From Fibrobacter succinogenes (GTDB lineage Bacteria; Fibrobacterota; Fibrobacteria; Fibrobacterales; Fibrobacteraceae): 64,000 nt of DNA. Positions within the stretch are counted from its first letter, which is position 1; each line of letters starts with the position of its first letter. The notes below the pieces were generated by a model. It made no database searches. It saw nothing but the letters and a program-made list of their open reading frames with translations, and was not told where the DNA came from. Below are positions 1 to 64,000 of this stretch, in pieces. The DNA lies in contig NZ_CACZDK010000007.1 of NCBI RefSeq assembly GCF_902779965.1, forward strand, positions 62,001-126,000. The letters run 5' to 3'. A program made the position numbers and the translations under genes.

Positions 1-1
1 T

Positions 2-30
2 AAAAAAGCCCAGCATTAAAATGCTAGGCT
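2..30 (-). terminator. Rho-independent terminator of the small lipoprotein gene
   Basis: Read on the minus strand, a stem of about 9 bp (GCCTAGCAT with ATGCTGGGC, one mismatch) is followed by a run of six T. It lies 56 bases past the stop of the lipoprotein gene that ends at 86. Confidence 0.75.
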
Positions 31-85
31 ATTAAGCAATTTCTTTATTAAACCATTCTAGACAAAATCAAGAATGATGTAAAAA

Positions 86-439
86 CTAGAAATCGAAAGT
101 ATCGCAGGATTCACCGAATGCATAAATTCCGTAAATGTATGTTTTTCCACCATCCTTCTTTGGGCATTCAAGCTTAGCACCAGAAGGGCAGCCAGTGCCA
201 ACCGTAGCGGAGCCACCAATTGCACTGTATGTCGTGTTCTGAGTTGCACAAAACTTATTTGCAGTTTCAGAATCAGAAAATTCTAAGCAGAGATGTCCGG
301 ACGTATCCCCAGCACTACCCATGAAAATATCACAAGAAACCTTGGAACTGCCATTAGCAGAGGTTCCGTTATCGTCATCGCCACAAGCGGTAAAGGCTGC
401 TGCGCATGCAATCATGGATGCAAGTATAATTTTTTTCAT
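86..439 (-). CDS. Small secreted lipoprotein, function unknown
   Basis: This encodes 117 residues. The N-terminus is a lipoprotein signal (MKKIILASMIACAAAF, lipobox FTAC), so the mature protein should be anchored by the cysteine, with an acidic GDDDNG stretch right after it. The rest is short and contains six or more further cysteines, suggesting disulfides outside the cytoplasm. The ATG at 439 is chosen over an in-frame upstream start at 475 because AAAGGAG sits 5 bases before it and the signal peptide begins there. It resembles the lipoproteins at 9093 and 9577 in its signal only; the mature part is different. I do not recognise a family for the mature domain. Confidence 0.8.
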   Translation of the reverse strand: MKKIILASMIACAAAFTACGDDDNGTSANGSSKVSCDIFMGSAGDTSGHLCLEFSDSETANKFCATQNTTYSAIGGSATVGTGCPSGAKLECPKKDGGKTYIYGIYAFGESCDTFDF

Positions 440-653
440 ATTACTCCTTTTTTTAATGTTAGAACAAACATACAAAAATAAAAAAACAAAAAAAACTTTT
501 TTGCAATATTCATATAAATTTACAAAGCAGCTCTATTTTTTCGCTAAAAAAATTATTTCAGCAACTTTGTAAAAAAAACGAGCATATAATCAATTTGTTT
601 TCATCAACATAATTCCTCAAAAAACTATCTTTATTGAAAAAACAAAAATATTT

Positions 654-1904
654 ATGAATAGAAGAAGAGTCGTTATTACTGGTATGGGTGCGGTGACCCC
701 CGTTGGCAAGTCCGCCCCTGAACTTTGGGCATCCATCAAGCAAGGCAAGTGCGGCATCGGCCCAATTACGCTTTTTGATGCAACAAACTGTCCTGTGAAA
801 ATCGCAGCCGAAGTCAAGGATTTTAAGCCCGAAGAACACGGCATCGACCCAAAGGAAGCCCGCCGTATGGCACGCTTTACGCAGTTCCTTGTCGCCGCCG
901 CAAACGAAGCGGTCAAGGACGCAAGCCTCAGCCGCGAAATGCTCGCCGAAGATACAACAGGCATTGTCGCAGGTAACGGTCTTGCCGGCATGGACGTTGT
1001 CGAAGAAACTTATTGCAAGTACCTCGAAGGTGGACGCCGCCGCGTTTCGCCGCTCGCCATGCCAGAGCTAATCGCCAACGAAGCGTGCGCAAACGTTTCC
1101 ATTGCACTTGGCATCACGGGTTCTGCACACACAGTCTGCACCGCCTGTGCCTCCGGCACGGATGCCATCGGCGTTGCCCTTGACTCCGTTCGTTCTGGCC
1201 GCTTGGATATTTGCCTCGCCGGCGGTTCCGAAAGCGCCATCACGGACTATTCCATCAAGAGTTTTGCTGGCATGCATGCGCTCACCGACAAGTTCAATGA
1301 CGCTCCCGAAAAAGCTTCCCGCCCCTTCGACAAGGACCGTTCCGGTTTCGTGATGGGCGAAGCTGGAGCCATTCTCGTGCTCGAAGAACTTGAACACGCC
1401 AAAGCCCGCGGCGCTAAAATCTACGCCGAAGTTGCCGGTTACGGTTCTTCTGCAGACGCCTACCACATCACGAGCCCGCGCCCGGGTGGAGAAACTTGCG
1501 CCAAGGCCATGCTCAAGGCCATGAAGGACGCAGGCATCGCCCCAACGGATGTGGACTACTACAATGCCCACGGTACCTCGACGCACCTGAACGACCTCAC
1601 CGAAACGCAAATGCTTAAAATTGCTCTCGGCGAACACGCCTACAAGATCAAAGTCTCTAGCACCAAGAGCATGACCGGCCACTGCGTCGGTGCAGCAGGC
1701 GTTATCGAAGCGATGATCAGCACGCTCGCCATCCGCGATTCGTTCTACCCTGCAACAATAAATCTGGACAATCCAGATGCCGAATGCGACCTCGACTACG
1801 TGCCGCACAAGGGCGTCGAAGGAAACATCGACGTTGCAGTGTCTGCTTCGCTTGGTTTCGGCGGTCACAATGGCATTGTCGTGATCAAGAAGTTCAAGGA
1901 ATAA
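654..1904 (+). CDS. fabF: 3-oxoacyl-ACP synthase II (KAS II)
   Basis: This is a condensing enzyme that elongates acyl-ACP with malonyl-ACP in cytoplasmic fatty acid synthesis. At 416 residues it has the usual length. The Cys-His-His triad is visible: the nucleophile in TVCTACASGTDA, one histidine in NAHGTSTHLND, and the other in SMTGHCVGAAG. The N-terminal RRVVITGMGAVTPVG is typical of the family. Start at 654 is the first ATG; no strong ribosome site precedes it. No acpP or fabG lies beside it, so it is not in the common fab cluster. It is followed after 25 bases by the diguanylate cyclase gene on the same strand, possibly co-transcribed. KAS I (FabB) is the main alternative; sequence features favour FabF. 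Confidence 0.9.
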   Translation: MNRRRVVITGMGAVTPVGKSAPELWASIKQGKCGIGPITLFDATNCPVKIAAEVKDFKPEEHGIDPKEARRMARFTQFLVAAANEAVKDASLSREMLAEDTTGIVAGNGLAGMDVVEETYCKYLEGGRRRVSPLAMPELIANEACANVSIALGITGSAHTVCTACASGTDAIGVALDSVRSGRLDICLAGGSESAITDYSIKSFAGMHALTDKFNDAPEKASRPFDKDRSGFVMGEAGAILVLEELEHAKARGAKIYAEVAGYGSSADAYHITSPRPGGETCAKAMLKAMKDAGIAPTDVDYYNAHGTSTHLNDLTETQMLKIALGEHAYKIKVSSTKSMTGHCVGAAGVIEAMISTLAIRDSFYPATINLDNPDAECDLDYVPHKGVEGNIDVAVSASLGFGGHNGIVVIKKFKE

Positions 1905-1929
1905 ACGCAAGTACAAGAATCAACCGGAT

Positions 1930-3651
1930 ATGTCGGATAAAAGTCGAAAGAGTATAGCGATTTTAATGGCTGTGTTGCTGGTTGTGCTAATCAGCATCAT
2001 TGTCGTTGGAATCCGTAAGCAAGGTGTCTATGATTCGACTATCCCGTTGAACCACGGCTGGACGCTCATATTCCATGGCGACACGACAGAAATCGAATCG
2101 ACGGAAAAATACGCTATAGCCGAGCACATTCTCCGCGGTGACTCGCTCATTTTAAAGCGAAAACTCACGGCAGAAATTCCCCAAACTCCGGTCCTCCGCT
2201 TTAAGACCTATCAAACTTTTGTAGAAGCATATCGCGACGGGAAAAAAATTTACTCCAACAGCGAAAGCAATTACAGAAATCACGGCCTTGTCGGAAGCGG
2301 GATTCATTTTGTTTATCTAGGCATATCGTTAGTCAAAGACAGATCGTTAGAGCTAAAGTTCTATTTCTCGGAAAACGATGCGTGGAATATTCTCCCGTCC
2401 TTCGAAATCCTTCCTGCAAAATACGCCTACAACGACTTTTACGCACGACATTCTATAGCATTGGTCGTTGGGCTATTCCTATTGCTTTTCGGCATATTGG
2501 CTCTGTTCCTAAGCGCAGGCATGTTGTTCTACAAAATGAGATTTTTCCAACTCATGATGATTGGATTTTTGTCGATTTGCCTTGGCATTTGGACGCTGTG
2601 CTTTACGAAACTTTTCCAGCTGTTCTCCTATGATTTCACATTCAATACCAATCTTGAGTATGCCGCCCTTTACATATCTCCATTGCCACTTTATTTGCTA
2701 TTGCTCCACATGCGTTACAAGCAAATTAGCAAAACGCTATGGTCGGGCTTAATCATTGTTGCAGGCCTTGATTTACTGATATTTGCCGTAACAACCATCC
2801 TGAACTTCACAGATGTCGTACATTACCCGCAATCCTTGTGGGTGTTCCACGCCTATGTCATTTTATGCATCGTTTACCTGTTTGTGACAATAATTTCGAA
2901 TAAGCATAAATTCGACGCTCCGACTAGAATCTTAACAGCAGGCGTATTCACATTCGGCACATTCGCCATACTCGAACTCGTCCGATTCCATGTGATGACA
3001 TTCTTCCATTTGGAGCATACAATACTCGGCATCACGTGGCTCCCAGCAGGAACACTTTTATTCGTCCTTCTGCTTGTCATGAGTTACATTGTTTACACGT
3101 ACCGCTTGATGTCGGTAAAAACCGAGAAAGACTTGTTGAAGGAAATTGCTTACAGAGATTCGCTGACAGGAATTTACAACCGCGCCAAAAGCCAGCGTAT
3201 TTTTAAAATACTCGACTCGACTTCCGCAGATTTTGCCATCGTGAGCATCGACATGAACGGCCTTAAGCTTATCAACGACCGCTATGGGCACAACGAAGGC
3301 GACCGGCAGCTCAAGGCTTTTGCAACCGCATTCCACGACGCCTTTACCGAAGTTGGAACAACCATCCGCTTGGGCGGCGATGAATTTTTAGCCGTCGTGC
3401 GTCAAGAGCACATTGCCGATGTGAATATTGCTTTAGCAAAGATGGCCGAACTTCAAAAAGATCTTAGCGCAAATTTACTTATGCCACTAGAAGCAGCCTA
3501 CGGTGTTGCCTACAGACATGAATTTTCAAAAGATAAAAAAGGCCATTCAAAAGATATCGCTCAAGTCGATTCCGTAAAAGTGTATCAATTAGCAGACGAA
3601 CGCATGTACGCCATGAAATCTGTGATGAAATCTACACTCGTACGACTTTGA
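1930..3651 (+). CDS. 7TM-type membrane diguanylate cyclase (GGDEF)
   Basis: This 573-residue protein should make cyclic di-GMP from two GTP in response to an extracytoplasmic cue. There is an N-terminal membrane anchor (about 8-27), a periplasmic segment of about 150 residues, then a block of about seven hydrophobic helices (about 175-395), the layout of 7TMR-DISM receptors. The C-terminal GGDEF domain follows, with the active-site motif RLGGDEF near residue 480. No RxxD inhibitory site is visible just upstream of the motif, so product inhibition through that site is unlikely. The catalytic motif is intact. It begins 25 bases after fabF and has no obvious terminator between. The ligand of the sensor part cannot be read from the sequence. 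Confidence 0.88.
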   Translation: MSDKSRKSIAILMAVLLVVLISIIVVGIRKQGVYDSTIPLNHGWTLIFHGDTTEIESTEKYAIAEHILRGDSLILKRKLTAEIPQTPVLRFKTYQTFVEAYRDGKKIYSNSESNYRNHGLVGSGIHFVYLGISLVKDRSLELKFYFSENDAWNILPSFEILPAKYAYNDFYARHSIALVVGLFLLLFGILALFLSAGMLFYKMRFFQLMMIGFLSICLGIWTLCFTKLFQLFSYDFTFNTNLEYAALYISPLPLYLLLLHMRYKQISKTLWSGLIIVAGLDLLIFAVTTILNFTDVVHYPQSLWVFHAYVILCIVYLFVTIISNKHKFDAPTRILTAGVFTFGTFAILELVRFHVMTFFHLEHTILGITWLPAGTLLFVLLLVMSYIVYTYRLMSVKTEKDLLKEIAYRDSLTGIYNRAKSQRIFKILDSTSADFAIVSIDMNGLKLINDRYGHNEGDRQLKAFATAFHDAFTEVGTTIRLGGDEFLAVVRQEHIADVNIALAKMAELQKDLSANLLMPLEAAYGVAYRHEFSKDKKGHSKDIAQVDSVKVYQLADERMYAMKSVMKSTLVRL

Positions 3652-3662
3652 AAAAAATTTAC

Positions 3663-3692
3663 TTGACATCCGTTTGAAGGAATAGGTATATT
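3663..3692 (+). promoter_or_regulatory. Sigma-70-type promoter of the alpha/beta hydrolase gene
   Basis: TTGACA at 3663 and TATATT at 3687 are separated by 18 bases. The gene starts about 48 bases downstream. The perfect -35 and near-perfect -10 make this the clearest housekeeping promoter in the window. Confidence 0.65.
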
Positions 3693-3739
3693 GACATGCC
3701 GCCCGTTGAGCAAAATCAATTAGGGCGAACTTTTGGTGT

Positions 3740-4612
3740 ATGAAAAAAGTCAAGATATTCCTGCCCTGTATTTTACTAGCGCTCGTGGCGATTGCCGCAA
3801 TATTTTACGTCCATGAACGCCCAATGAAGGAATACCAAATTGACGGCATGCAAGTTTTCGAAATAGCGGCAACCGACAAAAACAAACCCGTAATCCTTTA
3901 CATTCACGGCGGCGGTTATACGCTTGGCATTGCACAGACACACTGGGACATGCTTGCCGAACTTTCCAAAGCAACAGGCTGCGGCATCGTGATGCCCAAC
4001 TACCCTCTATTGCCAAACCACACCGCTATTGAAGCACACACGCTCGTATTGAAACTCTACAGAGAACTGACAAAGCGCATCCCAGCAAGCAGAATCATCA
4101 TTATGGGCGACAGTGCCGGCGGTGGATTCTCACTTGCGCTTTCGGAAGAAATTACAGAACAGTCTCTCCCCTTGCCCATGCATATCATCTTGATTTCGCC
4201 CTGGGTCGATATCACTGGCGGCGACAAATCCATCGAAGAATACGACAACTGGCTCCATATCGACGAACTTCATCAGTTTGGTTTATCTTGGGCAAACGGC
4301 ATGGATGCACACGATCCGATGGTATCGCCTCTTTACGGCAACATGCAAGGGCTCCCGCCCACCGACATTTTCGTAGGCACGTGGGAAGTATTCTACCCCG
4401 ACATCGTCAAATGCACCGAGAAGCTTAAAGAAGCAGGCGTCAACGTCACGCTCCACATCGGTGAAGAATTGGGGCACGTCTATCCGCTCTATCCAGACAC
4501 AGACGGCAAGCAAGCCCGCAGAGCCATCGCAGAAATCGTCAACCGCAGCGCAGAAAGAACGCAGCAATTGGTTTTGAACGAACTTCTGAAAACGACCACA
4601 AAACGTTTTTAA
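3740..4612 (+). CDS. Alpha/beta hydrolase of the hormone-sensitive-lipase type (esterase)
   Basis: This 290-residue protein has an N-terminal hydrophobic anchor or signal (about 5-23), then a hydrolase domain. The oxyanion motif HGGG (YIHGGGYTLG, near residue 55) and the nucleophile elbow GDSAGGG with Ser125 identify the HSL/GDXG family of carboxylesterases. A late Asp (PDIVKC region) and a His in ELGHVYPLYPD complete the triad. The membrane-anchored layout suggests action in the periplasm on an acyl or acetyl ester, but the substrate is not readable. It has its own promoter and is not obviously part of an operon. Confidence 0.85.
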   Translation: MKKVKIFLPCILLALVAIAAIFYVHERPMKEYQIDGMQVFEIAATDKNKPVILYIHGGGYTLGIAQTHWDMLAELSKATGCGIVMPNYPLLPNHTAIEAHTLVLKLYRELTKRIPASRIIIMGDSAGGGFSLALSEEITEQSLPLPMHIILISPWVDITGGDKSIEEYDNWLHIDELHQFGLSWANGMDAHDPMVSPLYGNMQGLPPTDIFVGTWEVFYPDIVKCTEKLKEAGVNVTLHIGEELGHVYPLYPDTDGKQARRAIAEIVNRSAERTQQLVLNELLKTTTKRF

Positions 4613-4714
4613 TCAAAAGAATCTGTTCCTTGTTATAATCATATTTCCAAAAGCATCACAGAAACTTTTGGAATAACTATATTTTGCCCCATAAACAAAA
4701 GAAGGAACAAATAA

Positions 4715-6037
4715 ATGGAAAAGCAACCTACAACGGACAAGCAACCAGTAATAGCACAGCAATTAAAGCAGCCCAAAAATTACACGAAACTGATAATCAT
4801 TGCCGTAATCGCCATCGTAATGATAATTCTTTTCAAGTGCAACATCGGTTACAACAGTGCGACGCAGTTGCTCGTCAAGCAGTCTCCGTTCGGTACGCTA
4901 TCGTGCATCGACCACGCCGGTTTCTACTTCAAGGGTTTTGCAAGCATCTACTCCTACGACAGAACTAAAGACTTCTATTTCAATTCCTCTACCGAAAAGG
5001 TTAAAGGCGAAGGCTGGGAAGGCGGCGACGATGACGAAGACGACATTTCCGTAACGCTTTCTCGAAACGCAAACGCAGAAATTAGCGGCTACCTCAAATA
5101 CCAGCTCCCGACGGACTGCGATGACCTCGTAAAGATTCATCGCGAACAACGTTCCGACAAGAAACTCAAGCATGACCTTGTTAGAAACTCCGTGCTTTCG
5201 GCCGTTAGAAAAACCGCACCGCTCTTCACCGCTGAAGAAGCCAAGGTGACAAAGATTGCTGAATTCAGAAGAATCGCCGAAGACCAGCTCACGGAAGGCG
5301 AATACCTCACCACGATCGAAGTGCTTACCGAAAAGGCAGGTGAAGACGAATTCGATTCCGAAGGAAAGATCATCAAGAAAGCCGAAACTCAAGAATACAA
5401 AGTAACGAAACTGAAACTGGACTCGAACGGTAACCGCATTCTCACCAAGCCCTCCGCACTTCGCCTTTACGGCATCAGGGTGGTGCAATTCGAAATCCAG
5501 AATGTCCGCCTCGACCAGAAGGCTCAACAGCAGCTCGACATCGTGAAGGACCGCGAAATGAAGCGCGTCTCTAACGCTACCGCAGCAGAAACCGCAAAGC
5601 AGGCTGCCATCACCGCCGAAGCCGAAGGTAAGGCTCGCATCGCTCAGGCCAAGGCCGATCAGGAAGTGGAAAAAATCAAGGCCGTGACGCAAGCCGAAAA
5701 GGAACGCGACGTGGCCGTTCTCCAAGCGCAAAAAGAACAAGAAGTCGCTCGCCTCGAAGCATTGAGAGCACTCGAAGTCGCAAAGAAAATCAAGGCCGAA
5801 AAAGAAGCTGAAGCAGCCGCCAACAGGGCTCTCGTCAGCGCCGGTTTGACTCCGCAAGAACGCGCCGAATGGGACTACAAGACGAAAGTCGGTGTTGCAG
5901 AAGCACTCGCCAAGTCCGCACACCCGCTCGTCCCGGAAATCATGATGACGGGCGACTCCAAGGGTGGCGCAAGCACCGCCATGGATGCCGTAGGCTTGAA
6001 TATGCTTATGGGCCTTACCGAAAAGCTTTCGAAATAA
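4715..6037 (+). CDS. SPFH / band 7 (prohibitin-like) membrane protein
   Basis: This 440-residue protein has one N-terminal transmembrane helix (about 29-45, KLIIIAVIAIVMIILF), a band 7-like domain (about 50-280) and a long charged Ala/Glu/Lys-rich coiled coil (about 285-380), ending in a short hydrophobic Gly-rich tail. This is the layout of prohibitin-type proteins that form large membrane rings and microdomains. Start at 4715 is supported by AAGGA 9-10 bases upstream. Partners are not evident in the neighbourhood. The family call rests on architecture more than on a single motif. Confidence 0.75.
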   Translation: MEKQPTTDKQPVIAQQLKQPKNYTKLIIIAVIAIVMIILFKCNIGYNSATQLLVKQSPFGTLSCIDHAGFYFKGFASIYSYDRTKDFYFNSSTEKVKGEGWEGGDDDEDDISVTLSRNANAEISGYLKYQLPTDCDDLVKIHREQRSDKKLKHDLVRNSVLSAVRKTAPLFTAEEAKVTKIAEFRRIAEDQLTEGEYLTTIEVLTEKAGEDEFDSEGKIIKKAETQEYKVTKLKLDSNGNRILTKPSALRLYGIRVVQFEIQNVRLDQKAQQQLDIVKDREMKRVSNATAAETAKQAAITAEAEGKARIAQAKADQEVEKIKAVTQAEKERDVAVLQAQKEQEVARLEALRALEVAKKIKAEKEAEAAANRALVSAGLTPQERAEWDYKTKVGVAEALAKSAHPLVPEIMMTGDSKGGASTAMDAVGLNMLMGLTEKLSK

Positions 6038-6348
6038 ACGGCTCTACGAAGCCTTCATCCTCGAAGCCTGTCATTCATTTACGCATGACTTGTTCGCCTC
6101 GGATATAGAAACATGCAAGCATGTTTCCGCATCACTCGGCTCTGCCGTCATTCTCGACCGAAGGGAGGGAATCCATAATTTTTCGTGCTCACAATTACGA
6201 CAGGACTCTGTAAATCATCCCGCCTGATGAGGCGGGATTTTTTTCTTGGCGTTGAAACCTTTTTAAAGAAATTTATATCTTTCCATCAAGCATATCCCCG
6301 CCATTGATGGCAATTGAGCCTGAATGGAGTACCGCAAAGGAGTGTCGT
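6038..6348. other. Gene-free stretch: repeat, terminator and promoter
   Basis: These 311 bases hold a dispersed repeat at 6150-6176 (GTCATTCTCGACC...GAATCC type), the terminator of the SPFH gene at 6217-6244, and a candidate promoter (TTGAAA at 6252, TATATC at 6274, spacing 16) for the small membrane protein gene that starts at 6349. I see no coding region. Confidence 0.6.
6217..6244 (+). terminator. Rho-independent terminator
   Basis: Perfect 8 bp stem ATCCCGCC / GGCGGGAT with a six-base loop, then seven T. It ends the SPFH transcription unit. Confidence 0.85.
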
Positions 6349-6480
6349 ATGTTTGAGAAGTTTATCAAGTCCTGCGTGAAATTTTCCATCTGCAGTGCAG
6401 CGTTGTTTTTCGTTTACCATCTATTCATCACGCAAAAGCTTGAAGAAGAAGTCCCTACAAACGTCAAGGAACAAGAGTAG
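6349..6480 (+). CDS. 43-residue single-helix membrane protein
   Basis: This is a short gene that a 60-codon cut-off would miss. It encodes 43 residues starting MFEKFIKSCVKFS and ending NVKEQE, with one hydrophobic segment (about residues 12-28) and a charged, acidic C-terminal tail. AAAGGAG lies 7 bases before the ATG and a TTGAAA-16-TATATC promoter lies about 70 bases upstream. The stop is 3 bases before the ATG of the DUF2334-type gene, so the two are probably translated from one message. Function is unknown; it may accompany the deacetylase-like protein at the membrane. Confidence 0.6.
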   Translation: MFEKFIKSCVKFSICSAALFFVYHLFITQKLEEEVPTNVKEQE

Positions 6481-6483
6481 CTT

Positions 6484-7254
6484 ATGGAACAGAATAAAGA
6501 TATCGCCGACATCCAGGCCGCCGAAGCAACTTCTCAAAAGAAGAAGAAGTTCATCCTTTGCTATCACAGTTTTAGCGTAAAAAATTTCAAGAAGGCTTCG
6601 GTCCAGATTCGTAAGCTTGCCGAAGCTGTGGGCTCCCCTATCAGTATTGCGGTGATTCCAGCAATGGGTGCAGCCCCGGAATCCGAAGCCGAGCAATTCC
6701 GTGAAGAACTCGAAAAGTTCGTGAAAGAAGGCTACGAGATTATGCTCCATGGCGCTCGTCATCGAGCCGATCTTTCGTTAAAGCGTAGCATTTCGGGCAA
6801 ACTGGCCCTTTTGGTTTCGAACAACGAAGCGGAATTCGCTGGTATCGATGAACGTTTTACGCAGGCACTCCTCAAGCGCAGTCTCGCCTTGTGGAAGGCT
6901 CATGGCATGGGCAAACCATCCGGCTTTATCCCGCCTATCTGGTTCGGGAACAAGTACCTCAAGGAACAGGCTCTTGCAATTTTCGACTACTACGAAGATT
7001 TCCACGGCATTTACCAAAAGGTAAAGGGAAACATCAAGAAAACTAACTCAAGTACGCTCAGTTTCTCGATTTTGCCCACTCCGCTCCTCAAAATTGCGCA
7101 GACTTACGCTTGCCTCAAGATGCTCTTACCAGGTGGAGTCCACCGCCTTGTTTTCCACGACAAGGACTTTAGGACGATTGGTGAAAAACGCATTTTGAAC
7201 ATGGTTCGCTACATTTCGACCATGCGTGAAAAAATCATGTACAAGGACCTGTAA
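6484..7254 (+). CDS. DUF2334-like polysaccharide-deacetylase-fold protein
   Basis: This 256-residue protein starts its domain with KFILCYHSFSV, and has FVKEGYEIMLHGARHR at about 78-93, the pattern of the DUF2334 branch of the NodB/polysaccharide deacetylase fold, in which metal-binding His and Asp residues sit at such sites. There is no signal peptide, so it would be cytoplasmic or membrane-associated. The likely chemistry is hydrolysis of an N-acyl or O-acyl group on a carbohydrate or lipid-linked sugar, but this is inferred. It sits between the 43-residue membrane protein and an acyl-CoA ligase 17 bases downstream, so a lipid-related role is possible. Confidence 0.6.
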   Translation: MEQNKDIADIQAAEATSQKKKKFILCYHSFSVKNFKKASVQIRKLAEAVGSPISIAVIPAMGAAPESEAEQFREELEKFVKEGYEIMLHGARHRADLSLKRSISGKLALLVSNNEAEFAGIDERFTQALLKRSLALWKAHGMGKPSGFIPPIWFGNKYLKEQALAIFDYYEDFHGIYQKVKGNIKKTNSSTLSFSILPTPLLKIAQTYACLKMLLPGGVHRLVFHDKDFRTIGEKRILNMVRYISTMREKIMYKDL

Positions 7255-7271
7255 TCACTTAAAGCGCAATT

Positions 7272-9023
7272 ATGATTTTAAATAAGTTTTTATCTAAGAT
7301 CGATTACAAGTCTTACGAAGACTTGTACAAGAATTTTAAGATAACTATTCCGAACAATTTCAACTTCGCTTACGATGTTGTCGATGAATACGCCAAGACC
7401 GAACCCAAGCGCGAAGCTCTTGTGTGGTGCGATGACAATGACGAAAGCCATATTTTTACGTTCAAGGATTTATCGCTCGCCTCCCAGCGCACTGCGAATT
7501 TTCTTGTAGAACAGGGAATCAAGAAAGGCGACCGCGTGATGCTTATTTTGCGCCGCCGCTATGAATTCTGGTTCTTTTTGCTCGCACTGCACCGCATTGG
7601 CGCTATTGCAATTCCAGCCACAAACATGCTTGCCGCCGAAGACTTGGAATACCGCTTTAACGCGGCCAAGGTCAAGATGGTGGTGACGTATGACGATCCG
7701 GCTTTGCAGAAAGAAGTCGATAAGGCTAAAGCTAAATGCGATTCTGTCGAAAAGCTCGTGACCGTAGGCCAAACGGCGCGTCAGAACTGGATCAGCTTTT
7801 ACGATGACTACGAAATTTATCCGGCAATATTTGAACGCCCGACCGGGGACGCTGCGACGCACAATGATGATATCATGATTGTGTATTTCACGAGCGGCAC
7901 GAGTTCGAACCCGAAGATGGTGGCGCACACTTATACGTACCCGCTCGGCCATATCGTGACCGCCAAGTATTGGCAGCATGTGGTTGACGGAGGCCGCCAC
8001 CTGACCGTTGCAGAAACGGGTTGGGCGAAAGCACTCTGGGGTAAGATTTACGGGCAGTGGCTTGCCGGCAGCGCCGTGTTCACTTACGACATGACCACAT
8101 TCATTCCGGGAAAGTTACTCGAAAAGATGGCAGAATACAAAGTAACGACGTTCTGCGCGCCGCCGACAGTGTATCGCTACATTTTGCAACATGGGATTGG
8201 CAAATACGATCTTTCGAGCCTCAAGTACTGCACAACCGCAGGCGAAGCACTGAACTTGGACATTTACAACAAGTTCTACGAGCAGACGGGCATCCGCATG
8301 CAAGAAGGCTACGGACAAACCGAACTCACACTTACCACGGGTAACTTTGGCTTTAGCGAACCGCACCCTGGTTCTATGGGCAAGCCGTCTCCAGGCTACC
8401 GCATGGAAATCGTGAACGCCGAAGGCAAGCCTTGCGCCGTTGACGAAGTTGGCGAGCTGATTATCAAGATTGATCAGGGCAAGCCTTTTGGCATGTTCGG
8501 AGGTTACTACAACGACCCGGAACGCACCGAAAAAGTGTTCGAGGGCGGCGTGTACCACACTGGTGATACGGCAACTCGCGACAAGGATGGATTCTTCTGG
8601 TTCGTAGGCCGCACCGATGACCTGATCAAGAGTTCCGGCTACCGCATTAGCCCCTTCGAAGTGGAAGAAGTGTTGCACAAGCACCCCGCCGTTTTGGAAG
8701 TGGCCGTGACAGGCGTCGAGGACAAGTCTCGTGGTCAGGCGGTCAAGGCAACAGTCGTTCTGCAGAAGGGCTACGAAGCGTCAAAAGAACTCGCCAAAGA
8801 AATTCAACTATTCGCAAAGAACATTGCCGCAAGCTACAAGAGCCCGCGCATTATCGACTTTGTAACGGAACTGCCGAAAACGATCAGCGGAAAAATCCGC
8901 CGTGCGACAATTCGCGACAAAGATGCCGCCGATGCATCGACAAGCTCAGCAACCGATAACGCAAACACGGGGAAAAATGAAAAAACCGCTGTAGAAAATG
9001 CAATGAGCGAAAAGTCTGAGTAA
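7272..9023 (+). CDS. Acyl-CoA synthetase (AMP-forming, medium-chain type)
   Basis: This 583-residue adenylate-forming enzyme activates a carboxylate with ATP and CoA. The P-loop-like motif YFTSGTSSNPKMV is near residue 210, the adenylate-binding EGYGQTE near 346, the hinge region with TGDTATRDKDGFFWFVGR near 430, and the C-terminal PKTISGKIRR carries the conserved lysine. The pattern resembles ACSM-type medium-chain acyl-CoA ligases rather than acetyl-CoA synthetase. After residue 555 there is a low-complexity tail (Asp/Ala/Ser/Asn/Lys). It follows the DUF2334-like gene by 17 bases and is closed by a terminator, so the run 6349-9023 is probably one operon. Confidence 0.85.
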   Translation: MILNKFLSKIDYKSYEDLYKNFKITIPNNFNFAYDVVDEYAKTEPKREALVWCDDNDESHIFTFKDLSLASQRTANFLVEQGIKKGDRVMLILRRRYEFWFFLLALHRIGAIAIPATNMLAAEDLEYRFNAAKVKMVVTYDDPALQKEVDKAKAKCDSVEKLVTVGQTARQNWISFYDDYEIYPAIFERPTGDAATHNDDIMIVYFTSGTSSNPKMVAHTYTYPLGHIVTAKYWQHVVDGGRHLTVAETGWAKALWGKIYGQWLAGSAVFTYDMTTFIPGKLLEKMAEYKVTTFCAPPTVYRYILQHGIGKYDLSSLKYCTTAGEALNLDIYNKFYEQTGIRMQEGYGQTELTLTTGNFGFSEPHPGSMGKPSPGYRMEIVNAEGKPCAVDEVGELIIKIDQGKPFGMFGGYYNDPERTEKVFEGGVYHTGDTATRDKDGFFWFVGRTDDLIKSSGYRISPFEVEEVLHKHPAVLEVAVTGVEDKSRGQAVKATVVLQKGYEASKELAKEIQLFAKNIAASYKSPRIIDFVTELPKTISGKIRRATIRDKDAADASTSSATDNANTGKNEKTAVENAMSEKSE

Positions 9024-9038
9024 AAAACAAGATTCAAA

Positions 9039-9070
9039 AAAACGCACCCCTTGAGGATGCGTTTTTTTTT
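9039..9070 (+). terminator. Rho-independent terminator of the acyl-CoA ligase operon
   Basis: AACGCA / TGCGTT stem around a CCCTTGAGG loop, followed by nine or more T. The A-run on the 5' side would also let it serve the minus strand. Confidence 0.8.
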
Positions 9071-9092
9071 GAAAACTTCAAAATAGAATCAA

Positions 9093-9404
9093 CTATTTAT
9101 TAAGCGTATTGCAAAATTTATTAGCCATATCGACCAGGTCATCTATAGTATAATTTCCCGGCATTTCAGTCGGTTTCATACCTTCATAACCATAGCCTCC
9201 ATAGGTTATTTTATAGCCATCATCTGTAAGCGTGAAAGTGCTTGTAGAGGTAACGCCAGCAACAGTTGTAGTTGCGGTTGCAGAATTATCCGTAGAGGTA
9301 ACCTTGCAGGACGTATCTGTAGATGCAGATACACCATCTTCATCACCGCAAGCGGTAAAAACAGCTGCCGTAGCAAGAGCTGCAATAAGAGCCAATTTTT
9401 TCAT
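9093..9404 (-). CDS. Small lipoprotein, paralogue of the gene at 9577
   Basis: This encodes 103 residues with a lipoprotein signal (MKKLALIAALATAAVF, lipobox FTAC). The mature part is Thr-rich and contains TDDGYKITYGGYGYEGMKP and DDLVDMANKFCNTLNK, which line up with NGYSMTYGG and EQLLDMANKYCADNK in the neighbouring gene, so the two are tandem paralogues. AGAAGGAG is placed well before the ATG. The family is unknown to me. The mature cysteines (TSCKV and KFCN) match the two in the paralogue and could form a disulfide. Confidence 0.8.
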   Translation of the reverse strand: MKKLALIAALATAAVFTACGDEDGVSASTDTSCKVTSTDNSATATTTVAGVTSTSTFTLTDDGYKITYGGYGYEGMKPTEMPGNYTIDDLVDMANKFCNTLNK

Positions 9405-9531
9405 TTTTATCTCCTTCTTATATTATAAAATTGGATTAGAATATATAAAATGTAATATTTTTATCACCATAAAATAACGTAAAATTTATTTTACAGTGAC
9501 AAAAATCAAATAAAAAAACACCAAAAGGCGA

Positions 9532-9571
9532 GCAAAAAAAAAGTCCGACTTCCTAAGAAGTCGGACTTTTA
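9532..9571 (-). terminator. Bidirectional hairpin terminator
   Basis: Perfect 11-12 bp stem AAGTCCGACTTC / GAAGTCGGACTT. The minus strand continues into a long T run (A run at 9532-9541 on plus), serving the lipoprotein gene that ends at 9577. Confidence 0.85.
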
Positions 9572-9576
9572 CAGAT

Positions 9577-9876
9577 TTACTTGTTGTCGGCGCAGTATTT
9601 ATTGGCCATGTCGAGCAGTTGCTCCTTCCCCACTTTTACATCAAATTCCTTTGGTTCAAGAGAACTTAGGGCTCCGCCATAAGTCATTGAATAACCGTTT
9701 TCGGTCTGAGTGAATGTTACGGAACCACCTTTCGTTGTGGCTGTAGCCGAGTTCTCGGTGCTAGAAACCGTACAATCGCTAGCATCAGTAACAACCGATG
9801 AGGCTTTAGAAGCAGCAGCGCAAGCAGAGAGAATGACCGCACTTCCAACAGCAGCAAGAATCATAATTTTTTTCAT
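9577..9876 (-). CDS. Small lipoprotein, paralogue of the gene at 9093
   Basis: This encodes 99 residues. The signal (MKKIMILAAVGSAVIL, lipobox LSAC) is followed by an Ala/Ser linker and a domain with CTVSSTENSATATTKGG, NGYSMTYGG and LLDMANKYCADNK, matching its neighbour. It has its own terminator and a GGAG ribosome site 7 bases before the ATG, so the two paralogues look like separate units. Function unknown. Confidence 0.8.
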   Translation of the reverse strand: MKKIMILAAVGSAVILSACAAASKASSVVTDASDCTVSSTENSATATTKGGSVTFTQTENGYSMTYGGALSSLEPKEFDVKVGKEQLLDMANKYCADNK

Positions 9877-9959
9877 TTTTATTCTCCATCTTGTTGATTA
9901 TGATACCAATAATATATAACATAATTCAATCAAGGTAAATAATAAAAATTTAACATTAC

Positions 9960-9986
9960 AAAAAAGAGCCCAAGAAGGGCTCTCTT
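9960..9986 (-). terminator. Rho-independent terminator of the hemB-mscS-hemL unit
   Basis: Stem AGAGCCC / GGGCTCT with a five-base loop. On the minus strand it is followed by a T run. It lies 27 bases past the hemL stop. Confidence 0.8.
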
Positions 9987-10012
9987 CTTTTCGCAAAAAA
10001 AACTCCGTTTAT

Positions 10013-11299
10013 TTACAGCGTTTTGAACACCTTGCGGGCAGCTTCAATCGTACGGTCGATATCCGCTTCGCTGTGGGCGGCACTCACGAAAATCGCCTCG
10101 AACTGGCTTGGCGCCAAGTAAATGCCTTCGTCGAGCATCCCGAGGAAATAGCGACGGAAGAGTTCCAAATCGGATTTTTGCACATCGGCAAAACATGTAA
10201 CCGGACCTTCGGTAAAGAAGATGCAGCCCATGGAACCCACCTGATTTGTCGCAAGTGGAATCCCTGCTTCAATTGCGGCATCCTTGAGCCCAGCAATCAA
10301 GCGTTTCGTCATCGCTTCGGCATGCACGTAATGCTGAGGATGCGTCGAAAGTTCGCGCATCGTTGCAAGACCTGCCGCCATCGCGACCGGATTCCCCGAA
10401 AGCGTTCCCGCCTGGTAAATCCCGCCGAGCGGAGCAATTTGCTGCATCACATCCAAACGACCGCCATAAGCGCCCACCGGCATACCGCCGCCGATAATCT
10501 TGCCAAATGTCGTGAGGTCCGGCTTAATGCCATACAAGCCTTGTGCACAATGAATCCCAACGCGGAAACCGGTCATGACTTCATCAACGATGAGCAAAGC
10601 GCCATGCTTTTTCGTCTCTTCCGAAAGCGTCTGCAAGAACTCGGGCTTCGCCGGCACCACGCCCATGTTGCCCGCTACAGGTTCTACAATCACGCCTGCG
10701 ATTTCATCACCAATCTTATCAAAGAGTTCCTTCACGCCAGCAACATCGTTGTACTGGAGCGTAAGCGTATACTTTGCCAAGTCCGCCGGAACGCCTTTGC
10801 TGCTCGGCTTGCCCGTCGTGAGCATTCCCGAGCCAGCCTTGATGAGCAAGCTATCGCTATGGCCGTGATAGCAGCCTTCGAACTTCACAATCTTATCGCG
10901 ACCGGTAAAGCCGCGAGCCGCACGAATCGCACTCATCGTCGCTTCGGTGCCGCTGTTCACCATGCGAATCATCTCGACACTCGGAACAAGCGACATCACA
11001 AGCTTTGCAAGTTCCGATTCCAAGCCGCACGGAGCACCAAAACTTAATCCGTTTTTCGCCGTCTCCGCAACCGCATTAATCACAGCATCGTGCGCATGCC
11101 CCAAAAGCATCGGACCCCAGCTGCCCACGTAATCGATGTAATCGTTTCCATCCACATCGTAGATGTGACTGCCCTTCGCACGAGCAATAAACGGAGGCGT
11201 AGCCCCCACGTTACCATATGCACGTACAGGGCTATTCACGCCACCCGGCATAAGTGTCTTTGCTTCTGCAAAAAGTTTTTCGCTTAATTGATGATTCAT
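10013..11299 (-). CDS. hemL: Glutamate-1-semialdehyde 2,1-aminomutase
   Basis: This PLP enzyme converts glutamate-1-semialdehyde to 5-aminolevulinate in the C5 tetrapyrrole route. It encodes 428 residues, the usual length. The PLP lysine is in [18 protein letters not shown]; the N-terminal [14 protein letters not shown] and the [14 protein letters not shown] region are typical. The start is placed at the ATG of [10 protein letters not shown] because alignment to the family begins there and AAGGTAG lies upstream; 18 further in-frame codons before it derive from a heptad repeat. It is the last gene of a minus-strand unit hemB-mscS-hemL and works with hemA (20192) in the same pathway. Confidence 0.93.
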
Positions 11300-11315
11300 A
11301 TAAACTACCTTAAAA

Positions 11316-11360
11316 TCTCTAGTAACTAGCCCATAGGGCGAAGTAACTATCAACGAGTAA
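11316..11360. repeat. Heptad repeat (AGTAACT units) upstream of hemL
   Basis: AGTAACT recurs at 7-base periodicity (units AGTAACT, AGCCCAT, AGGGCGA, AGTAACT, ATCAACG, AGTAACT). The same unit family returns at 46327-46430. Confidence 0.6.
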
Positions 11361-11365
11361 CTCTT

Positions 11366-12175
11366 TTATTCCTTTACGACATGCACCACGCGCTGCGGGA
11401 ACGGGATGGAAATTCCAACTTCGTCAAAGCGTTCCTTGACAGACTTCATATACTTGCAACGCATATCCCAATATTTAGCAGTCTTGACCCAAACTCTCAT
11501 GTTGACGCAAACTGCGCTATCATCCAGCGACGAAACAAAGAAAGAAGGAGCCGGATCTTTCAATACCTCCGCATCGCTTTCGACAAGCTGTTTCATTTCG
11601 GCCATAGCCTTTTCCGCTGAATCCGCATAATCGATGCCAAACGTCAAATCCAAACGGCGCTTCGGATTGCGGCTATAATTGATAATGGGAGAACCCCAAA
11701 GCATGCTGTTCGGAGCAAACACATAAAGGCCATCCAGCGAAATGAGAATCGTATTGAAAAGCCCCACGCCCACAATTTTTCCCTTCAAGGAACCGCATTC
11801 GATGTAGTCCGATGCACGGAACGGCTTGAGGAACAGCAATAAAATTCCCGACGCGATATTCCCCAACGTGTCCTTCAACGCAAGGCCTATCGCAAGAGAA
11901 GCGGCACCAATCACAGTCACAATTCCCGCCGTATTCACGCCAAGAATGTGCAGAATCATGAGCAAGCCGACAATATAAATCGCATACGAGAACAGCGAAT
12001 AAAGTAACGGTTTTACAGAAGCATCCGCCCCTTTCTTAATCGCAAAACTCAGAATGAATCGGATAATCGCCAATATAAGAACGATAGCGATAAGAACAAT
12101 TGCTATTTCAATAGCATGCTGCAACAACACATTCTTTATCCCAATGTTCTTTAAAAACAAGTCAAATTCTTTCAT
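11366..12175 (-). CDS. mscS: MscS-family small-conductance mechanosensitive channel
   Basis: This 269-residue inner-membrane protein has three hydrophobic helices (about 19-43, 60-82, 86-125), the third being the Gly/Ala-rich pore helix with TVIGAASLAIGLALKDTLGNIASG, then a soluble beta-rich domain. This is the compact MscS form that opens under membrane tension to release solutes. It lies between hemB (27 bases upstream) and hemL (66 bases downstream) on the same strand, so it is probably co-transcribed with them. No functional link to heme synthesis is evident, and the arrangement may be accidental. Confidence 0.88.
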   Translation of the reverse strand: MKEFDLFLKNIGIKNVLLQHAIEIAIVLIAIVLILAIIRFILSFAIKKGADASVKPLLYSLFSYAIYIVGLLMILHILGVNTAGIVTVIGAASLAIGLALKDTLGNIASGILLLFLKPFRASDYIECGSLKGKIVGVGLFNTILISLDGLYVFAPNSMLWGSPIINYSRNPKRRLDLTFGIDYADSAEKAMAEMKQLVESDAEVLKDPAPSFFVSSLDDSAVCVNMRVWVKTAKYWDMRCKYMKSVKERFDEVGISIPFPQRVVHVVKE

Positions 12176-12202
12176 AACTAATCATGCCCGCAGGCATCTC
12201 CC

Positions 12203-13168
12203 TTACAGAATTTTATTTTCCAAAACTTCCTTCGCGTGGTACGTGATGATAATGTCTGCACCGGCACGCTTGAACGCAATCAAGTTCTCGCGAATAATCG
12301 CATTTTCGTCAATCCAGCCCATCTTTGCCGCAGCCTTGACCATCGAATATTCACCACTTACGTTGTACACAGCGACAGGCACATTGCTGATTTCAGCCGT
12401 CTGGCGAAGCACATCAAGGAATGCGAGGCCCGGCTTTACCATCACGATATCGGCACCTTCTTCCAAATCGAGTTCCACTTCGTGAAGCGCTTCGCGACCA
12501 TTGCGCACATCCATCTGGTAAGTCTTGCGGTTGCCAAAATGCGGAGCAGAATCCGCCGCATCGCGGAACGGACCGTAAAAAGCACTCGCGAACTTTGCAC
12601 TGTAACCCATAATCGGCGTATTCGTAAAACCAGCCGCATCAAGCGCTTCGCGGAGAGCCGTGATATGACCATCCATCATGTCACTCGGAGCCACCATATC
12701 GGCACCAGCAGCCACCTGCGAAACAGCAGTCTTTGCCAAAAGTTCAAGCGTTGGATCATTATCCACATCGCCATCCTTAATGAGGCCACAATGTCCATGA
12801 CTCATGTATTCGCAAAGACACACATCCGTAATCACGTACAAACTCGGAAATTTCGCCTTGATGGCACGCACCGCACGCTGCACAATACCATTCTTATCGT
12901 AAGCAGATGTCGCCATTTCGTCCTTGTGATTCGGAATTCCAAACAGCAAAATGGACTTGATGCCAAGCTCCACGCAGCTTTCAAGTTCCTTCAGGATTTC
13001 GTCAATCGAAAAGCGGAACTGGTCGGGCATGGACGGGATTTCTTCTTTCACACCCTCCCCTTCTACCACAAACATCGGGTAAACGAGAGCATCAGGGTTC
13101 ACAGCAGTCTCTGCAATCATATTGCGGATAACTTCATTTTTACGTAAGCGACGAGGACGAATAATCAT
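12203..13168 (-). CDS. hemB: Porphobilinogen synthase (5-aminolevulinate dehydratase)
   Basis: This enzyme condenses two 5-aminolevulinates to porphobilinogen. It encodes 321 residues. The zinc site CLCEYMSHGHCG is of the three-cysteine, zinc-dependent type, and the two active-site lysines are in GYSAKFASAFYGPFRDA and in MVKPGLAFLDV. It heads the minus-strand unit with mscS and hemL. Substrate comes from HemA and HemL; product goes to HemC. Start at 13168 fits the family N-terminus (RPRRLRKNEVIRNM). Confidence 0.94.
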   Translation of the reverse strand: MIIRPRRLRKNEVIRNMIAETAVNPDALVYPMFVVEGEGVKEEIPSMPDQFRFSIDEILKELESCVELGIKSILLFGIPNHKDEMATSAYDKNGIVQRAVRAIKAKFPSLYVITDVCLCEYMSHGHCGLIKDGDVDNDPTLELLAKTAVSQVAAGADMVAPSDMMDGHITALREALDAAGFTNTPIMGYSAKFASAFYGPFRDAADSAPHFGNRKTYQMDVRNGREALHEVELDLEEGADIVMVKPGLAFLDVLRQTAEISNVPVAVYNVSGEYSMVKAAAKMGWIDENAIIRENLIAFKRAGADIIITYHAKEVLENKIL

Positions 13169-13210
13169 AATTTTAGTAGTCGGTAGGAAGTTAGAAGTAG
13201 TCAGTTTGAA

Positions 13211-13240
13211 ATGTCATTCCCGCCACCGTGCGGGAATCTC
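13211..13240. repeat. Dispersed palindromic repeat (ATTCCCGC...GCGGGAAT)
   Basis: An inverted repeat ATTCCCGCC...GCGGGAAT. Related copies are inside cobA-hemD (17086-17110) and at 61627-61650. Confidence 0.65.
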
Positions 13241-13508
13241 CTTTTATAAAACAGGATTCAAGCTCAATTATAGTAAATAATGGGGGAAAAGTCCCCCTGA
13301 TTTCTGTTTCGACAAACAATGCAGAAGTAAGGTTGGTGAGCTTGTCGAACCATCCATCACCCCCTTCCCTAGGAGCTCCGCCCCTAAGACCCGGTAAAGC
13401 GAATGCTAGGGCTATGTGCGGAAGTATATCTGCAAAAAATCCAAGAAAATGAATAAAATGTTAAAATTTAACATTAAGACAAGATGTCATTGTAAATGAG
13501 GAAAAATT

Positions 13509-13568
13509 ATGACCATCTATTACGGATATCTATTACAAAAAAACTTTGCGACAGTGCAACAATTGTGA
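13509..13568 (+). CDS. Micro-ORF, 19 residues
   Basis: MTIYYGYLLQKNFATVQQL, with GAGGA 6 bases before the ATG. The ribosome site is the only support. It may equally be a leader of the next ORFs or chance. No homologue is recognised. Confidence 0.25.
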   Translation: MTIYYGYLLQKNFATVQQL

Positions 13569-13570
13569 TT

Positions 13571-13645
13571 ATGAGCCATTATTTAGAAGTCAACATCCAT
13601 CTAACAGGTCTAGTAGTACTAGTTTTATATTTTTTTATTACATAA
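13571..13645 (+). CDS. Micro-ORF, 24-residue hydrophobic peptide
   Basis: Starts MSHYLEVNIHLTG, followed by ten mostly aliphatic or aromatic residues and a stop, so it would span a membrane. It begins 2 bases after the stop of the micro-ORF at 13509. No clear ribosome site of its own; translation would depend on coupling. Shape resembles small type I toxin peptides, but nothing else supports that. Confidence 0.2.
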   Translation: MSHYLEVNIHLTGLVVLVLYFFIT

Positions 13646-13712
13646 ATTAAACTGAATAATATATTTTTCTATAATTTATATAGTACAACAACCAGACATA
13701 TTTTATTAATAT

Positions 13713-14621
13713 ATGAAATCGCTATCCGATCTTGCTTACAAAGCAGCTCATTGTTATGTAAACATTCATGAGAAATTTTGGTTTAAATATATTCTTAGTT
13801 TTTTTCTTTTTGGAATCCCTTTTTTTCTTTTAGATTTATGCACAAATGCCGGCCTTAGAGATTTTTTAAAAGAAAAATCCACGAGTGAAGTAAAAGATTT
13901 TTTCGATAGTAATTTCTGGTGGTTTTATCTGGCAACTGCCGCTATTTCATTTTTAGGAACGAGACTTTACTCATTAGCAAATTATCTTGACAAGAAATCA
14001 ATCTTTTCTGACGTAAACATAGCGTCCCTTAATATCGTTTGGGAACAACTGGTTGACAACAAAAGAAATCGTTTTGATCAATTGCTTACATCAAAAAAAT
14101 ACACAAAACAAATGTCCAAAGAGGATATATTTAACGAAATAACACGTCCTGATCAACAATTTTTAGCAATTGCACAACTTTTACATGACTACTTTCACAA
14201 CTCATTCAAACACGCATATAAAGTAAGAATTCTTCAGATTGAAAACAAAAAAGCTTATCAATGGTTGGCAGCAACGCCTCCAGGTCCTGTAACGGATTGT
14301 GCAAAACTAAACGAGCCAAAATCAACTATATCGCATTGCATAAAAAAGAAAAAAATGATAATTATCGAGGATATTGCAGATGAAATACAAAAAAACGATT
14401 CTCATTATTTAATAACTCACGATATAAAAGAAGAAAAAGGTTCTTTGATATGCATTCCATGCTACTGTGAAAAAAAACGTGATTTTGCAACAATTGTTAT
14501 TATATGGTGTGATGAAAAATACTTTTTTAAAGAACGAGAAAGAGGAAGAATTGAAACAATCACAAAACAAATTGAAGCAAGAATCAAACTAGAACAAAAT
14601 CTCTACATTTTAACGGAATAA
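13713..14621 (+). CDS. Two-helix membrane protein with a GAF-like cytoplasmic domain
   Basis: This 302-residue protein has two transmembrane helices (about 24-45 and 69-88) and a soluble C-terminal part with a possible GAF-like pattern (HCIKKKKMIIIEDIADEI, then KGSLICIPCYCEKKRDFATIVI at about 210-275). The gene is far more AT-rich than its neighbours and uses A-ending codons, consistent with recent acquisition. It is followed after 3 bases by a 57-residue gene. The layout suggests a membrane sensor, possibly part of a defence or signalling pair, but no effector domain is recognisable. Confidence 0.6.
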   Translation: MKSLSDLAYKAAHCYVNIHEKFWFKYILSFFLFGIPFFLLDLCTNAGLRDFLKEKSTSEVKDFFDSNFWWFYLATAAISFLGTRLYSLANYLDKKSIFSDVNIASLNIVWEQLVDNKRNRFDQLLTSKKYTKQMSKEDIFNEITRPDQQFLAIAQLLHDYFHNSFKHAYKVRILQIENKKAYQWLAATPPGPVTDCAKLNEPKSTISHCIKKKKMIIIEDIADEIQKNDSHYLITHDIKEEKGSLICIPCYCEKKRDFATIVIIWCDEKYFFKERERGRIETITKQIEARIKLEQNLYILTE

Positions 14622-14624
14622 CAT

Positions 14625-14798
14625 ATGAAAAAAAAAGATATTGACGGTGCAGCTTTTAGCATAAAAACAAAAACTCCAGTTGCAGATGCAATAACAACAA
14701 ATTATCTAAACCAAATAAACAGTTCTTTCAAAAGAAGACTAGAAAAAAGAACCTCTTTTTACGAAAATATCTATTTAGAAAAGAACAAATCATTTTGA
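14625..14798 (+). CDS. 57-residue basic protein paired with the membrane sensor
   Basis: Starts MKKKDIDGAAFSIKT and ends LEKNKSF; rich in lysine, arginine and asparagine, with no hydrophobic segment. It begins 3 bases after the stop at 14621, has the same AT-rich composition and lacks a strong ribosome site, all of which point to translational coupling with the upstream gene. No family recognised. Confidence 0.5.
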   Translation: MKKKDIDGAAFSIKTKTPVADAITTNYLNQINSSFKRRLEKRTSFYENIYLEKNKSF

Positions 14799-14825
14799 TT
14801 TAAAAACATTTCTTTCAATTTATTT

Positions 14826-15830
14826 TCATTTTCCGAATTCGCGTTCGATTTGCGCCAAATCTTCGGCCCATTCGCTTTGGATTTTTTGTTTGAGCTTCTT
14901 GGCAAGCGAAGGGGCGCGGCCCTGCGTGGAAACCGTCACAGCAATGTTTTCACCAAAATCCATGCGGGCAGGCACAATGAAATCGCCATCGAGGTAATCG
15001 CAAGCATTATTCACGAGAATGCGGCGAGCGCGTGCATCGTTAGAAACTTGGGCATTGACGGCTGGTTGGTCGGTGCAAATAAAAACCATGAAGACGCCAC
15101 GGAGGTCGAGCGGCTCGTACGGACGCTGTTTTAGAGTGATGGAGAAAGACTGCTCCGCAGATGCTGAATGCGAGAAACAACTGGATTCTTCACTTCGTTC
15201 AGAATGACGATAAAGCGCATTAAATTCGGGGTCGAATTGCGGCGCAACTACAGTAATGCGAGCGCCAGTCGGAATAAGCGTTTTCACCTTGCGCAGAGCA
15301 ATGCGGCCACCGCCCACCACAAGCACGTTACGCCCTTCAAGATTCAACTCGATGGAGAAGAGATTTGATGTTTTAGACGAAAGACGAGAGACGAGAGACG
15401 AGAGATGGTTTTCTTCAACAAGGGCATTATTCTCTTTCGTCTTTCGTCTGCAGCTCGCTTCAGCGAGCGTTCTTTCGTCTAACTGCGCATTGCGAATACC
15501 GCACACAACCATACTCGAAAATTCTTTCCAATCGCCAAGGCAAGGCAAAAGCGTAATCGGGATTTGCGGGAATTCCGCCTGCAATTTTGCAACAACACGC
15601 GGCACGTCATTCTTTGTATGCTGACCATTCAACAGCAAATACGGCAAGAGAGTCACCGATTCCACATCTTCACGCAAAATGGTCCGCAAGTCATTTTCCA
15701 AATCCAAAAGGCTTGTGCTCGCCACACGTGTTCCCGGCAAATCATGGTGCAAGCGGTCGAGAATTTCTTCGAATCCTTTGTACGCACCAGGCAAAATGCA
15801 ATGATGAGCGATGATGAGAATGGCTTTCAT
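14826..15830 (-). CDS. CbiX-type chelatase fused to precorrin-2 dehydrogenase (siroheme synthesis)
   Basis: This 334-residue fusion should turn precorrin-2 into sirohydrochlorin and then insert iron. Residues 1-115 look like a short CbiX/SirB chelatase, with His9/His10 at the N-terminus and His71 in LLLNGQHTKNDVP as candidate metal-inserting residues. Residues 157-334 are the SirC/Met8 dehydrogenase domain, with the NAD-binding VLVVGGGRIALRKV and VNNACDYLDGDFIVPA. The linker (about 116-156) and a second segment (about 208-230) are encoded by dispersed repeats, including DERTL, LVSRLSSKT and HSERSEESS. Each insert keeps the frame. The gene lies 52 bases downstream of cobA-hemD, which makes its substrate. 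Confidence 0.85.
   Translation of the reverse strand: MKAILIIAHHCILPGAYKGFEEILDRLHHDLPGTRVASTSLLDLENDLRTILREDVESVTLLPYLLLNGQHTKNDVPRVVAKLQAEFPQIPITLLPCLGDWKEFSSMVVCGIRNAQLDERTLAEASCRRKTKENNALVEENHLSSLVSRLSSKTSNLFSIELNLEGRNVLVVGGGRIALRKVKTLIPTGARITVVAPQFDPEFNALYRHSERSEESSCFSHSASAEQSFSITLKQRPYEPLDLRGVFMVFICTDQPAVNAQVSNDARARRILVNNACDYLDGDFIVPARMDFGENIAVTVSTQGRAPSLAKKLKQKIQSEWAEDLAQIEREFGK
15181..15208 (-). repeat. Intragenic dispersed repeat, encodes HSERSEESS
   Basis: Minus-strand GTCATTCTGAACGAAGTGAA followed by GAATCCAG. It sits in frame in the precorrin-2 dehydrogenase domain. The same GTCAT...GGATCC family lies at 6150, 16596, 22525, 22858, 23451 and 25891. Confidence 0.75.
15373..15406 (+). 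repeat. Intragenic heptad repeat (GACGAGA units)
   Basis: Four to five consecutive 7-base units (GACGAAA, GACGAGA x3, GATGG). It encodes LSSLVSRLSSKT in the linker of the CbiX-SirC fusion on the other strand. Confidence 0.8.
15435..15481. repeat. Intragenic hairpin repeat flanked by TTTCGTC heptads
   Basis: TTTCGTC units on both sides of an inverted repeat GCTCGCTTCAGCGAGC. The full element recurs at 16301, 32072 and 46794 with different stem sequences but the same flanks. Confidence 0.75.
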
Positions 15831-15836
15831 ATTTTT

Positions 15837-15874
15837 AGTAGGAAGTAGACAGTAGGAAGTAGACAGTTAGAAGT
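15837..15874 (+). repeat. Heptad repeat (GTAGGAA / GTAGACA units) between the two siroheme genes
   Basis: Alternating 7-base units GTAGGAA and GTAGACA, degenerating into GTTAGAA and GTTAGTG. It fills most of the space between the cbiX-sirC and cobA-hemD fusions. Confidence 0.8.
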
Positions 15875-15882
15875 GTTAGTGG

Positions 15883-17616
15883 TTAGGATTCTTTTGTGTA
15901 ATATTCCACGATTTTTTTCACGAGAGAATCCATCGTTGTTTCGTCAGAGGTAACCGTTTCAAAACCGTACTTGCAAGCTGCGGATTCAGTCATGCGACCG
16001 ATGCAAAAAGCTTTTTGAGAACTTAGTTGGCAGAACTTAGAACTTAGTATTTTTGAGAAATTCTCGACGGCGCTGGAGCTTGCAAAAACCACAGCATCGG
16101 CAGATTCCACGGCTTCGCGTTTCCAATCAGGGAGTTCAGCCACCGGGAGCGTTTCGTAGACAGTCCAACGAGTTGCTTTCGGCAAGAGTTTGAGCAAAGT
16201 ATCATCAGCGAGATTGCCTTGCAAAAGGAGGATACGGGATTCATCCAAATTCATGGACTCCGTTCCCTTCGACAAGCTCAGGGAACTTGTTAAACCACAC
16301 TCGTCTCTCGTCTGTAGCGAGTTTACGAGCGTTCTTTCGTCTAAAATGCTTCGAAGAAGCATTCCCAGTCCTTCGCCGGTATGGTCTTCGGGAACGTAAT
16401 CACAGCGAATACCATATTCGAGCAACTTCTTTTCGGTGATTTTTCCGACACTTGCAATTTTCTTGCCGGCTAAAACGCGCACATCATAGCCAGCAGCGAA
16501 CAACTGCTTGAAGAAACTTTCCACGCCGTTCGTGCTCGTGAAGGCAAGGATGTCGAAGTTTGCGAGGGAGCCAAAGTCGGCAAAGCAATGCTGATCTGGA
16601 TCCTTCGACTCCGTTTCACTACGCTCAGGATGACACATAACCAGAGGTTTTTCCAAAGAACGAGTTTCGATCATCGGGGTTTCGATAACTTCGGCGCCGA
16701 GAGCCGTAAGGCGTGCGCTAATTTCGCTAGATTGCTTTGCAGCACGCGTTACAACCAAGCGTTTGCCCGAAAGCGGCAAGTTCTTTTTCCAAGCAAGAGT
16801 CTTGCCAAGTTCAACAACGCCGCCCATAATCGTAATCGCGGGAGCGGTTACATGTTCGCGGACAATCGTCTCCCCCGCAGTTTCAAGCGTTGCCATCACT
16901 GTACGCTGGAACGGAGTCGTTCCTTTTTCGATAAACGCAAGCGGAGTCTTCGGGTCTTTACCGCATTCTATCAAGCGTCGAGCAATAAAATCCATATTGC
17001 CAATACCCATCAAAAAGACGAGCGTTCCAGGACAATGAGCAAGCGTCTCGAAATCAAGTCCAACAGGTTCACCAGAAGAAGGCATGGAGATTTCCGCCTT
17101 CGCGGGAATGGCAGAATCACTTCCTACTTCCGACTGTCTACTGTCTACTTCTTTCTCATGCCCCGTGATGATATGGAAACTTGTTGCAATTCCGCGATGG
17201 CTCACTGGGATTCCCGCATAGGCCGGCACAGCGATTGCCGAGGTCACGCCAGGCACGATTTCAAATTCGACGCCAGCAGCCACGAGTTCCAAAGCTTCTT
17301 CGCCTCCACGACCGAACACAAACGGGTCGCCGCCCTTGAGGCGTGCGATGGTTGCACCAGGCATTTCAATGGCGAACTTCACCAAAAGCTTGTTAATTTC
17401 GGATTGCTTTACCTTGTGGTGCGTTGGCATTTTGCCCACATCAACCATCTTAGCTTTTGTATTGCACATTCCAAGAATTGCTGGTGAAACAAGACGGTCG
17501 TAAACGACGACATCCGCCTTTTCCAAAATCGCATGAGCGCGCAAAGTCAAGAGTCCAGGATCACCAGGACCTGCGCCAATCAGATAAACCTTTCCGAAAT
17601 TATTTGCTTTTTCCAT
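15883..17616 (-). CDS. Uroporphyrinogen-III C-methyltransferase fused to uroporphyrinogen-III synthase
   Basis: This 577-residue CobA-HemD fusion should close hydroxymethylbilane to uroporphyrinogen III and methylate it at C-2 and C-7 to precorrin-2. Residues 1-275 are the SUMT domain (VYLIGAGPGDPGLLTLRA, RLKGGDPFVFGRGGEE, VPGVTSAIAVPAYAGIP, GTLVFLMG). Residues 284-577 are the HemD domain. Four segments are repeat-encoded and absent from ordinary family members: about 155-186, 327-345, 424-457 and 522-535. All keep the frame, and the conserved motifs are intact. The ATG at 17616 is preferred over an in-frame TTG at 17625. The genes before (hemC/hemA) and after (cbiX-sirC) flank it in the pathway. 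Confidence 0.9.
   Translation of the reverse strand: MEKANNFGKVYLIGAGPGDPGLLTLRAHAILEKADVVVYDRLVSPAILGMCNTKAKMVDVGKMPTHHKVKQSEINKLLVKFAIEMPGATIARLKGGDPFVFGRGGEEALELVAAGVEFEIVPGVTSAIAVPAYAGIPVSHRGIATSFHIITGHEKEVDSRQSEVGSDSAIPAKAEISMPSSGEPVGLDFETLAHCPGTLVFLMGIGNMDFIARRLIECGKDPKTPLAFIEKGTTPFQRTVMATLETAGETIVREHVTAPAITIMGGVVELGKTLAWKKNLPLSGKRLVVTRAAKQSSEISARLTALGAEVIETPMIETRSLEKPLVMCHPERSETESKDPDQHCFADFGSLANFDILAFTSTNGVESFFKQLFAAGYDVRVLAGKKIASVGKITEKKLLEYGIRCDYVPEDHTGEGLGMLLRSILDERTLVNSLQTRDECGLTSSLSLSKGTESMNLDESRILLLQGNLADDTLLKLLPKATRWTVYETLPVAELPDWKREAVESADAVVFASSSAVENFSKILSSKFCQLSSQKAFCIGRMTESAACKYGFETVTSDETTMDSLVKKIVEYYTKES
16017..16051 (-). repeat. Intragenic heptad repeat (TAAGTTC units) near the hemD 3' end
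   Basis: Minus strand TAAGTTC, TAAGTTC, TGCCAAC, TAAGTTC at 7-base spacing. It encodes LSSKFCQLSSQK in the HemD domain. Confidence 0.7.
16256..16344 (-). repeat. Two adjacent intragenic repeats in hemD
   Basis: 16301-16344 is the TTTCGTC/hairpin element, encoding LDERTLVNSLQTRDE. 16256-16286 is the CCTGAGCTTGTCGAAGGGAA element, encoding SLSLSKGTES. Together they add about 33 residues in frame. Confidence 0.75.
16596..16635 (-). repeat. Intragenic dispersed repeat in hemD, encodes CHPERSETESKDPDQ
   Basis: Minus-strand GTGTCATCCTGAGCGTAGTG through GGATCCAG, a longer member of the GTCAT...GGATCC family. Confidence 0.75.
17086..17152 (-). repeat. Two adjacent intragenic repeats in cobA
   Basis: 17120-17152 is a GTAGACA/GTCGGAA heptad array, encoding EVDSRQSEVGSD. 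17086-17110 is the ATTCCCGCGAAGGCGGAAAT palindrome, encoding AIPAKAEIS. Both are in frame, inserted just after the conserved ITGHE motif. Confidence 0.8.
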
Positions 17617-17673
17617 CAAAATCAAATTTAGAAAATCTTTGGCTCACCGCCAAAAATTCATTTTTTAAAGACA

Positions 17674-17711
17674 ATAGTACATCATGCGGGTGGGGCCCCA
17701 GCTCGGAGTGG
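17674..17711 (+). repeat. GC-rich dispersed repeat (GTGGGGCCCCAGCTC)
   Basis: AGTACATCATGCGGGTGGGG followed by CCCCAGCTCGGAG. An inverted copy of the first part is at 28291-28321, and a partial copy (GAGCTGGGGAGCTC) is at 40150-40165. Confidence 0.55.
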
Positions 17712-17778
17712 TTCTCTTTTTTACGGATAATTTCATAAATTTTTTTTCCACTCATTAAATTTTGCCTATATTTTTGGC

Positions 17779-18339
17779 ATGAATAGTTCTAGAGCAAAGC
17801 TTCGCGACGAAGTCTATACGCAGATGATGTGTGCCCAGGCACGTCTTTCCAAAGATCAAAACACGCAAATGGGAGCAGTGCTTGTCAGCGCTGACGGTCG
17901 AGTTATCAGTACCGGTTACAACGGAGCCCCCGCCGGATTCGACGACGAGACGGTACCCTATACGCGAGAAAAACAACTCCTGGCCTACGACCTTTTGGAC
18001 GCAGATACAGGCGACCTCATCAGCCATCACGAATTCGAAGCGAATAAATATCCGTTCATGGTCCATGCCGAAATCAACGCGCTCCATTACGCCCGCGGCA
18101 AGGTGCCTCCCGGTTCCAAGCTCTATGTGATTGGATTCCCATGCGAACGCTGTTCTCTCGACATCAGCCTTTCAGGCGTTGCCGAAGTGTTCGTGACCAA
18201 GGATGATTACGACCCCAAGTCCACGCTGAACAACAGCCGCGACACGGCCTACTACATGTTCGCCCAAGCAGGAATCATCGTGACACTTTGCGGCAAACGC
18301 ATTCGTCCCGTCGTTTCCAAGCCAAAAAAAATAATTTAA
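17779..18339 (+). CDS. Deoxycytidylate deaminase
   Basis: This cytoplasmic zinc enzyme deaminates dCMP to dUMP, feeding dTMP synthesis. It encodes 186 residues. The zinc ligands and catalytic Glu are in VHAEINAL (His-Ala-Glu) and PCERC (the two cysteines). The NTQMGAVLVSADGRVISTGYN region is typical of the ComEB/DCTD group. A -10-like TATATT ends 7 bases before the ATG, so the message is probably leaderless, and no ribosome site is present. It stands alone between minus-strand tetrapyrrole genes. Confidence 0.88.
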   Translation: MNSSRAKLRDEVYTQMMCAQARLSKDQNTQMGAVLVSADGRVISTGYNGAPAGFDDETVPYTREKQLLAYDLLDADTGDLISHHEFEANKYPFMVHAEINALHYARGKVPPGSKLYVIGFPCERCSLDISLSGVAEVFVTKDDYDPKSTLNNSRDTAYYMFAQAGIIVTLCGKRIRPVVSKPKKII

Positions 18340-18387
18340 TAGCCTTTTTGCTGTTCTTTTTCCGAAGCAATTATTATTTTGTAGATC

Positions 18388-19185
18388 ATGAAGATCAAGC
18401 AAAAAGTAAAAATATTTATCAGTATTCTAAGCACCCTATTCTTTTTAGGGTGTGAAGGTTATTATACAAAGATCCATACACTGGACATGACCGTAGCCGA
18501 AGCTCCAGAAGTTCACGGTGCAAATACAAACCAAGATTCACATTCTGCTTCATGGCGCATTACAGGCAAAATAAATTCCGTTCAAGAAAAAGAAATCAAA
18601 GAAACTACAAAAAGAAACAACGAGCATTCCGAAAACACCTATATTACTTATAAAACAGGCGGTATAGATTTCAGCGGCAAAGCAGATTTTCTCTACAAGG
18701 TTGATGGTTTCTTTTTTGGATCCGGTTTGGGATACAGAGATGGAATATACCATCACTTCACTTTTGGAGCAAACCTGCAACACGTTGAATTCGGCCTATT
18801 TTTTGGTCTATACCACCAATATATTGAAATGGATTACAACGCTACAAAATGTGACTACGAATACGACTTGTTCATCCAAAAAACTGAAGAATGCGAAGCA
18901 TACAAAGATAATCAACAAGACTATTTCACAAGTCCATTCATTGGTGCATTTGCAAGTATATATATAGATAAATTCTTTATTAGTTATAGTGCAAGTTTAT
19001 ATTCACCCCGCGTTAAAATTGAAGAGCATAGCCTAGACCTAGCAGCCATCACAACACAGTATATCACAGCGGGAATTAGAATCAACAGATGGATTGAATT
19101 AAGCGCAGGTGCATCAATAACTTATATAAACACACCACAGTGGTACTATGGATTTACGGGCGGAATAAGCATCTACGCCATGTAA
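18388..19185 (+). CDS. Lipoprotein with a predicted beta-rich body, function unknown
   Basis: This encodes 265 residues with a lipoprotein signal (KVKIFISILSTLFFLGC, lipobox FLGC). The mature region alternates aromatic and polar residues with many Gly turns (DFLYKVDGFFFGSGLGYRDG, FGANLQHVEFGLFFGLYHQY), the look of an outer-membrane beta-barrel or a barrel-like surface protein. The C-terminus INRWIELSAGASITYIN also fits strands. The gene at 21608 has the same general look, so they may be distant relatives. No family recognised. Confidence 0.6.
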   Translation: MKIKQKVKIFISILSTLFFLGCEGYYTKIHTLDMTVAEAPEVHGANTNQDSHSASWRITGKINSVQEKEIKETTKRNNEHSENTYITYKTGGIDFSGKADFLYKVDGFFFGSGLGYRDGIYHHFTFGANLQHVEFGLFFGLYHQYIEMDYNATKCDYEYDLFIQKTEECEAYKDNQQDYFTSPFIGAFASIYIDKFFISYSASLYSPRVKIEEHSLDLAAITTQYITAGIRINRWIELSAGASITYINTPQWYYGFTGGISIYAM

Positions 19186-19229
19186 CCGTCAATAAAAGAA
19201 TTTACATCCCCAATTTAGTCATAAACTAT

Positions 19230-20183
19230 TTACAACTGTTCTTGAATTTTTTGGGCTAGCGCAATGCCCAATTTTTTTGATTGCAGCACAAAATCCACAG
19301 TATTCAAATCAAGGTTTCCGACTACTTCTGCACGGAGCAACTTTTCAGATTTTTCGTCCCAGTAAATGCCACGAATTTTTAAAGTCGGAGCAGTTTCAGA
19401 ATCGAGATGGAATCCGTCCTCATTGCAAACAATTTCTGCAAAACTTGCCACCGGGAATTGACAGCCCGCATTGAGCGCCTTCAAGTAAGACATTTCCGCG
19501 GAAGCAATGCAATAAGTCGCGACATCGTTCGCACGAGCGAGAATTTGTGCGAGGTCGCTTCGACCAGGCTCTGCGACCTTTTCCGATAAAGTTTCAATCG
19601 CTAAAATTCCCTGACCGCTGGCGGGGAGCACCTGGTCCGTGCTAAAGTATTCCGTCACTTGGTCTGCAAGGCCCATGCGTTTGAGGCCGGCCGCCGCTAG
19701 CACAACTCCATCAAGTTCCGCAAGTTTACCAATGCGTGTCTGGATGTTTCCGCGAATCGGCACATATTCCAAATCCGGGCGGAGCGCTTTCAATTGGACG
19801 ATACGACGAATGCTACCTGTTCCGACGCGAGCACCAGCCGGCAAATCCATAAAGCGAACGCCTGCAGCACCACCGCGCGCAAGGAATGCATCACGCGGGT
19901 CTTCACGCTTCAAGACTGCGGCAAGCTTGAACTGCGGCAGCACTTCGGCCGGCATGTCCTTAAGACTGTGAATAGCAATGTCAGCGCGATTTTCGAGGAG
20001 CGCAATTTCAAGTTCCTTGATGAACACGCCCTTGCCGCCAAAACTCGAAAGCGACTTGTCCAAACGGCGATCACCTTCAGTTGTCATGGAGACAAGCTCG
20101 TAAGGCACGCCGATAACCTCGGCAGCCATCGTTGTCTGAGCCAAGGCCAAAGCACTTTTGCGAGTTGCTACACGAAGTTTCAT
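19230..20183 (-). CDS. hemC: Hydroxymethylbilane synthase (porphobilinogen deaminase)
   Basis: This enzyme polymerises four porphobilinogens to hydroxymethylbilane. It encodes 317 residues. KLRVATRKSALALAQ opens the protein; the cofactor-bearing cysteine is in LNAGCQFPVAS; GTGSIRRIVQLKALRPDLE and IRGNIQTRIGKL are conserved substrate-binding segments. It starts 8 bases after hemA stops, with GGGGGAG before the ATG, so hemA-hemC form one message. The Ala-to-Cys region is intact and the enzyme looks functional. Confidence 0.94.
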   Translation of the reverse strand: MKLRVATRKSALALAQTTMAAEVIGVPYELVSMTTEGDRRLDKSLSSFGGKGVFIKELEIALLENRADIAIHSLKDMPAEVLPQFKLAAVLKREDPRDAFLARGGAAGVRFMDLPAGARVGTGSIRRIVQLKALRPDLEYVPIRGNIQTRIGKLAELDGVVLAAAGLKRMGLADQVTEYFSTDQVLPASGQGILAIETLSEKVAEPGRSDLAQILARANDVATYCIASAEMSYLKALNAGCQFPVASFAEIVCNEDGFHLDSETAPTLKIRGIYWDEKSEKLLRAEVVGNLDLNTVDFVLQSKKLGIALAQKIQEQL

Positions 20184-20191
20184 CGCTCCCC

Positions 20192-21451
20192 CTAATTACA
20201 TTTACGAAGACATTTCAAATACGTCAACACGTCTTCGACTGAATTCGAATCTTTTATCTTGTACAAATAATCATTAGCCATTTTTTTGGCAAAGCGTTCA
20301 TACATCATCTGGATGCGCTTTTTGTCCGCATCAGACACATCTGGGAGCGAGCGCAACAACTTTTCAGATTCTTCATTCGCAGTCGCCACCATTTTTTCGG
20401 CAAAGACATGGATATCCTTTGCAATATCGTCCATGCGATACCACTGCATAAAATCTTCGATACCTTGTTGCAAAATCTTTTGCGCAGCTTCAAGCTCAAT
20501 CATTCGCAAACGACGGTTTTCAGACACAATTTGTTTCAAATCATCAACGCAAACATATTGCACACCGGGCAAATCGCCAATTGAAGATTCCGCATTGCGC
20601 GGATTCGCGAGGTCAACGACAAGGCGTTTTGAAGCGGCAGTCTTTTGGGCTACTTCGGTAGATTCCGCGACCTGAATCGCCTTTTCAAATTTTTCCTTCG
20701 TGATAATCGGTTCCTGGCTTGCGCTGCAAAGGATTAGCACATCGCTCTTGCCCACAACACTATAGCGGTCTTCGAATCGAACAGGCGTCAAAACATCACC
20801 GAACTTTTCCGCATTGGTAAATGTTCTGCTGCTCGCAAAAATCTTCGTCGTATTCTCTTGTACGTACTTTAGCATGAGCGAACCCATTTCGCCAAGCCCC
20901 ACAATATAAACAGTGCGATTTTCCAAATCGTCAAAAGTCTTTTGCACCTGCTTCATCGCCAAAAACGGGATGTTGCAGCTGAGCTTGCTCAAGTTCGTTT
21001 CGGTCTTGATGCGCTTTGTCGTGTGGATGGCGCTCTGGAAAAGTTTATTCAAACTGTTGCCCGTCGCCTTGAGCTGGTGCGCTGTTTCGTAAGCACGGTC
21101 GATTTGGTGCAAAATCTGATCTTCACCCATTGCCACGGAATCAAGCCCCGCACACACGTTCATCACATGATGCACAACATCCTCGCCAGCCTTCGTGTAG
21201 AAGAACTTTGCAAAATCATCATAGCTCTGGTGCGCAAGTCCGCAAACATAACGAACCAATTCGGCAGTATCCAAATCGCGATCGCTTGCGACATAAACTT
21301 CAGTGCGGTTACAAGTAGCAAGAATCAAAAGCTCGTCAAACGGAGAATGACTCAATGCCTCCGTCTTAACGTCCATCGGAATATAAAACTTTTCGCGAAT
21401 TGCGATTTCTGCCACCTTGTGGCTCATTCCTGCCATATAAATCTTGCGCAT
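20192..21451 (-). CDS. hemA: Glutamyl-tRNA reductase
   Basis: This enzyme reduces glutamyl-tRNA to glutamate-1-semialdehyde, the first committed step of the C5 route. It encodes 419 residues. The catalytic cysteine is Cys47 in LLILATCNRTEVYVAS. The NADPH-binding VYIVGLGEMGSLMLKYV and a C-terminal dimerisation helix region follow. The ATG of MRKIYMAGMSHK is chosen; 21 extra upstream codons have no family match. It is co-transcribed with hemC. Its presence shows that aminolevulinate is made from glutamate, not from glycine and succinyl-CoA. Confidence 0.94.
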   Translation of the reverse strand: MRKIYMAGMSHKVAEIAIREKFYIPMDVKTEALSHSPFDELLILATCNRTEVYVASDRDLDTAELVRYVCGLAHQSYDDFAKFFYTKAGEDVVHHVMNVCAGLDSVAMGEDQILHQIDRAYETAHQLKATGNSLNKLFQSAIHTTKRIKTETNLSKLSCNIPFLAMKQVQKTFDDLENRTVYIVGLGEMGSLMLKYVQENTTKIFASSRTFTNAEKFGDVLTPVRFEDRYSVVGKSDVLILCSASQEPIITKEKFEKAIQVAESTEVAQKTAASKRLVVDLANPRNAESSIGDLPGVQYVCVDDLKQIVSENRRLRMIELEAAQKILQQGIEDFMQWYRMDDIAKDIHVFAEKMVATANEESEKLLRSLPDVSDADKKRIQMMYERFAKKMANDYLYKIKDSNSVEDVLTYLKCLRKCN

Positions 21452-21607
21452 GATCCAAAGATAGAAAAAATAAACTCCACCACACGCAATATAGGGGATT
21501 TCACTATGACACAAGTACTTTCTTAATTGAAAAATACTTTTTCTTTCAAAAAAATATTATATATAAATTTATAGAAACTGAATTACTTGGCTAGGATATT
21601 CAAGAGC

Positions 21608-22255
21608 ATGATAAAAAGAATTTTCTCCAGCGCTATTATTTCGTTAGTTTTCGCATCGCAAGCCAACGCTTGGGATATGGGTACATATGTCGAAAACGCT
21701 CAAGCCGGAGAAGGCATCAAAACGGATTCAACGTGGAAAAAAAGCGAAACACAGACTGCAAAAAAAGATTTGAGCATGCAAACGGGCTTTCAAGAAGACA
21801 AAGTCAAGCATCATAGCATTTCATTTACATACGGAATACTCACACTTAGCGACTTTGCCGCAATGCACATTTCTGCATTCACAGAACTTTTCTCTTTAGG
21901 TCATGAAAAACTTCCCGTATCCATGTATGGAGCTTATTCAATAAATTATGGTTATAAGTTCAATGAAGTCGTAGAAACAGGCTTAATTTTCAATTACGCG
22001 CATCCTTTTAAAAAAGGCTCCTTTTACACAATCATGCCTAAAATCAAATTAAATTGCAACTATGAAGGTTATGTCAACCCGTTCGTAGAACTAAATGCAG
22101 GAATCATTTTTTCTGATTTTTTACCAGATATTTTTCCGGCATTTCACATCACATTTATAGGAATCGAAATTGGTCGAACATTCCCGATTACTCTTGGCTT
22201 ACTCGGTTTTGGACAACAAGGCGTTGCATACGCCGGTTTAGGATACAGATTCTAG
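21608..22255 (+). CDS. Secreted or outer-membrane protein, function unknown
   Basis: This encodes 215 residues with a cleavable signal peptide (MIKRIFSSAIISLVFASQANA). The mature protein has an N-terminal Lys/Gln-rich segment and then alternating strands rich in aromatic residues and glycine, ending GVAYAGLGYRF, an outer-membrane-barrel-like C-terminal phenylalanine. It converges on the ahbA/B-like gene with only 4 bases between the stops. Family unknown. Confidence 0.6.
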   Translation: MIKRIFSSAIISLVFASQANAWDMGTYVENAQAGEGIKTDSTWKKSETQTAKKDLSMQTGFQEDKVKHHSISFTYGILTLSDFAAMHISAFTELFSLGHEKLPVSMYGAYSINYGYKFNEVVETGLIFNYAHPFKKGSFYTIMPKIKLNCNYEGYVNPFVELNAGIIFSDFLPDIFPAFHITFIGIEIGRTFPITLGLLGFGQQGVAYAGLGYRF

Positions 22256-22259
22256 AAAC

Positions 22260-23450
22260 TCAAGCAAAAAACTTGAAGCTCGTCTTCTTGAGTTCGCGAA
22301 CGGAATTCAGCACGACAAATTCAACAGAAGATTGTTGTAGCGCGCTCAAGGCATTCACGCAATCGGCAATGATTTGATCCAAAAGTTCCGCAGAATTGGC
22401 GTGCATCATCGCATATACGTTGTACGGAAATCCTTCAAAAGACGGACGCTCATAGCAATGAGAAATATGCGGATTCGAAGCAAGAAGCGAGCCCGCTTGC
22501 GCAATCAAATCACAAGACTTTACAGGATCCTTCGTAGCTTCGCCACTCAGGATGACGTTACTACCCCTTCCTACTTCCGACTTCCTACTGTCTACTATTC
22601 TAAAGCAAACCATTGCGTTAAAAGCAAAACCAGCATCTTGATGCCGCAGAATAGCTCCAAAACGACGCATACGTTTGGCGTCAATATCTTCGCGGAGTTC
22701 TTCGCACGAAACGCCCCAATCCTTGAACGGAGTGAGCGAATGCGGAATATCTTCACAAGCCGTGCGAATACGGATTTTGTCAGATTCGGAGAGATCGACC
22801 GCAGTCTTCCTGAATTCACTGGATTCTTCCAACCAAGCGTCAACACGAGAAATAATGGTTCCCCTACGCTTCGCTTCGAGGATGACAAGGTTGTCAGAAT
22901 GACGTTCCGTCCCTCTCTCGTCGCTATTCCTGCCTACTGCCAACTGTCTACTGTCTACTGGCACGCTAGCGCCTTTCATCACCGTATTGATTTTAAACTT
23001 TCGCGTTGCCGACATCACATGCACATCGTGCAAATCCGTCTTCGCGCAAACGCGGTCCACAACAGCCTGGATTGCGGATTCATTTTCGGCAATGACCGTA
23101 AACCAAACATTGTATTCGTGACTGCGGATGTAATTATGCGTAATCGAGGGTTCGCTCATCACGACGGTGGCAAAATTTTCCATCGCCGTCTGCGCATGCG
23201 GTTCTGCAGAAAAATCAAGCGATGACGTCAGAACCTTCCCCGCGCAAAGTCTCGAAATAAAGCCCAGCTTTTTGGAATCGTAAACGCCACCAATACGGCG
23301 AATCACGCCAGAGGCGCGCATTTTCTCAACGGCATCGAAAACCGTGGTTTCATCTGAGCCGATTTTTTCCGCAAGGACAGCGTACGGACGTTCCGCCAAC
23401 GGGAACGCATCCTGAATCACATCGAGAATCTGCTGTTCAAAAGAGTTCAT
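22260..23450 (-). CDS. Siroheme decarboxylase, AhbA and AhbB-like halves fused
   Basis: This 396-residue protein has two Lrp/AsnC-type units. The N-terminal half (about 1-160) has a winged helix and GVIRRIGGVYDSKKLGF; the C-terminal half (about 205-396) has KRMRRFGAILRHQDAGFAFNAM. In the siroheme-dependent heme pathway AhbA and AhbB form a complex that decarboxylates siroheme to 12,18-didecarboxysiroheme; here both lie on one chain. Two segments are repeat-encoded: about 163-200 (VDSRQLAVG, DERGTERHSDN, VILEAKRRG) and 285-308 (VDSRKSEVG, VILSGEATKDP). Heme d1 NirD/L proteins are the nearest alternative, but no nir genes are present. It follows ahbC on the same strand. Confidence 0.8.
   Translation of the reverse strand: MNSFEQQILDVIQDAFPLAERPYAVLAEKIGSDETTVFDAVEKMRASGVIRRIGGVYDSKKLGFISRLCAGKVLTSSLDFSAEPHAQTAMENFATVVMSEPSITHNYIRSHEYNVWFTVIAENESAIQAVVDRVCAKTDLHDVHVMSATRKFKINTVMKGASVPVDSRQLAVGRNSDERGTERHSDNLVILEAKRRGTIISRVDAWLEESSEFRKTAVDLSESDKIRIRTACEDIPHSLTPFKDWGVSCEELREDIDAKRMRRFGAILRHQDAGFAFNAMVCFRIVDSRKSEVGRGSNVILSGEATKDPVKSCDLIAQAGSLLASNPHISHCYERPSFEGFPYNVYAMMHANSAELLDQIIADCVNALSALQQSSVEFVVLNSVRELKKTSFKFFA
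22525..22600 (-). repeat. Two adjacent intragenic repeats in the ahbB half
   Basis: 22565-22600 is a GTAGACA/GTAGGAA heptad array encoding VDSRKSEVG. 22525-22556 is a GTCATCCTGAGTGGCGAAGC element ending GGATCC, encoding VILSGEATKDP. In frame. Confidence 0.8.
22858..22961 (-). repeat. Cluster of intragenic repeats in the inter-domain linker
   Basis: 22928-22961 is a GTAGACA heptad array (VDSRQLAVG); 22903-22925 is a GACGAGAGAGGGACGGAAC relative of the GACGARA heptads; 22858-22885 is a GTCATCCTCGAAGCGAAGCG element (VILEAKRRG). They make up most of the linker between the two AsnC-type units. Confidence 0.75.
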
Positions 23451-23520
23451 GGATCCTATCGGTCGTGCACTCCCTCCAGGATGACAACCTTCCTACTTCC
23501 TACGGTCTACTTCCTACTAA
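23451..23520 (-). repeat. Repeats between ahbC and ahbA/B, including the ahbC stop codon
   Basis: 23488-23520 is a heptad array (GTAGGAA, GTAGACC, GTAGGAA units) and supplies the TAG stop of ahbC at 23517-23519. 23451-23485 is a GTCATCCTGGAGGG...GGATCC element. Confidence 0.8.
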
Positions 23521-24689
23521 ATTCCCACTTCTTCATCCGTCAAATAGCAAGCCGGATCTTCGGCCCAGAAGTCGCCAGTCACCGCTTCGGCACGCGTGCG
23601 GAAATTGCCGTTGCACAAATTCAGGAACTTGCAATTCGGGCAACGTCCCTTGAGTATCGGCTTACGGTTCTTGAGACCCGCCATAATCGAGTTCGATTCG
23701 TCCGTCCAAATGTCGCCAAAGTTGCGTTCGCGAACATTTCCGAGCGTGATATATTGCGTAAACTGGTCCGGATGCACGTTACCGACGCTATCGATATTGC
23801 CAAAAGCCATACCGCTGCGGTTTCCGCCATTGCGTTGGATCAAATCCAGAACAATCTTCGCGCGTTCCGGATCTTCACGTTTCATACGCTGGTACAGATA
23901 AACGGCATCTGCATGGTTGTCGACTGTCAAAATTTCTTTGTTCACGCCGCGCTTCTTAAAATCCAAAGTGCGATCGATAATCAAGTCCATCGTCTTGCGG
24001 CTTTCTTCGTGATTCAAGTCGTTCTCGACCATCGCACTTCCGCGACCGCTATAGACAAGGTGATAGAAACAAACTCTATCAATGTTTTCCGCTTCGAGCA
24101 AATCAAAAATCGCATTCAGGTCCTGCACGTTGTAACGCGTAATCGTAAAACGCAGCCCAACCTTCTGGCCCGTCGCCACACAATTGCGGATACCACGCAA
24201 AGCCAACTGGTACGCACCCGGCTTACCGCGGAACTTGTCGTGAGTTTCTTCGCAACCATCCAAGCTGATGCCCACATAGCCCACGCCCATCGCCTTGAGC
24301 TTCTGGGCCACATCCGGTGTAATGCAAGTGCCGTTCGTCGAAATCGTCGGACGGATGCCCTTGCTTGCCGCGTAGTTCGCGAGTTCAAAAAAATCCGGGC
24401 GCAAAAGCGGTTCGCCACCGCTGAACAACAGCACCGGCACTTTAAATTCCGCCAGCTGATCAATAAGCTTGATTCCCTCTTCGTGCGAAAGTTCGTTCTG
24501 GTACTTGATAGCCTCGGAACGAGCATAGCAATGCACGCACTTCAAATTGCAAGTCTTGGTGCAATTCCACACCACCACCGGACCACGGCCCGGACCCACA
24601 CCGTTCTTAGATTCGTGAGCACGCGGTTCGTAACGAAGAGAATCCCCAAAGTTCGGGGAATCCATCAAAAGCTTAGTAATACTGATCAT
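23517..24689 (-). CDS. ahbC: Radical SAM 12,18-didecarboxysiroheme deacetylase (AhbC-like)
   Basis: This 390-residue radical SAM enzyme should remove two acetate groups from didecarboxysiroheme to give Fe-coproporphyrin III. The [4Fe-4S] motif is CTKTCNLKCVHC (CxxxCxxC after VVVWN), GGEP is in LLFSGGEPLLRP, and a C-terminal cysteine cluster (CPNCKFLNLCNG...DPACY) suggests an auxiliary cluster of the SPASM type. The N-terminus ISITKLLMDSPNFGDSLRY matches the AhbC style rather than NirJ. It lies 21 bases after tgt and upstream of the siroheme decarboxylase, the enzyme that supplies its substrate. Confidence 0.83.
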   Translation of the reverse strand: MISITKLLMDSPNFGDSLRYEPRAHESKNGVGPGRGPVVVWNCTKTCNLKCVHCYARSEAIKYQNELSHEEGIKLIDQLAEFKVPVLLFSGGEPLLRPDFFELANYAASKGIRPTISTNGTCITPDVAQKLKAMGVGYVGISLDGCEETHDKFRGKPGAYQLALRGIRNCVATGQKVGLRFTITRYNVQDLNAIFDLLEAENIDRVCFYHLVYSGRGSAMVENDLNHEESRKTMDLIIDRTLDFKKRGVNKEILTVDNHADAVYLYQRMKREDPERAKIVLDLIQRNGGNRSGMAFGNIDSVGNVHPDQFTQYITLGNVRERNFGDIWTDESNSIMAGLKNRKPILKGRCPNCKFLNLCNGNFRTRAEAVTGDFWAEDPACYLTDEEVGI

Positions 24690-24710
24690 GATGCGCCAAA
24701 TGTAGAAATT

Positions 24711-25880
<1,170 letters not shown>

Positions 25881-25887
25881 TTATTTT

Positions 25888-25924
25888 TATGGATCCCGTC
25901 GCCCTTGCGGGCTCCAGGATGACG
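25888..25924 (-). repeat. Dispersed repeat upstream of tgt
   Basis: GTCATCCTGGAGCCCGCAAG then GGATCC; a hairpin-forming member (GCCCGCAAGGGC) of the GTCAT...GGATCC family. Confidence 0.7.
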
Positions 25925-25930
25925 ACACCG

Positions 25931-26098
25931 TTACGACTTTTCGAGTTTCGGCATTCTATTTCGCGGGGTCAAATGGCGCATTGCCTTTTTACCCGTATGC
26001 GTGGGCAAAACTTTCTGGCTTGCAGAAAGAGTATGCTCAATTTTGTTTTCGCCAAGAGGACGAAACTGTCCCGTTAAGAGATTGTGGTCGATAGCCAT
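25931..26098 (-). CDS. 55-residue basic protein, function unknown
   Basis: This short gene encodes 55 residues starting MAIDHNLLTGQFRPLG and ending RMPKLEKS. AGGAG stands 5 bases before the ATG, which is ideal, and an AT-rich TATATT-containing region lies upstream. The protein is rich in Lys, Arg and His, with no membrane segment. It precedes tgt by 77 bases on the same strand, with only a dispersed repeat between. No family recognised, but the ribosome site and codon use argue for a real gene. Confidence 0.6.
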   Translation of the reverse strand: MAIDHNLLTGQFRPLGENKIEHTLSASQKVLPTHTGKKAMRHLTPRNRMPKLEKS

Positions 26099-26147
26099 AG
26101 GAGCTCCTAATGTTTTTGATGGTGATGTAGCTAATATAATATAATTT

Positions 26148-26756
26148 TTAAAATTTTTTTTGGATGCACCTCACAGATAACGCAAAATTCTCGTATGTTT
26201 CATCAAAAGATGCGCTAGAACGCCCATTTTCGAACATCACACTGTAAGCATTGCGCCCCCGAACCTCGTCTCGGGTCCAAAAATAAGCGTAATTTTCAAA
26301 AAAGCTAAAATATTCCATGTAGTAATATCCGCCCTGAATTTCGGAGATAAAACCACGCGATTTTAGAGAATCCGCAGCGTTTTTAAGACCACCCACCGAT
26401 GCAAACAAGCTATCGAAATCAGCTTTGGACGGAAGTTCCCAGTCATCTGGGCAAGCGTTCATCGCCACATTCCATTGGTATAGCCGCCCCTGTTTTTCAC
26501 AGTAATCATCACTATTATTAAAACACCCAGACCATCCGCGAACAGAATCTGCAACGTTATCCAATTTTTCTTGATAATTGAGATTTTCGGCCATCCATAC
26601 TCGCCCACCGATATCTACAGTTTTATACGTTTGCTGGTCACGTGAATCGACAAAGAAATTTGCTCGAAATTCCGCACCGGACGGAGTCGAATCAGAGCAG
26701 GCCAAAATGCCAACAACAAGCAAAGCGAAGCCACAAATTCCTATTTTATCTTTCAT
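26148..26756 (-). CDS. FISUMP-domain lipoprotein
   Basis: This encodes 202 residues: a lipoprotein signal (FALLVVGILAC) and one Fibrobacter succinogenes major paralogous domain. Diagnostic segments are FVDSRDQQTYKTVDIGGRVWMAENLNY, split as DSRDQQTYKTVDIGG and RVWMAENLNY, then GRLYQWNVAMNACPDDWELPS and a C-terminal ALSVRCIQ. The family is expanded in Fibrobacter and thought to act at the cell surface; a specific role is not known. Four cysteines could form disulfides. It is a single-gene unit. Confidence 0.88.
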   Translation of the reverse strand: MKDKIGICGFALLVVGILACSDSTPSGAEFRANFFVDSRDQQTYKTVDIGGRVWMAENLNYQEKLDNVADSVRGWSGCFNNSDDYCEKQGRLYQWNVAMNACPDDWELPSKADFDSLFASVGGLKNAADSLKSRGFISEIQGGYYYMEYFSFFENYAYFWTRDEVRGRNAYSVMFENGRSSASFDETYENFALSVRCIQKKF

Positions 26757-26919
26757 ACAATTAAAATAAGTTTTTTAATAGAATTTTTTCATTCTTGCGA
26801 CAACAACTAAACCTTATTTTCTACTAACAAACAACTCATAACCAATAACAATTTTCTATATTTGTGCGTCGGAACGACGATTTGATGAACAAACCGCCAC
26901 GGTTAATACGAGGCACTCG

Positions 26920-27615
26920 ATGGACTTGAAAATACTCCCTCAGCCAGACGATGTTACGTGCGGACCGACTAGCCTACACGCAGTTTACTCTTATCTTGGC
27001 TATAACATCTCCCTTAAAAAGCTCATTTCCGAAATTGAATTTCTGGAAGAAGGTGGAACGTTAGGCGTTTTCCTTGGTATTGATGCTCTCAAACGCGGTT
27101 TCAAGGCTACAATTTATTCATACAATCTAAAGATTTTCGACCCGACCTGGAGCAAGCTCAAAATGCCTGAGCTACGAGAAAAGCTTGTAGCCTTGCACAA
27201 GGCAAAACACGCTCCAAAACTTAAAAAGGCCATTGACGCCTATATTAGATTTATTGACTTGGGTGGAACCGTTGCTACGGCAGACCTTCGCGCAAGCATG
27301 TTCGAAGGTTACTTCAAGCGCGGCATTCCCGTACTTTGCGGACTCAGCGCCACTTACCTTTACCGCTCCCCCCGCGAATACACAAACGATAAGGACCAAT
27401 CGGTTTTTGATGACATTCACGGCGAGCCCATGGGCCACTTTGTAGTGCTTTATGGACTTGACGAGAAAAAACAGTTCATGGTCGCAGACCCAGATTGTAC
27501 CAACCCGATGGCAAACGGCCCTTATTACAAAGTAGACAAATTCCGTCTGATCCACAGCATTTTGCTGGGTGTCATGACGTACGATGGAAACATTCTTGTT
27601 GTGGAGAAAAAATGA
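26920..27615 (+). CDS. C39-like (papain-fold) peptidase
   Basis: This 231-residue protein opens with DDVTCGPTSLHAVYSYLG, where Cys14 fits the nucleophile of C39-type cysteine peptidases. His173 in MGHFVVLYG and Asp190 in VADPD complete a triad. No signal peptide and no transporter domain are fused, so it should act in the cytoplasm. It overlaps the N-formylglutamate amidohydrolase-like gene by 4 bases (ATGA). In gene neighbourhoods described for RimK-type amidoligases, these two families occur with a RLAN-ATP-grasp protein and a GCS2 ligase; both of those are at 60-63 kb here. A role in trimming or recycling amide-linked peptides is inferred. Confidence 0.75.
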   Translation: MDLKILPQPDDVTCGPTSLHAVYSYLGYNISLKKLISEIEFLEEGGTLGVFLGIDALKRGFKATIYSYNLKIFDPTWSKLKMPELREKLVALHKAKHAPKLKKAIDAYIRFIDLGGTVATADLRASMFEGYFKRGIPVLCGLSATYLYRSPREYTNDKDQSVFDDIHGEPMGHFVVLYGLDEKKQFMVADPDCTNPMANGPYYKVDKFRLIHSILLGVMTYDGNILVVEKK

Positions 27616-28289
27616 AGAACGCTCCGGCTCTGATGATTACCTGCGAACACGCGAGCAACGCTCTGCCGGATTTCGTATTGCGCGCATTCCGCGAGAGGGA
27701 TGGAATTCCTGACGAAGTCCTCGCCTCCCACCGCGGTTATGACATCGGTGCGTACAAAATATTTTCGATTCTTGTGAAGCGCCTAAAGCCGGACTTTCAC
27801 AGCGCAAGCAAGTTTTCGCGTCTTGTCGTAGACATGAATCGCAGTTCGACCAGCAAGTCGTTCTATTCGGAATATACAGCGAACTTGCCAAACTCAGTTA
27901 AAGCGCGCATGCTTAGCCTTTGGGAAAAATACCGTGAGAAAATCGAAAGCTTTGTCGCGGGTAAAATTCCCGAAAAGCAACGCAAAACAGGCAAAGATGC
28001 CCCGCCAAAAGTCATTCACTTGGGCATTCACAGTTTTACTCCTGTCCTAAACGATGTCGAACGCGACGCCGACGTAGGGATTCTTTACGACCCCAGCCGC
28101 CCCGCCGAAGCAAGAATTGCAGAGAATCTCATCAAGAGCATCCGTGAACGCGCCCCGTGGCTTAAAATCCGCAAGAATTACCCGTACCTCGGCAAATCCG
28201 ACGGACTCACCACCACACTCCGACAAAAATTCGGACCCGCCTACGCCGGACTCGAAATAGAGATTAACCAAAAGCTGCTGAGCAAGTAA
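27612..28289 (+). CDS. N-formylglutamate amidohydrolase family protein
   Basis: This 225-residue protein opens with LMITCEHASNALPD and contains ASHRGYDIGAYKI, HSASKFSRLVVDMNRS and HLGIHSFTPVLN, all standard zinc-amidohydrolase segments of the family. The ATG at 27612 overlaps the stop of the C39-like gene (ATGA), which fixes the start and implies coupled translation. No hut genes for histidine breakdown are nearby, so a role in amino-acid amide hydrolysis linked to the peptidase is more likely than histidine catabolism. That role is inference from context. Confidence 0.85.
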   Translation: MKNAPALMITCEHASNALPDFVLRAFRERDGIPDEVLASHRGYDIGAYKIFSILVKRLKPDFHSASKFSRLVVDMNRSSTSKSFYSEYTANLPNSVKARMLSLWEKYREKIESFVAGKIPEKQRKTGKDAPPKVIHLGIHSFTPVLNDVERDADVGILYDPSRPAEARIAENLIKSIRERAPWLKIRKNYPYLGKSDGLTTTLRQKFGPAYAGLEIEINQKLLSK

Positions 28290-28290
28290 C

Positions 28291-28321
28291 GCCCTGGGGC
28301 CCCGCCCGCATGACGTACTTT
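28291..28321 (-). repeat. GC-rich dispersed repeat, inverted copy of 17674-17711
   Basis: On the minus strand: AGTACGTCATGCGGGCGGGG then CCCCAG, matching the copy at 17674 with two or three differences. Confidence 0.55.
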
Positions 28322-28435
28322 TAGCATTCTTCATAAAAGCAAAGAACGAAACCTTAAATTCTCGTCTTTTTTCAAAAAACTTACAGTTTTTCCTAATAAT
28401 CTTATTTAATTTTATGCGTGGATTTTTGCCCTTAT

Positions 28436-28484
28436 GCGTGTGCCACACGCCATAGGTGTATATGATCAGATTTTTTCGAAAAAA
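28436..28484 (+). promoter_or_regulatory. Palindromes in the nifJ leader
   Basis: GCGTGTGCCACACGC (28436-28450) is a perfect 7+1+7 palindrome, and TTTTTTCGAAAAAA (28471-28484) is a second one, both within 70 bases of the nifJ start. The first is preceded by a partial direct repeat (TTATGCGTG at 28411 and 28432). They look like operator or leader structures; no known regulator is assigned. Confidence 0.4.
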
Positions 28485-28505
28485 CCTAAAAAATGGAGAT
28501 AGTCC

Positions 28506-31500
28506 ATGGCAAAAAAGATGATTGCGGTTGATGGTAACGAAGCAACCGCTAACGTCGCCCACAAGTTGAGCGAAGTTATTGCAATTTACCCCATTACCCC
28601 GTCCAGCCCGATGGCCGAACATTCCGACAACTGGAGTGCCAAGGGCCAGAAGAATATTTGGGGTCAAGTTCCTCGCGTATTTGAAATGCAGTCCGAAGGT
28701 GGTGCCGCTGGTACCGTCCACGGCGCTTTGCAGACTGGTGCCCTGACCACTACGTTCACGGCTTCCCAGGGTCTTCTCTTGATGATCCCGAACATGTACA
28801 AGATTGCAGGCGAACTGACACCCGCAGTCTTCCACGTTACAGCTCGTGCTCTTGCTATGCAAGGCCTTTCTATTTTCGGTGACCACTCCGACGTTATGGC
28901 TTGCCGCCAGACCGGTTTTGCAATGCTCGCCTCCTCTTGCGTTCAGGAATGCCAGGACCTCGCTCTCGTGGCCCACGCTTCCACGCTCGAAAGCCGCGTC
29001 CCGTTCATGCACTTCTTTGACGGCTTCCGCACTTCTCACGAAGTGATGAAGATCGAAGCTCTCGATGAAAACGTCATCCGCGACGTTATCGACGACAAGT
29101 ACGTCAAGGCTTGCCGTGCACGCGCTATGACACCGGACCGTCCGACCATGCGCGGTACCGCTCAGAACCCGGACGTTTACTTCCAGGGTCGTGAAACCGT
29201 GAACCCGTTCTACGCCAAGGTTCCGGAAATTGTCCAGAAGTACATGGACAAGGTTGCAAGCTACACTGGCCGTCAGTACCACATTGTGGACTACGTCGGT
29301 GCTGCCGATGCAGAACGCGTCATCATTTCCATGGGTTCTTCTACCTGCACCATCGGTGATACCGTCAAGTACTTGAACTCCAAGGGCGAAAAGGTCGGTC
29401 TCGTCAACATCCGCCTCTACCGTCCGTTCCCGATGGAAGCTGTCGTTGCAGCTCTCCCGAAGACAGTCAAGAAGATTGCCGTCCTCGACCGCGTGAAGGA
29501 ACCGGGTTCCGCAGGCGAACCGCTCTTCCAGGACGCCCTCACTGCTGTTTCCGAAGCAGTCATGGCTGGCAAGATGGCTATGCCGAAGATGATCGGTGGC
29601 CGCTACGGTCTTTCTTCCAAGGAATTCACGCCGGCTATGGTCAAGGCCATCTTCGACGAACTCTCCAAGGCTGAACCGAAGGCTCGCTTCACCGTCGGTA
29701 TCAACGACGACGTTTGCAACACATCCCTCACCATCGACCCGAACTTCAAGCTCGAAAGCGACTTCTTCCAGGCCATGTTCTTCGGTCTCGGTTCTGACGG
29801 TACCGTTGGTGCAAACAAGAACTCCATCAAGATTATCGGTAACGAAACCGACAACTACGCTCAGGGTTACTTCGTCTATGACTCCAAGAAGTCCGGCTCC
29901 ATGACCACCTCTCACCTCCGCTTTGGTAAGAGCATCATCGACGCCCCGTACCTCATTGGCGAAAACGAAGCAGACTTCGTCGCTTGCCACCATACTCCGC
30001 ATCTCGAATCCGTCGATATGCTCAAGTATGCCAAGGACGGCGCAACGTTCCTCGTGAACACCCCGCACTCCGCTGACACCGTTTGGGATACCTTCCCGCG
30101 TCCGGTTCAGGAAGCCATCATCAAGAAGCACCTCAAGGTGTTCGTCATCGACGCATACGCTGTCGCAGCAAAGACTGGCATGGGCCGTCGCATCAACACT
30201 GTAATGCAGACCTGCTTCTTCTCCAAGCTCGGTAACGTTCTCGATGCAGAAACTGCTATCAAGTACATCAAGAAGTACGCCGAAAAGACCTACGCCAAGA
30301 AGGGCATGGAAGTCGTCCAGAAGAACTGGGACGCTATCGATGCTTCCCTTGCCAACCTCTTCGAAGTCAAGGTTCCGGCCGCTGTCACCAGCACGAAGGA
30401 ATTCCGCGCTCCGATCCACGGCAACGCTCCGAAGTTCGTGAACGAAGTCACAGCCGAAATCATCAAGGGCAACGGCGAACAGCTCCCGGTCTCCAAGATG
30501 CCTGTCGACGGTGTGTTCCCGACCGGTACCACCAAGTACGAAAAGCGCGACCTCGCCCTCAACATCCCGTCCTGGAATCCGGACGCATGCGTACAGTGTG
30601 GCAAGTGCGCTATGGTCTGCCCGCACGCAGCTATCCGTCTGAAGGTCGTCGATGAATCCGCCGTGAAGAACGCTCCGGAAGGCTTCAAGTACACTCCGGC
30701 CAAGGGCTTCAAGCTCGAAGGTTCCGACAAGCCGGTATTCGCAATCTCCGTTTCTAGCTACGACTGTACGGGTTGCGGCGTTTGTACTCAGGCTTGCATT
30801 GGCAAGGACAAGACCGACGCTACCAAGAAGGCTATCAACATGGTTCCGCAGGAACCGATCAAGGAACAGGAAGGCAAGTGCTTCGACTTCTTCGTTGACC
30901 TCCCGGAATTTGACCGCACCAAGGTTAACAAGAACCTCGTCAAGCAGGCCATGCTCCTCGAACCGTTGTTCGAATTCTCTGGCTCTTGCGCAGGCTGCGG
31001 CGAAACGGCATACGTCCGTCTCGTTTCTCAGCTCTTCGGTGACCGCATGGTCGTCGCAAACGCAACGGGTTGCTCTTCCATTTACGGTGGTAACCTCCCG
31101 ACCACACCGTGGGCAAAGAACAAGGAAGGCCGCGGTCCGGCTTGGGCAAATAGCTTGTTCGAAGACAACGCTGAATTCGGTCTCGGCATGCGCCTCGCAA
31201 TCACGAAGCATGCAACCCAGGCTGTAAGCCTCCTCGACGAAGTTGCAGACAAGCTCCCGGCTGATCTCGTTGAAGCTCTCAAGACTCAGAAGCAGGACGA
31301 CGAAGCCGGCATCCAGGCTCAGCGCGCTAACGTCGCTAAGCTCAAGGAAGCCCTCAAGGATGCAGATTGCGAAAAGGCAATCAGCCTCCGCGACGAATTC
31401 GCAGACTACCTCGTCAAGAAGTCCGTGTGGATCATGGGCGGTGACGGTTGGGCATACGATATCGGTTACGGTGGTCTTGACCACGTCATGGCAACCGGTG

Positions 31501-32069
31501 AAAACGTGAACATCCTCGTTCTCGATACCGAAGTGTACTCCAACACGGGTGGACAGGCCTCCAAGTCCACGAACCGTGGCGCCGTTGCCCTCTTCGCTGC
31601 CGCTGGTAAGCGCGCTGGCAAGAAGGACCTCGGCCTTATCGCCATGAGCTACAAGAACGTTTACGTCGGCCGTATCGCCATCGGCGCAAACGATGCTCAG
31701 GCTCTCAAGGTGCTCCAGGAAGCAGAAGCTCACAATGGTCCGTCCTTGATCATTGCTTACTGCCCGTGCATCAACCACGGTTTCGACCTCAACAACCAGC
31801 TTGCACACCAGAAGATGGCTGTTGATTCCGGTTACTGGACTCTGCTCCGTTACAACCCGGCCCTCGCTGCCGAAGGAAAGGCTCCGCTTATCCTCGACTC
31901 CAAGAAGCCGACTATCCCGGTTGCAGAATACATCTACACCGAAAACCGCTTCAAGGCCCTCACTCGCACCAATCCGGAAGTCGCCAAGGCACTCGCCGAC
32001 GACCTCCAGAAGGAAGTGGATGCCCGCTACGCTTACTACGAAGCCATGAGCCAGAACACGGCTGTGTAG
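28506..32069 (+). CDS. nifJ: Pyruvate:ferredoxin (flavodoxin) oxidoreductase
   Basis: This single-chain enzyme decarboxylates pyruvate to acetyl-CoA and passes electrons to ferredoxin, central to anaerobic fermentation. It encodes 1187 residues, the usual length. Domain I has YPITPSSPMAEHSDNW; two [4Fe-4S] motifs are CVQCGKCAMVCPHA and CTGCGVCTQACIGK; a third cluster cysteine is in CAGCGET; TPP binding is in GGDGWAYDIGYGG through VYSNTGGQASKST. Codon use is strongly biased to C-ending codons, as expected for high expression. GGAG precedes the ATG. A long open frame on the opposite strand is a by-product of that codon bias. Confidence 0.96.
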   Translation: MAKKMIAVDGNEATANVAHKLSEVIAIYPITPSSPMAEHSDNWSAKGQKNIWGQVPRVFEMQSEGGAAGTVHGALQTGALTTTFTASQGLLLMIPNMYKIAGELTPAVFHVTARALAMQGLSIFGDHSDVMACRQTGFAMLASSCVQECQDLALVAHASTLESRVPFMHFFDGFRTSHEVMKIEALDENVIRDVIDDKYVKACRARAMTPDRPTMRGTAQNPDVYFQGRETVNPFYAKVPEIVQKYMDKVASYTGRQYHIVDYVGAADAERVIISMGSSTCTIGDTVKYLNSKGEKVGLVNIRLYRPFPMEAVVAALPKTVKKIAVLDRVKEPGSAGEPLFQDALTAVSEAVMAGKMAMPKMIGGRYGLSSKEFTPAMVKAIFDELSKAEPKARFTVGINDDVCNTSLTIDPNFKLESDFFQAMFFGLGSDGTVGANKNSIKIIGNETDNYAQGYFVYDSKKSGSMTTSHLRFGKSIIDAPYLIGENEADFVACHHTPHLESVDMLKYAKDGATFLVNTPHSADTVWDTFPRPVQEAIIKKHLKVFVIDAYAVAAKTGMGRRINTVMQTCFFSKLGNVLDAETAIKYIKKYAEKTYAKKGMEVVQKNWDAIDASLANLFEVKVPAAVTSTKEFRAPIHGNAPKFVNEVTAEIIKGNGEQLPVSKMPVDGVFPTGTTKYEKRDLALNIPSWNPDACVQCGKCAMVCPHAAIRLKVVDESAVKNAPEGFKYTPAKGFKLEGSDKPVFAISVSSYDCTGCGVCTQACIGKDKTDATKKAINMVPQEPIKEQEGKCFDFFVDLPEFDRTKVNKNLVKQAMLLEPLFEFSGSCAGCGETAYVRLVSQLFGDRMVVANATGCSSIYGGNLPTTPWAKNKEGRGPAWANSLFEDNAEFGLGMRLAITKHATQAVSLLDEVADKLPADLVEALKTQKQDDEAGIQAQRANVAKLKEALKDADCEKAISLRDEFADYLVKKSVWIMGGDGWAYDIGYGGLDHVMATGENVNILVLDTEVYSNTGGQASKSTNRGAVALFAAAGKRAGKKDLGLIAMSYKNVYVGRIAIGANDAQALKVLQEAEAHNGPSLIIAYCPCINHGFDLNNQLAHQKMAVDSGYWTLLRYNPALAAEGKAPLILDSKKPTIPVAEYIYTENRFKALTRTNPEVAKALADDLQKEVDARYAYYEAMSQNTAV

Positions 32070-32103
32070 TTTAGACGAAAGAACGGACCTTCGGTCCTAT
32101 AGA

Positions 32104-32139
32104 CGAGAGACGAAAGAAATTTCGGCTCTCGTTTTTTTT
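32104..32139 (+). terminator. nifJ terminator built from the GACGARA repeat
   Basis: CGAGAG A CGAAA / GAAA / TTTCG G CTCTCG followed by eight T. The left arm is the GACGAGAGACGAAAG repeat that begins at 32072 (with its own GGACCTTCGGTCC hairpin). Confidence 0.85.
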
Positions 32140-32274
32140 GTTGATGCGTTTTGCATTTTAGAAGCGGGCATCCACGGCCAAGCGAAGGAGGCTACTCTTA
32201 AGTAGCCTTCGCAGCGCGGAGCATTCAACGTCACAAGTTCTTATATGCGATAGTTGAATGCGGAGTCTCATACC

Positions 32275-32325
32275 GATGCCCGCTTCGCATACTACGAAGC
32301 CATGAGCCAGAACACGGCTGTATAA
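32275..32325 (+). pseudogene. Remnant of a second nifJ: last 16 codons and stop
   Basis: 51 bases match the real nifJ end at 32019-32069 at 47 positions. The frame encodes DARFAYYEAMSQNTAV and a TAA stop, against DARYAYYEAMSQNTAV and TAG in nifJ. Three of the four changes are silent or in the stop codon, and the fourth is Tyr to Phe, so the copy diverged while under selection. A strong terminator follows 104 bases later. Confidence 0.75.
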
Positions 32326-32327
32326 AA

Positions 32328-32401
32328 AGTAGACAGTAGGAAGTAGGCAGTAGACAGGACTTGTCATTGCGAGAAGCCGCCAGGCGACGAAGCAATCCAG
32401 T
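32328..32401 (+). repeat. Heptad array and GTCATTGCG...GCAATCCAG repeat
   Basis: 32328-32358 is GTAGACA/GTAGGAA units; 32364-32401 starts GTCATTGCGAGAAGCCGCCA and ends GCAATCCAG. An inverted relative of the second is at 46734-46778. Confidence 0.7.
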
Positions 32402-32428
32402 CCTTCACCTCCCTACGAGATACTAAAA

Positions 32429-32462
32429 CGCCCCGTCACGATGAGTGGCGGGGTGTGTTTTT
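32429..32462 (+). terminator. Rho-independent terminator after the nifJ remnant
   Basis: 11 bp stem CGCCCCGTCAC / GTGGCGGGGTG (two G-T pairs), five-base loop, then a T run at 32458. It is probably the terminator of the lost gene. Confidence 0.7.
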
Positions 32463-32498
32463 TAGAAGCGGGCATCCACTGCCAAGCGGAGGAGGCTT

Positions 32499-32834
32499 CT
32501 ATAAAAGAAGAAACTCATCAACGCAATGAGAACGTGTTGTTTTCCAATTGCGTTGAGCAATATCGAATTTCAAAACCAATGGCTTAGACTCATCATCATT
32601 ATAGATTACCAATTTTAGGCGGGTTTCATCTCCAAAGATTTTTTGATGTACAAATATCCCTACACCATGGATAGTCTTCATTGTTCGAATATTCGTTGAA
32701 TCAATTATGACTTCATCCTCTTCCTTAAAAAAAGAACCTAATACCTTTTGGGGGAATACATTCCCATATTTGTTACTATCCAAATAAACATTAATTGATT
32801 CAAAGAACCTTTCCGAAATTCCTTCCAGATTCAT
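32499..32834 (-). CDS. Hypothetical protein overlapping a truncated GH3 gene
   Basis: This encodes 111 residues (MNLEGISERFF...CVDEFLLL). The ATG at 32834 overlaps the stop of the truncated GH3 gene as ATGA, so expression by coupling is possible. The protein contains DEVIIDSTNIRTMKTIHG and RLKLVIYNDDESKPL, probably a small alpha/beta or beta-rich domain. I recognise no family. The overlap may mark the junction of a deletion or an insertion that replaced the GH3 catalytic domain. Confidence 0.45.
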   Translation of the reverse strand: MNLEGISERFFESINVYLDSNKYGNVFPQKVLGSFFKEEDEVIIDSTNIRTMKTIHGVGIFVHQKIFGDETRLKLVIYNDDESKPLVLKFDIAQRNWKTTRSHCVDEFLLL

Positions 32835-33103
32835 ATCGATTCTTCCGCCAGTACGGCGTATTCGCTCCAATGGATACTCGTATCAAGCGCTTCAGGGCGC
32901 ACAAAAAACATCTGCCCCACTTTCTCGCGAAGGGTCATCTCGCCGATGTCAAGCGCAGATGAACTTTCGTCCGAAATTTCTACGGATGCCGAGGAAGAAT
33001 CGTCACCGCACGCGGTGAAAACTAGACTGAAAAAAGTTGCAACCAAAGCCGCAAAAGAAACCTTTAAACAGCACAAGCTAGCTGTGTTAGAGGGGGTATC
33101 CAT
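32831..33103 (-). pseudogene. Truncated GH3 (NagZ-like) lipoprotein
   Basis: Only 90 residues remain: a lipoprotein signal (lipobox FTAC, then GDDSSS), a Ser-rich linker, and MTLREKVGQMFFVRPEALD, the typical opening of bacterial GH3 beta-N-acetylhexosaminidases, which normally run several hundred residues. It stops shortly after IHWSEYAVLAEESI. Catalytic residues are missing, so it cannot be an active hydrolase. An in-frame ATG at 33124 is an alternative start. It was probably cut by the event that created the overlapping downstream frame. Confidence 0.6.
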
Positions 33104-33209
33104 GTCAAAAAGCCTTACGTTCATAATATAAATGCAAGTAAATAAAATCAATTTTACAACAATTCAGAAAAATACGTGATTAAGAACAAATAGGCCGCCA
33201 ATGCACCCA

Positions 33210-33845
33210 TCATTTTTCATCATATCGACTTGTTTCGCTATTGATTCGATACAGCAGTATCGCGCAGAACATCGGCATCACGTACCCGATATACAATGAA
33301 ACACCTGGCTTAGAAACTAAAAGATTGTAAAGCCCATGGACCGTCACGGAAAGCGACAACACACCCGCAATACCCGCAAGCGAAAAAGCCTTGTAATTTT
33401 TCAGCAGTTGCATACCCTTAGCCAACGCCACCAAAGTCACGATATGCATCACGCCCACAGCCGCGCCGCGCACCAACACATTCGCCAATTGCGGAGCACC
33501 CGATGATAAGATGAAGCAGCAATTTTCAAACGTCGCAAATCCGGCCCCAACACCAACAGCACACAACTGGGTATCGTCATCTGATGGATTGAACACGTAA
33601 ACGCAAAACAACATTGACAGAAGCTTCATGCACTCTTCTATCATCGGAGAAAGGAAAATAGAGGTATCCTCGGCCGTAAAACCGGATATCAATTGAATAA
33701 ACCCAGAAATATACGCCGACAAGATGCAAACCAACATGCCCGCAAGGAACGAAATCGTCGAACAGCGTGCGCTCCCCCTCGTGAAAAGCAGCGTAATTGC
33801 AAGCGGCACCGCGATGCAAATCAGAACATTTTCAGCATAAATCAT
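33210..33845 (-). CDS. PrsW-like membrane protease
   Basis: This 211-residue polytopic protein has about seven helices. The motifs SPMIEECMKLL, GAGFATFENCCF and VTVHGLYNLL carry the paired Glu, the Glu-Asn and the His expected of the PrsW family, intramembrane proteases that cut anti-sigma factors. The ATG at 33845 is preferred to a TTG at 33851; either start lies inside the end of the upstream membrane protein gene. It is third in the run sigma factor, membrane protein, PrsW-like protein. In Bacillus PrsW triggers sigma-W release by cutting RsiW; a similar role here is inferred. Confidence 0.75.
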   Translation of the reverse strand: MIYAENVLICIAVPLAITLLFTRGSARCSTISFLAGMLVCILSAYISGFIQLISGFTAEDTSIFLSPMIEECMKLLSMLFCVYVFNPSDDDTQLCAVGVGAGFATFENCCFILSSGAPQLANVLVRGAAVGVMHIVTLVALAKGMQLLKNYKAFSLAGIAGVLSLSVTVHGLYNLLVSKPGVSLYIGYVMPMFCAILLYRINSETSRYDEK

Positions 33846-34605
33846 TGGCAAGTTCCCTTTTCATCGACACATACATCAACGGTAACACCAGAACATTTGA
33901 AGAAAAAGCCAAATAATAATAGACGCCAGAAGTCAAAAACATCGAAAGTTCCGTCCACAAAAAGAACGTCAATGTCATAAAGTAATCCTTACTCCGAAAA
34001 CTTTTAACCCCAAGCCAAGCCATCAAAGCAAACATCACCACAAAAAAAGCCACTTTAATAGACTCAAACAAAAAACCTTTCACATAAAGCAAAGGAATTT
34101 GCAAGATCAAAACAGAAACACCCATCACCGCCGCAAGCCACAGCTCCTTCCGAGCCAACACTCCCCTACTCCGCATTCCACGAATCAAGAGCCACAAAAA
34201 ATAGATGTACGGAATCCCAAACAAAACATCCTGGAGCCATTCGCCAGACCACGCGATCCACAACGCAATATTCACGCCGATAAAAAGAATCGCAAAAACA
34301 ATCTCCCCAAAAATCTTTTTTTTGTCCTTCAGCACCACATCCAGCCCTGCCGACAAAAGCAGAATCATAGCGCACTCCCCTATTTCATTAGCCGCAATCG
34401 GCATGCGCGTATCCGGTTTTAAAACATCATAAGCAATCCAATACATATTGCTCAAAAGAAAACTGGTCATCGCCAACATAAAAAAGAACGGAAGAAACAC
34501 ATTTTTTCCGTTATCCATCAACCGGACGGTTTTTGCAATAATAACAACTAAAACAATTGACTGTAAAATGGTCGTTATTATACCAAACAGAGTCAATCCA
34601 CTCAT
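33832..34605 (-). CDS. Polytopic membrane protein between the sigma factor and PrsW
   Basis: This 257-residue protein has about seven transmembrane helices and short loops, with no soluble domain. It starts 1 base after the sigma factor gene, with GGAGAAGG before the ATG, and overlaps the PrsW-like gene. No family is recognised. Its position is where an anti-sigma factor would be expected, but the usual soluble zinc-finger or ZAS domain is absent; if it binds the sigma factor it does so with loops or with a new type of domain. Confidence 0.6.
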   Translation of the reverse strand: MSGLTLFGIITTILQSIVLVVIIAKTVRLMDNGKNVFLPFFFMLAMTSFLLSNMYWIAYDVLKPDTRMPIAANEIGECAMILLLSAGLDVVLKDKKKIFGEIVFAILFIGVNIALWIAWSGEWLQDVLFGIPYIYFLWLLIRGMRSRGVLARKELWLAAVMGVSVLILQIPLLYVKGFLFESIKVAFFVVMFALMAWLGVKSFRSKDYFMTLTFFLWTELSMFLTSGVYYYLAFSSNVLVLPLMYVSMKRELANDLC

Positions 34606-34606
34606 T

Positions 34607-35203
34607 TTAGCCTTCTCCAGCTAAATGCGAATCGCCCATCCGTTCATACGCAATACGCAGAGCCTCTTTCCCCCTCGCCAAAATATTGTACGTCTGCTTT
34701 ATGCTTTTCTTTATGATTCTGCTAATCTGCTCAGGCTTCATGTTCTCGAAATACAAAAGGAATAACGCATTCCTGTAATCGGCATCGATAGACTTCATCG
34801 CACGATACACTTGCGAATCCGTCTCATTTTGCAAAAGCATCCCAATCGGGTGAGAAGCAGCATCAGCTTCGACATTGTTCAAAAAATCACTCGCAGAAGA
34901 AACAAACTTGACCTTATTTTTCCTTAGATAAATCAGCGCCTGATTCTTGGCAACCGCAAAAAGCCAAGTTTTGAACGACGCACCGTTTTTTTCCTTATAC
35001 TTAGCCGTGCCAGAAGCCAAAATGGCAAATGTGTCCATCATCAGCTCTTCGGCGACATCAACATTTTGAACGAAACCATACAGGAACAAAATAAGGCTGT
35101 CCCTATACTTATCAAAAATGACCTCAAGAGCATCTTGAGCATCCTGATTCAAAAAACGGACAAACAGCTGTCCATCAATATCCGGCATCTCCCATTTTCC
35201 CAT
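34607..35203 (-). CDS. ECF-type RNA polymerase sigma factor
   Basis: This 198-residue protein has a region 2 (ALEVIFDKYRDSLILFLYGF, TWLFAVAKNQALIYLRKNK) and a C-terminal helix-turn-helix region 4 (DADYRNALFLLYFENMKPEQ, SIKQTYNILARGKEALR). It lacks regions 1 and 3, as ECF factors do. The ATG at 35203 is chosen over a TTG at 35206. It heads an operon with a polytopic membrane protein and a PrsW-like protease, and it faces, across 325 bases, the cassettes that share the repeated upstream element. Whether it reads that element is open. Confidence 0.85.
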   Translation of the reverse strand: MGKWEMPDIDGQLFVRFLNQDAQDALEVIFDKYRDSLILFLYGFVQNVDVAEELMMDTFAILASGTAKYKEKNGASFKTWLFAVAKNQALIYLRKNKVKFVSSASDFLNNVEADAASHPIGMLLQNETDSQVYRAMKSIDADYRNALFLLYFENMKPEQISRIIKKSIKQTYNILARGKEALRIAYERMGDSHLAGEG

Positions 35204-35297
35204 CAAGATTATGTTTTCATAACAAAATCTAATTATTTAATTACAACCAACAAGATTGATTCTTAATTTTTACAAAGAAAACGCCGCATATCGTAAT

Positions 35298-35355
35298 GTA
35301 AATAAAAATTTATAATAAAATTTTGAGTAAAAACCAGCTTTCTCGCAATTAATAA
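35298..35355 (+). promoter_or_regulatory. Cassette upstream element, copy A
   Basis: GTAAAT at 35298, GAGTAA at 35325 and GCAATTAAT at 35345: spacings 27 and 20. No gene follows, only a short non-coding stretch and a terminator. Confidence 0.7.
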
Positions 35356-35429
35356 TTTGAAAATTAAAAAACGTTCCTATAGATATTTACACCTCAATAG
35401 ACGCTTGGGATTTTATCCCAGGCGTTTTC
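35356..35429 (+). ncRNA. Candidate small RNA or emptied cassette
   Basis: The element copy A is followed by about 45 bases without any ATG frame and then a strong hairpin terminator (ACGCTTGGGAT / ATCCCAGGCGT at 35401-35425, T run). The transcript would be about 70 nucleotides. It could be a small RNA under the same control as the neighbours, or the residue of a cassette whose gene was lost. Confidence 0.35.
35401..35429 (+). terminator. Rho-independent terminator of cassette A
   Basis: 11 bp stem, three-base loop, TTTTC tail. Its stem sequence resembles the terminator at 37038. Confidence 0.8.
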
Positions 35430-35444
35430 TTGCATTTAAGCAAA

Positions 35445-35502
35445 TACAATATTTATTTACAATAAAAGATCGAGTAAAAAAACTAAATTATGCAATTAAT
35501 TA
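35445..35502 (+). promoter_or_regulatory. Cassette upstream element, copy B
   Basis: GAGTAA at 35472 and GCAATTAAT at 35492 (spacing 20); the 5' box is degenerate (TACAAT at 35445, spacing 27). It lies 37 bases before the ATG of the 98-residue gene. Confidence 0.65.
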
Positions 35503-35528
35503 AAAAATGAATATTTTAGGAGGAAAAC

Positions 35529-35825
35529 ATGAAATACTCAAAAGAAGACGCCTTAAAAGAAATAAAACGACGAGCCGGAATCATCCGACAAAAGCATGAC
35601 CGAAAGGTAACGAACATTTTGACGACTACAGCAGGCTTTACCCTAATCGCACTTTTTGCCGTAATCGGCATTTTCTCGGGTTCAGCGATTTCCGCAACGC
35701 CATCCGCATACGGAGCGTTTATTATTTCTGCGGAATCCGGCGGATACGTACTGACCGCAGTTCTGGGATTTGTTTTGGGCATCGTGGTGACTCTTCTTGT
35801 CAAACAATTGAAGAAGAAAAAATAA
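35529..35825 (+). CDS. 98-residue two-helix membrane protein
   Basis: A charged N-terminal segment (MKYSKEDALKEIKRRAG) leads to two hydrophobic helices (about 28-50 and 70-92) and a Lys-rich end. TAGGAGG is 6 bases before the ATG, a near-perfect ribosome site. It has upstream element copy B and its own terminator (35898-35930), so it is a stand-alone cassette. It looks like a small stress or envelope protein; no family recognised. Confidence 0.65.
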   Translation: MKYSKEDALKEIKRRAGIIRQKHDRKVTNILTTTAGFTLIALFAVIGIFSGSAISATPSAYGAFIISAESGGYVLTAVLGFVLGIVVTLLVKQLKKKK

Positions 35826-35897
35826 CTCAAGCCAACTTGCATCAACAACCTTTATCGTTTAATAAAACCGAAACTCGGTTTCAGGGTTAAAGAATTT

Positions 35898-35930
35898 ATG
35901 CTGAGATCAATCAAAATCCAGCATTTTTTA
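35898..35930 (+). terminator. Rho-independent terminator of cassette B
   Basis: ATGCTG (plus GAT) / (ATC) CAGCAT stem with an eight-base loop, then six T. Confidence 0.75.
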
Positions 35931-35976
35931 GTGTCTATTTTTTATAAAATTGCTTTTAAAGCAAGCCAGCTATTTC

Positions 35977-36034
35977 GTAAACAAAAATTTCAAATAAAAT
36001 AAAGAGTAAAAACAAGCATTCCTGCAATTAATAA
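35977..36034 (+). promoter_or_regulatory. Cassette upstream element, copy C
   Basis: GTAAAC at 35977, GAGTAA at 36004, GCAATTAAT at 36024: spacings 27 and 20, as in copies A and D. The bases between also resemble copy A (AAAAACAAGCATTCCT against AAAAACCAGCTTTCTC). Confidence 0.7.
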
Positions 36035-36085
36035 AATGAAGAGCCAAAAGCCTGATAAACACACACAAACAATAGGAGAAATTAA

Positions 36086-36997
36086 ATGCAAGAAGTTACA
36101 AATTGCGGCGAATGGATTGTTTATATCGTTACAGATAACTTTTCAAAAAATATAGAACTCGCTTTTGCAAAATTAAACAGCGTTGATAACGGAATCACCT
36201 ATAAACCGATAGCACAGTTAGCAACACAGCTTGTCGCAGGCGACAACTATACTGTTCTTGCCGAAAAGTCTTCCGTTTGGGAGCCACACGTCAAAAAGAA
36301 TGTTCTTATAACATTCTACGCAAAATTCGACGCAAAAGAACCGAACGACATTCAAATATTCACGATCGCTCCGCTTAAAGCAGGACAATCAACCGTAGCT
36401 ATTCCTAACGGTCAGTTAATCAACATTTCAAGACTCATTCCAGTAGTCGACAATGTCCAAGAAGCTCTTGGAGAATGGAAGATCGATGTTAAAACTAAAG
36501 ACTGGCCTACAGACGTAGACAAAGCTATTGAGCAACTGAACCACCAATATGGAGCAGCCTACAAGCCCATCGCCTATCTTGGTGAACAGCTTGTCCACGG
36601 ACACAACTACGCCATTCTCGCTGAATTTACCGTTGTACGCATCTGCCCAAGCGTCAGTATAGTTCTTATAATTTTCAATGTTAACGACGGAAAAATCCAA
36701 ATCGTTTCTATCGAAAATATTATCGAAAGCTACGGATTTGTAAGACCGGGCAGCATAATAATCGCCCCAACAACAAATATTCCTGATGAAGTCATGAACG
36801 AATTCAACTCCGTTATGGAACACTTTGTGGGTTCGGACGTCAAGCCTTTCGCATACCTTGGAGATCAAGTTGTATCAGGCATCGACCGTTTCCTCGCTGC
36901 CGAAGTAACGGCTGTACATCCAGGCGCAAAGCCAAGGATTGCCTTGGTCGTTATAAACGCAAAGGATAAATCAATCCAGTTTAAATATATTCTTTAG
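36086..36997 (+). CDS. Triple cystatin-like repeat protein
   Basis: This 303-residue protein is made of three similar units of about 100 residues. Each has a Lys-Pro-(Ile/Phe)-Ala stretch followed by the cystatin signature QxVxG: QLVAG at 48-52, QLVHG at 168-172, QVVSG at 261-265, and then a hydrophobic strand pair. Cystatins inhibit papain-type cysteine proteases by inserting this loop in the active site. There is no signal peptide, so it would act in the cytoplasm or after lysis. It is preceded by element copy C and TAGGAG and followed by its own terminator. The fold call is by motif; the target protease is unknown, though a C39/papain-fold peptidase is encoded at 26920. Confidence 0.65.
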   Translation: MQEVTNCGEWIVYIVTDNFSKNIELAFAKLNSVDNGITYKPIAQLATQLVAGDNYTVLAEKSSVWEPHVKKNVLITFYAKFDAKEPNDIQIFTIAPLKAGQSTVAIPNGQLINISRLIPVVDNVQEALGEWKIDVKTKDWPTDVDKAIEQLNHQYGAAYKPIAYLGEQLVHGHNYAILAEFTVVRICPSVSIVLIIFNVNDGKIQIVSIENIIESYGFVRPGSIIIAPTTNIPDEVMNEFNSVMEHFVGSDVKPFAYLGDQVVSGIDRFLAAEVTAVHPGAKPRIALVVINAKDKSIQFKYIL

Positions 36998-37037
36998 AAC
37001 CTAACCATAGAACCACTCAATTAAACTACACCACAAA

Positions 37038-37069
37038 ACGCTCAGGATTTAATTCTGGGCGTTTTTATT
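37038..37069 (+). terminator. Rho-independent terminator of the cystatin cassette
   Basis: ACGCTCAGGA / TTCTGGGCGT stem (with G-T pairs) and a TTTTT run. Similar in sequence to the cassette A terminator. Confidence 0.8.
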
Positions 37070-37138
37070 TTGCGTTTATTTTCATTTGCAATAAAACATC
37101 ACAAAATCTTATTTAAAAAGATAAAAAAATCACATAAC

Positions 37139-37196
37139 GTAAATAATAATTTTAAATAAATTAATGAGTAATTGTAAAAAAACAAGCAATTAATTA
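37139..37196 (+). promoter_or_regulatory. Cassette upstream element, copy D
   Basis: GTAAAT at 37139, GAGTAA at 37166, GCAATTAAT at 37186: spacings 27 and 20. It lies 155 bases before the PI-PLC start, leaving a long AT-rich leader. With the terminator at 37038 it fills most of the 341-base gap. Confidence 0.7.
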
Positions 37197-37340
37197 TATG
37201 AATAACAAGAGAAAATTAAGTTATTCATTATTACAAAAAAAGTGTAATGACTATTGATTATTTTCCCTTAAGATTCAAGACAATTTCAAATAAAATAATT
37301 TTAAATTCACAATATAACAAAACAGGAGACCAATTAGAAC

Positions 37341-38414
37341 ATGGCAGATCTAGAAACAAATTCTTTAGACGATTCGCATGTCGTTCATTCAAAGCTAAAC
37401 GCGAAAAGCAATATCAAATGTGCAGATGGCCCACGTCCAGCAGGCTATTGTCATGATGGAAATATCGATCTAGAAAAGACAAATTGGATGTCAAAACTCA
37501 ACAACAATTTTCGAATGAGTGATTTGTCCCTTCCGGGCACGCACGACACGATGGCTTTTTATGGTGGCGATGCCGTTCAATGTCAATCAGTCAATTTATT
37601 GGAACAACTAAATTCAGGCATCCGCGTATTAGACATTCGCTGTCGCCATATTGCAGATATTTTCGCAATCCACCATGGAGTAGTTTTTCAGAACGCTTAT
37701 TTTGGAGATGTTCTCGACACCGTTCAGGAATTTCTAGAAACGAATCCTTCTGAAACAATTTTCATGCGAATACAAAAAGAGCATAACGAAGAAAAAGTAA
37801 CTCGTTCATTTGAGGATACATTTAAAATTGCTTATTGGGAACCTCGTTCTAATTTATTCTGGAATCCGAATAAAAGTACTAATAAAACAAATCCCAAATT
37901 GTCCGAAACAAGAGGTAAAATCGTAGTCCTTCAAAAATTCGATGCCAAAGGCACCTACGGAGTTCGTTGGCCAGACAATTTCGAAATACAGGATGAATAT
38001 CACTTAAGCACCAATTGGGATTTGTATGATAAATGGACAAAAGTCAAGGATCATCTGACAAACGCAAATAATTCAGATCCATCTAATCGAAAAACATTCA
38101 TCAATTTTCTTTCTGGATCGGGAGGATCATTTCCTTATTTTGTAGCCAGTGGTCAATCAAGTCCTGGAACAAACGCACCTCGACTTCTTACAGGTCGAAC
38201 AACCCCAGGATGGAAAAACAGTTGGGTCGATTTTCCAAGAATCGGCTGTGTCAAAATAGTATTCACAGTATGCTCTATAGCGTTTGAAGGAACAAACATT
38301 CTTTCGGCAGAAAGAATAGGAAAAGGGAAAGAATTCAAAAAATATGTCGGAATGATAATGGCCGATTTCCCAGGAAAAGACCTTATCGAAGGCATAATAA
38401 GCCTTAATTTTTAG
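37341..38414 (+). CDS. Phosphatidylinositol-specific phospholipase C-like protein
   Basis: This 357-residue protein has the X-domain of bacterial PI-PLC: LPGTHDTMAF with His68 and FAIHHGVVFQNAYFGDVL with His111/His112, the two catalytic histidine sites, and VLDIRCR between. Such enzymes cleave phosphatidylinositol or related lipids to a cyclic inositol phosphate. Unlike secreted PI-PLCs it has no signal peptide; the first 45 residues are polar. It has CAGGAG before the start, element copy D upstream and a terminator at 38457. The target lipid in this organism is unclear. Confidence 0.78.
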   Translation: MADLETNSLDDSHVVHSKLNAKSNIKCADGPRPAGYCHDGNIDLEKTNWMSKLNNNFRMSDLSLPGTHDTMAFYGGDAVQCQSVNLLEQLNSGIRVLDIRCRHIADIFAIHHGVVFQNAYFGDVLDTVQEFLETNPSETIFMRIQKEHNEEKVTRSFEDTFKIAYWEPRSNLFWNPNKSTNKTNPKLSETRGKIVVLQKFDAKGTYGVRWPDNFEIQDEYHLSTNWDLYDKWTKVKDHLTNANNSDPSNRKTFINFLSGSGGSFPYFVASGQSSPGTNAPRLLTGRTTPGWKNSWVDFPRIGCVKIVFTVCSIAFEGTNILSAERIGKGKEFKKYVGMIMADFPGKDLIEGIISLNF

Positions 38415-38456
38415 ATATCGCTAATAAGTCAAATATTCATTTTTACTTATTACTCC

Positions 38457-38494
38457 AAAGTCTGTTACTCTAAAGTGAGTGTCAGACTTTTTCG
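38457..38494 (+). terminator. Rho-independent terminator of the PI-PLC cassette
   Basis: AAAGTCTG..ACTC / GAGT..CAGACTTT stem followed by TTTTT. Confidence 0.75.
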
Positions 38495-38642
38495 TTTTTA
38501 CATATTCTGACAGAAATTTTCCACCCCCCGCCCCATTTAAGTTTGTTTTTTTTAACAAAAAATCATTTTTAAGAATGTTTTTTGCAAAAAAAATGGTATT
38601 TTATAGGCGATTATTACTAATTCGAATTTACAGAGGAATTTC

Positions 38643-39893
38643 ATGAGCTGGTCATACTCAAGAGAACACCAAAAGAATATCCTTTGCATGATCATGGCTG
38701 GCGGTCAAGGGAGCCGCTTGCAGCCCCTCACCCGCGACCGTGCAAAGCCCGCCGTCCACTTTGGTGGAACCTACCGCATTATCGACTTCGTTCTCAACAA
38801 TTTCATCAACTCCGGCATTTTCAAGATCAAGGTTTTGACGCAGTTCAAGAGCGATTCGCTGAACAAGCACATTTCTGCCGCATGGAACTTGAACGCTAGC
38901 CTTGACCAATATGTGGACCTCGTTCCGGCCCAGATGCGTACGGGTGACGAATGGTACCGCGGTACCGCCGACGCCATTTTCCAGAACATCAACTTGATTA
39001 CCGACGAACGCCCGGATCTCGTAGCGATTTTCGGTGGCGACCACATTTACAAGATGGACATCAACCAGATGATTGATTTCCACCTTTCCCGCGCAGCACT
39101 CCTCACGATTGCCGCCATTCCGGTTCCGGTCGAAGAAGCCCGCGAATTCGGTATTATCGAAGTGGATGCCGACAACCGCATGGTGGGTTTCGAAGAAAAG
39201 CCGAAGGAACCGAAGCAGATGCCGAGCCGTCCGGGTTGGTGCCTTGCCAGCATGGGTAACTACCTTTTCACGAGCAAGTTCCTCGTGCGTGAACTTTTGA
39301 AGGGCGCAAGCTCCGGTGCAACGGACTTCGGCAAGCACATCATTCCGCGCTTGTACAAGGAATATCCGGTTTACGTTTACGACTTCAACACGAACATTGT
39401 TCGCGGCGAACAGGCTTCTACCAAGGGTTACTGGCGCGATGTGGGTACGCTCGATGCCTTCTTCGAAGCTAACATGGACCTTTGCTCCGAGAATCCTCCG
39501 TTCGACCTGTACAACAACTACTGGCCAATCCGTACGTTCAACTGGAACCAGCCGCCTGCAAGATTCTTTGCCGGCGACAACAACGCACACCAGGGCGCAG
39601 CTGTGGATTCCATCGTTTCGGCAGGCTGCATTATCGGTGGCGGTACGGTCGTAAAGAGCATTCTTTCGCCGGGCGTGACCATCCAGAAGGATGCTTTGGT
39701 CGAAGAATCTATCCTCTTCCCGAACGTGACGATTGGTCCGGGTGCCAAGGTGCGCCGCGCTATCGTTGAAAAGGGCTTGCATATTCCGGCCGGTTTCCAG
39801 ATTGGTTACGATTTGGAACGCGACAAGCAGCTCTTCCACGTGACCGAATCCGGCATCGTCGTCCTCGCCAAGGATACAATTATAAAAGCGTAA
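38643..39893 (+). CDS. glgC: Glucose-1-phosphate adenylyltransferase
   Basis: This enzyme makes ADP-glucose from ATP and glucose-1-phosphate, the committed step of bacterial glycogen synthesis. It encodes 416 residues. The nucleotide-binding GGQGSRLQPLTRDRAKPAV, FGGTYRIIDFVLNN, the sugar-phosphate region GFEEKPKEPKQMP and a C-terminal left-handed beta-helix (DSIVSAGCIIGGGTVV and onwards) are all present. AGAGG precedes the ATG. It is a single-gene unit with its own terminator. Glycogen storage is known in Fibrobacter, which fits. Confidence 0.95.
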   Translation: MSWSYSREHQKNILCMIMAGGQGSRLQPLTRDRAKPAVHFGGTYRIIDFVLNNFINSGIFKIKVLTQFKSDSLNKHISAAWNLNASLDQYVDLVPAQMRTGDEWYRGTADAIFQNINLITDERPDLVAIFGGDHIYKMDINQMIDFHLSRAALLTIAAIPVPVEEAREFGIIEVDADNRMVGFEEKPKEPKQMPSRPGWCLASMGNYLFTSKFLVRELLKGASSGATDFGKHIIPRLYKEYPVYVYDFNTNIVRGEQASTKGYWRDVGTLDAFFEANMDLCSENPPFDLYNNYWPIRTFNWNQPPARFFAGDNNAHQGAAVDSIVSAGCIIGGGTVVKSILSPGVTIQKDALVEESILFPNVTIGPGAKVRRAIVEKGLHIPAGFQIGYDLERDKQLFHVTESGIVVLAKDTIIKA

Positions 39894-39917
39894 TTTTTTT
39901 CAATATTTTTTAACACC

Positions 39918-39949
39918 AATCCTTGATTATATAATCAAGGATTTTTTTT
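39918..39949 (+). terminator. glgC terminator
   Basis: Perfect stem AATCCTTGATTA / TAATCAAGGATT with eight T. The gap from here to 40189 holds no gene I can support, only a partial GC-rich repeat (40150-40165). Confidence 0.85.
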
Positions 39950-40189
39950 CATTGCAAAAAAAGCGTCGGCCAAGGCATATTCTTCGCAGTAGCGTGCAAA
40001 ACGAGAGTCGCGAACGACTACTTGTAGGCGTTCATGACCGAGTGACGCCGCAGACGCCGCAGGCGTCAAAAGCATCAAAGGCGAATGCTGCGGTTGCACT
40101 TGTGCAAACATAGCTGAGCCGTAATTGCTGATGCTGAAAGCATCCACTCCGAGCTGGGGAGCTCCCCCATTTTTTCTAAATTTGCTCGC

Positions 40190-41011
40190 ATGAACGAAGA
40201 ACAAAGCGCAAAATTTTCTCAGAAGTTACAAGATATTGCTAAAGCTCCCAAGTACCGCGGAGCGATTTTCCAGATTGAAGCCGATGAAAAGGGCCTTGCC
40301 CTTGTTGACGTCAAGGAAGCAAGCCTCAAAGTCTACTTGATGATTGACCCAGAATGTGACAAGATTCTGGAAACAAGATTTTTCACGTACGGTGGTCCGC
40401 TCTTTACCGCCCTTGCCGACTCGTTCTGCCGCAAGATTCAAATGGCAACAGTCGAAGACGCTTGCAAGACTACCGCCGAAAGCCTTGAAGAAGAATTGCG
40501 CGACACGCCAAACGTGCGAGCCATCCCGGAAGATGCCGTGGAAATCAAGCAGATGAACAAACTCATCGCGAAAGTTTTAGAGGTCTACCCCGAAAAGAAG
40601 GCCACCGCCATTATCGTTCGCGAGAAGATGGAGCGCATCAAGTACCGCACGCAGACTGCCGAAGGCCGTGCCGAAGCAGATACCGAATGGAATGCGCTCA
40701 CCAAGGCTCAGAAAATTGAAAAAATCGAAGCATGGCTCCACCAGACCGTCCGCGGAACGCTCCAAGGAGACGGTGGCGACATCCAGATTCTCGACCTCAC
40801 CGACGATAACCGTTTGCAAATCCGCTATCAAGGCGCATGTGCCGGTTGCGGTAGCGCTATGGGCGGCACGCTCTTCTACATCGAAGACGAGCTGAAGAAT
40901 AACGTCTATTACAACTTGATCGTTGAACCAGAAGATCCGCTCGCCAACATTCCGCAGAATCCGGACTTGCCGGGCTTGGATGACTACAATCCGCCTGCTA
41001 GTTTGTTCTAA
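40190..41011 (+). CDS. NifU-like iron-sulfur protein with a degenerate scaffold domain
   Basis: This 273-residue protein combines an IscU-like N-terminal part (about 10-115) and a C-terminal NifU domain (about 180-255) with the cluster motif CAGCGSAMGG, preceded by RGTLQGDGGDIQIL. In the N-terminal part the position of the second scaffold cysteine reads FFTYGGPLF, where standard scaffolds have a cysteine, so this half probably no longer assembles clusters. The C-terminal CxxC is intact and could carry one. -10-like TAAATT ends 7 bases before the ATG with no ribosome site, suggesting a leaderless message. No nif genes are nearby. Confidence 0.78.
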   Translation: MNEEQSAKFSQKLQDIAKAPKYRGAIFQIEADEKGLALVDVKEASLKVYLMIDPECDKILETRFFTYGGPLFTALADSFCRKIQMATVEDACKTTAESLEEELRDTPNVRAIPEDAVEIKQMNKLIAKVLEVYPEKKATAIIVREKMERIKYRTQTAEGRAEADTEWNALTKAQKIEKIEAWLHQTVRGTLQGDGGDIQILDLTDDNRLQIRYQGACAGCGSAMGGTLFYIEDELKNNVYYNLIVEPEDPLANIPQNPDLPGLDDYNPPASLF

Positions 41012-41012
41012 T

Positions 41013-41055
41013 TGACAGTCGATCGTTATCGGTCGTTGGTCATTGGTTATTAGTT
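41013..41055 (+). repeat. Degenerate heptad array
   Basis: Units GATCGTT, ATCGGTC, GTTGGTC, ATTGGTT, ATTAG at 7-base spacing, directly after the NifU-like gene. Confidence 0.45.
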
Positions 41056-41057
41056 TT

Positions 41058-41084
41058 ATGCCCACCGTGCGTGGGCATTTTTTC
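41058..41084 (+). terminator. Terminator of the NifU-like gene
   Basis: ATGCCCAC / GTGGGCAT stem, five-base loop, six T. The T run abuts TATATT at 41085, a probable -10 box of the next gene. Confidence 0.8.
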
Positions 41085-41120
41085 TATATTTCCTTCGGAA
41101 AAATCCACAAAGGAAATGAT

Positions 41121-42173
41121 ATGTCCGAAGAACTCGTTTTGAAATTCGTTGACCCGCAGCCGATGCGCTACGGTGAAAACTCCCACCAGTCTGCCGTGTT
41201 CTACCGCGACCCGACCTGCACCGAAGCAAACCTCGCTTCTGCAAAGCAGCTCTGGGGTAAGGAACTCTCCTACAATAACATTGTTGACGCTGACGCCGCC
41301 CTCGAAATGGCTCGCGAATTTAGCGATGGCAACGCTGTTGTAATCGTGAAGCACATGAACCCGTGCGGACTTGCAACGGGTGAAACGCTCCGCGAAGCTT
41401 TGGAAGCCGCTTGGGCTGGTGATCCGGTATCCGCTTTTGGTTCCGTGATTGCTGTGACCCGCAAGGTTGACCTTAAAACTGCCGAATTCCTCAAGGGCAA
41501 GTTCGTTGAAATTTTGCTCGCTCCGGCATTCGATGACGACGCTCTCGAATTCCTCAAGAACAAGTCCAAGGACATTCGCCTCCTCGAAGTCGGCGAAATC
41601 AAGAAGGCTACAGCCTGCAAGGTTTACAAGCACGTGATTGGCGGCATGCTCGTCCAGGACCGCGACATCGGTACTTGGGACAAGTTCGAATGCGTCACAA
41701 AGGCTCAGTTCCCGAAGAACAAGGAAGACCTCGCCCGCTTCACTTGGCTCGTCACCAAGCATACAAAGTCCAACGCTATCGTAATGTGCTACGAATACAA
41801 GCCGGGTTATTTCCAGGTGATGGGTCTTGGCCCGGGCCAGCCAAACCGCATCGACTCGAACCTCCGCCTCTGCCAGCCGCGCGTTCGTGACAACGTAGCT
41901 CGCCTCCCGGAAGCAAAGGAATTCTTCGACGAAAACGGCAAGCTCGTGAACGAAGCTGGCCTCAAAGCTCTCGAAAAGAAGGTCTTTGGCGAAGTTGTTA
42001 TGGGTTCTGACGCCTTCTTCCCGTTCCCAGACAACGTCGAAGCCGCACACGATGCTGGCGTTCGCTACATTGTTCAGCCAGGTGGCTCCAAGAAGGACGA
42101 CCTTTCCATCGAATCTGCAGACAAGTTCGGCATTGCGATGGTGTTCACCGGAATGCGCCACTTCCGTCACTAA
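41121..42173 (+). CDS. Stand-alone AICAR transformylase (PurH C-terminal domain)
   Basis: This 350-residue protein formylates AICAR with 10-formyltetrahydrofolate to FAICAR, the ninth purine step. It has only the AICARFT domain of PurH: MRYGENSHQSAVFY, the catalytic Lys-His in VIVKHMNPCGLA, GSDAFFPFPDNVE and YIVQPGGSKKD. The IMP cyclohydrolase domain that normally precedes it (about 200 residues) is absent. AAAGGAAATGAT supports the ATG at 41121. The missing activity is supplied by a PurO-type cyclohydrolase at 45595. It is followed after 17 bases by a 151-residue gene. Confidence 0.9.
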   Translation: MSEELVLKFVDPQPMRYGENSHQSAVFYRDPTCTEANLASAKQLWGKELSYNNIVDADAALEMAREFSDGNAVVIVKHMNPCGLATGETLREALEAAWAGDPVSAFGSVIAVTRKVDLKTAEFLKGKFVEILLAPAFDDDALEFLKNKSKDIRLLEVGEIKKATACKVYKHVIGGMLVQDRDIGTWDKFECVTKAQFPKNKEDLARFTWLVTKHTKSNAIVMCYEYKPGYFQVMGLGPGQPNRIDSNLRLCQPRVRDNVARLPEAKEFFDENGKLVNEAGLKALEKKVFGEVVMGSDAFFPFPDNVEAAHDAGVRYIVQPGGSKKDDLSIESADKFGIAMVFTGMRHFRH

Positions 42174-42190
42174 TTTACTATAAGGTAAGA

Positions 42191-42646
42191 ATGATTCCAG
42201 TTTCTCAAAAAGAAACAAACCAAAGAGAGAAGGACCTCTACTACGCGGTCCTCTCTTTCTTGAAGTCTGTTCGCAAAGCCGGTAAGACAACCGCCAAAGA
42301 ATGGAACGAGTACCGCTCCAAGTTGACGGGTATTGCGCCATCGCCCGAAATGAGCAAGGCAACCGACATGTGGACAATGGATAACTTGGATCAATTCCAG
42401 CCGGACAAGACGCAACTTCCTCCGTTGAATGACATGGAATCCGTTGCAAGAGTTTCGCCCGAGTTTTTGTCGCAGTTGTTGGAGGCTTTGTACTACGGCA
42501 TGCTAAACTTGACCCAGGCGAACTTGATTTCAGACGAAATTCAAGATGCGGACCCGGAATGCGTAAGCACGGCATCCCTTGAAGAATTGTTGGTCAAGCT
42601 CTGGATCGGAAACGCGAAGAGCTACCGGAAAATTGTAGTGAACTAA
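42191..42646 (+). CDS. Hypothetical 151-residue cytoplasmic protein
   Basis: Mostly helical by composition, with acidic and amphipathic segments and no signal or membrane helix (starts MIPVSQKETNQREKDLYYAV). A TAAGG ribosome site precedes the ATG and it lies 17 bases after the AICAR transformylase gene, so the two are probably co-transcribed. No family recognised. Confidence 0.6.
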   Translation: MIPVSQKETNQREKDLYYAVLSFLKSVRKAGKTTAKEWNEYRSKLTGIAPSPEMSKATDMWTMDNLDQFQPDKTQLPPLNDMESVARVSPEFLSQLLEALYYGMLNLTQANLISDEIQDADPECVSTASLEELLVKLWIGNAKSYRKIVVN

Positions 42647-42654
42647 GCGGCGTT

Positions 42655-42759
42655 GCCGCAGTGATTAGTAAACAGTGATTAGTAAACAGGATCGCAGAAA
42701 TCAAGATGTTTTTTGCTATTTCTAACCACTAACCACTAATCACCAACCACTAATTACTG
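42655..42759. repeat. Inverted pair of heptad arrays upstream of trmFO
   Basis: 42658-42689 carries GTGATTA/GTAAACA units; 42721-42758 carries the complementary type (CCACTAA, CCACTAA, TCACCAA, CCACTAA, TTACTGA). They could pair as a long imperfect hairpin just before the trmFO start. Confidence 0.65.
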
Positions 42760-42765
42760 AAAGTT

Positions 42766-44097
42766 ATGAGCAATAGAGTACGTGTTATTGGTGGCGGTCT
42801 TGCGGGCTGCGAAGCGGCACTTCAATTGGCAAGCCGTGGTTTTCAAGTTGATTTGTACGAAATGCGCCCCAACAGGCAGACGCCAGCACACAGGGACGGA
42901 CACCTCGCCCAACTCGTCTGTTCAAACAGTTTCAAGGCTTTGGGCATTACAAGCGCTCACGGCCTTTTAAAAGCGGAACTTACGATGCTCGGAAGCTTTT
43001 TGCTGGAATGCGCGCGCGAAGCAGCAGTCCCCGCAGGCGATTCCCTGACCGTAAACCGCGACATTTTTAGCGAACTTGTCGAAAAGAAGATTGCAGAATT
43101 TCCGAACATTACGCTGCACCGCGAAGAAGTAACGAGTCTCGAAGGCGATTGCCCGACGCTTGTTGCCGCGGGACCTTTGGCAAGCGACACCCTCGCCGAT
43201 GATATTTTCAAGCGCCTTGGCAGCAACCGCCTGCATTTCTTTGATGCTATTGCGCCAGTGGTCGAAACAGACAGCATCGACTTTGATCACGCCTTCTACC
43301 GCAACCGCTGGGAAAAAGGCGAAACCGCAGACTTTATCAACTGCCCGCTCGACAAGGAAACTTATACTGAATTTGTGCGCAAGCTCTGCGAAGCCGAAGC
43401 TACGGAACCTCGCCCGTTCGAGAAGAAAGAACTTTTTGAAGGTTGCCTCCCTGTCGAAGAAATGGCGCGTCGTGGCTACGAAACTCTCCGCCACGGGCCC
43501 ATGCGCCCGATAGGGCTTGGGCTTGGAAACAACGGCCATTTGTGGTACGCCGTGATCCAGCTCCGTGCCGAAAACAAGCAGAAGACGTTGTTCAACATGG
43601 TCGGTTTCCAGACGCGCCTCAAGTGGGGCACGCAAAAGGAAATTTTCACCATGGTGCCCGCTCTGCGTAACGCCAAATTCGCGCGTCTCGGCTGCATGCA
43701 CCGCAACACGTTCATCGAATCGCCAAAGTTTCTCGATAAAACGCTTCGCCTGCGCCCGGAACTCGATTGCGCGAAGGGCATTCCGCCGACATGGTTCGCA
43801 GGCCAAATTACAGGTTCCGAAGGCTACACCGAAGCGGTAGCTACAGGCTGGTATGCCGCCTGGAACATGGCGCAAACAATTTTGCACGGACACTCCGACC
43901 CGCTCCCGGAAGAGAGCTGCATTGGCGCACTTATGAACCGCCTTGTCGAAGAAAACGAGGACTTCCAGCCGATGAACTTCAACTTCGGCCTCCTCCCCCA
44001 CCAAGACGGCCTCAAGAAAAAGAACAAAAAAGAAATCCTCGCGGCAAACGCAGAACGCGCTGTCCGCGAATGGATTGCCGCCCGTAACATGGCATAA
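42766..44097 (+). CDS. trmFO: tRNA uracil-54 methyltransferase, folate-dependent
   Basis: This flavoprotein methylates U54 in the T-loop of tRNA with methylenetetrahydrofolate. It encodes 443 residues. VRVIGGGLAGCEAALQLA is the FAD-binding glycine motif; LYEMRPNRQTPAH, LVCSNSFKAL and GQITGSEGYTEAVATG are characteristic. It starts just after an inverted heptad array and its stop is 3 bases before the regulator gene. Confidence 0.94.
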   Translation: MSNRVRVIGGGLAGCEAALQLASRGFQVDLYEMRPNRQTPAHRDGHLAQLVCSNSFKALGITSAHGLLKAELTMLGSFLLECAREAAVPAGDSLTVNRDIFSELVEKKIAEFPNITLHREEVTSLEGDCPTLVAAGPLASDTLADDIFKRLGSNRLHFFDAIAPVVETDSIDFDHAFYRNRWEKGETADFINCPLDKETYTEFVRKLCEAEATEPRPFEKKELFEGCLPVEEMARRGYETLRHGPMRPIGLGLGNNGHLWYAVIQLRAENKQKTLFNMVGFQTRLKWGTQKEIFTMVPALRNAKFARLGCMHRNTFIESPKFLDKTLRLRPELDCAKGIPPTWFAGQITGSEGYTEAVATGWYAAWNMAQTILHGHSDPLPEESCIGALMNRLVEENEDFQPMNFNFGLLPHQDGLKKKNKKEILAANAERAVREWIAARNMA

Positions 44098-44100
44098 AAT

Positions 44101-45492
44101 ATGCGTAACGAGATCAAACAAGCGATTTTGCAGCAAGAGCTGAAAGATGGAGAAATGCTCCCATCCGTACGCAAGCTGATGAAAACGTTTGGCGTCTCGT
44201 CGGGAACCATTCAGGGCGTGCTCAAGCAACTCTCTGAAGAAAGTCTCATTTACAGCATCCGAGGCAAGGGATTTTTCTGGGGCAAGGCCCCTGACGCCAA
44301 CGACCTTGCGCAAAAACTTTCGAAAACGGTCCATCACGAAACAGTCATCGAGCGACTCGAAAGAGAATTTTCTACGGACTGGGAAAAGGGATTTCTCGAT
44401 CCGAACAAGAATTTGCCTTTGGCCAAGGAACTTTCCGATCGCTACAACGTTTCTCAAACGATTCTCCGCAAGTTCTTGATTCATAAGGTCAATCAGGGAA
44501 TTCTCGTCCGCAGAGGGCGTTTGTACGCATTCGCCTCCCCGCACAAAACGAAAACGGTCAAGAACTTTAGCGAGATTTTGTTTGTCACTCGATGCAATTC
44601 GTGGGGCGGCTTTACCGCCGAAAGCGAACGCGAGCTCGACTTTTTACGTTTAGTTTATCAGACCGCCGGCGAGCAGCATTTCAAACTCATTTTGCTCGGC
44701 ATCAACGAAGAGAGCGGAAAACTCATCGACCGCAGCGGAAAAGTCTGCCGCCTGACGGATTATCCGAATGCCATCGGAGCTGTGCTCTCGACATTGCTTG
44801 TGCAAAATCCGCATGCGCTTTTGCAACTTTTTTACGGTGTGAAGTATCCCGTCTCTGTGTGGTGGGAACACCCGCTGCCAAACATCCCGCCACGCTTTTT
44901 AAGCAAAAATAATTGGGCGTTTTTCAACTCGACTTTCGGCGAAATTCCAGGCCAGCAAATGGGCAAATACCTTTTGCAAAAAGGATTCAAGAAGGTCTGC
45001 TATTTTTCGCCGTACCACAACAGTTCATGGTCCAAAGACCGCTTGACTGGACTCAAAAATTCAGGACTCGAAGTTCTTGAATTTACCGACGATGAATACG
45101 CAAGCCCGTGGGATTACAAGGAAATCGCAAGAGCAAAAGTTTCAAGACTTTCCGTCGAAATATATGCGCGCAACCTTGTCAAGAAAAAACTTTTGCAATT
45201 TGTACAGAACGTCCCGCCGGATTGCAACTGCTGGGTTTGCGTCAATGACGAAGTTGCAGGGCTTTTCAGCGAAATAAGCGATGAGGGCAATTGCATTTTG
45301 CCCGGTGAAAAGACCGACCCGAACGTACTCGGATTCGATAACTCCGCCGAAAGCTACTTGTTGCGCATCGCATCTTACGACTTCAACACCAGCGCGCTTA
45401 TCAAGCAGATATTCTACTACATCGAAAATCCCGATGGCTTCGGGAATAAAAAACGCCTGCACCAAATTCTGGGGCAGGTCGTTGAGAAGTAG
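44101..45492 (+). CDS. GntR-type regulator with two winged helices and a LacI-like sensor domain
   Basis: This 463-residue protein begins with a GntR winged helix (about 1-60, LPSVRKLMKTFGVSSGTIQGVLKQL, as LPSVRKLMKTFGVSSG and onwards) followed by a second, similar helix-turn-helix (about 95-145, LAKELSDRYNVSQTILRKFL). The C-terminal 300 residues resemble a periplasmic-binding-protein-like sensor of the LacI type (SEILFVTRCN, EIPGQQMGKYLLQKGFKKVCYFSPY, DCNCWVCVNDEVAGLFSE). Two DNA-binding units in tandem are unusual. Target and ligand are unknown. It is 3 bases after trmFO, so probably co-transcribed, perhaps only by position. Confidence 0.75.
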   Translation: MRNEIKQAILQQELKDGEMLPSVRKLMKTFGVSSGTIQGVLKQLSEESLIYSIRGKGFFWGKAPDANDLAQKLSKTVHHETVIERLEREFSTDWEKGFLDPNKNLPLAKELSDRYNVSQTILRKFLIHKVNQGILVRRGRLYAFASPHKTKTVKNFSEILFVTRCNSWGGFTAESERELDFLRLVYQTAGEQHFKLILLGINEESGKLIDRSGKVCRLTDYPNAIGAVLSTLLVQNPHALLQLFYGVKYPVSVWWEHPLPNIPPRFLSKNNWAFFNSTFGEIPGQQMGKYLLQKGFKKVCYFSPYHNSSWSKDRLTGLKNSGLEVLEFTDDEYASPWDYKEIARAKVSRLSVEIYARNLVKKKLLQFVQNVPPDCNCWVCVNDEVAGLFSEISDEGNCILPGEKTDPNVLGFDNSAESYLLRIASYDFNTSALIKQIFYYIENPDGFGNKKRLHQILGQVVEK

Positions 45493-45502
45493 GTTTGGGC
45501 TA

Positions 45503-45540
45503 TGGGGTATGGGCACGGGTGCTAATGCACCCCATACCTC
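45503..45540 (+). other. Inverted repeat after the regulator gene
   Basis: GGGGTATGGG and CACCCCATACC flank a short loop. There is no T run, so it is not a classic terminator. Confidence 0.4.
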
Positions 45541-45594
45541 AAAGTGAGCCTCCGGCGAACGCGCTCAAAGCGACCACCGGGAGCGAGTTCATAG

Positions 45595-46329
45595 CTATAC
45601 GTTCTTATTCACAATAATCGTCTTGGCTTCGAAGGTTTCACGGTCAATCCACTTGACCATCAAGGAGACCTTGTTGTCAACGTTCAGAGCGTCCCAGTAA
45701 GCCTTGAGCGTTTCTTCGGCACTGTCAAAAATCGGCATGAGTTTCGGGAAACCGTTGAAAGACGGAATCGGCTTGCCGTCCGTTTCGTACGTGCTGATGA
45801 AGTGACCGAGACCCGGGAGAGCCTTTTCGAATTCAAACGTCATGCGTTCGCAGCCAGCATCTTCGCTGTTGTTGCGGCTCTTGAGAATGGAGAGCTTGTA
45901 GATAGCCGGTTCAGCATTCTTGTAGTGGATGCCGGAAATACGCGGCGTGAAGTTCGGGGCATCGTCTTCGTACTGACGAGTGCGGAGAGCGCTTTCGAAC
46001 GTACCACCAAGCTTGATAGCATTGTAAATCGTGTCCGTCTGGTCGCCGTTCGTGATAATCTGCACGTCCTTCGTATGGCGAGCCGGATAGTAAATGATGA
46101 GGTGTGGGTCCGTGAGCTTCGATTCGTCGAAAGCCTTGGTCTTCATAAAACCAGTGTCGGCTTCGATTTCAAACACGCGGTTGCGGCTGTTCACGCTACG
46201 GCCCATGATCCAGTAAACCTGCACGTAGGACTTGCCATCGGCACTCGTGCCAAGCACAATGCCACGGCCCGGGTACGGGTTCTTGGAGAGGTCGTTGAAA
46301 TTCTGTTTTGCTTCTTCTGTGTAATTCAT
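45595..46329 (-). CDS. purO: PurO-type IMP cyclohydrolase
   Basis: This 244-residue protein should close FAICAR to IMP, the last purine step. PYPGRGIVLGTSADGKSYVQ, VYWIMGRSVNSRNRVFE, TKAFDESKLTDPHLIIYYP and IITNGDQTDTIYNAIKLG are the segments seen in the IMP cyclohydrolase-like (PF07826-type) family found in archaea and some bacteria, unrelated to PurH. Together with the stand-alone AICAR transformylase at 41121 it replaces bifunctional PurH. The genes are 3.4 kb apart and on opposite strands. The start follows a heptad array that fills the upstream gap. Confidence 0.85.
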   Translation of the reverse strand: MNYTEEAKQNFNDLSKNPYPGRGIVLGTSADGKSYVQVYWIMGRSVNSRNRVFEIEADTGFMKTKAFDESKLTDPHLIIYYPARHTKDVQIITNGDQTDTIYNAIKLGGTFESALRTRQYEDDAPNFTPRISGIHYKNAEPAIYKLSILKSRNNSEDAGCERMTFEFEKALPGLGHFISTYETDGKPIPSFNGFPKLMPIFDSAEETLKAYWDALNVDNKVSLMVKWIDRETFEAKTIIVNKNV

Positions 46330-46430
46330 AGTTATTAGTTACTAGTTAATAGTTATTAGTTACTAGTAAATCTAGAAATGAAATTCTAGTAACTAGCAAC
46401 TTCTAACTCATAACTACCTTTTTGGATTGT
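46327..46430. repeat. Heptad arrays (AGTTATT/AGTTACT and inverted AGTAACT)
   Basis: AGTTATT, AGTTACT, AGTTAAT, AGTTATT, AGTTACT run at exact 7-base spacing, then after a CTAGAAATGAAATTCTAG palindrome the unit returns inverted (AGTAACT, AGCAACT, TCTAACT, CATAACT). Confidence 0.75.
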
Positions 46431-46794
46431 AATTATTCATCAGGACCATCGCAAGGGTCACGCAGAACATGATAACGCTACCCACAACCACCTGCTGTTT
46501 GTGATCGTATTCGCGCTTAACGTAAGTCGGATTTTCTTCGTTCAGTTCCTGCAAGGTCGGGCCTTGCTTTAACTTGGTACTGTCGATGCCGAACACCTTC
46601 TCAATCTGTTCGTCAGTCATGTTGAGCGTACTCGTGTGAGTGCTATCGTACCTGTCGAGTTTATCGGCTGCAAAAGATGGAGCGGCAAAAAAGAGTGCAA
46701 ACGCCAAGACAAGGATGGTCCCCAAAGAACCACCCTGGATTGCCACGCCCTTATGCGGCACGCAATGACGATTTCTCGAATTCGAAAAAAACAC
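46414..46794 (-). CDS. Small membrane protein with a repeat-encoded N-terminus
   Basis: The frame encodes up to 126 residues: a hydrophobic segment (GTILVLAFALFFAAPSFA, a likely signal or anchor), a polar stretch and a C-terminal transmembrane helix (VVVGSVIMFCVTLAMVLM). The first about 25 residues (NSRNRHCVPHKGVAIQGG) come from a GTCATTGCG...GCAATCCAG repeat. The frame opens with GTG at 46794, but a TTG just before GTILVL, with AGGGTGG ahead of it, is an equally good start (46716 region). Function unknown. Confidence 0.5.
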   Translation of the reverse strand: MFFSNSRNRHCVPHKGVAIQGGSLGTILVLAFALFFAAPSFAADKLDRYDSTHTSTLNMTDEQIEKVFGIDSTKLKQGPTLQELNEENPTYVKREYDHKQQVVVGSVIMFCVTLAMVLMNNYNPKR

Positions 46795-46843
46795 TCTTTC
46801 GTCTCTCGTCTGTAGCCCGCCGTAGCGGGCATTCCCTCGTCTT
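46734..46843. repeat. GTCATTGCG repeat and TTTCGTC hairpin element
   Basis: 46734-46778 is a GTCATTGCG...GCAATCCAG member (minus strand). 46794-46843 is the TTTCGTC/TCTCGTC element with the stem GCCCGCCGTAGCGGGC. They lie between gatB and the small membrane protein and supply its possible N-terminus. Confidence 0.7.
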
Positions 46844-46844
46844 A

Positions 46845-48302
46845 TTACCCTTCCTTAGCGAGTTTGTCAAGAATCTGATTTACGAGACCCGGGTTAGCCT
46901 TGCCGCCGGACTTGCGCATGGTCATGCCGACCAAGAAGCCCTTGAGTGCAACCTTACCAGCCTTGAATTCAGCGAACTGGGCGGCGTTAGCAGCGCAGAC
47001 TTCACGAACCACAGCTTCGATAGCGGCGGTGTCGGTCACCTGCACAAGGCCCTTTTCCTTCACGATCGTTTCCGGATCCTTGCCCGTTTCGAACATTTCG
47101 GCAAACACGGTCTTTGCAATCTTACCGTTGATGGTGTTGTCTGCAATGAGGTTCACGAGAGCGCAGAGCTGTTCCGGCTTGATCTTGAGAGCGGAGAGAC
47201 CACCTTCGAGGTCCTTCATCTTGGCGAGGAGTTCCGTGATGACCCAGTTAGCAAGCACCTTGCCGTTCTTGCAGTTCTTGGCGGCGGTGTCGTACCATTC
47301 GCTCACGTCGCGATCTTCGGTCAGTACCTGGGCGTCGTATTCAGAAACACCGAAGTCCTTCATGAAGCGTTCACGGCGGGCATCCGGCAGTTCCGGAAGC
47401 GTGCGGCGGATTTCATCAACAAATGCCGGATCGGTCACAAGGCGAACCATGTCCGGTTCCGGGAAGTACTTGTAGTCGTGTGCGTCTTCCTTACTGCGGA
47501 TCACAATCGTCTTGTCGGCGTTGGGGTCGTAACGCTTGGTGCACTGTTCGACTTCCTTGCCAGCATCGAGCGTCGATGCCTGGAGGTTCATTTCGCAGTA
47601 GAGAGCCTTTTCGAGGTTCGTGAAGCTGTTCAAATTCTTGATTTCGGCGCGGATACCGAACGGAGCGTCTTCGGATGCGCGGAGAGAAATGTTACCGTCG
47701 CAGCGCATGTTGCCGTTTTCCATGTTGGCGTTGGAAACACGCGTATATTCGAGCGTCTGCTTAATCTTCTTCAAGACGAGCACGGCTTCTTCCGGGCTAC
47801 GGATGTCCGGTTCGGTCACGATTTCGCAAAGCGGCGTGCCGCAGCGGTTTGCGTCGAAATGGCTCTGGGACGGGCTCATGTCATGGATGAGCTTACCGGC
47901 GTCTTCTTCCATATGGATACGGGTAATGCCCACGCGCTTCTTGGTGCCGTCGGCCTTCACAATTTCGAGCCAGCCGTTCTTGCAAATCGGATGGTCATAC
48001 ACCGGAAGTCCACCCGTCTGCGTAATCTGGTAACCCTTCGGAAGGTCCGGGTAGAAATAGTTCTTACGAGTCCACATGGCGTTCAAATCGATTTCGCAGT
48101 TGAGAGCGAGACCCAAGCGAATGGCATATTCCACAGCCTTCTTGTTCGGCACCGGCATTGCACCCGGCATACCGAGGCAAACAGGGCAAACGTGCTTGTT
48201 CGGGCTTGTGTTCACTTCAATCTCGCAGCCACAGAACATCTTTGTCTTAGTGGCGAGCTGGCAATGGATTTCGAGACCAATAACAGGACAGTAATTAGAC
48301 AT
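46845..48302 (-). CDS. gatB: Aspartyl/glutamyl-tRNA amidotransferase subunit B
   Basis: This subunit, with GatA and GatC, amidates mischarged Glu-tRNA(Gln) and Asp-tRNA(Asn). It encodes 485 residues. YCPVIGLEIHCQL opens the protein; the zinc or metal site region CGCEIEVNTSPN, CPVCLGMPGAMPVPN and the TGGLPVYDHPI segment are typical, and the C-terminal YqeY-like tail ends GGKANPGLVNQILDKLA. The ATG at 48302 has TTGGAG before it and is preferred to a TTG at 48314. gatA and gatC are not in the window. Confidence 0.94.
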   Translation of the reverse strand: MSNYCPVIGLEIHCQLATKTKMFCGCEIEVNTSPNKHVCPVCLGMPGAMPVPNKKAVEYAIRLGLALNCEIDLNAMWTRKNYFYPDLPKGYQITQTGGLPVYDHPICKNGWLEIVKADGTKKRVGITRIHMEEDAGKLIHDMSPSQSHFDANRCGTPLCEIVTEPDIRSPEEAVLVLKKIKQTLEYTRVSNANMENGNMRCDGNISLRASEDAPFGIRAEIKNLNSFTNLEKALYCEMNLQASTLDAGKEVEQCTKRYDPNADKTIVIRSKEDAHDYKYFPEPDMVRLVTDPAFVDEIRRTLPELPDARRERFMKDFGVSEYDAQVLTEDRDVSEWYDTAAKNCKNGKVLANWVITELLAKMKDLEGGLSALKIKPEQLCALVNLIADNTINGKIAKTVFAEMFETGKDPETIVKEKGLVQVTDTAAIEAVVREVCAANAAQFAEFKAGKVALKGFLVGMTMRKSGGKANPGLVNQILDKLAKEG

Positions 48303-48340
48303 GTTAAACTCCAATAAATTTTACGCGGAAAAGATAGAAA

Positions 48341-48372
48341 AAGTAGGAAGTAGGAAGTAGGAAGTAGGAAGG
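48341..48372 (+). repeat. Pure heptad repeat GTAGGAA x4
   Basis: Four identical 7-base units in a row, upstream of gatB. Confidence 0.85.
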
Positions 48373-48427
48373 ATTTTAGCTTTATTATCGAGCTTCCAAA
48401 AGAATAGTCTATTCGTGGTTGGGGTTC

Positions 48428-49195
48428 TTATTGCTGACGGCAATTTTCTAGAGCCTTAGCACGATTTTCGTCGTATTCCATCAATATTTCTGAACAATGC
48501 TTGTTGCGGCCAAAACCTTTTCTACACCTAACTCTTTTTACAGCTTCATTGAATTTGGCAAAGACAACGCTATCCATATCCTCTTTACGCACAAGGCTGT
48601 CTAAAATGTGGCGAATTTCTTTTTTATACGCCAAAGAATCAAAGCGATTTGCGCACGGACAAGTTTCATCGCAAATTTCTAGAACAAATCTTGCAAAAGT
48701 CGTGCTGTCCATAATGTAATTCGACCGTAGAATAAATTCATCACCCGCAGCAAGGCAGGCCCTGTTACACGCATTGATTGGAATGATATTTTCAAAAGGG
48801 CGGCAAGATTTTTTACATTCGTACGCAAGAGGACGCACATTCAGACCAACAATCGAATCATCTTTTTGTTCAAGAATCTTCGCCGCATAGCATGCGCGGT
48901 AACATTCGTCAGCAGAATGCAATGTTTGAATGCGACGAGGTTCTTTTTTCTCTTCTTTCGCCTCCGTTTGTGGATTAAGCTTTTTAATCCGTTCCCGCTC
49001 TTCAATCTGTTTTTGCGCGTTTTCTCGCAGGCGATTTTTCGACTCTTCCGACATTACAAACTTTCTATTCTTTTGCACGAGCTGTTCCGTTTGAGGCAAA
49101 TTTTGCGATTCATCTTTGTTATCGAAACAGCCGATAAATAGCAAGGCTAATAAAGCCAAAGAAAAAACATGGTTGCAAGTTATTAGACCCATCAT
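48428..49195 (-). CDS. Cysteine-rich lipoprotein, function unknown
   Basis: This 255-residue protein has a lipoprotein signal (HVFSLALLALLFIGC), a charged coiled-coil-like segment (about 35-90), and a C-terminal region with at least ten cysteines in CxxxC-like pairs (ADECYRACYAA, YECKKSCRP, NACNRACLA, ICDETCPC). This pattern suggests a disulfide-linked surface domain. No family recognised. Confidence 0.6.
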   Translation of the reverse strand: MMGLITCNHVFSLALLALLFIGCFDNKDESQNLPQTEQLVQKNRKFVMSEESKNRLRENAQKQIEERERIKKLNPQTEAKEEKKEPRRIQTLHSADECYRACYAAKILEQKDDSIVGLNVRPLAYECKKSCRPFENIIPINACNRACLAAGDEFILRSNYIMDSTTFARFVLEICDETCPCANRFDSLAYKKEIRHILDSLVRKEDMDSVVFAKFNEAVKRVRCRKGFGRNKHCSEILMEYDENRAKALENCRQQ

Positions 49196-49319
49196 AAAAT
49201 ATCCCCTAATTAACTATTCTATAAAATACAATTCCATAACTTGAAAAACAACAAACAGCAAGACCACGCCAATAAAATCTTTCAACAGGCGATGCCATAA
49301 TCCAATTCAAAAAAAAACA

Positions 49320-49445
49320 TTGTTCATAAAGCCTAGAGCTTGGGCAAGAATCGAAGAATTCAAGCAAACTGAGGCATTAAACAAACGAACCCTCACTTAT
49401 GATGTGGGCATTGGCAACGAAATATTCAAAAATGTTCTGATTTAA
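49320..49445 (+). pseudogene. Possible gene fragment, 41 codons
   Basis: The frame from TTG at 49320 reads as plausible protein (WARIEEFKQTEALNKR, YDVGIGNEIFKNVLI) to a TAA that overlaps the PIN gene's stop. It has no ATG and no ribosome site. It may be the 3' end of a lost gene or chance. Confidence 0.2.
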
Positions 49446-49891
49446 ATTTCGTCCAGCGTAACGACGAGCGCATCGGTAGCATCGCGGAAATTTGCGCATT
49501 CGGTGAGAATGCAGTCGGCGCCATTCACAAACGCAGTTGCAAGACGCAGCGACTCCGCTTCGGTCAGCTTGTGGTTCGTGCGAGCCGCAGCAGCAAAAAG
49601 CTCGGCCGCCTTGAGTGACACATCGGCATTCACTTCACAAAGGCGAACGTTTGCAGACTTCTCGAAAAATTCGCGGTACTGCCTAGCAAGCACGCCATCA
49701 TTTGCGCCATACGCTTTCTTGCAAATTTCAAACAAAGTCACAGAAGAAACGAGAACTTGTACATTGTTCTCATAGACACCGTCCAACACGCCAGAAACTA
49801 TCGGGTAATAATCCGGATGCATCTGCAAGAGCCGAACTAGCGGCCCCGAATCCAAAAACAAAATGCGACTCTGTTCAATCGACTTAATCAT
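49442..49891 (-). CDS. PIN-domain protein
   Basis: This 149-residue protein begins ILFLDSGPLVRLL, with the first acidic PIN residue, continues with a second Glu in SVTLFEICKKAYG, and ends with LTEAESLRLATAFVNGADCILTE, where the third and fourth acidic residues lie. PIN domains are metal-dependent ribonucleases, often toxins. The ATG at 49891 has AAGG 5-6 bases upstream and is better than TTG at 49906. No antitoxin gene is visible beside it, so it may be solitary or a housekeeping nuclease. Confidence 0.75.
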   Translation of the reverse strand: MIKSIEQSRILFLDSGPLVRLLQMHPDYYPIVSGVLDGVYENNVQVLVSSVTLFEICKKAYGANDGVLARQYREFFEKSANVRLCEVNADVSLKAAELFAAAARTNHKLTEAESLRLATAFVNGADCILTECANFRDATDALVVTLDEI

Positions 49892-49933
49892 AACCTTCTG
49901 CAACAATTCTACGGGCTTGGGCGGAGCCCACTC

Positions 49934-51004
49934 TTAATCATCTTCTTTTACTGGTTCGTAGATTTCCATGTAAGCGGCGTCATGACGCTGACCGGAACGC
50001 ATCATCTTGAAACGCCCCGCTCTCGGGTAGAAATACCAATTCATCCATTCCCCACTCATGTCCGTGCGCTTTGTCTTGAGAGCGATTGGCTTTTCACCCA
50101 TATAATAATCTCGTTTGTGCGGGATTACGCGTTCCATGGCGCGGTACGTATGCACAGAATTTCCGGCGCGGCGTTCAACCGTTCCATGTCCATCCTTGCT
50201 CCACGTAATGTTCACAACGCCATGATCGTCCTTCAACGGTTCGCAAGTATCAAACCCACTTGCACACCACAAATATTTCGGATAAGAGAACGTATATGAA
50301 TCCAAATTAAAAGTCTCGACAATGCGGTTGTTCCCTTTAAATGTCGGATAGTTACCAGCAAGCGTGTAACCACCTACATTGTAATCTTCGCAACCATGTT
50401 GAGCCACGCGGACAACGCGGTTAAACACATCAACACCAACAGCGCAACCTTCTTCCTTATAAACAAAGCGGGCATGACCGTTGATATTCTTCTTTTCAAG
50501 ATTACCCATCTCGATTTCGGCAACGTCTTCGTCCTTGCCGTTTTGCACAATGATATTAAAACGGCTAGCGTTACTCGGAGAACTCTTCAACACCACGCGT
50601 CCCGTTTCAGAAACGTATTCGCCGCTTAAGTCCGCGTATTCCTGCATAAAGCGGTCCAGTTCCGAACGCTTCACCCAAACGTCGCCAAACTTGCAATTCA
50701 CCGGCACATAACGAGGCGGAACCTTAGGTTCCACTTCTTCGTAAGTCACAACACGCTGTTTCTTGGTGACCATCTGCATTTTTCCATTTGCACCACGAAC
50801 TTTTTCTTGCACATCCACAAAACTTTCGTGTTCAATACGGTCTTTGGGAATCGGGAGCTCCTTGACGGCATCAGAAGACGTCAGGTATCCTAACGAACGT
50901 CTTTCATCAATCTCTCCATTAATTTTCTTATAGACATCCAGTTTCATTTGGGCAAAAGCGCTCGCCGAACAAAGAAACAACACCACCAACAAGTTTTTTT
51001 TCAA
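49934..51004 (-). CDS. Secreted protein, function unknown
   Basis: This 356-residue protein has a signal peptide (NLLVVLFLCSASAFAQ). The start codon is TTG, with AGGAG 6 bases before it, and no ATG fits the signal peptide. The mature part has an N-terminal region with a Pro-rich loop (YEEVEPKVPPRYVPVNC) and a C-terminal beta-rich region with tryptophans and tyrosines (EWMNWYFYPRAGRFKMM). No family recognised. It faces the porin-like gene across a 131-base gap. Confidence 0.6.
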   Translation of the reverse strand: MKKNLLVVLFLCSASAFAQMKLDVYKKINGEIDERRSLGYLTSSDAVKELPIPKDRIEHESFVDVQEKVRGANGKMQMVTKKQRVVTYEEVEPKVPPRYVPVNCKFGDVWVKRSELDRFMQEYADLSGEYVSETGRVVLKSSPSNASRFNIIVQNGKDEDVAEIEMGNLEKKNINGHARFVYKEEGCAVGVDVFNRVVRVAQHGCEDYNVGGYTLAGNYPTFKGNNRIVETFNLDSYTFSYPKYLWCASGFDTCEPLKDDHGVVNITWSKDGHGTVERRAGNSVHTYRAMERVIPHKRDYYMGEKPIALKTKRTDMSGEWMNWYFYPRAGRFKMMRSGQRHDAAYMEIYEPVKEDD

Positions 51005-51135
51005 AACAATCTCCTATTTTGGATATTTAAATTAGATTAATGGAGGCATTATATGTAGTAAAAAAAAGATTATGTTAATTTTACTAACATTTAAATGAGT
51101 ATTTAAACACGAGTTTAACACCAAGGAGATCGAAA

Positions 51136-52656
51136 ATGAAGAAAATGTTTCTTGCTAGCTGCCTGCTTGCGGCATCCGTGTTCGCAGCACCGTCGGCAGA
51201 AGATGTTAAGGCTGCAACCGAAAAACCGGCAGTAGAAGCTAAAGCTGCCGTAACTAAGGCTAAGGCCGTAACGGCAAAGAAAAAAGCAAAAGTTGAAAAG
51301 GCCAAGGAAGACGCAACCAAAGCCGCTACCGACGTAAAGGCTGCCGCAGCAGATGCAAAGGCAACCGCAGTAGCCGCTCCGGAAGCCGCCAAGGCCGAAG
51401 CAACTGCCGCAGTCGAAGCAACAGCAGCAGAAGCAAAGGCCGCCGCCGAACCGATTATTCCAGCAATTGCACCGGAAGCTCCGAAGGCTGAAACCGCTCC
51501 GGTTGCCGAAGTCAAGGCTCCAGAAGCCCCTGTCGCCGTAACACCGGTACCCGCTCCAGTTGTAGAACAAGCTCCGGTCGCCGAAACAGCACCTGTTGCA
51601 GAACCCGCTCCGGCTGTAGAAGTTCCGGCTGAAGCCCCGGCAGAAATTGCCGCCACAGAACCGGCTTCTACAACATCCCGCAAGAAAAAGAAAATGATCG
51701 AAAACGCCGTTTTCACGGTTAATGAAATTGATTTCGATATCAACGCAGACTTCGAACTCGAAGCCGGCAAGGTTTTCTGGACCTCCGAAGATGACGAAAA
51801 TTCGGACAACCTCGAAAAGTGGAGCGGCCAGGCCAACTTTGCCATCCTCGCCGAAACAAAAGACTTTAAGGGCAAGCTTGCCCTCGCCTTCTACCCCGGC
51901 GACTTGAAGACCGACAACGTCCACCATGATATGAGCTCCGCCGAAGACTACTTCTCTCTCGATGAAGCATGGGCTCAGCAGAGCAAGGGCCGCTTCAGCT
52001 TCAAACTCGGTCGTTGGGACAACACCGATAAGAACGGCGATTACTTCGGTGGCTACATCGATGGTTACAAGAACGGATTCCTTTCCACTCAGGACCCGGA
52101 AAACCAGCTTGAATTCGGCATCATCGCGAACGAAAACTTGGACGTTTCCATCTCCTTTATCAGCAAAGCAACCTACCTCAACAAGGGTGACCTCCGCCTT
52201 GCGTTCAACTTCCACGACCTTCCGAGTCTCGAATTGTTCGACATCCAGCTCGCTTACCGTAGCAATGTCTTCGACAAAGTTCACGACAGCGATGTTGACG
52301 TTTTCCACAACGCATCCTTGAAGGTCCGCGCTCCAATTATCCCGAACTTCCTCACTGCATTCGGTGAAGTCGCCCTCATGGATATGTCGAACGACCTCGT
52401 CGCTCCGCTCACCGGTGGTGTCGAAATGAACTTCAAGACAGTCGATCGCGTGATTCTCGAAGCAGAATACGTTTACAATCGTCATAACCACAGCGACTTT
52501 ATTGGTAGCAAGACGAAGCATGTCAAGGATGTTCTCGGAGCTCTTTATCTCGAAAAGGCTCTTACGGACCGTTTCTCGCTCTCCGCTGGCTTCCACAGCT
52601 ATGGTGCATCTAAAGACTTCATGCTCTCCGGCAACTTGATTGGTAGAATAAACTAA
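51136..52656 (+). CDS. Porin-like outer-membrane protein with an Ala/Pro/Lys-rich linker
   Basis: This 506-residue protein has a signal peptide (MKKMFLASCLLAASVFA), then about 160 residues of Ala, Lys, Glu, Pro and Val low complexity (about 20-180) that should be coiled coil and extended linker, a KKKK break, and a 320-residue beta-rich domain with strands rich in aromatic residues and loops rich in Asp/Asn/Gly (KLGRWDNTDKNGDYFGGY). The last residues (SGNLIGRIN) do not end in Phe. It resembles a porin of the phosphate-selective or carbohydrate type with a periplasmic anchor that could bind peptidoglycan, but that is inference. AAGGAG is ideal. Confidence 0.65.
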   Translation: MKKMFLASCLLAASVFAAPSAEDVKAATEKPAVEAKAAVTKAKAVTAKKKAKVEKAKEDATKAATDVKAAAADAKATAVAAPEAAKAEATAAVEATAAEAKAAAEPIIPAIAPEAPKAETAPVAEVKAPEAPVAVTPVPAPVVEQAPVAETAPVAEPAPAVEVPAEAPAEIAATEPASTTSRKKKKMIENAVFTVNEIDFDINADFELEAGKVFWTSEDDENSDNLEKWSGQANFAILAETKDFKGKLALAFYPGDLKTDNVHHDMSSAEDYFSLDEAWAQQSKGRFSFKLGRWDNTDKNGDYFGGYIDGYKNGFLSTQDPENQLEFGIIANENLDVSISFISKATYLNKGDLRLAFNFHDLPSLELFDIQLAYRSNVFDKVHDSDVDVFHNASLKVRAPIIPNFLTAFGEVALMDMSNDLVAPLTGGVEMNFKTVDRVILEAEYVYNRHNHSDFIGSKTKHVKDVLGALYLEKALTDRFSLSAGFHSYGASKDFMLSGNLIGRIN

Positions 52657-52716
52657 GGAGACCGCTCGGCTCTATCGCAAAATAGAACCGACGTCTTCGC
52701 CTCGCTCTCGCCATCA

Positions 52717-52737
52717 CGCCCCGTTAAGACGGGGCGC
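52717..52737. other. GCCCCGT/ACGGGGC inverted repeat
   Basis: A perfect 7 bp inverted repeat with a four-base loop and no T run, 60 bases after the porin-like gene. Confidence 0.4.
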
Positions 52738-52776
52738 TTATGGCTCACAGAAGTCAAAAAAAAATTGACTATACAA

Positions 52777-52811
52777 AAAAATCCTGCGATGAACTCGCAG
52801 GATTTTTTTTG
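52777..52811. terminator. Bidirectional terminator between convergent genes
   Basis: ATCCTGCGA / TCGCAGGAT stem with a five-base loop, A run on the left and T run on the right, so it works for the porin-like gene and for the minus-strand gene that ends at 52860. Confidence 0.85.
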
Positions 52812-52817
52812 CAATTA

Positions 52818-52848
52818 CAGCCTACTGTCTACTGCCGACTGATAACTG
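52818..52848 (-). repeat. Heptad array (CTACTGT/CTACTGC units on plus)
   Basis: Units CTACTGT, CTACTGC, CGACTGA, TAACTGC at 7-base spacing, between the terminator and the gene at 52860. Confidence 0.75.
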
Positions 52849-52859
52849 CGGCGAAGCCG

Positions 52860-53057
52860 CTAGAAGCCTTTGCGTTCCAAGTCGAGCAAAAGCGCCTGGA
52901 GAGATTCTTCGACCGAAGCACGGAAGCTATTCGATCCAAGGCTGCAACTTGCAACGACTTCGTTACCGGAAGAAATTCGAATGACATCAAAGCCATTTTC
53001 GGATGTAAAGCAGACAGTCAAACCTTTATTCAGAGCTTTTTCGAGTAAATCGCGCAT
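52860..53057 (-). CDS. 65-residue cytoplasmic protein
   Basis: MRDLLEKALNKGLTVCFTS, then FDVIRISSGNEVVASCSLG, ending LLLDLERKGF: a compact alpha/beta pattern like a small regulator or nucleic-acid binding domain. A perfect AAAGGAG 7 bases before the ATG at 53057 decides the start; 28 codons further upstream in frame have no such site. No family recognised. Confidence 0.65.
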   Translation of the reverse strand: MRDLLEKALNKGLTVCFTSENGFDVIRISSGNEVVASCSLGSNSFRASVEESLQALLLDLERKGF

Positions 53058-53198
53058 AGCGACTCCTTTAATGAGATGTTCAAAAAACTTGGGTTGGCGC
53101 ACCAACAAACTTAAACTAGGCTTTTTTACCCCAAAAAACAAGCAAATAATTTTGAAATTAGCTTATTTCTTTGTATTTTATGAATGCAGGGGGATATT

Positions 53199-53954
53199 AT
53201 GTTCGACTTTCATATTCATTTGGCACGATTACCCCATCCAAAGCAACTGACGCAGCAGCTTTGCAATGAAAACTATGACTTTATTGCAGTCGCCTGCGAA
53301 CCATGGGAATGGGAAGAGGTCGCTCAGCTCAAAAAAGAATTTTCAACAGAAATCAAGCCTTTTAAGGCTGCTTACGGCATCCATCCGATGCTTGCATGGC
53401 AGGCAAACGACAAAATGTTTGCGGAATTGCGCGACTATTTGGAAAAAGATAAGATCGCCATGGTCGGCGAAGCGGGGATCGATAAGAGGTATCCAGGCTA
53501 TGAAGACGGAACCCAAGACCGAATTTTCTTAGCACAAGCCGAACTCGCCCTGGAACTCAAACGAGATTTGCAAATCCATTGCGTTGGGGATTACATGCGG
53601 GTGTTAAAGCTTCTGACAGAAGCTGGCTTTCCGCAAGATGTTTCACAAAGTCTAGATGCAGGACATTTGCACGTCTTGTCACGACTTCAAGAAGCTCCGC
53701 GCCCAATTTTCCACAGATTCGGCGGTGATACAAATTTCGTAAAAAAATCGCTCCCCTTCGGAGCGCTCTATTCACTACACGAAGAAAGTTTCCGCAAAAA
53801 ATCGACTGCGGCAGCCATCCCGCATATACCGCAAGAACGCGTGTTCTTTGAAACCGATGCTGATGAATCTTTTTTGGATCCCAAAGAACTCGTTGACTCT
53901 CTCGAAAACCGTCTGGAATCAGTTCGGCTCGCCTACGCCAAGTGCCGTGAGTAA
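53199..53954 (+). CDS. TatD-family metal-dependent hydrolase
   Basis: This 251-residue protein begins MFDFHIHLARLP, with the HxH metal site (FHIH), and continues GIHPMLAW, GEAGIDKRYP, QIHCVG and ETDADESFL, all metal ligands of the TatD amidohydrolase group (3'-5' exonuclease or other phosphodiesterase). AGGGGG fixes the ATG at 53199. It overlaps the 3' end of mfd, on the other strand, by 36 bases. Confidence 0.85.
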   Translation: MFDFHIHLARLPHPKQLTQQLCNENYDFIAVACEPWEWEEVAQLKKEFSTEIKPFKAAYGIHPMLAWQANDKMFAELRDYLEKDKIAMVGEAGIDKRYPGYEDGTQDRIFLAQAELALELKRDLQIHCVGDYMRVLKLLTEAGFPQDVSQSLDAGHLHVLSRLQEAPRPIFHRFGGDTNFVKKSLPFGALYSLHEESFRKKSTAAAIPHIPQERVFFETDADESFLDPKELVDSLENRLESVRLAYAKCRE

Positions 53955-56900
53955 CGGGTCTGCGGACCGTATAGTCGCCGCCTGAACTTGAATATTGGCG
54001 AACGCTCGGAACACTTCGAGCGTCTTTTTTGCCATTTCCACGGGAGTCCCGCGGCCGACTTCGAATACGGCCTGCAACGGCGACATACCCAAGTAACGCA
54101 TGCCACAAGTGCAAAGGCTGCTGATTTCGCCAAGCACGCGCGGATCTGGCGACGGCGTTTCTGCAAATGTCGCCACAATAACGCCCTTGCGGAGCGCTAG
54201 CCCCTGGATACGCAAACGGCCCGCCAATAGACCCAGTTCGGTCACGAGCAAAAGCATCTTCGCGGGTGTGGGCACAGGGCCAAAGCGGTCCTGCAGTTCG
54301 CTTTCGATGTTCTGCACATCCGCCTGCGATGTGATACGTGCAATGCGCTGATACAGCGAGATTCTCGTAAGGCCATCTTCCACGTAATCTTCGGGGAGGT
54401 AAGCATCCACACCGATTTCCACACGGGGTTGTATCGGCTTTTCAAGAGCGCCACCGCGGAGCATTTCCACCGCTTCACGCACCAAACGCACATACGTTTC
54501 AAAGCCGACTTCGGCAATAAAACCATGTTGTTCCTGACCGAGCAGGTTCCCTGCACCGCGAATTTCAAGGTCGCGCATGGCAAGCTGGTAGCCACTGCCG
54601 AGGTCGGTAAACTGCTCCAAAGCCTTGAGACGGCGCATAGATTCCTGCGAGATTTCGCCACGCTGCGGAATAACGAGAAACGCCTTTGCCAAAACGCTAC
54701 TGCGACCCACACGGCCACGCATCTGGTAAAGCTGGCTAATGCCAAAGTGGTGCGCATTCATGATGATAATCGTGTTCGCGTTCGGCACATCCAAGCCAGA
54801 TTCAATAATGCTTGTACTCACGAGAATATCGAATTTGCGAGAAAGGAAAGCATCCATCACGCGTTCAAGCTCATGGTCTTCCATCTGCCCATGCGCCACA
54901 GCAACTTTCGCATCAGGAGCCATCGCTTCAATATCTTCGGCGAGCTTTGTAATCGTTTGCACGCGGTCATTCACCACGAACACCTGGCCGCCACGAGCGA
55001 GTTCATCAAGAATTGCATTTTTCAAGACTTCGTCATCGCGCTGCATCAGCTTGGTTTCGACCGGCAAGCGATTGATGGGCGGCGTATTGATGAGCGAAAT
55101 ATCGCGAACGCCCGTCATGCTCAAGTGCAGCGAACGCGGAATAGGCGTGGCACTCATGCTGAGCGTATCAACAGCAAGGCGGAGCTGGCGGAGTTTTTCT
55201 TTTTGCTTCACGCCGAACTTTTGCTCTTCATCAATAATCAAAAGTCCGAGGTCTTTGAATTCACTCTTGTTTGACAAAAGCGCATGCGTTCCGATAACGA
55301 TGTTCACCGTGCCGGCAGCGATTTCCTTGAAAATTTCCTTCTTTTCCTTCGCGCTCTTGTAGCGGTTCATCAAGGCGATGTTGACCGGGTAAGCAGCAAA
55401 GCGCTCGCAGAAGTTTTCGTAATGTTGCGCCGCAAGAATCGTCGTCGGCACGAGAATAGCCACCTGCTTGTTGGAGGCAATGCACTTGAACGCCGCACGC
55501 ATGGCAACTTCCGTCTTTCCAAAACCCACGTCACCACAAATGAGGCGGTCCATCGGGCGACGGCTTTCCATATCGCGTTTGATGTCGGCAGTAGCGCGCA
55601 ACTGGTCCGGAGTCGGATCGTATTCGAAGGATTCCTCGAATTCTTTTTGCATGTTGCCATCGGGCGGGAAACCGAAACCTTCGACGAGTTCGCGTTTCGC
55701 ATAAAGTTCCACAAGGTCACGCGCAATCTTGATGACCTTTTCCTTGACGCGCTTCTTGATGTTTTCCCAAGTTTTGCTGCCGAGGCGGTCGAGCTTCGTT
55801 TCCACATCGTCCGAACGGTCGAGGCGTTCAATCTTTTGCAAGTCCGACACCGGGAACTTCAAACGGTCGCCGCCATCGTATTCCAGCAACGCGCAGTCGA
55901 CCATACCGCCATTCACTTCCACACGGACAAGGCCCAAGTAGCGGCCAATGCCGTGGTCTTCGTGCGCCACGAGGTCACCGCGATTGAGCGATTCCACCAT
56001 CAACGCATTCGTCACCGAGCCCGCAATCTTGTGCTTACGAGCCTTGTTCGCATGGCGGTTTAAAATTCTTGATTCCGTGAGGAATGCGACATTATCGTCT
56101 TCGAGCCAAAAGCCTTCGCTCAAGTTTCCGATAAAATAATCTTCGACCGGCAAGCCATCAAAAATTTCACGCAAGCGGTTCACGCCGCCAAGCGTCTGCG
56201 CCATCACATAAACGCGGCCGCCCTTATCATAAAATTCTTCAATTTCTTTGGCAACCGCGTCCGTACCATTCGACGTAAAGTCTTGCGGACGCATGTGCAT
56301 TTCATGCCAGTTGCCATCATCGACTTTGACACGCGTCATATCGAGCGACGCACGACCTACGAACAAACGCGAAAGTTCACCTATTTTGAACCACAGTTCG
56401 TTCGGCGGAGCCATTCCCGGATCCGTCACACGGGCTTCGTCGTAAGCACCGCGGAATGCGCCATACATCTTCGAAGCAGTTTCCGAAAGCAACGAAAGTT
56501 CTTCAAAGACAAGCGATGCACGCGGCATGTAATCCAAGAGACTTGCCACCAAACGCTGGTGATGCGGACGATGCCACCAAAGCGATTCTGCAGAACATTC
56601 CTCACCCGCCATCACCGATTCCGGCACCGTAAATTCACCCATCGGGAAAAACTCGATATGCGTCATCTGCTCCAACGAACGCTGCGAGAAAATATCAAAC
56701 GCACGGATGGATTCAATCTCGTCGCCGTAAAATTCAATACGAATCGGATGCGGATAAAGCAAGCAGTTCACATCGACAATGCAACCACGAATCGAAAACT
56801 CGCCCACGCCGCTCACCATCGGTTGTTCCGTAAAGCCATGATCAAGGAACCACGGGCGCAAAGACGAAGGCTCCAGCTGATCACCAACGCGAAGCGTATG

Positions 56901-57317
56901 CACCTGGCGCATGATTTCGCCCGGCTCCGGGAGTTTCATCAAGAAGGCATCAAGCGGACAAACGACGACAAATGGCTTTTCTGTATGCGAAACATCGCGG
57001 AAGAACTTCAGACGTTCTTCAAGCACGCCCTCGAACGGCACCTTGATTTCGTAAGGTTTCAAGCCGAGCGACGGGAAAAAGCGAACAAACTCCTCGCCCA
57101 CCATGCTTTCGAGATTCTCGACCCAAACTTCGGCACTGCGGTAATCTTTCGCAATCACCAGAATGTTCTGCGGGCTTTTCAAGAATCGGTTTGCAACCAT
57201 CATCGAGGCAAGCGGAACCGATGCGCCATTGACGTGAATGGCCTCGTTATCAGCATTTTCAAAAAGCGAAATCGCAGGGAACGAATTTTCTTGAAGGAAT
57301 TCCGAAATGGTAAGCAT
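53919..57317 (-). CDS. mfd: Transcription-repair coupling factor
   Basis: This 1132-residue translocase displaces RNA polymerase stalled at lesions and recruits UvrA. It has a UvrB-like N-terminal part (about 1-330), the polymerase-interacting domain (DLVAHEDHGIGRYLGLVRV, near 460), RecG-like helicase motor domains with Walker A GDVGFGKTEVAMRAAF, IDEEQKFGVKQKEKL and SATPIPRSLHLS, and a C-terminal regulatory domain (about 950-1132). All key motifs are intact. It overlaps the convergent tatD gene. No other repair gene is close. Confidence 0.95.
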   Translation of the reverse strand: MLTISEFLQENSFPAISLFENADNEAIHVNGASVPLASMMVANRFLKSPQNILVIAKDYRSAEVWVENLESMVGEEFVRFFPSLGLKPYEIKVPFEGVLEERLKFFRDVSHTEKPFVVVCPLDAFLMKLPEPGEIMRQVHTLRVGDQLEPSSLRPWFLDHGFTEQPMVSGVGEFSIRGCIVDVNCLLYPHPIRIEFYGDEIESIRAFDIFSQRSLEQMTHIEFFPMGEFTVPESVMAGEECSAESLWWHRPHHQRLVASLLDYMPRASLVFEELSLLSETASKMYGAFRGAYDEARVTDPGMAPPNELWFKIGELSRLFVGRASLDMTRVKVDDGNWHEMHMRPQDFTSNGTDAVAKEIEEFYDKGGRVYVMAQTLGGVNRLREIFDGLPVEDYFIGNLSEGFWLEDDNVAFLTESRILNRHANKARKHKIAGSVTNALMVESLNRGDLVAHEDHGIGRYLGLVRVEVNGGMVDCALLEYDGGDRLKFPVSDLQKIERLDRSDDVETKLDRLGSKTWENIKKRVKEKVIKIARDLVELYAKRELVEGFGFPPDGNMQKEFEESFEYDPTPDQLRATADIKRDMESRRPMDRLICGDVGFGKTEVAMRAAFKCIASNKQVAILVPTTILAAQHYENFCERFAAYPVNIALMNRYKSAKEKKEIFKEIAAGTVNIVIGTHALLSNKSEFKDLGLLIIDEEQKFGVKQKEKLRQLRLAVDTLSMSATPIPRSLHLSMTGVRDISLINTPPINRLPVETKLMQRDDEVLKNAILDELARGGQVFVVNDRVQTITKLAEDIEAMAPDAKVAVAHGQMEDHELERVMDAFLSRKFDILVSTSIIESGLDVPNANTIIIMNAHHFGISQLYQMRGRVGRSSVLAKAFLVIPQRGEISQESMRRLKALEQFTDLGSGYQLAMRDLEIRGAGNLLGQEQHGFIAEVGFETYVRLVREAVEMLRGGALEKPIQPRVEIGVDAYLPEDYVEDGLTRISLYQRIARITSQADVQNIESELQDRFGPVPTPAKMLLLVTELGLLAGRLRIQGLALRKGVIVATFAETPSPDPRVLGEISSLCTCGMRYLGMSPLQAVFEVGRGTPVEMAKKTLEVFRAFANIQVQAATIRSADPLLTALGVGEPN

Positions 57318-57451
57318 AAAGGGAAATGTAGAAAAAAAATCGGCCTACCATCCGAAACAAATATTGCAATTCAAAAAAGTAGATTATACACTACGGATAA
57401 TTGCAGACGAACAACAATTATTGTATATTACTATATGTAAGGTCATAAAAA

Positions 57452-57709
57452 ATGGACGCAATAAGCAACATAAAAAAAAATTACGATTTCTTCATGAAAA
57501 ATCTTGAAACCCTTTACGCAAAGTATAAGGGTAAATTTCTTGTCTTGAAAGATGAAAACGTAGAGTCTGCCCATGACGATCTTGCATCTGCATACAAGCA
57601 CGCAATATCAAAATTTAAACTGGGAGAATTTTCAATACAGGAATGCAAGTCCAACAAACGTGAAGGCTACATCGAAGTTTTCAACTCCAGTTGCGTGAGG
57701 TTTGAATAA
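57452..57709 (+). CDS. Small hypothetical protein coupled to a retropepsin-like protease
   Basis: This encodes 85 residues (MDAISNIKKNYDFFMKNLE...SSCVRFE) with a charged helical start and a mixed C-terminal half. TAAGG is upstream. Its TAA stop overlaps the first codon (ATA) of the protease frame as ATAA, indicating coupled translation. No family recognised. Confidence 0.55.
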   Translation: MDAISNIKKNYDFFMKNLETLYAKYKGKFLVLKDENVESAHDDLASAYKHAISKFKLGEFSIQECKSNKREGYIEVFNSSCVRFE

Positions 57710-58158
57710 AGGCTTCATTCACAACAACCTGCCCAGGTATCGCAGACTGCCTTAGAAATGAAGTCGGAGTAAAAGATCCTGCATCCCTAAACGATAAAAA
57801 ATTCATAGCATTGTGGGACACCGGAGCTACAAATTGTGTTATCACAAAAAATGTCGCACTTAGTCTTGGTCTTGTCCCCATCGGCCAAACAGAGACTCTT
57901 GGAGTCAATGGATCTGCAATTGTTCAAGTATATATTATTGAAATAACGCTCCCAAACGGAATAAAAATTTTACGGCAAGTCACAGAAGGTATTTCTAGCG
58001 GAACATGGGATGTTCTTATTGGCATGGATGTAATTACAATGGGTGATTTTTGCGTTTCAAACTTCAACGGAGTAACAACATTCTCTTTCAGAGTCCCTTC
58101 CGAAGGTAAAACGGATTACGTTCAAATTGATTTGGCTAAACAAAGTACAACAGCATAA
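57706..58158 (+). CDS. Retropepsin-like aspartic protease with an apparent ATA start
   Basis: This 150-residue single-domain protein contains ALWDTGATNCVITKNVA, where DTGAT is the catalytic Asp motif, then LGVNGSAIVQVYIIEI and WDVLIGMDVITMGDFC, matching bacterial retropepsin-like proteins, which are about this size and have about 35 residues before DTG. That length is met only if translation begins at the ATA at 57706; the only later candidate, a TTG at 57811, would remove it. GTGAGG lies 6 bases upstream. The ATAA overlap with the preceding TAA stop looks like an ATGA overlap changed by one base. A sequencing error or pseudogene is possible. Confidence 0.6.
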   Translation: MKASFTTTCPGIADCLRNEVGVKDPASLNDKKFIALWDTGATNCVITKNVALSLGLVPIGQTETLGVNGSAIVQVYIIEITLPNGIKILRQVTEGISSGTWDVLIGMDVITMGDFCVSNFNGVTTFSFRVPSEGKTDYVQIDLAKQSTTA

Positions 58159-58307
58159 TTTGAAACAAACTGTCACCACAATTCCAATCCAAAATAAAAT
58201 CAGCACAAGAGAAAAATGTTTTTACATTTTTCTTAGCTATTATTATTAATAGAAATTCTCCATTTTTTGTATTTTGCGGTTGTGATTATTAACGATTGGG
58301 TTTTGGA

Positions 58308-59921
58308 ATGAAAAAGAAGTTTATTGTCATTTTCGGGCTAGTTTGTTTAGCCGTATTGTTGTTCTTCGTTTTTAAAAACGATAACGTGCAAGTCGTTCAC
58401 GATAAAAATATAGCTAGCGTTTCCAATAATACAGCAAGCACCTCTGACAGCACGGTTCCAAAAACCAAGACCATGTATCGAATTTTAGAGTTTAATGGTG
58501 ACACCACTGTGTGGGATTCTGCCGACTGTGTTATTCGCGATTCTTCTTTTTCGTGCAAAAAAGAGGTCGTACATGATTTTTCTGATATAGAAAAGTGGCT
58601 TGAAGGGACAATATACGGTAATAAATCTCCTTCTATATCCCAAGCGCGAAAATTTAATACAAAACTTCAAAAAAAGCAAAAGATTATTTATAAAGATTTA
58701 AACTTCGGTAAAGACGCCATCGTCAATTACATTCCAATCGCAGATATTCCAGCATTCGACCGAAACAATGTCGCACATTTTTTTTCTTATATATCAGGAG
58801 ACCCGTGCTCCAAACTTTTAACATTCCGTTCAAATTATAAAATTGAGGCAATTGGACTTCCTGATTATTTTAAATGGGAAGAATATAAAGCACGGGAATG
58901 CCTTAATAATCCAGATATATTTATTAAGAAAAACTCGGCAGGGCAAAATACATGCATAAATAAATGCACAGTTTTAACAGATGTATTAACAGATTTATCG
59001 AAATCACCGAAAGATTTGAAGCTTATTCATCCAACTAATAACATCTCAAATCGGCCAAGACGGGTCGTTGTTAATGTCCGTTATCTACCCCAAAAAAAAG
59101 AAATCTATGAATACAAACTACTTAATACATCAATCCTATATAAAGACACTACTTTTTCGTGGAAACTTGTCTATAAAGATCAATACGGTCGCGGCGACAC
59201 GCTAGATATCACGACAAAATTCGAAGCAACCCCAAATTACACTCCCGCAAAGTGCTACGATTCCGCAAATGAAATAGGTTCAACAAAAGACACTCTCTTT
59301 TATCGTATTCTTGATTTTAGAGGGGATACTACTATTTGGCATCCTTCTGATTGTAAAATTTTCGGTAATCGGTTTTCATGCGTTCGTAGATTATCAGCAC
59401 CCAAGGGCGAACAATGCAATAATCCTTACCACAAAGAGAATTCACCGAAAGCATCTTATAAAAATCTGAACTTTGGAAAAGAAGCTATCACAAACTACAT
59501 TCCTGTAGCAAACATTCCCGAATTCAATCGCGACTCCGTGGCAAAAGTCTTTTCTATTTTGCCAAGCACATCCTGTTCTGCATTGCTAACGTTCAAATCC
59601 AATTACAGTATAGAACCCATCGGACTACCTAACGATTTCGAATGGCGAAGAGACTTTCCGAAAGCAGTCGTTAAAGAGATTTCTAAAAAGAAAAAAATGT
59701 GCACCCTAGAATATCGGAAAGCTTCAAAACGTCCCGATCCCTACGAAGAATACCATAACGTCATTTTCGAAGAATTGCCCGAAAAAGCCCGTATTTACAG
59801 CTACCAACTTTTCAACAAGTCGCTTAGATCTTACAATGACTCAACCATTAAATGGAAACTTGTCTATAAAGACCAATACGGTCGCGGTGACACGCTGGAT
59901 ATAACAACGAAATTCGAATGA
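58308..59921 (+). CDS. Membrane-anchored protein with two homologous halves
   Basis: This 537-residue protein has an N-terminal anchor (FIVIFGLVCLAVLLFFVF) and two repeats. Unit 1 opens MYRILEFNGDTTVWDSADC and unit 2 LFYRILDFRGDTTIWHPSDC; both contain YKNLNFGK(D/E)AI.NYIP.A.IP, then SC..LLTF.SNY.IE.IGLP, and both close with WKLVYKDQYGRGDTLDITTK. The last 19 residues of the units are nearly identical at protein and DNA level, a sign of recent duplication or gene conversion. AT-rich composition. ATG at 58308 is preferred over TTG at 58296. Family unknown; probably an extracytoplasmic protein. Confidence 0.6.
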   Translation: MKKKFIVIFGLVCLAVLLFFVFKNDNVQVVHDKNIASVSNNTASTSDSTVPKTKTMYRILEFNGDTTVWDSADCVIRDSSFSCKKEVVHDFSDIEKWLEGTIYGNKSPSISQARKFNTKLQKKQKIIYKDLNFGKDAIVNYIPIADIPAFDRNNVAHFFSYISGDPCSKLLTFRSNYKIEAIGLPDYFKWEEYKARECLNNPDIFIKKNSAGQNTCINKCTVLTDVLTDLSKSPKDLKLIHPTNNISNRPRRVVVNVRYLPQKKEIYEYKLLNTSILYKDTTFSWKLVYKDQYGRGDTLDITTKFEATPNYTPAKCYDSANEIGSTKDTLFYRILDFRGDTTIWHPSDCKIFGNRFSCVRRLSAPKGEQCNNPYHKENSPKASYKNLNFGKEAITNYIPVANIPEFNRDSVAKVFSILPSTSCSALLTFKSNYSIEPIGLPNDFEWRRDFPKAVVKEISKKKKMCTLEYRKASKRPDPYEEYHNVIFEELPEKARIYSYQLFNKSLRSYNDSTIKWKLVYKDQYGRGDTLDITTKFE

Positions 59922-60061
59922 AAGGCTAAAAAATCTCCCTTTTCCCCACCACGCTTTACAATTCTTGAAATATTGAGCTATCTTTATATCGTCAAAAAGC
60001 AAAGAGGTTTTTGGCACGCACGACGCAACTTCGACATGAAGACGCCACACGTGCAGATATT

Positions 60062-61564
60062 ATGAAAAAGATAATTGTAGTGAACACGCCAAAGAATTGG
60101 AAGTTCCACATTCCCGAAGCCGAAATTGTCTCGGCAAAAGACTACCTGACTAATCCCGATTTTACAACTCAGAAAAACGTTCGTGTTTTCAACTTGTGCA
60201 AAGACTACAGCTACCAGAGCAAGGGTTATTATGTAAGCCTGCTTGCCGAAGCGCGCGGTCACAAGGTCATCCCGAACGTCAAGAATATCCGCGACTTCAA
60301 AGCCCCTGCAGTCGTGAAAATCATCAGCGACGATATCGACGAGCTGATCCAGAAGAGCCTGCACAAGCTGACCGGCACAGAATTCGTACTTTCCATTTAC
60401 TTTGGGCAGAACGTCAGCGCGCAATACCTGGAGCTTTCGCAGGCTCTTTACCGCATTTTCCAGGCACCGCTCCTGCGTGCAAAATTTGTCTTCAAGCAAA
60501 AATGGTTCATCCAGTCTATCCGCCCGATTAGCGTTGACGAAATTCCTGAAACGCACAAAGAAATGGTAGACCAGTTTGCCATCGAATACTTCCAAAAAGA
60601 CCGCTATGTCTCCCCCAAGACGGAAGATTACGTGTATGATCTAGGCATTTTAACGAATCCCGAAGAAGTGGAACCGCCAAGCAACAAGGAAGCCATCCAG
60701 CTCTTTATCGAAGCCGCACAAGATACGGGTTTCCGCGTGGAAATGATTACCAAGACGGACTACCACCGCGTTGGTGAATTTGATGCCATCTTCATCCGCG
60801 AAACGACAAACGTCAACCATCACACTTACGCATTTGCACGCCGCGCCCAGAGCGAAGGCATCGCCGTCATTGACGACCCCGATAGTATTTTACGTTGCTC
60901 TAACAAAGTTTATTTGCAAGAACTGATGACAGTCGGCAAGATTCCCTCCCCGAAGACGATTATCGCCCACAGCGAAAACCGCCACACGCTCGCCAAGGAA
61001 ATCGGATTCCCGATGGTCATCAAGACGCCTGATTCGAGCTTTAGCATGGGCGTCAAGAAGGCGAACAACAAGGAAGAACTCGAAAAGATTCTCGACACGA
61101 TGTTCGAGCATAGCGACTTGCTCATCGCTCAAGAATTCACGCCCACAGAATTTGACTGGAGAATCGGTATTCTCGACGGAAAGCCGCTCTTTGCCTGTAA
61201 ATACTACATGGCAAAGGACCACTGGCAAATCTACAACTGGGATAGCAAGGACAAGAACGAGGTCTGCGGCAAGTGGGATTGCCTCCCGATTGAAAGCGTC
61301 CCGCACGGCATCGTGAAAACGGCCCTCCGCGTAGCAAGCCTTATCGGCAACGGGCTTTACGGCGTGGACCTCAAGGAAATCAACGGTCATCCGGTTGTAA
61401 TCGAAGTGAATGACAACCCGAGTATCGACCACGGGATCGAAGATCAAGTTGGCAAAAAGAAGATTTATCTCGCCATCATGAGAAGCCTGCGCCACCGCAT
61501 CGAAGACCGCCAAAACGCAGCACAACAGAAAGTGATGCAGCATGAAAGGGATATGTTTTTATAA
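60062..61564 (+). CDS. RimK-type ATP-grasp ligase with an RLAN domain
   Basis: This 500-residue protein has an N-terminal RLAN-type domain (about 1-195; IIVVNTPKNWKFHIP, LCKDYSYQSKGYYVSLLAEARGH, split across the domain) and a C-terminal ATP-grasp domain (about 230-485) with SNKVYLQELM, FPMVIKTPDSSFSMGVKK, YGVDLKEINGHPVVIEVNDNPSI. RimK-like enzymes form amide bonds by adding amino acids, often glutamate, to a carboxylate. It is followed by a GCS2 ligase. The ATG at 60062 fits the domain start; there is no strong ribosome site. In published amidoligase neighbourhoods this architecture sits with GCS2, N-formylglutamate amidohydrolase and a C39-like peptidase. The substrate is unknown. Confidence 0.82.
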   Translation: MKKIIVVNTPKNWKFHIPEAEIVSAKDYLTNPDFTTQKNVRVFNLCKDYSYQSKGYYVSLLAEARGHKVIPNVKNIRDFKAPAVVKIISDDIDELIQKSLHKLTGTEFVLSIYFGQNVSAQYLELSQALYRIFQAPLLRAKFVFKQKWFIQSIRPISVDEIPETHKEMVDQFAIEYFQKDRYVSPKTEDYVYDLGILTNPEEVEPPSNKEAIQLFIEAAQDTGFRVEMITKTDYHRVGEFDAIFIRETTNVNHHTYAFARRAQSEGIAVIDDPDSILRCSNKVYLQELMTVGKIPSPKTIIAHSENRHTLAKEIGFPMVIKTPDSSFSMGVKKANNKEELEKILDTMFEHSDLLIAQEFTPTEFDWRIGILDGKPLFACKYYMAKDHWQIYNWDSKDKNEVCGKWDCLPIESVPHGIVKTALRVASLIGNGLYGVDLKEINGHPVVIEVNDNPSIDHGIEDQVGKKKIYLAIMRSLRHRIEDRQNAAQQKVMQHERDMFL

Positions 61565-61700
61565 AGTAGGAAGTAGACGGTAGGAAGTAGACAGGAATGC
61601 TATAGGAACGTTTTTTCTTACTTGTCATCCCCGCGAAGGCGGGGGATCGCCTTTTCTTAGACACAAAGGTGGTGCCCGCTCGGAGGCGGGCATGACATAA
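61564..61700 (+). repeat. Heptad array followed by palindromic repeats
   Basis: 61564-61592: GTAGGAA, GTAGACG, GTAGGAA, GTAGACA. 61624-61650: GTCATCCCCGCGAAGGCGGG palindrome. 61672-61697: a GCCCGCTCGGAGGCGGGC hairpin and GTCATG-type end. They separate the ATP-grasp and GCS2 genes. Confidence 0.75.
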
Positions 61701-61727
61701 CAATAAAATCAAATAAATTTACTTACT

Positions 61728-63065
61728 ATGACTAACTACAAACTTTGGGAACGCTTCGGCGTCGAAATGGAATTCATGATTGTCGATCGCGACACGCTCA
61801 AGGTGTTGCCTCGCGCCGATGTTCCCCTCGGAAAAGACAAAGACGGCAATCAACTCTCCGATGTGGAATACGATGACATCGGACTTTCAAATGAACTTGT
61901 AAGCCATGTGCTGGAATTCAAGTGTGCTCACCCAAAATCGACATTTGACGGGCTTGGCAAGCGATTTTTCCACGAGATTCGCCGTGCAAACAAGAAGCTC
62001 GAAAAAATCAACGCGATGCTTTTGCCAAGCGCCTGCCATCCGTTCATGGACCCGGCTGAAATGCAGCTTTGGCCGTACGATTGCCTCGACATTTACCAAA
62101 CTTACGACCGCATTTTCAACTGCAAAGGCCACGGCTGGGCAAACTTGCAAAGCACGCACCTAAACCTTTCTTTTGATGGAGACGAAGAATTTGGCGAACT
62201 CCACGCAGCGATTCGCTTGCTGTTGCCGCTGATCCCCGCCATTGCAGCAAGCAGCCCGTATCTCGACGGCAAATACACCGGCTATCGCGACGCCCGCATC
62301 GAGGTCTATCGCCACAACCAAGACAAAGTTCCAGAAATCACGGGCCAAGTCATCCCGGAACAGGCGTACAGCTACGATGAATACAACAAAATGATTTTCG
62401 ACAAAGTCAAGAAGGCTATCGCCCCGTACGATACCGAACACTTGCTCAATCATTTCTTTTTAAACAGTCGTGGTGCCATAGCCCGCTTTGACCGCGGAGC
62501 AATTGAAATCCGCCTCGTCGATATTCAGGAATGCCCGAACGCCGACATCGCCATTGTAGAGCTTGAAATAGCAACACTTAAGGCGATTGTGAATGGCAAG
62601 TTCGCGGCATCTCGCACAAGCAATGCCGCAAGCGCTTCCGACGCAGCCTCCGCAAATTCCGTGCCGCACACGCTCAAGGAATACCGCGAATTCTTGCGCA
62701 ACTTCGACACGACTCGCCTTGCAGAACTCCTCGCCAAGACCACGAAGGACGCCGAAAACGCCCAAATCGATTGGCAAGAATACCTCTCCGTATTCGGCAT
62801 GAATTTCGCGACCTCCCCCGCGATCACCCCCGCATCCGCCCCGGTTACCGCCGGCGACATCTGGAAGCACATTTACAGCGTTGTGAAAAACGACCTCACA
62901 GAAGTCTCGCAGTGCTTCATGGAAAAAATGCTCGAACGCGGAACGCTCTCCAGCGCCCTCTATAAAGCGCTCGGCGATGCCCCCGCCCACGAAGCATTTG
63001 TCACGGAATACAAAAAATTAGCCGATTGCCTCGCCCATAACCGGCTCTATGGAGTCTGCGATTAA
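61728..63065 (+). CDS. GCS2-type glutamate-cysteine ligase family protein
   Basis: This 445-residue protein of the glutamine-synthetase-like GCS2 family forms an amide between an amino-acid carboxylate and an amine. YKLWERFGVEMEFMIVDRD opens it with the Glu metal ligands; LPSACHPFMDPAEMQLWP, GWANLQSTHLNLSFDGDEEF and FFLNSRGAIARFDRGAIEIR, split among the domain, follow. About 305-325 is an Ala/Ser/Asn low-complexity loop. No bifunctional glutathione synthetase is fused. With the ATP-grasp gene it makes an amidoligase pair. A classical glutathione role is possible, but the RLAN-ATP-grasp neighbour favours peptide tailoring. Confidence 0.8.
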   Translation: MTNYKLWERFGVEMEFMIVDRDTLKVLPRADVPLGKDKDGNQLSDVEYDDIGLSNELVSHVLEFKCAHPKSTFDGLGKRFFHEIRRANKKLEKINAMLLPSACHPFMDPAEMQLWPYDCLDIYQTYDRIFNCKGHGWANLQSTHLNLSFDGDEEFGELHAAIRLLLPLIPAIAASSPYLDGKYTGYRDARIEVYRHNQDKVPEITGQVIPEQAYSYDEYNKMIFDKVKKAIAPYDTEHLLNHFFLNSRGAIARFDRGAIEIRLVDIQECPNADIAIVELEIATLKAIVNGKFAASRTSNAASASDAASANSVPHTLKEYREFLRNFDTTRLAELLAKTTKDAENAQIDWQEYLSVFGMNFATSPAITPASAPVTAGDIWKHIYSVVKNDLTEVSQCFMEKMLERGTLSSALYKALGDAPAHEAFVTEYKKLADCLAHNRLYGVCD

Positions 63066-63172
63066 GACCACGTTCCCCTACTGTGAACAACATCACATAG
63101 TGATAAATTTCACACTCCAGCACCCCCTTTCCTAAATATATTTGAGACATCAATAGGAAAAAGGAGGGTTAC

Positions 63173-63232
63173 ATGGAGACAAATAGTCGCAGTAACGAAG
63201 GTGACGACTACATTCCGCCGTTTAAACCGTAA
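63173..63232 (+). CDS. 19-residue peptide gene after the amidoligase genes
   Basis: METNSRSNEGDDYIPPFKP, 20 codons with stop. AAAGGAGG 7 bases before the ATG is the strongest ribosome site in the region, an AT-rich promoter-like stretch (AAATATATTTGAG) lies 20-30 bases upstream, and a terminator follows at once. It begins 107 bases after the GCS2 gene. No gene follows on this strand, so it is not a leader peptide. A substrate for the ligases is a possibility; nothing in the sequence proves it. Confidence 0.5.
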   Translation: METNSRSNEGDDYIPPFKP

Positions 63233-63251
63233 GCATAAAAATGCTAAAACG

Positions 63252-63279
63252 AGTCCGAAAGGGCTCGTTTTTTTTCGCT
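63252..63279 (+). terminator. Rho-independent terminator after the 19-codon gene
   Basis: ACGAGTCC / GGGCTCGT stem (one G-T pair) with a GAAA-type loop and eight T. Confidence 0.85.
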
Positions 63280-63326
63280 CGCTGTACCATCACAAAAAGC
63301 CATACACAACAAAGCATCGCACATAC

Positions 63327-63362
63327 AAAAAAGCCGCCCTCTTTCCGAGAGCGACCTTCTAG
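63327..63362 (-). terminator. Terminator of the secreted protein gene
   Basis: On the minus strand GGTCGCTCTC / GAGGGCGGC form an imperfect stem, then a T run. It lies 20 bases past the stop at 63382. Confidence 0.6.
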
Positions 63363-63381
63363 TTTTCCAAAAATTATTCTA

Positions 63382-64000
63382 TTACTTCAGAATAACATTC
63401 TTAGCTCCGACCATGCCATTCTGTTTAACAGTTACAATGTAGCGACCGTTAGGCACGATTCCAGAATTCCACTGCACATGATGGAGGCCTGGGCCGAGAT
63501 TTTCTTTAACAATATTAGCCACAACGACACCATTGGCATTAATAACAGAAATCTTGACATTGCCCGTGGACTTGAGGTTCACAGCAATTGCAGAATGGTC
63601 AGCACCCTTGATTTCCGGAGAGAACTTGCGATTGTCAACAAAGGACATCTCTTTAGCAGGCGCAAAAGCACTACCCGCATTCGATTCTTTCTTTAAAGTG
63701 CCTCCAGTCCATTTGATTGCATAGTAGGTCGTATTGTCGGATCCATCCACTATTTTTCTGATTTTCTTCTGAACACTTTCAGAAGCACCATGCCAATTCC
63801 AGGAATTCCGATTCTTACTATCTTCATCGTCTATATAAATCTCGCTATAAGCAATATTCGTCTTGTTAACATTTGCAAAGACGCCATACTTGCTATCCAC
63901 AGGATATTTCTTGGTCGAATTGGGATCCGCCGGAACATAGCAATATTCCAAATCGGCGTTACCGCCAACATAATTTGGCCATATATCTCTCTTATAACCA
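63382..64000 (-). CDS. C-terminal part of a large secreted protein (runs off the window)
   Basis: The frame is open from the window edge to the stop at 63382, at least 205 residues. The last 75 residues (FSPEIKGADHSAIAVNL, KISVINANGVVVANIV, NGRYIVTVKQNG, KNVILK) look like the Ig-like C-terminal tail domain found on many secreted Fibrobacter enzymes and similar to type IX-type sorting tails. The part before it contains YDD-type and Trp-rich segments (NSWNWHGASESVQKK) without a family I can name. The catalytic part, if any, lies beyond the edge. Confidence 0.65.
   Translation of the reverse strand, partial: GYKRDIWPNYVGGNADLEYCYVPADPNSTKKYPVDSKYGVFANVNKTNIAYSEIYIDDEDSKNRNSWNWHGASESVQKKIRKIVDGSDNTTYYAIKWTGGTLKKESNAGSAFAPAKEMSFVDNRKFSPEIKGADHSAIAVNLKSTGNVKISVINANGVVVANIVKENLGPGLHHVQWNSGIVPNGRYIVTVKQNGMVGAKNVILK

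What the first reader, a model, noticed from the sequence alone, without database searches (positions are those of the whole stretch)
35298..37196. Four copies of an upstream element with exact internal spacing
GTAAAT - 27 - GAGTAA - 20 - GCAATTAAT is kept in copies A, C and D, and the last two boxes also in B, across 1.9 kb, before a small membrane protein, a triple cystatin and a PI-PLC-like gene. Distance from element to start varies (37, 62, 155 bases) but internal spacing does not, as expected for a promoter or an activator plus promoter. An ECF sigma gene reads away from the array. The minus-strand region upstream of the sigma gene has only a weak, differently spaced resemblance.
Basis: partly seen in the sequence, partly recalled or inferred. 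Interest (0 to 1): 0.75.

Follow-up and report, generated by a model that had tools for sequence, protein, structure and literature searches.

The report
Mobile sigma factor with matched promoters
The four repeated DNA elements are almost certainly switches for one alternative sigma factor encoded next door; the sigma gene, its promoters and three partner membrane-protein genes form an apparently undescribed regulatory cassette that seems to have moved between unrelated bacteria of the cow and sheep rumen.

Summary
GAGTAA-14 nt-GCAATTAAT is exact in all four copies. Those are the only exact copies in the 4.1-Mb genome, and none appear in 3,000 shuffles. The GTAAAT box is exact in A and D, GTAAAC in C, absent in B.

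The elements are best read as promoters of the adjacent ECF sigma factor. Homologues occur in rumen Fibrobacter and rumen Lachnospiraceae/Clostridiales, within a conserved cassette: sigma, 8-9-helix membrane protein, PrsW protease, two-helix small membrane protein. The same element (TGAGTAAAA-N11-TGCAATTAA) precedes the small protein and variable cargo genes. A model trained only on Firmicutes elements ranks the four window copies first in the window. In 61 Fibrobacter genomes, strong sites occur in 12/12 with the sigma and 1/49 without. Spacing is specific: 14 nt in 53 sites, 13 nt in 8, others 0-2.

Beyond the finding: the small protein is a candidate minimal anti-sigma factor (inferred). 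Copy A precedes no gene but a short terminator-capped stretch, with ACACCTC in five of five comparable Fibrobacter loci. GTAAA is a Fibrobacter-only third box. The tree nests Fibrobacter cassettes among Firmicutes ones, consistent with transfer. No transcription data exist; the mechanism is inferred.

The parts
35298..35353 (+). Element A: GTAAAT box 35298-35303, -35-like GAGTAA 35325-35330, -10-like GCAATTAAT 35345-35353; no gene follows
35354..35436 (+). Candidate short RNA from element A: about 75 nt, ACACCTC at 35389, intrinsic terminator stem about 35397-35427
   Evidence: same layout in L089, L091, L093, L146
35472..35500 (+). Element B (-35-like 35472, -10-like 35492-35500), 28 nt before the ATG of the small membrane protein
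35529..35825 (+). SMALL: 98-aa two-helix membrane protein, no Pfam family; candidate anti-sigma factor
35977..36032 (+). Element C (GTAAAC box 35977, -35-like 36004, -10-like 36024-36032), 53 nt before the cystatin ATG
36086..36997 (+). Triple cystatin-like protein, no evident signal peptide; cargo gene
37033..37065 (+). Intrinsic terminator after the cystatin gene
37139..37194 (+). Element D (GTAAAT box 37139, -35-like 37166, -10-like 37186-37194), 146 nt before the PI-PLC ATG
37341..38414 (+). PI-PLC-X domain protein; cargo gene
   Evidence: PF00388, E 5e-15
34607..35203 (-). ECF sigma factor (SIG), sigma2 and sigma4 only; reads away from the array
   Evidence: TIGR02937 65.8 bits, cut-off 42.9
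33832..34605 (-). MEM260: 8-9-helix membrane protein, no Pfam family, no PDB fold match; candidate sensor
33210..33845 (-). PrsW-family intramembrane protease; motifs EExxK, GxGFATFEN and two H conserved in 38 homologues

Best explanation
The four elements are promoters read by RNA polymerase carrying the neighbouring ECF sigma factor. The -35 is TGAGTAAAA and the -10 is TGCAATTAA(T), with a 14-nt (sometimes 13-nt) gap between GAGTAA and GCAATTAA; an A/T-rich stretch and, in Fibrobacter, a GTAAA box 26-28 nt further up act as an UP element or activator site. The sigma belongs to a transferable cassette (sigma, MEM260, PrsW, SMALL). Most likely scheme: SMALL holds the sigma at the membrane as an anti-sigma factor; on an unknown envelope signal, sensed perhaps by MEM260, PrsW cleaves SMALL and frees the sigma; the sigma then transcribes SMALL itself (shut-off loop), a short terminated RNA (copy A) and cargo genes (here a triple cystatin and a PI-PLC). 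Well supported by comparison: the elements are the cognate promoters of this sigma. Inferred only: SMALL as anti-sigma (about 0.55), MEM260 as sensor (about 0.4), copy A making a regulatory RNA (about 0.45).
For: Exact copies only here in the genome. Sigma and strong sites co-occur: sigma in 12 of 61 Fibrobacter genomes; sites at E <= 1e-3 in 12/12 of these and 1/49 others (that model was trained on sites that include some of these genomes). Independent test: the model trained on Firmicutes elements alone ranks A, C, B, D first in the window and A, C first in the genome; in the genus its near-full-length matches lie in 10 of 12 sigma-bearing genomes and, of the others, only in G062. Gap control over 40 cassette loci: 53 hits at 14 nt, 8 at 13, 0-2 at every other gap from 6 to 24. 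A site lies upstream of 29 of 44 SMALL copies, 27 of them without mismatch, whereas regions upstream of MEM260 and PrsW, as internal controls, have no strong site. The distance TGAGTAA to CAATTAA of 22 nt start to start suits an ECF holoenzyme (general knowledge). Several relatives also carry a site before the sigma gene (L092, L094-L098, L116). SMALL directly follows sigma with overlapping ends in L117, L124, L125, the usual anti-sigma position. Only these four proteins are shared by most loci; no other DNA-binding protein is.
Against: No transcription data. The boxes lack the AAC (-35) and CGT (-10) once given as ECF hallmarks (PMC8103513). The window's own sigma gene has no good site upstream. 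G062 has three strong sites but neither sigma nor SMALL was found, although it is an incomplete assembly. SMALL matches no known anti-sigma family. Elements were collected with a pattern taken from the window, so the shape of the consensus is partly selected.
Confidence: 0.88

Rival explanations
1. The elements are operators of another, unlinked DNA-binding regulator, with an ordinary housekeeping promoter inside or nearby.
For: The third, GTAAA box at a fixed place in Fibrobacter shows that something besides a sigma may bind there. Some type-2 loci have a palindrome over the -10.
Against: Sites track the sigma gene across two phyla and are nearly absent from genomes without it; no other DNA-binding protein is shared by the loci; the gap is sigma-like and nearly invariant.
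Confidence: 0.07
2. The copies are recent local duplications of one upstream region, alike by descent and not by selection.
For: Copies A and C are 78% identical over 73 nt.
Against: Between copies only the boxes and the A/T stretch are kept; the gap sequence varies freely. The same boxes recur in Firmicutes at 37-57% sigma identity and at unlinked genes in other Fibrobacter genomes.
Confidence: 0.03
3. They are ordinary housekeeping promoters of Fibrobacter.
For: A/T-rich, in front of genes, with ribosome-binding sites downstream.
Against: Four exact copies in 4.1 Mb, all here; strong sites in only 1 of 49 genus genomes lacking the sigma.
Confidence: 0.02
4. On the mechanism only: SMALL is not an anti-sigma factor but another target (for example an envelope protein), and MEM260 is the membrane partner that holds the sigma.
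For: MEM260 follows sigma directly in nearly all loci, where anti-sigma genes usually lie; SMALL has the most regular sigma promoter, as a target would.
Against: MEM260 is almost entirely membrane helices with little cytoplasmic part to bind a sigma; SMALL has a conserved basic N-terminus and in L117, L124, L125 lies between sigma and MEM260.
Confidence: 0.35

Closest known systems
Bacillus subtilis SigW-RsiW-PrsW
   Same: ECF sigma released by regulated intramembrane proteolysis that starts with the protease PrsW; here a PrsW-family gene with all motifs lies in the cassette.
   Different: No RsiW-like protein; instead a 98-aa two-helix protein and an 8-9-helix protein; PrsW score far below the NCBI equivalog cut-off (33.7 against 225); promoter boxes differ from the AAC/CGT type.
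CnrYXH of Cupriavidus (class II anti-sigma CnrY)
   Same: A small anti-sigma whose two short helices wrap an ECF sigma (PMC7406223); SMALL is of comparable build.
   Different: No sequence similarity was found in PDB or Pfam searches; no PrsW there (own knowledge).
Enterobacterial sigmaE with MicA/RybB small RNAs (own knowledge)
   Same: An ECF sigma that also drives a short terminator-capped regulatory RNA.
   Different: Copy A's RNA is only predicted; no Rfam match; its shared motif is ACACCUC, resembling the anti-Shine-Dalgarno core.
sigmaI systems of cellulolytic clostridia (PMC6056542, PMC4711584; abstracts only)
   Same: Alternative sigma factors of fibre-degrading bacteria with local and distant targets.
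   Different: Another sigma family and another anti-sigma architecture (own knowledge).

Membership tests
ECF (group IV) sigma factors | sigma2 and sigma4 domains only, linker under 50 residues | tested here: met
   PF04542 at 31-98, PF08281 at 132-183 (the latter E 7e-5, below gathering score); TIGR02937 above cut-off
ECF (group IV) sigma factors | Promoters with AAC at -35 and CGT at -10 (older hallmark, PMC8103513) | tested here: not met
   Consensus TGAGTAAAA / TGCAATTAA. The review says the defining features were later restricted to the domains, so this does not exclude membership
[quoted passage not shown]
   SMALL or MEM260 is always close; no known anti-sigma domain
ECF (group IV) sigma factors | Positive autoregulation | tested here: inconclusive
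   Good site before sigma in L094-L098 and L116 (L092 weaker), not in the window
PrsW intramembrane proteases | PF13367 domain with EExxK, GxGFAxxEN and H motifs | tested here: met
   PF13367 51.1 bits, cut-off 23.5; motifs conserved in 38 homologues
PrsW equivalog (NF033739) | Score above curated cut-off | tested here: not met
   33.7 bits against 225: a relative, not the B. subtilis-type equivalog
Class II anti-sigma factors (CnrY type), for SMALL | Binds the sigma with short helices of its cytoplasmic N-terminus | not testable with these tools
   Prediction of complexes was not available; architecture and gene position are compatible
Cystatins, for 36086-36997 | Cystatin fold with QxVxG loop | tested here: met
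   Three repeats with QLVAG, QLVHG, QVVSG; model matches multicystatin 4lzi E 1.3e-6 (model pLDDT only 64.5). Pfam score below gathering

The most novel reading that the evidence does not exclude
A new class of membrane-signalling sigma cassette, with two protein families of unknown type (a two-helix minimal anti-sigma and an 8-9-helix sensor gating PrsW), a non-canonical promoter code kept intact through transfer between Firmicutes and Fibrobacterota in the rumen, and in Fibrobacter a sigma-dependent small RNA with an anti-Shine-Dalgarno-like motif, together switching on protease inhibitors and phospholipases aimed at eukaryotic (protozoal or host) partners.
Probability: 0.3. Interest if true: 0.85.

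Novelty: new variant of a known kind. Interest (0 to 1): 0.66.

Why it matters
A sigma factor and its promoters that have apparently moved together across phyla and can be recognised by sequence alone give a direct way to list what rumen bacteria switch on under one signal, including large secreted proteins, cystatin-like inhibitors and phospholipases with no known role. The cassette also offers two undescribed membrane protein families whose part in releasing a sigma factor can be tested, and a compact sigma-promoter pair that may work in both Fibrobacter and Firmicutes.

Tried and rejected
The first pattern used a 20-nt gap (misreading start-to-start as gap): no real sites; corrected. ACACCTC as a genome-wide RNA family: few matches and no excess over the control, but the pattern used did not cover the window's own copy; one further case in L148 is a 3' untranslated region. 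A matrix hit at window 22019 lies inside a coding sequence and lacks the boxes. Mobile carriers: MEM260 not found in phages, plasmids or viral contigs. Rfam: nothing. MEM260 fold: no match better than E 0.15. Literature: no paper with PrsW and rumen, and none on an ECF system of Fibrobacter, within the open-licence library only. Partial model hits in the sigma-less genomes G022 and G083 are weak, with an imperfect -10.

Full report
1. What is there. Alignment of the four copies gives GTAAAt...ATTT..AATAAA...tGAGTAAaaa-gap-GCAATTAAT. GAGTAA-14-GCAATTAAT is exact in all four, at 35325, 35472, 36004 and 37166. With the pattern GAGTAA-14-GCAATTAA the whole 4.1-Mb genome has four exact matches, all here, and three with one mismatch. 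In 3,000 shuffles of the local intergenic DNA none arose. A matrix made without the window copies scores them 40.8-42.5; the best of 4 Mb of window-like random sequence scores 12.1, and in 1 Mb of random sequence with the composition of this very intergenic DNA only one position reaches 25. Minor correction: the GTAAAT box is GTAAAC in C and is absent in B.

2. The neighbourhood. Reading away from the array: an ECF sigma (34607-35203), a 257-aa membrane protein (MEM260) and a PrsW-family protease, tightly spaced. Reading with the array: a 98-aa two-helix protein (SMALL) after B, a three-domain cystatin after C and a PI-PLC-X protein after D. Copy A precedes no gene.

3. Relatives. The sigma is found in Fibrobacter assemblies and in Lachnospiraceae and Clostridiales, nearly all from ruminant forestomachs by their titles. 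I infer the window's genus because its same-genus neighbour G027 has its cassette on a 46,680-base contig, the length of CAMUYW010000022.1, titled Fibrobacter. Clustering of all ORFs of the loci gives four families present in 36-43 loci: SIG, MEM260, PrsW and SMALL; the next family is in six. The order is sigma-MEM260-PrsW, then SMALL: divergent from sigma in Fibrobacter, downstream in Firmicutes. In L117, L124 and L125 a SMALL copy follows sigma with overlapping ends; in L107, L111 and L112 one lies just before sigma; in L120 and L123 one follows PrsW.

4. The element travels with the cassette. Scanning these loci gave 53 distinct sites: TGAGTAAAA-N11-TGCWATTAA. Sites precede SMALL and often large cargo genes; regions before MEM260 and PrsW have none.

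5. Independent tests. A model built from Firmicutes sites only puts A, C, B and D at ranks 1-4 in the window, and A and C at ranks 1-2 in the genome (B is fifth and D weak there). Among 61 Fibrobacter genomes the sigma is in 12. With a model of Fibrobacter sites, hits at E <= 1e-3 are in all 12 and in one of 49 others; with the Firmicutes model, near-full-length hits are in 10 of 12 and in the same one other, G062. G062 has sites before an adenosine-deaminase-like gene, a 312-aa protein and a 130-aa protein, but no sigma or SMALL was found there.

6. A wider regulon. Unlinked strong sites occur before a triple-cystatin gene in G004 (L145), before another SMALL copy followed by a repeat protein and a radical-SAM/SPASM protein in G006 (L133), and before the same 130-aa protein in G006, G019, G034 and G062. 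In the window's genome a weak site (score 6.9) lies about 33 nt before an adenosine-deaminase-like gene on contig 11; I list it as possible only.

7. Third box. GTAAA lies 26-28 nt before GAGTAA in 19 of 37 Fibrobacter elements and in none of 23 Firmicutes elements. Together with the A/T-rich stretch before the -35 this fits an UP element or a host-specific activator site. It is a real Fibrobacter feature, apparently not needed by the sigma itself.

8. Copy A. About 45 bases after its -10 stands a terminator hairpin (dG -17.8). In L089, L091, L093 and L146 the first element is likewise followed by a gene-less stretch ending in a terminator, and all five carry ACACCTC just before the stem although the rest has diverged. 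CACCTC equals the core of the 16S rRNA anti-Shine-Dalgarno (own knowledge). I read this as a candidate sigma-dependent small RNA; it is a prediction.

9. Mechanism. PrsW keeps its catalytic motifs in the 38 homologues. MEM260 is predicted with good confidence as an 8-9-helix bundle (pLDDT 90.8) without match in PDB; several invariant residues (P64, R67, P69, E74, W116, W119, E122) lie near loops that, by the positive-inside rule, should face outwards (inference). SMALL has a basic N-terminus, two helices and a conserved YGS..L motif between them. The simplest scheme is signal - MEM260 - PrsW - cleavage of SMALL - free sigma - SMALL, short RNA and cargo. Shown: the conserved parts and their linkage. 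Inferred: every interaction.

10. History. A tree of sigma+MEM260+PrsW places the 13 Fibrobacter cassettes as one group (SH-aLRT 100) in a set with seven Clostridia (99), inside the Firmicutes under midpoint rooting. This suggests transfer from rumen Clostridia to Fibrobacter; the root is not tested. Contamination is unlikely: cassettes lie on Fibrobacter contigs of up to 1.2 Mb. The presence in only 12 of 61 genus genomes also fits an accessory element, though no phage, plasmid or viral contig with it was found.

11. Known or new. The kind (ECF sigma with membrane release and local promoters) is known; PrsW-dependent release is known for SigW. I found no record of this cassette: SMALL and MEM260 have no Pfam family, NCBIfam does not name them, and the literature searches were empty, with the limit that only open-licence papers are held. 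The promoter boxes differ from the AAC/CGT hallmark. Hence 'new variant of a known kind'.

Noticed in passing
window 35354-35436; L089:7800-7901, L091:7560-7800, L093:7605-7812, L146:9860-9960: Gene-less, terminator-capped short stretch after the first element in five Fibrobacter loci, all with ACACCTC just before the terminator stem; candidate small RNA.
   Followed up: partly
L092:7430-7480 and the matching place in L095, L096, L097: A DNA palindrome (AAGCCATGCTA TTAATGAA TAGCATGGCTT) overlaps the -10 in type-2 Fibrobacter loci; looks like an added repressor operator.
   Followed up: no
L133:2663-5755 (G006): Element, SMALL, then a 331-aa protein with many KYGYPCG repeats and a radical-SAM/SPASM-TPR protein: looks like a repeat peptide precursor with its maturase under the same sigma.
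   Followed up: partly
L136, L137, L138 (G062): Three strong sites in a genome where neither sigma nor SMALL was found: orphan regulon or assembly gap.
   Followed up: partly
L132:7336-7728, L134:5198-5590, L135:5632-6024, L137:3133-3525: A 130-aa protein (weak DUF4114 match) has the element in four Fibrobacter genomes, away from the cassette.
   Followed up: partly
L107, L113-L122: In Lachnospiraceae the element drives SMALL plus very large secreted proteins (about 750-2,400 aa) that differ from strain to strain.
   Followed up: no
window 37195-37340: Unusually long 5' leader of the PI-PLC gene with two A/T-rich hairpins right after element D.
   Followed up: no
window 36086-36997; L093, L094, L100, L145: Bacterial cystatin-like proteins without evident signal peptide recur under the same promoter in several Fibrobacter genomes, linked and unlinked to the cassette.
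   Followed up: partly
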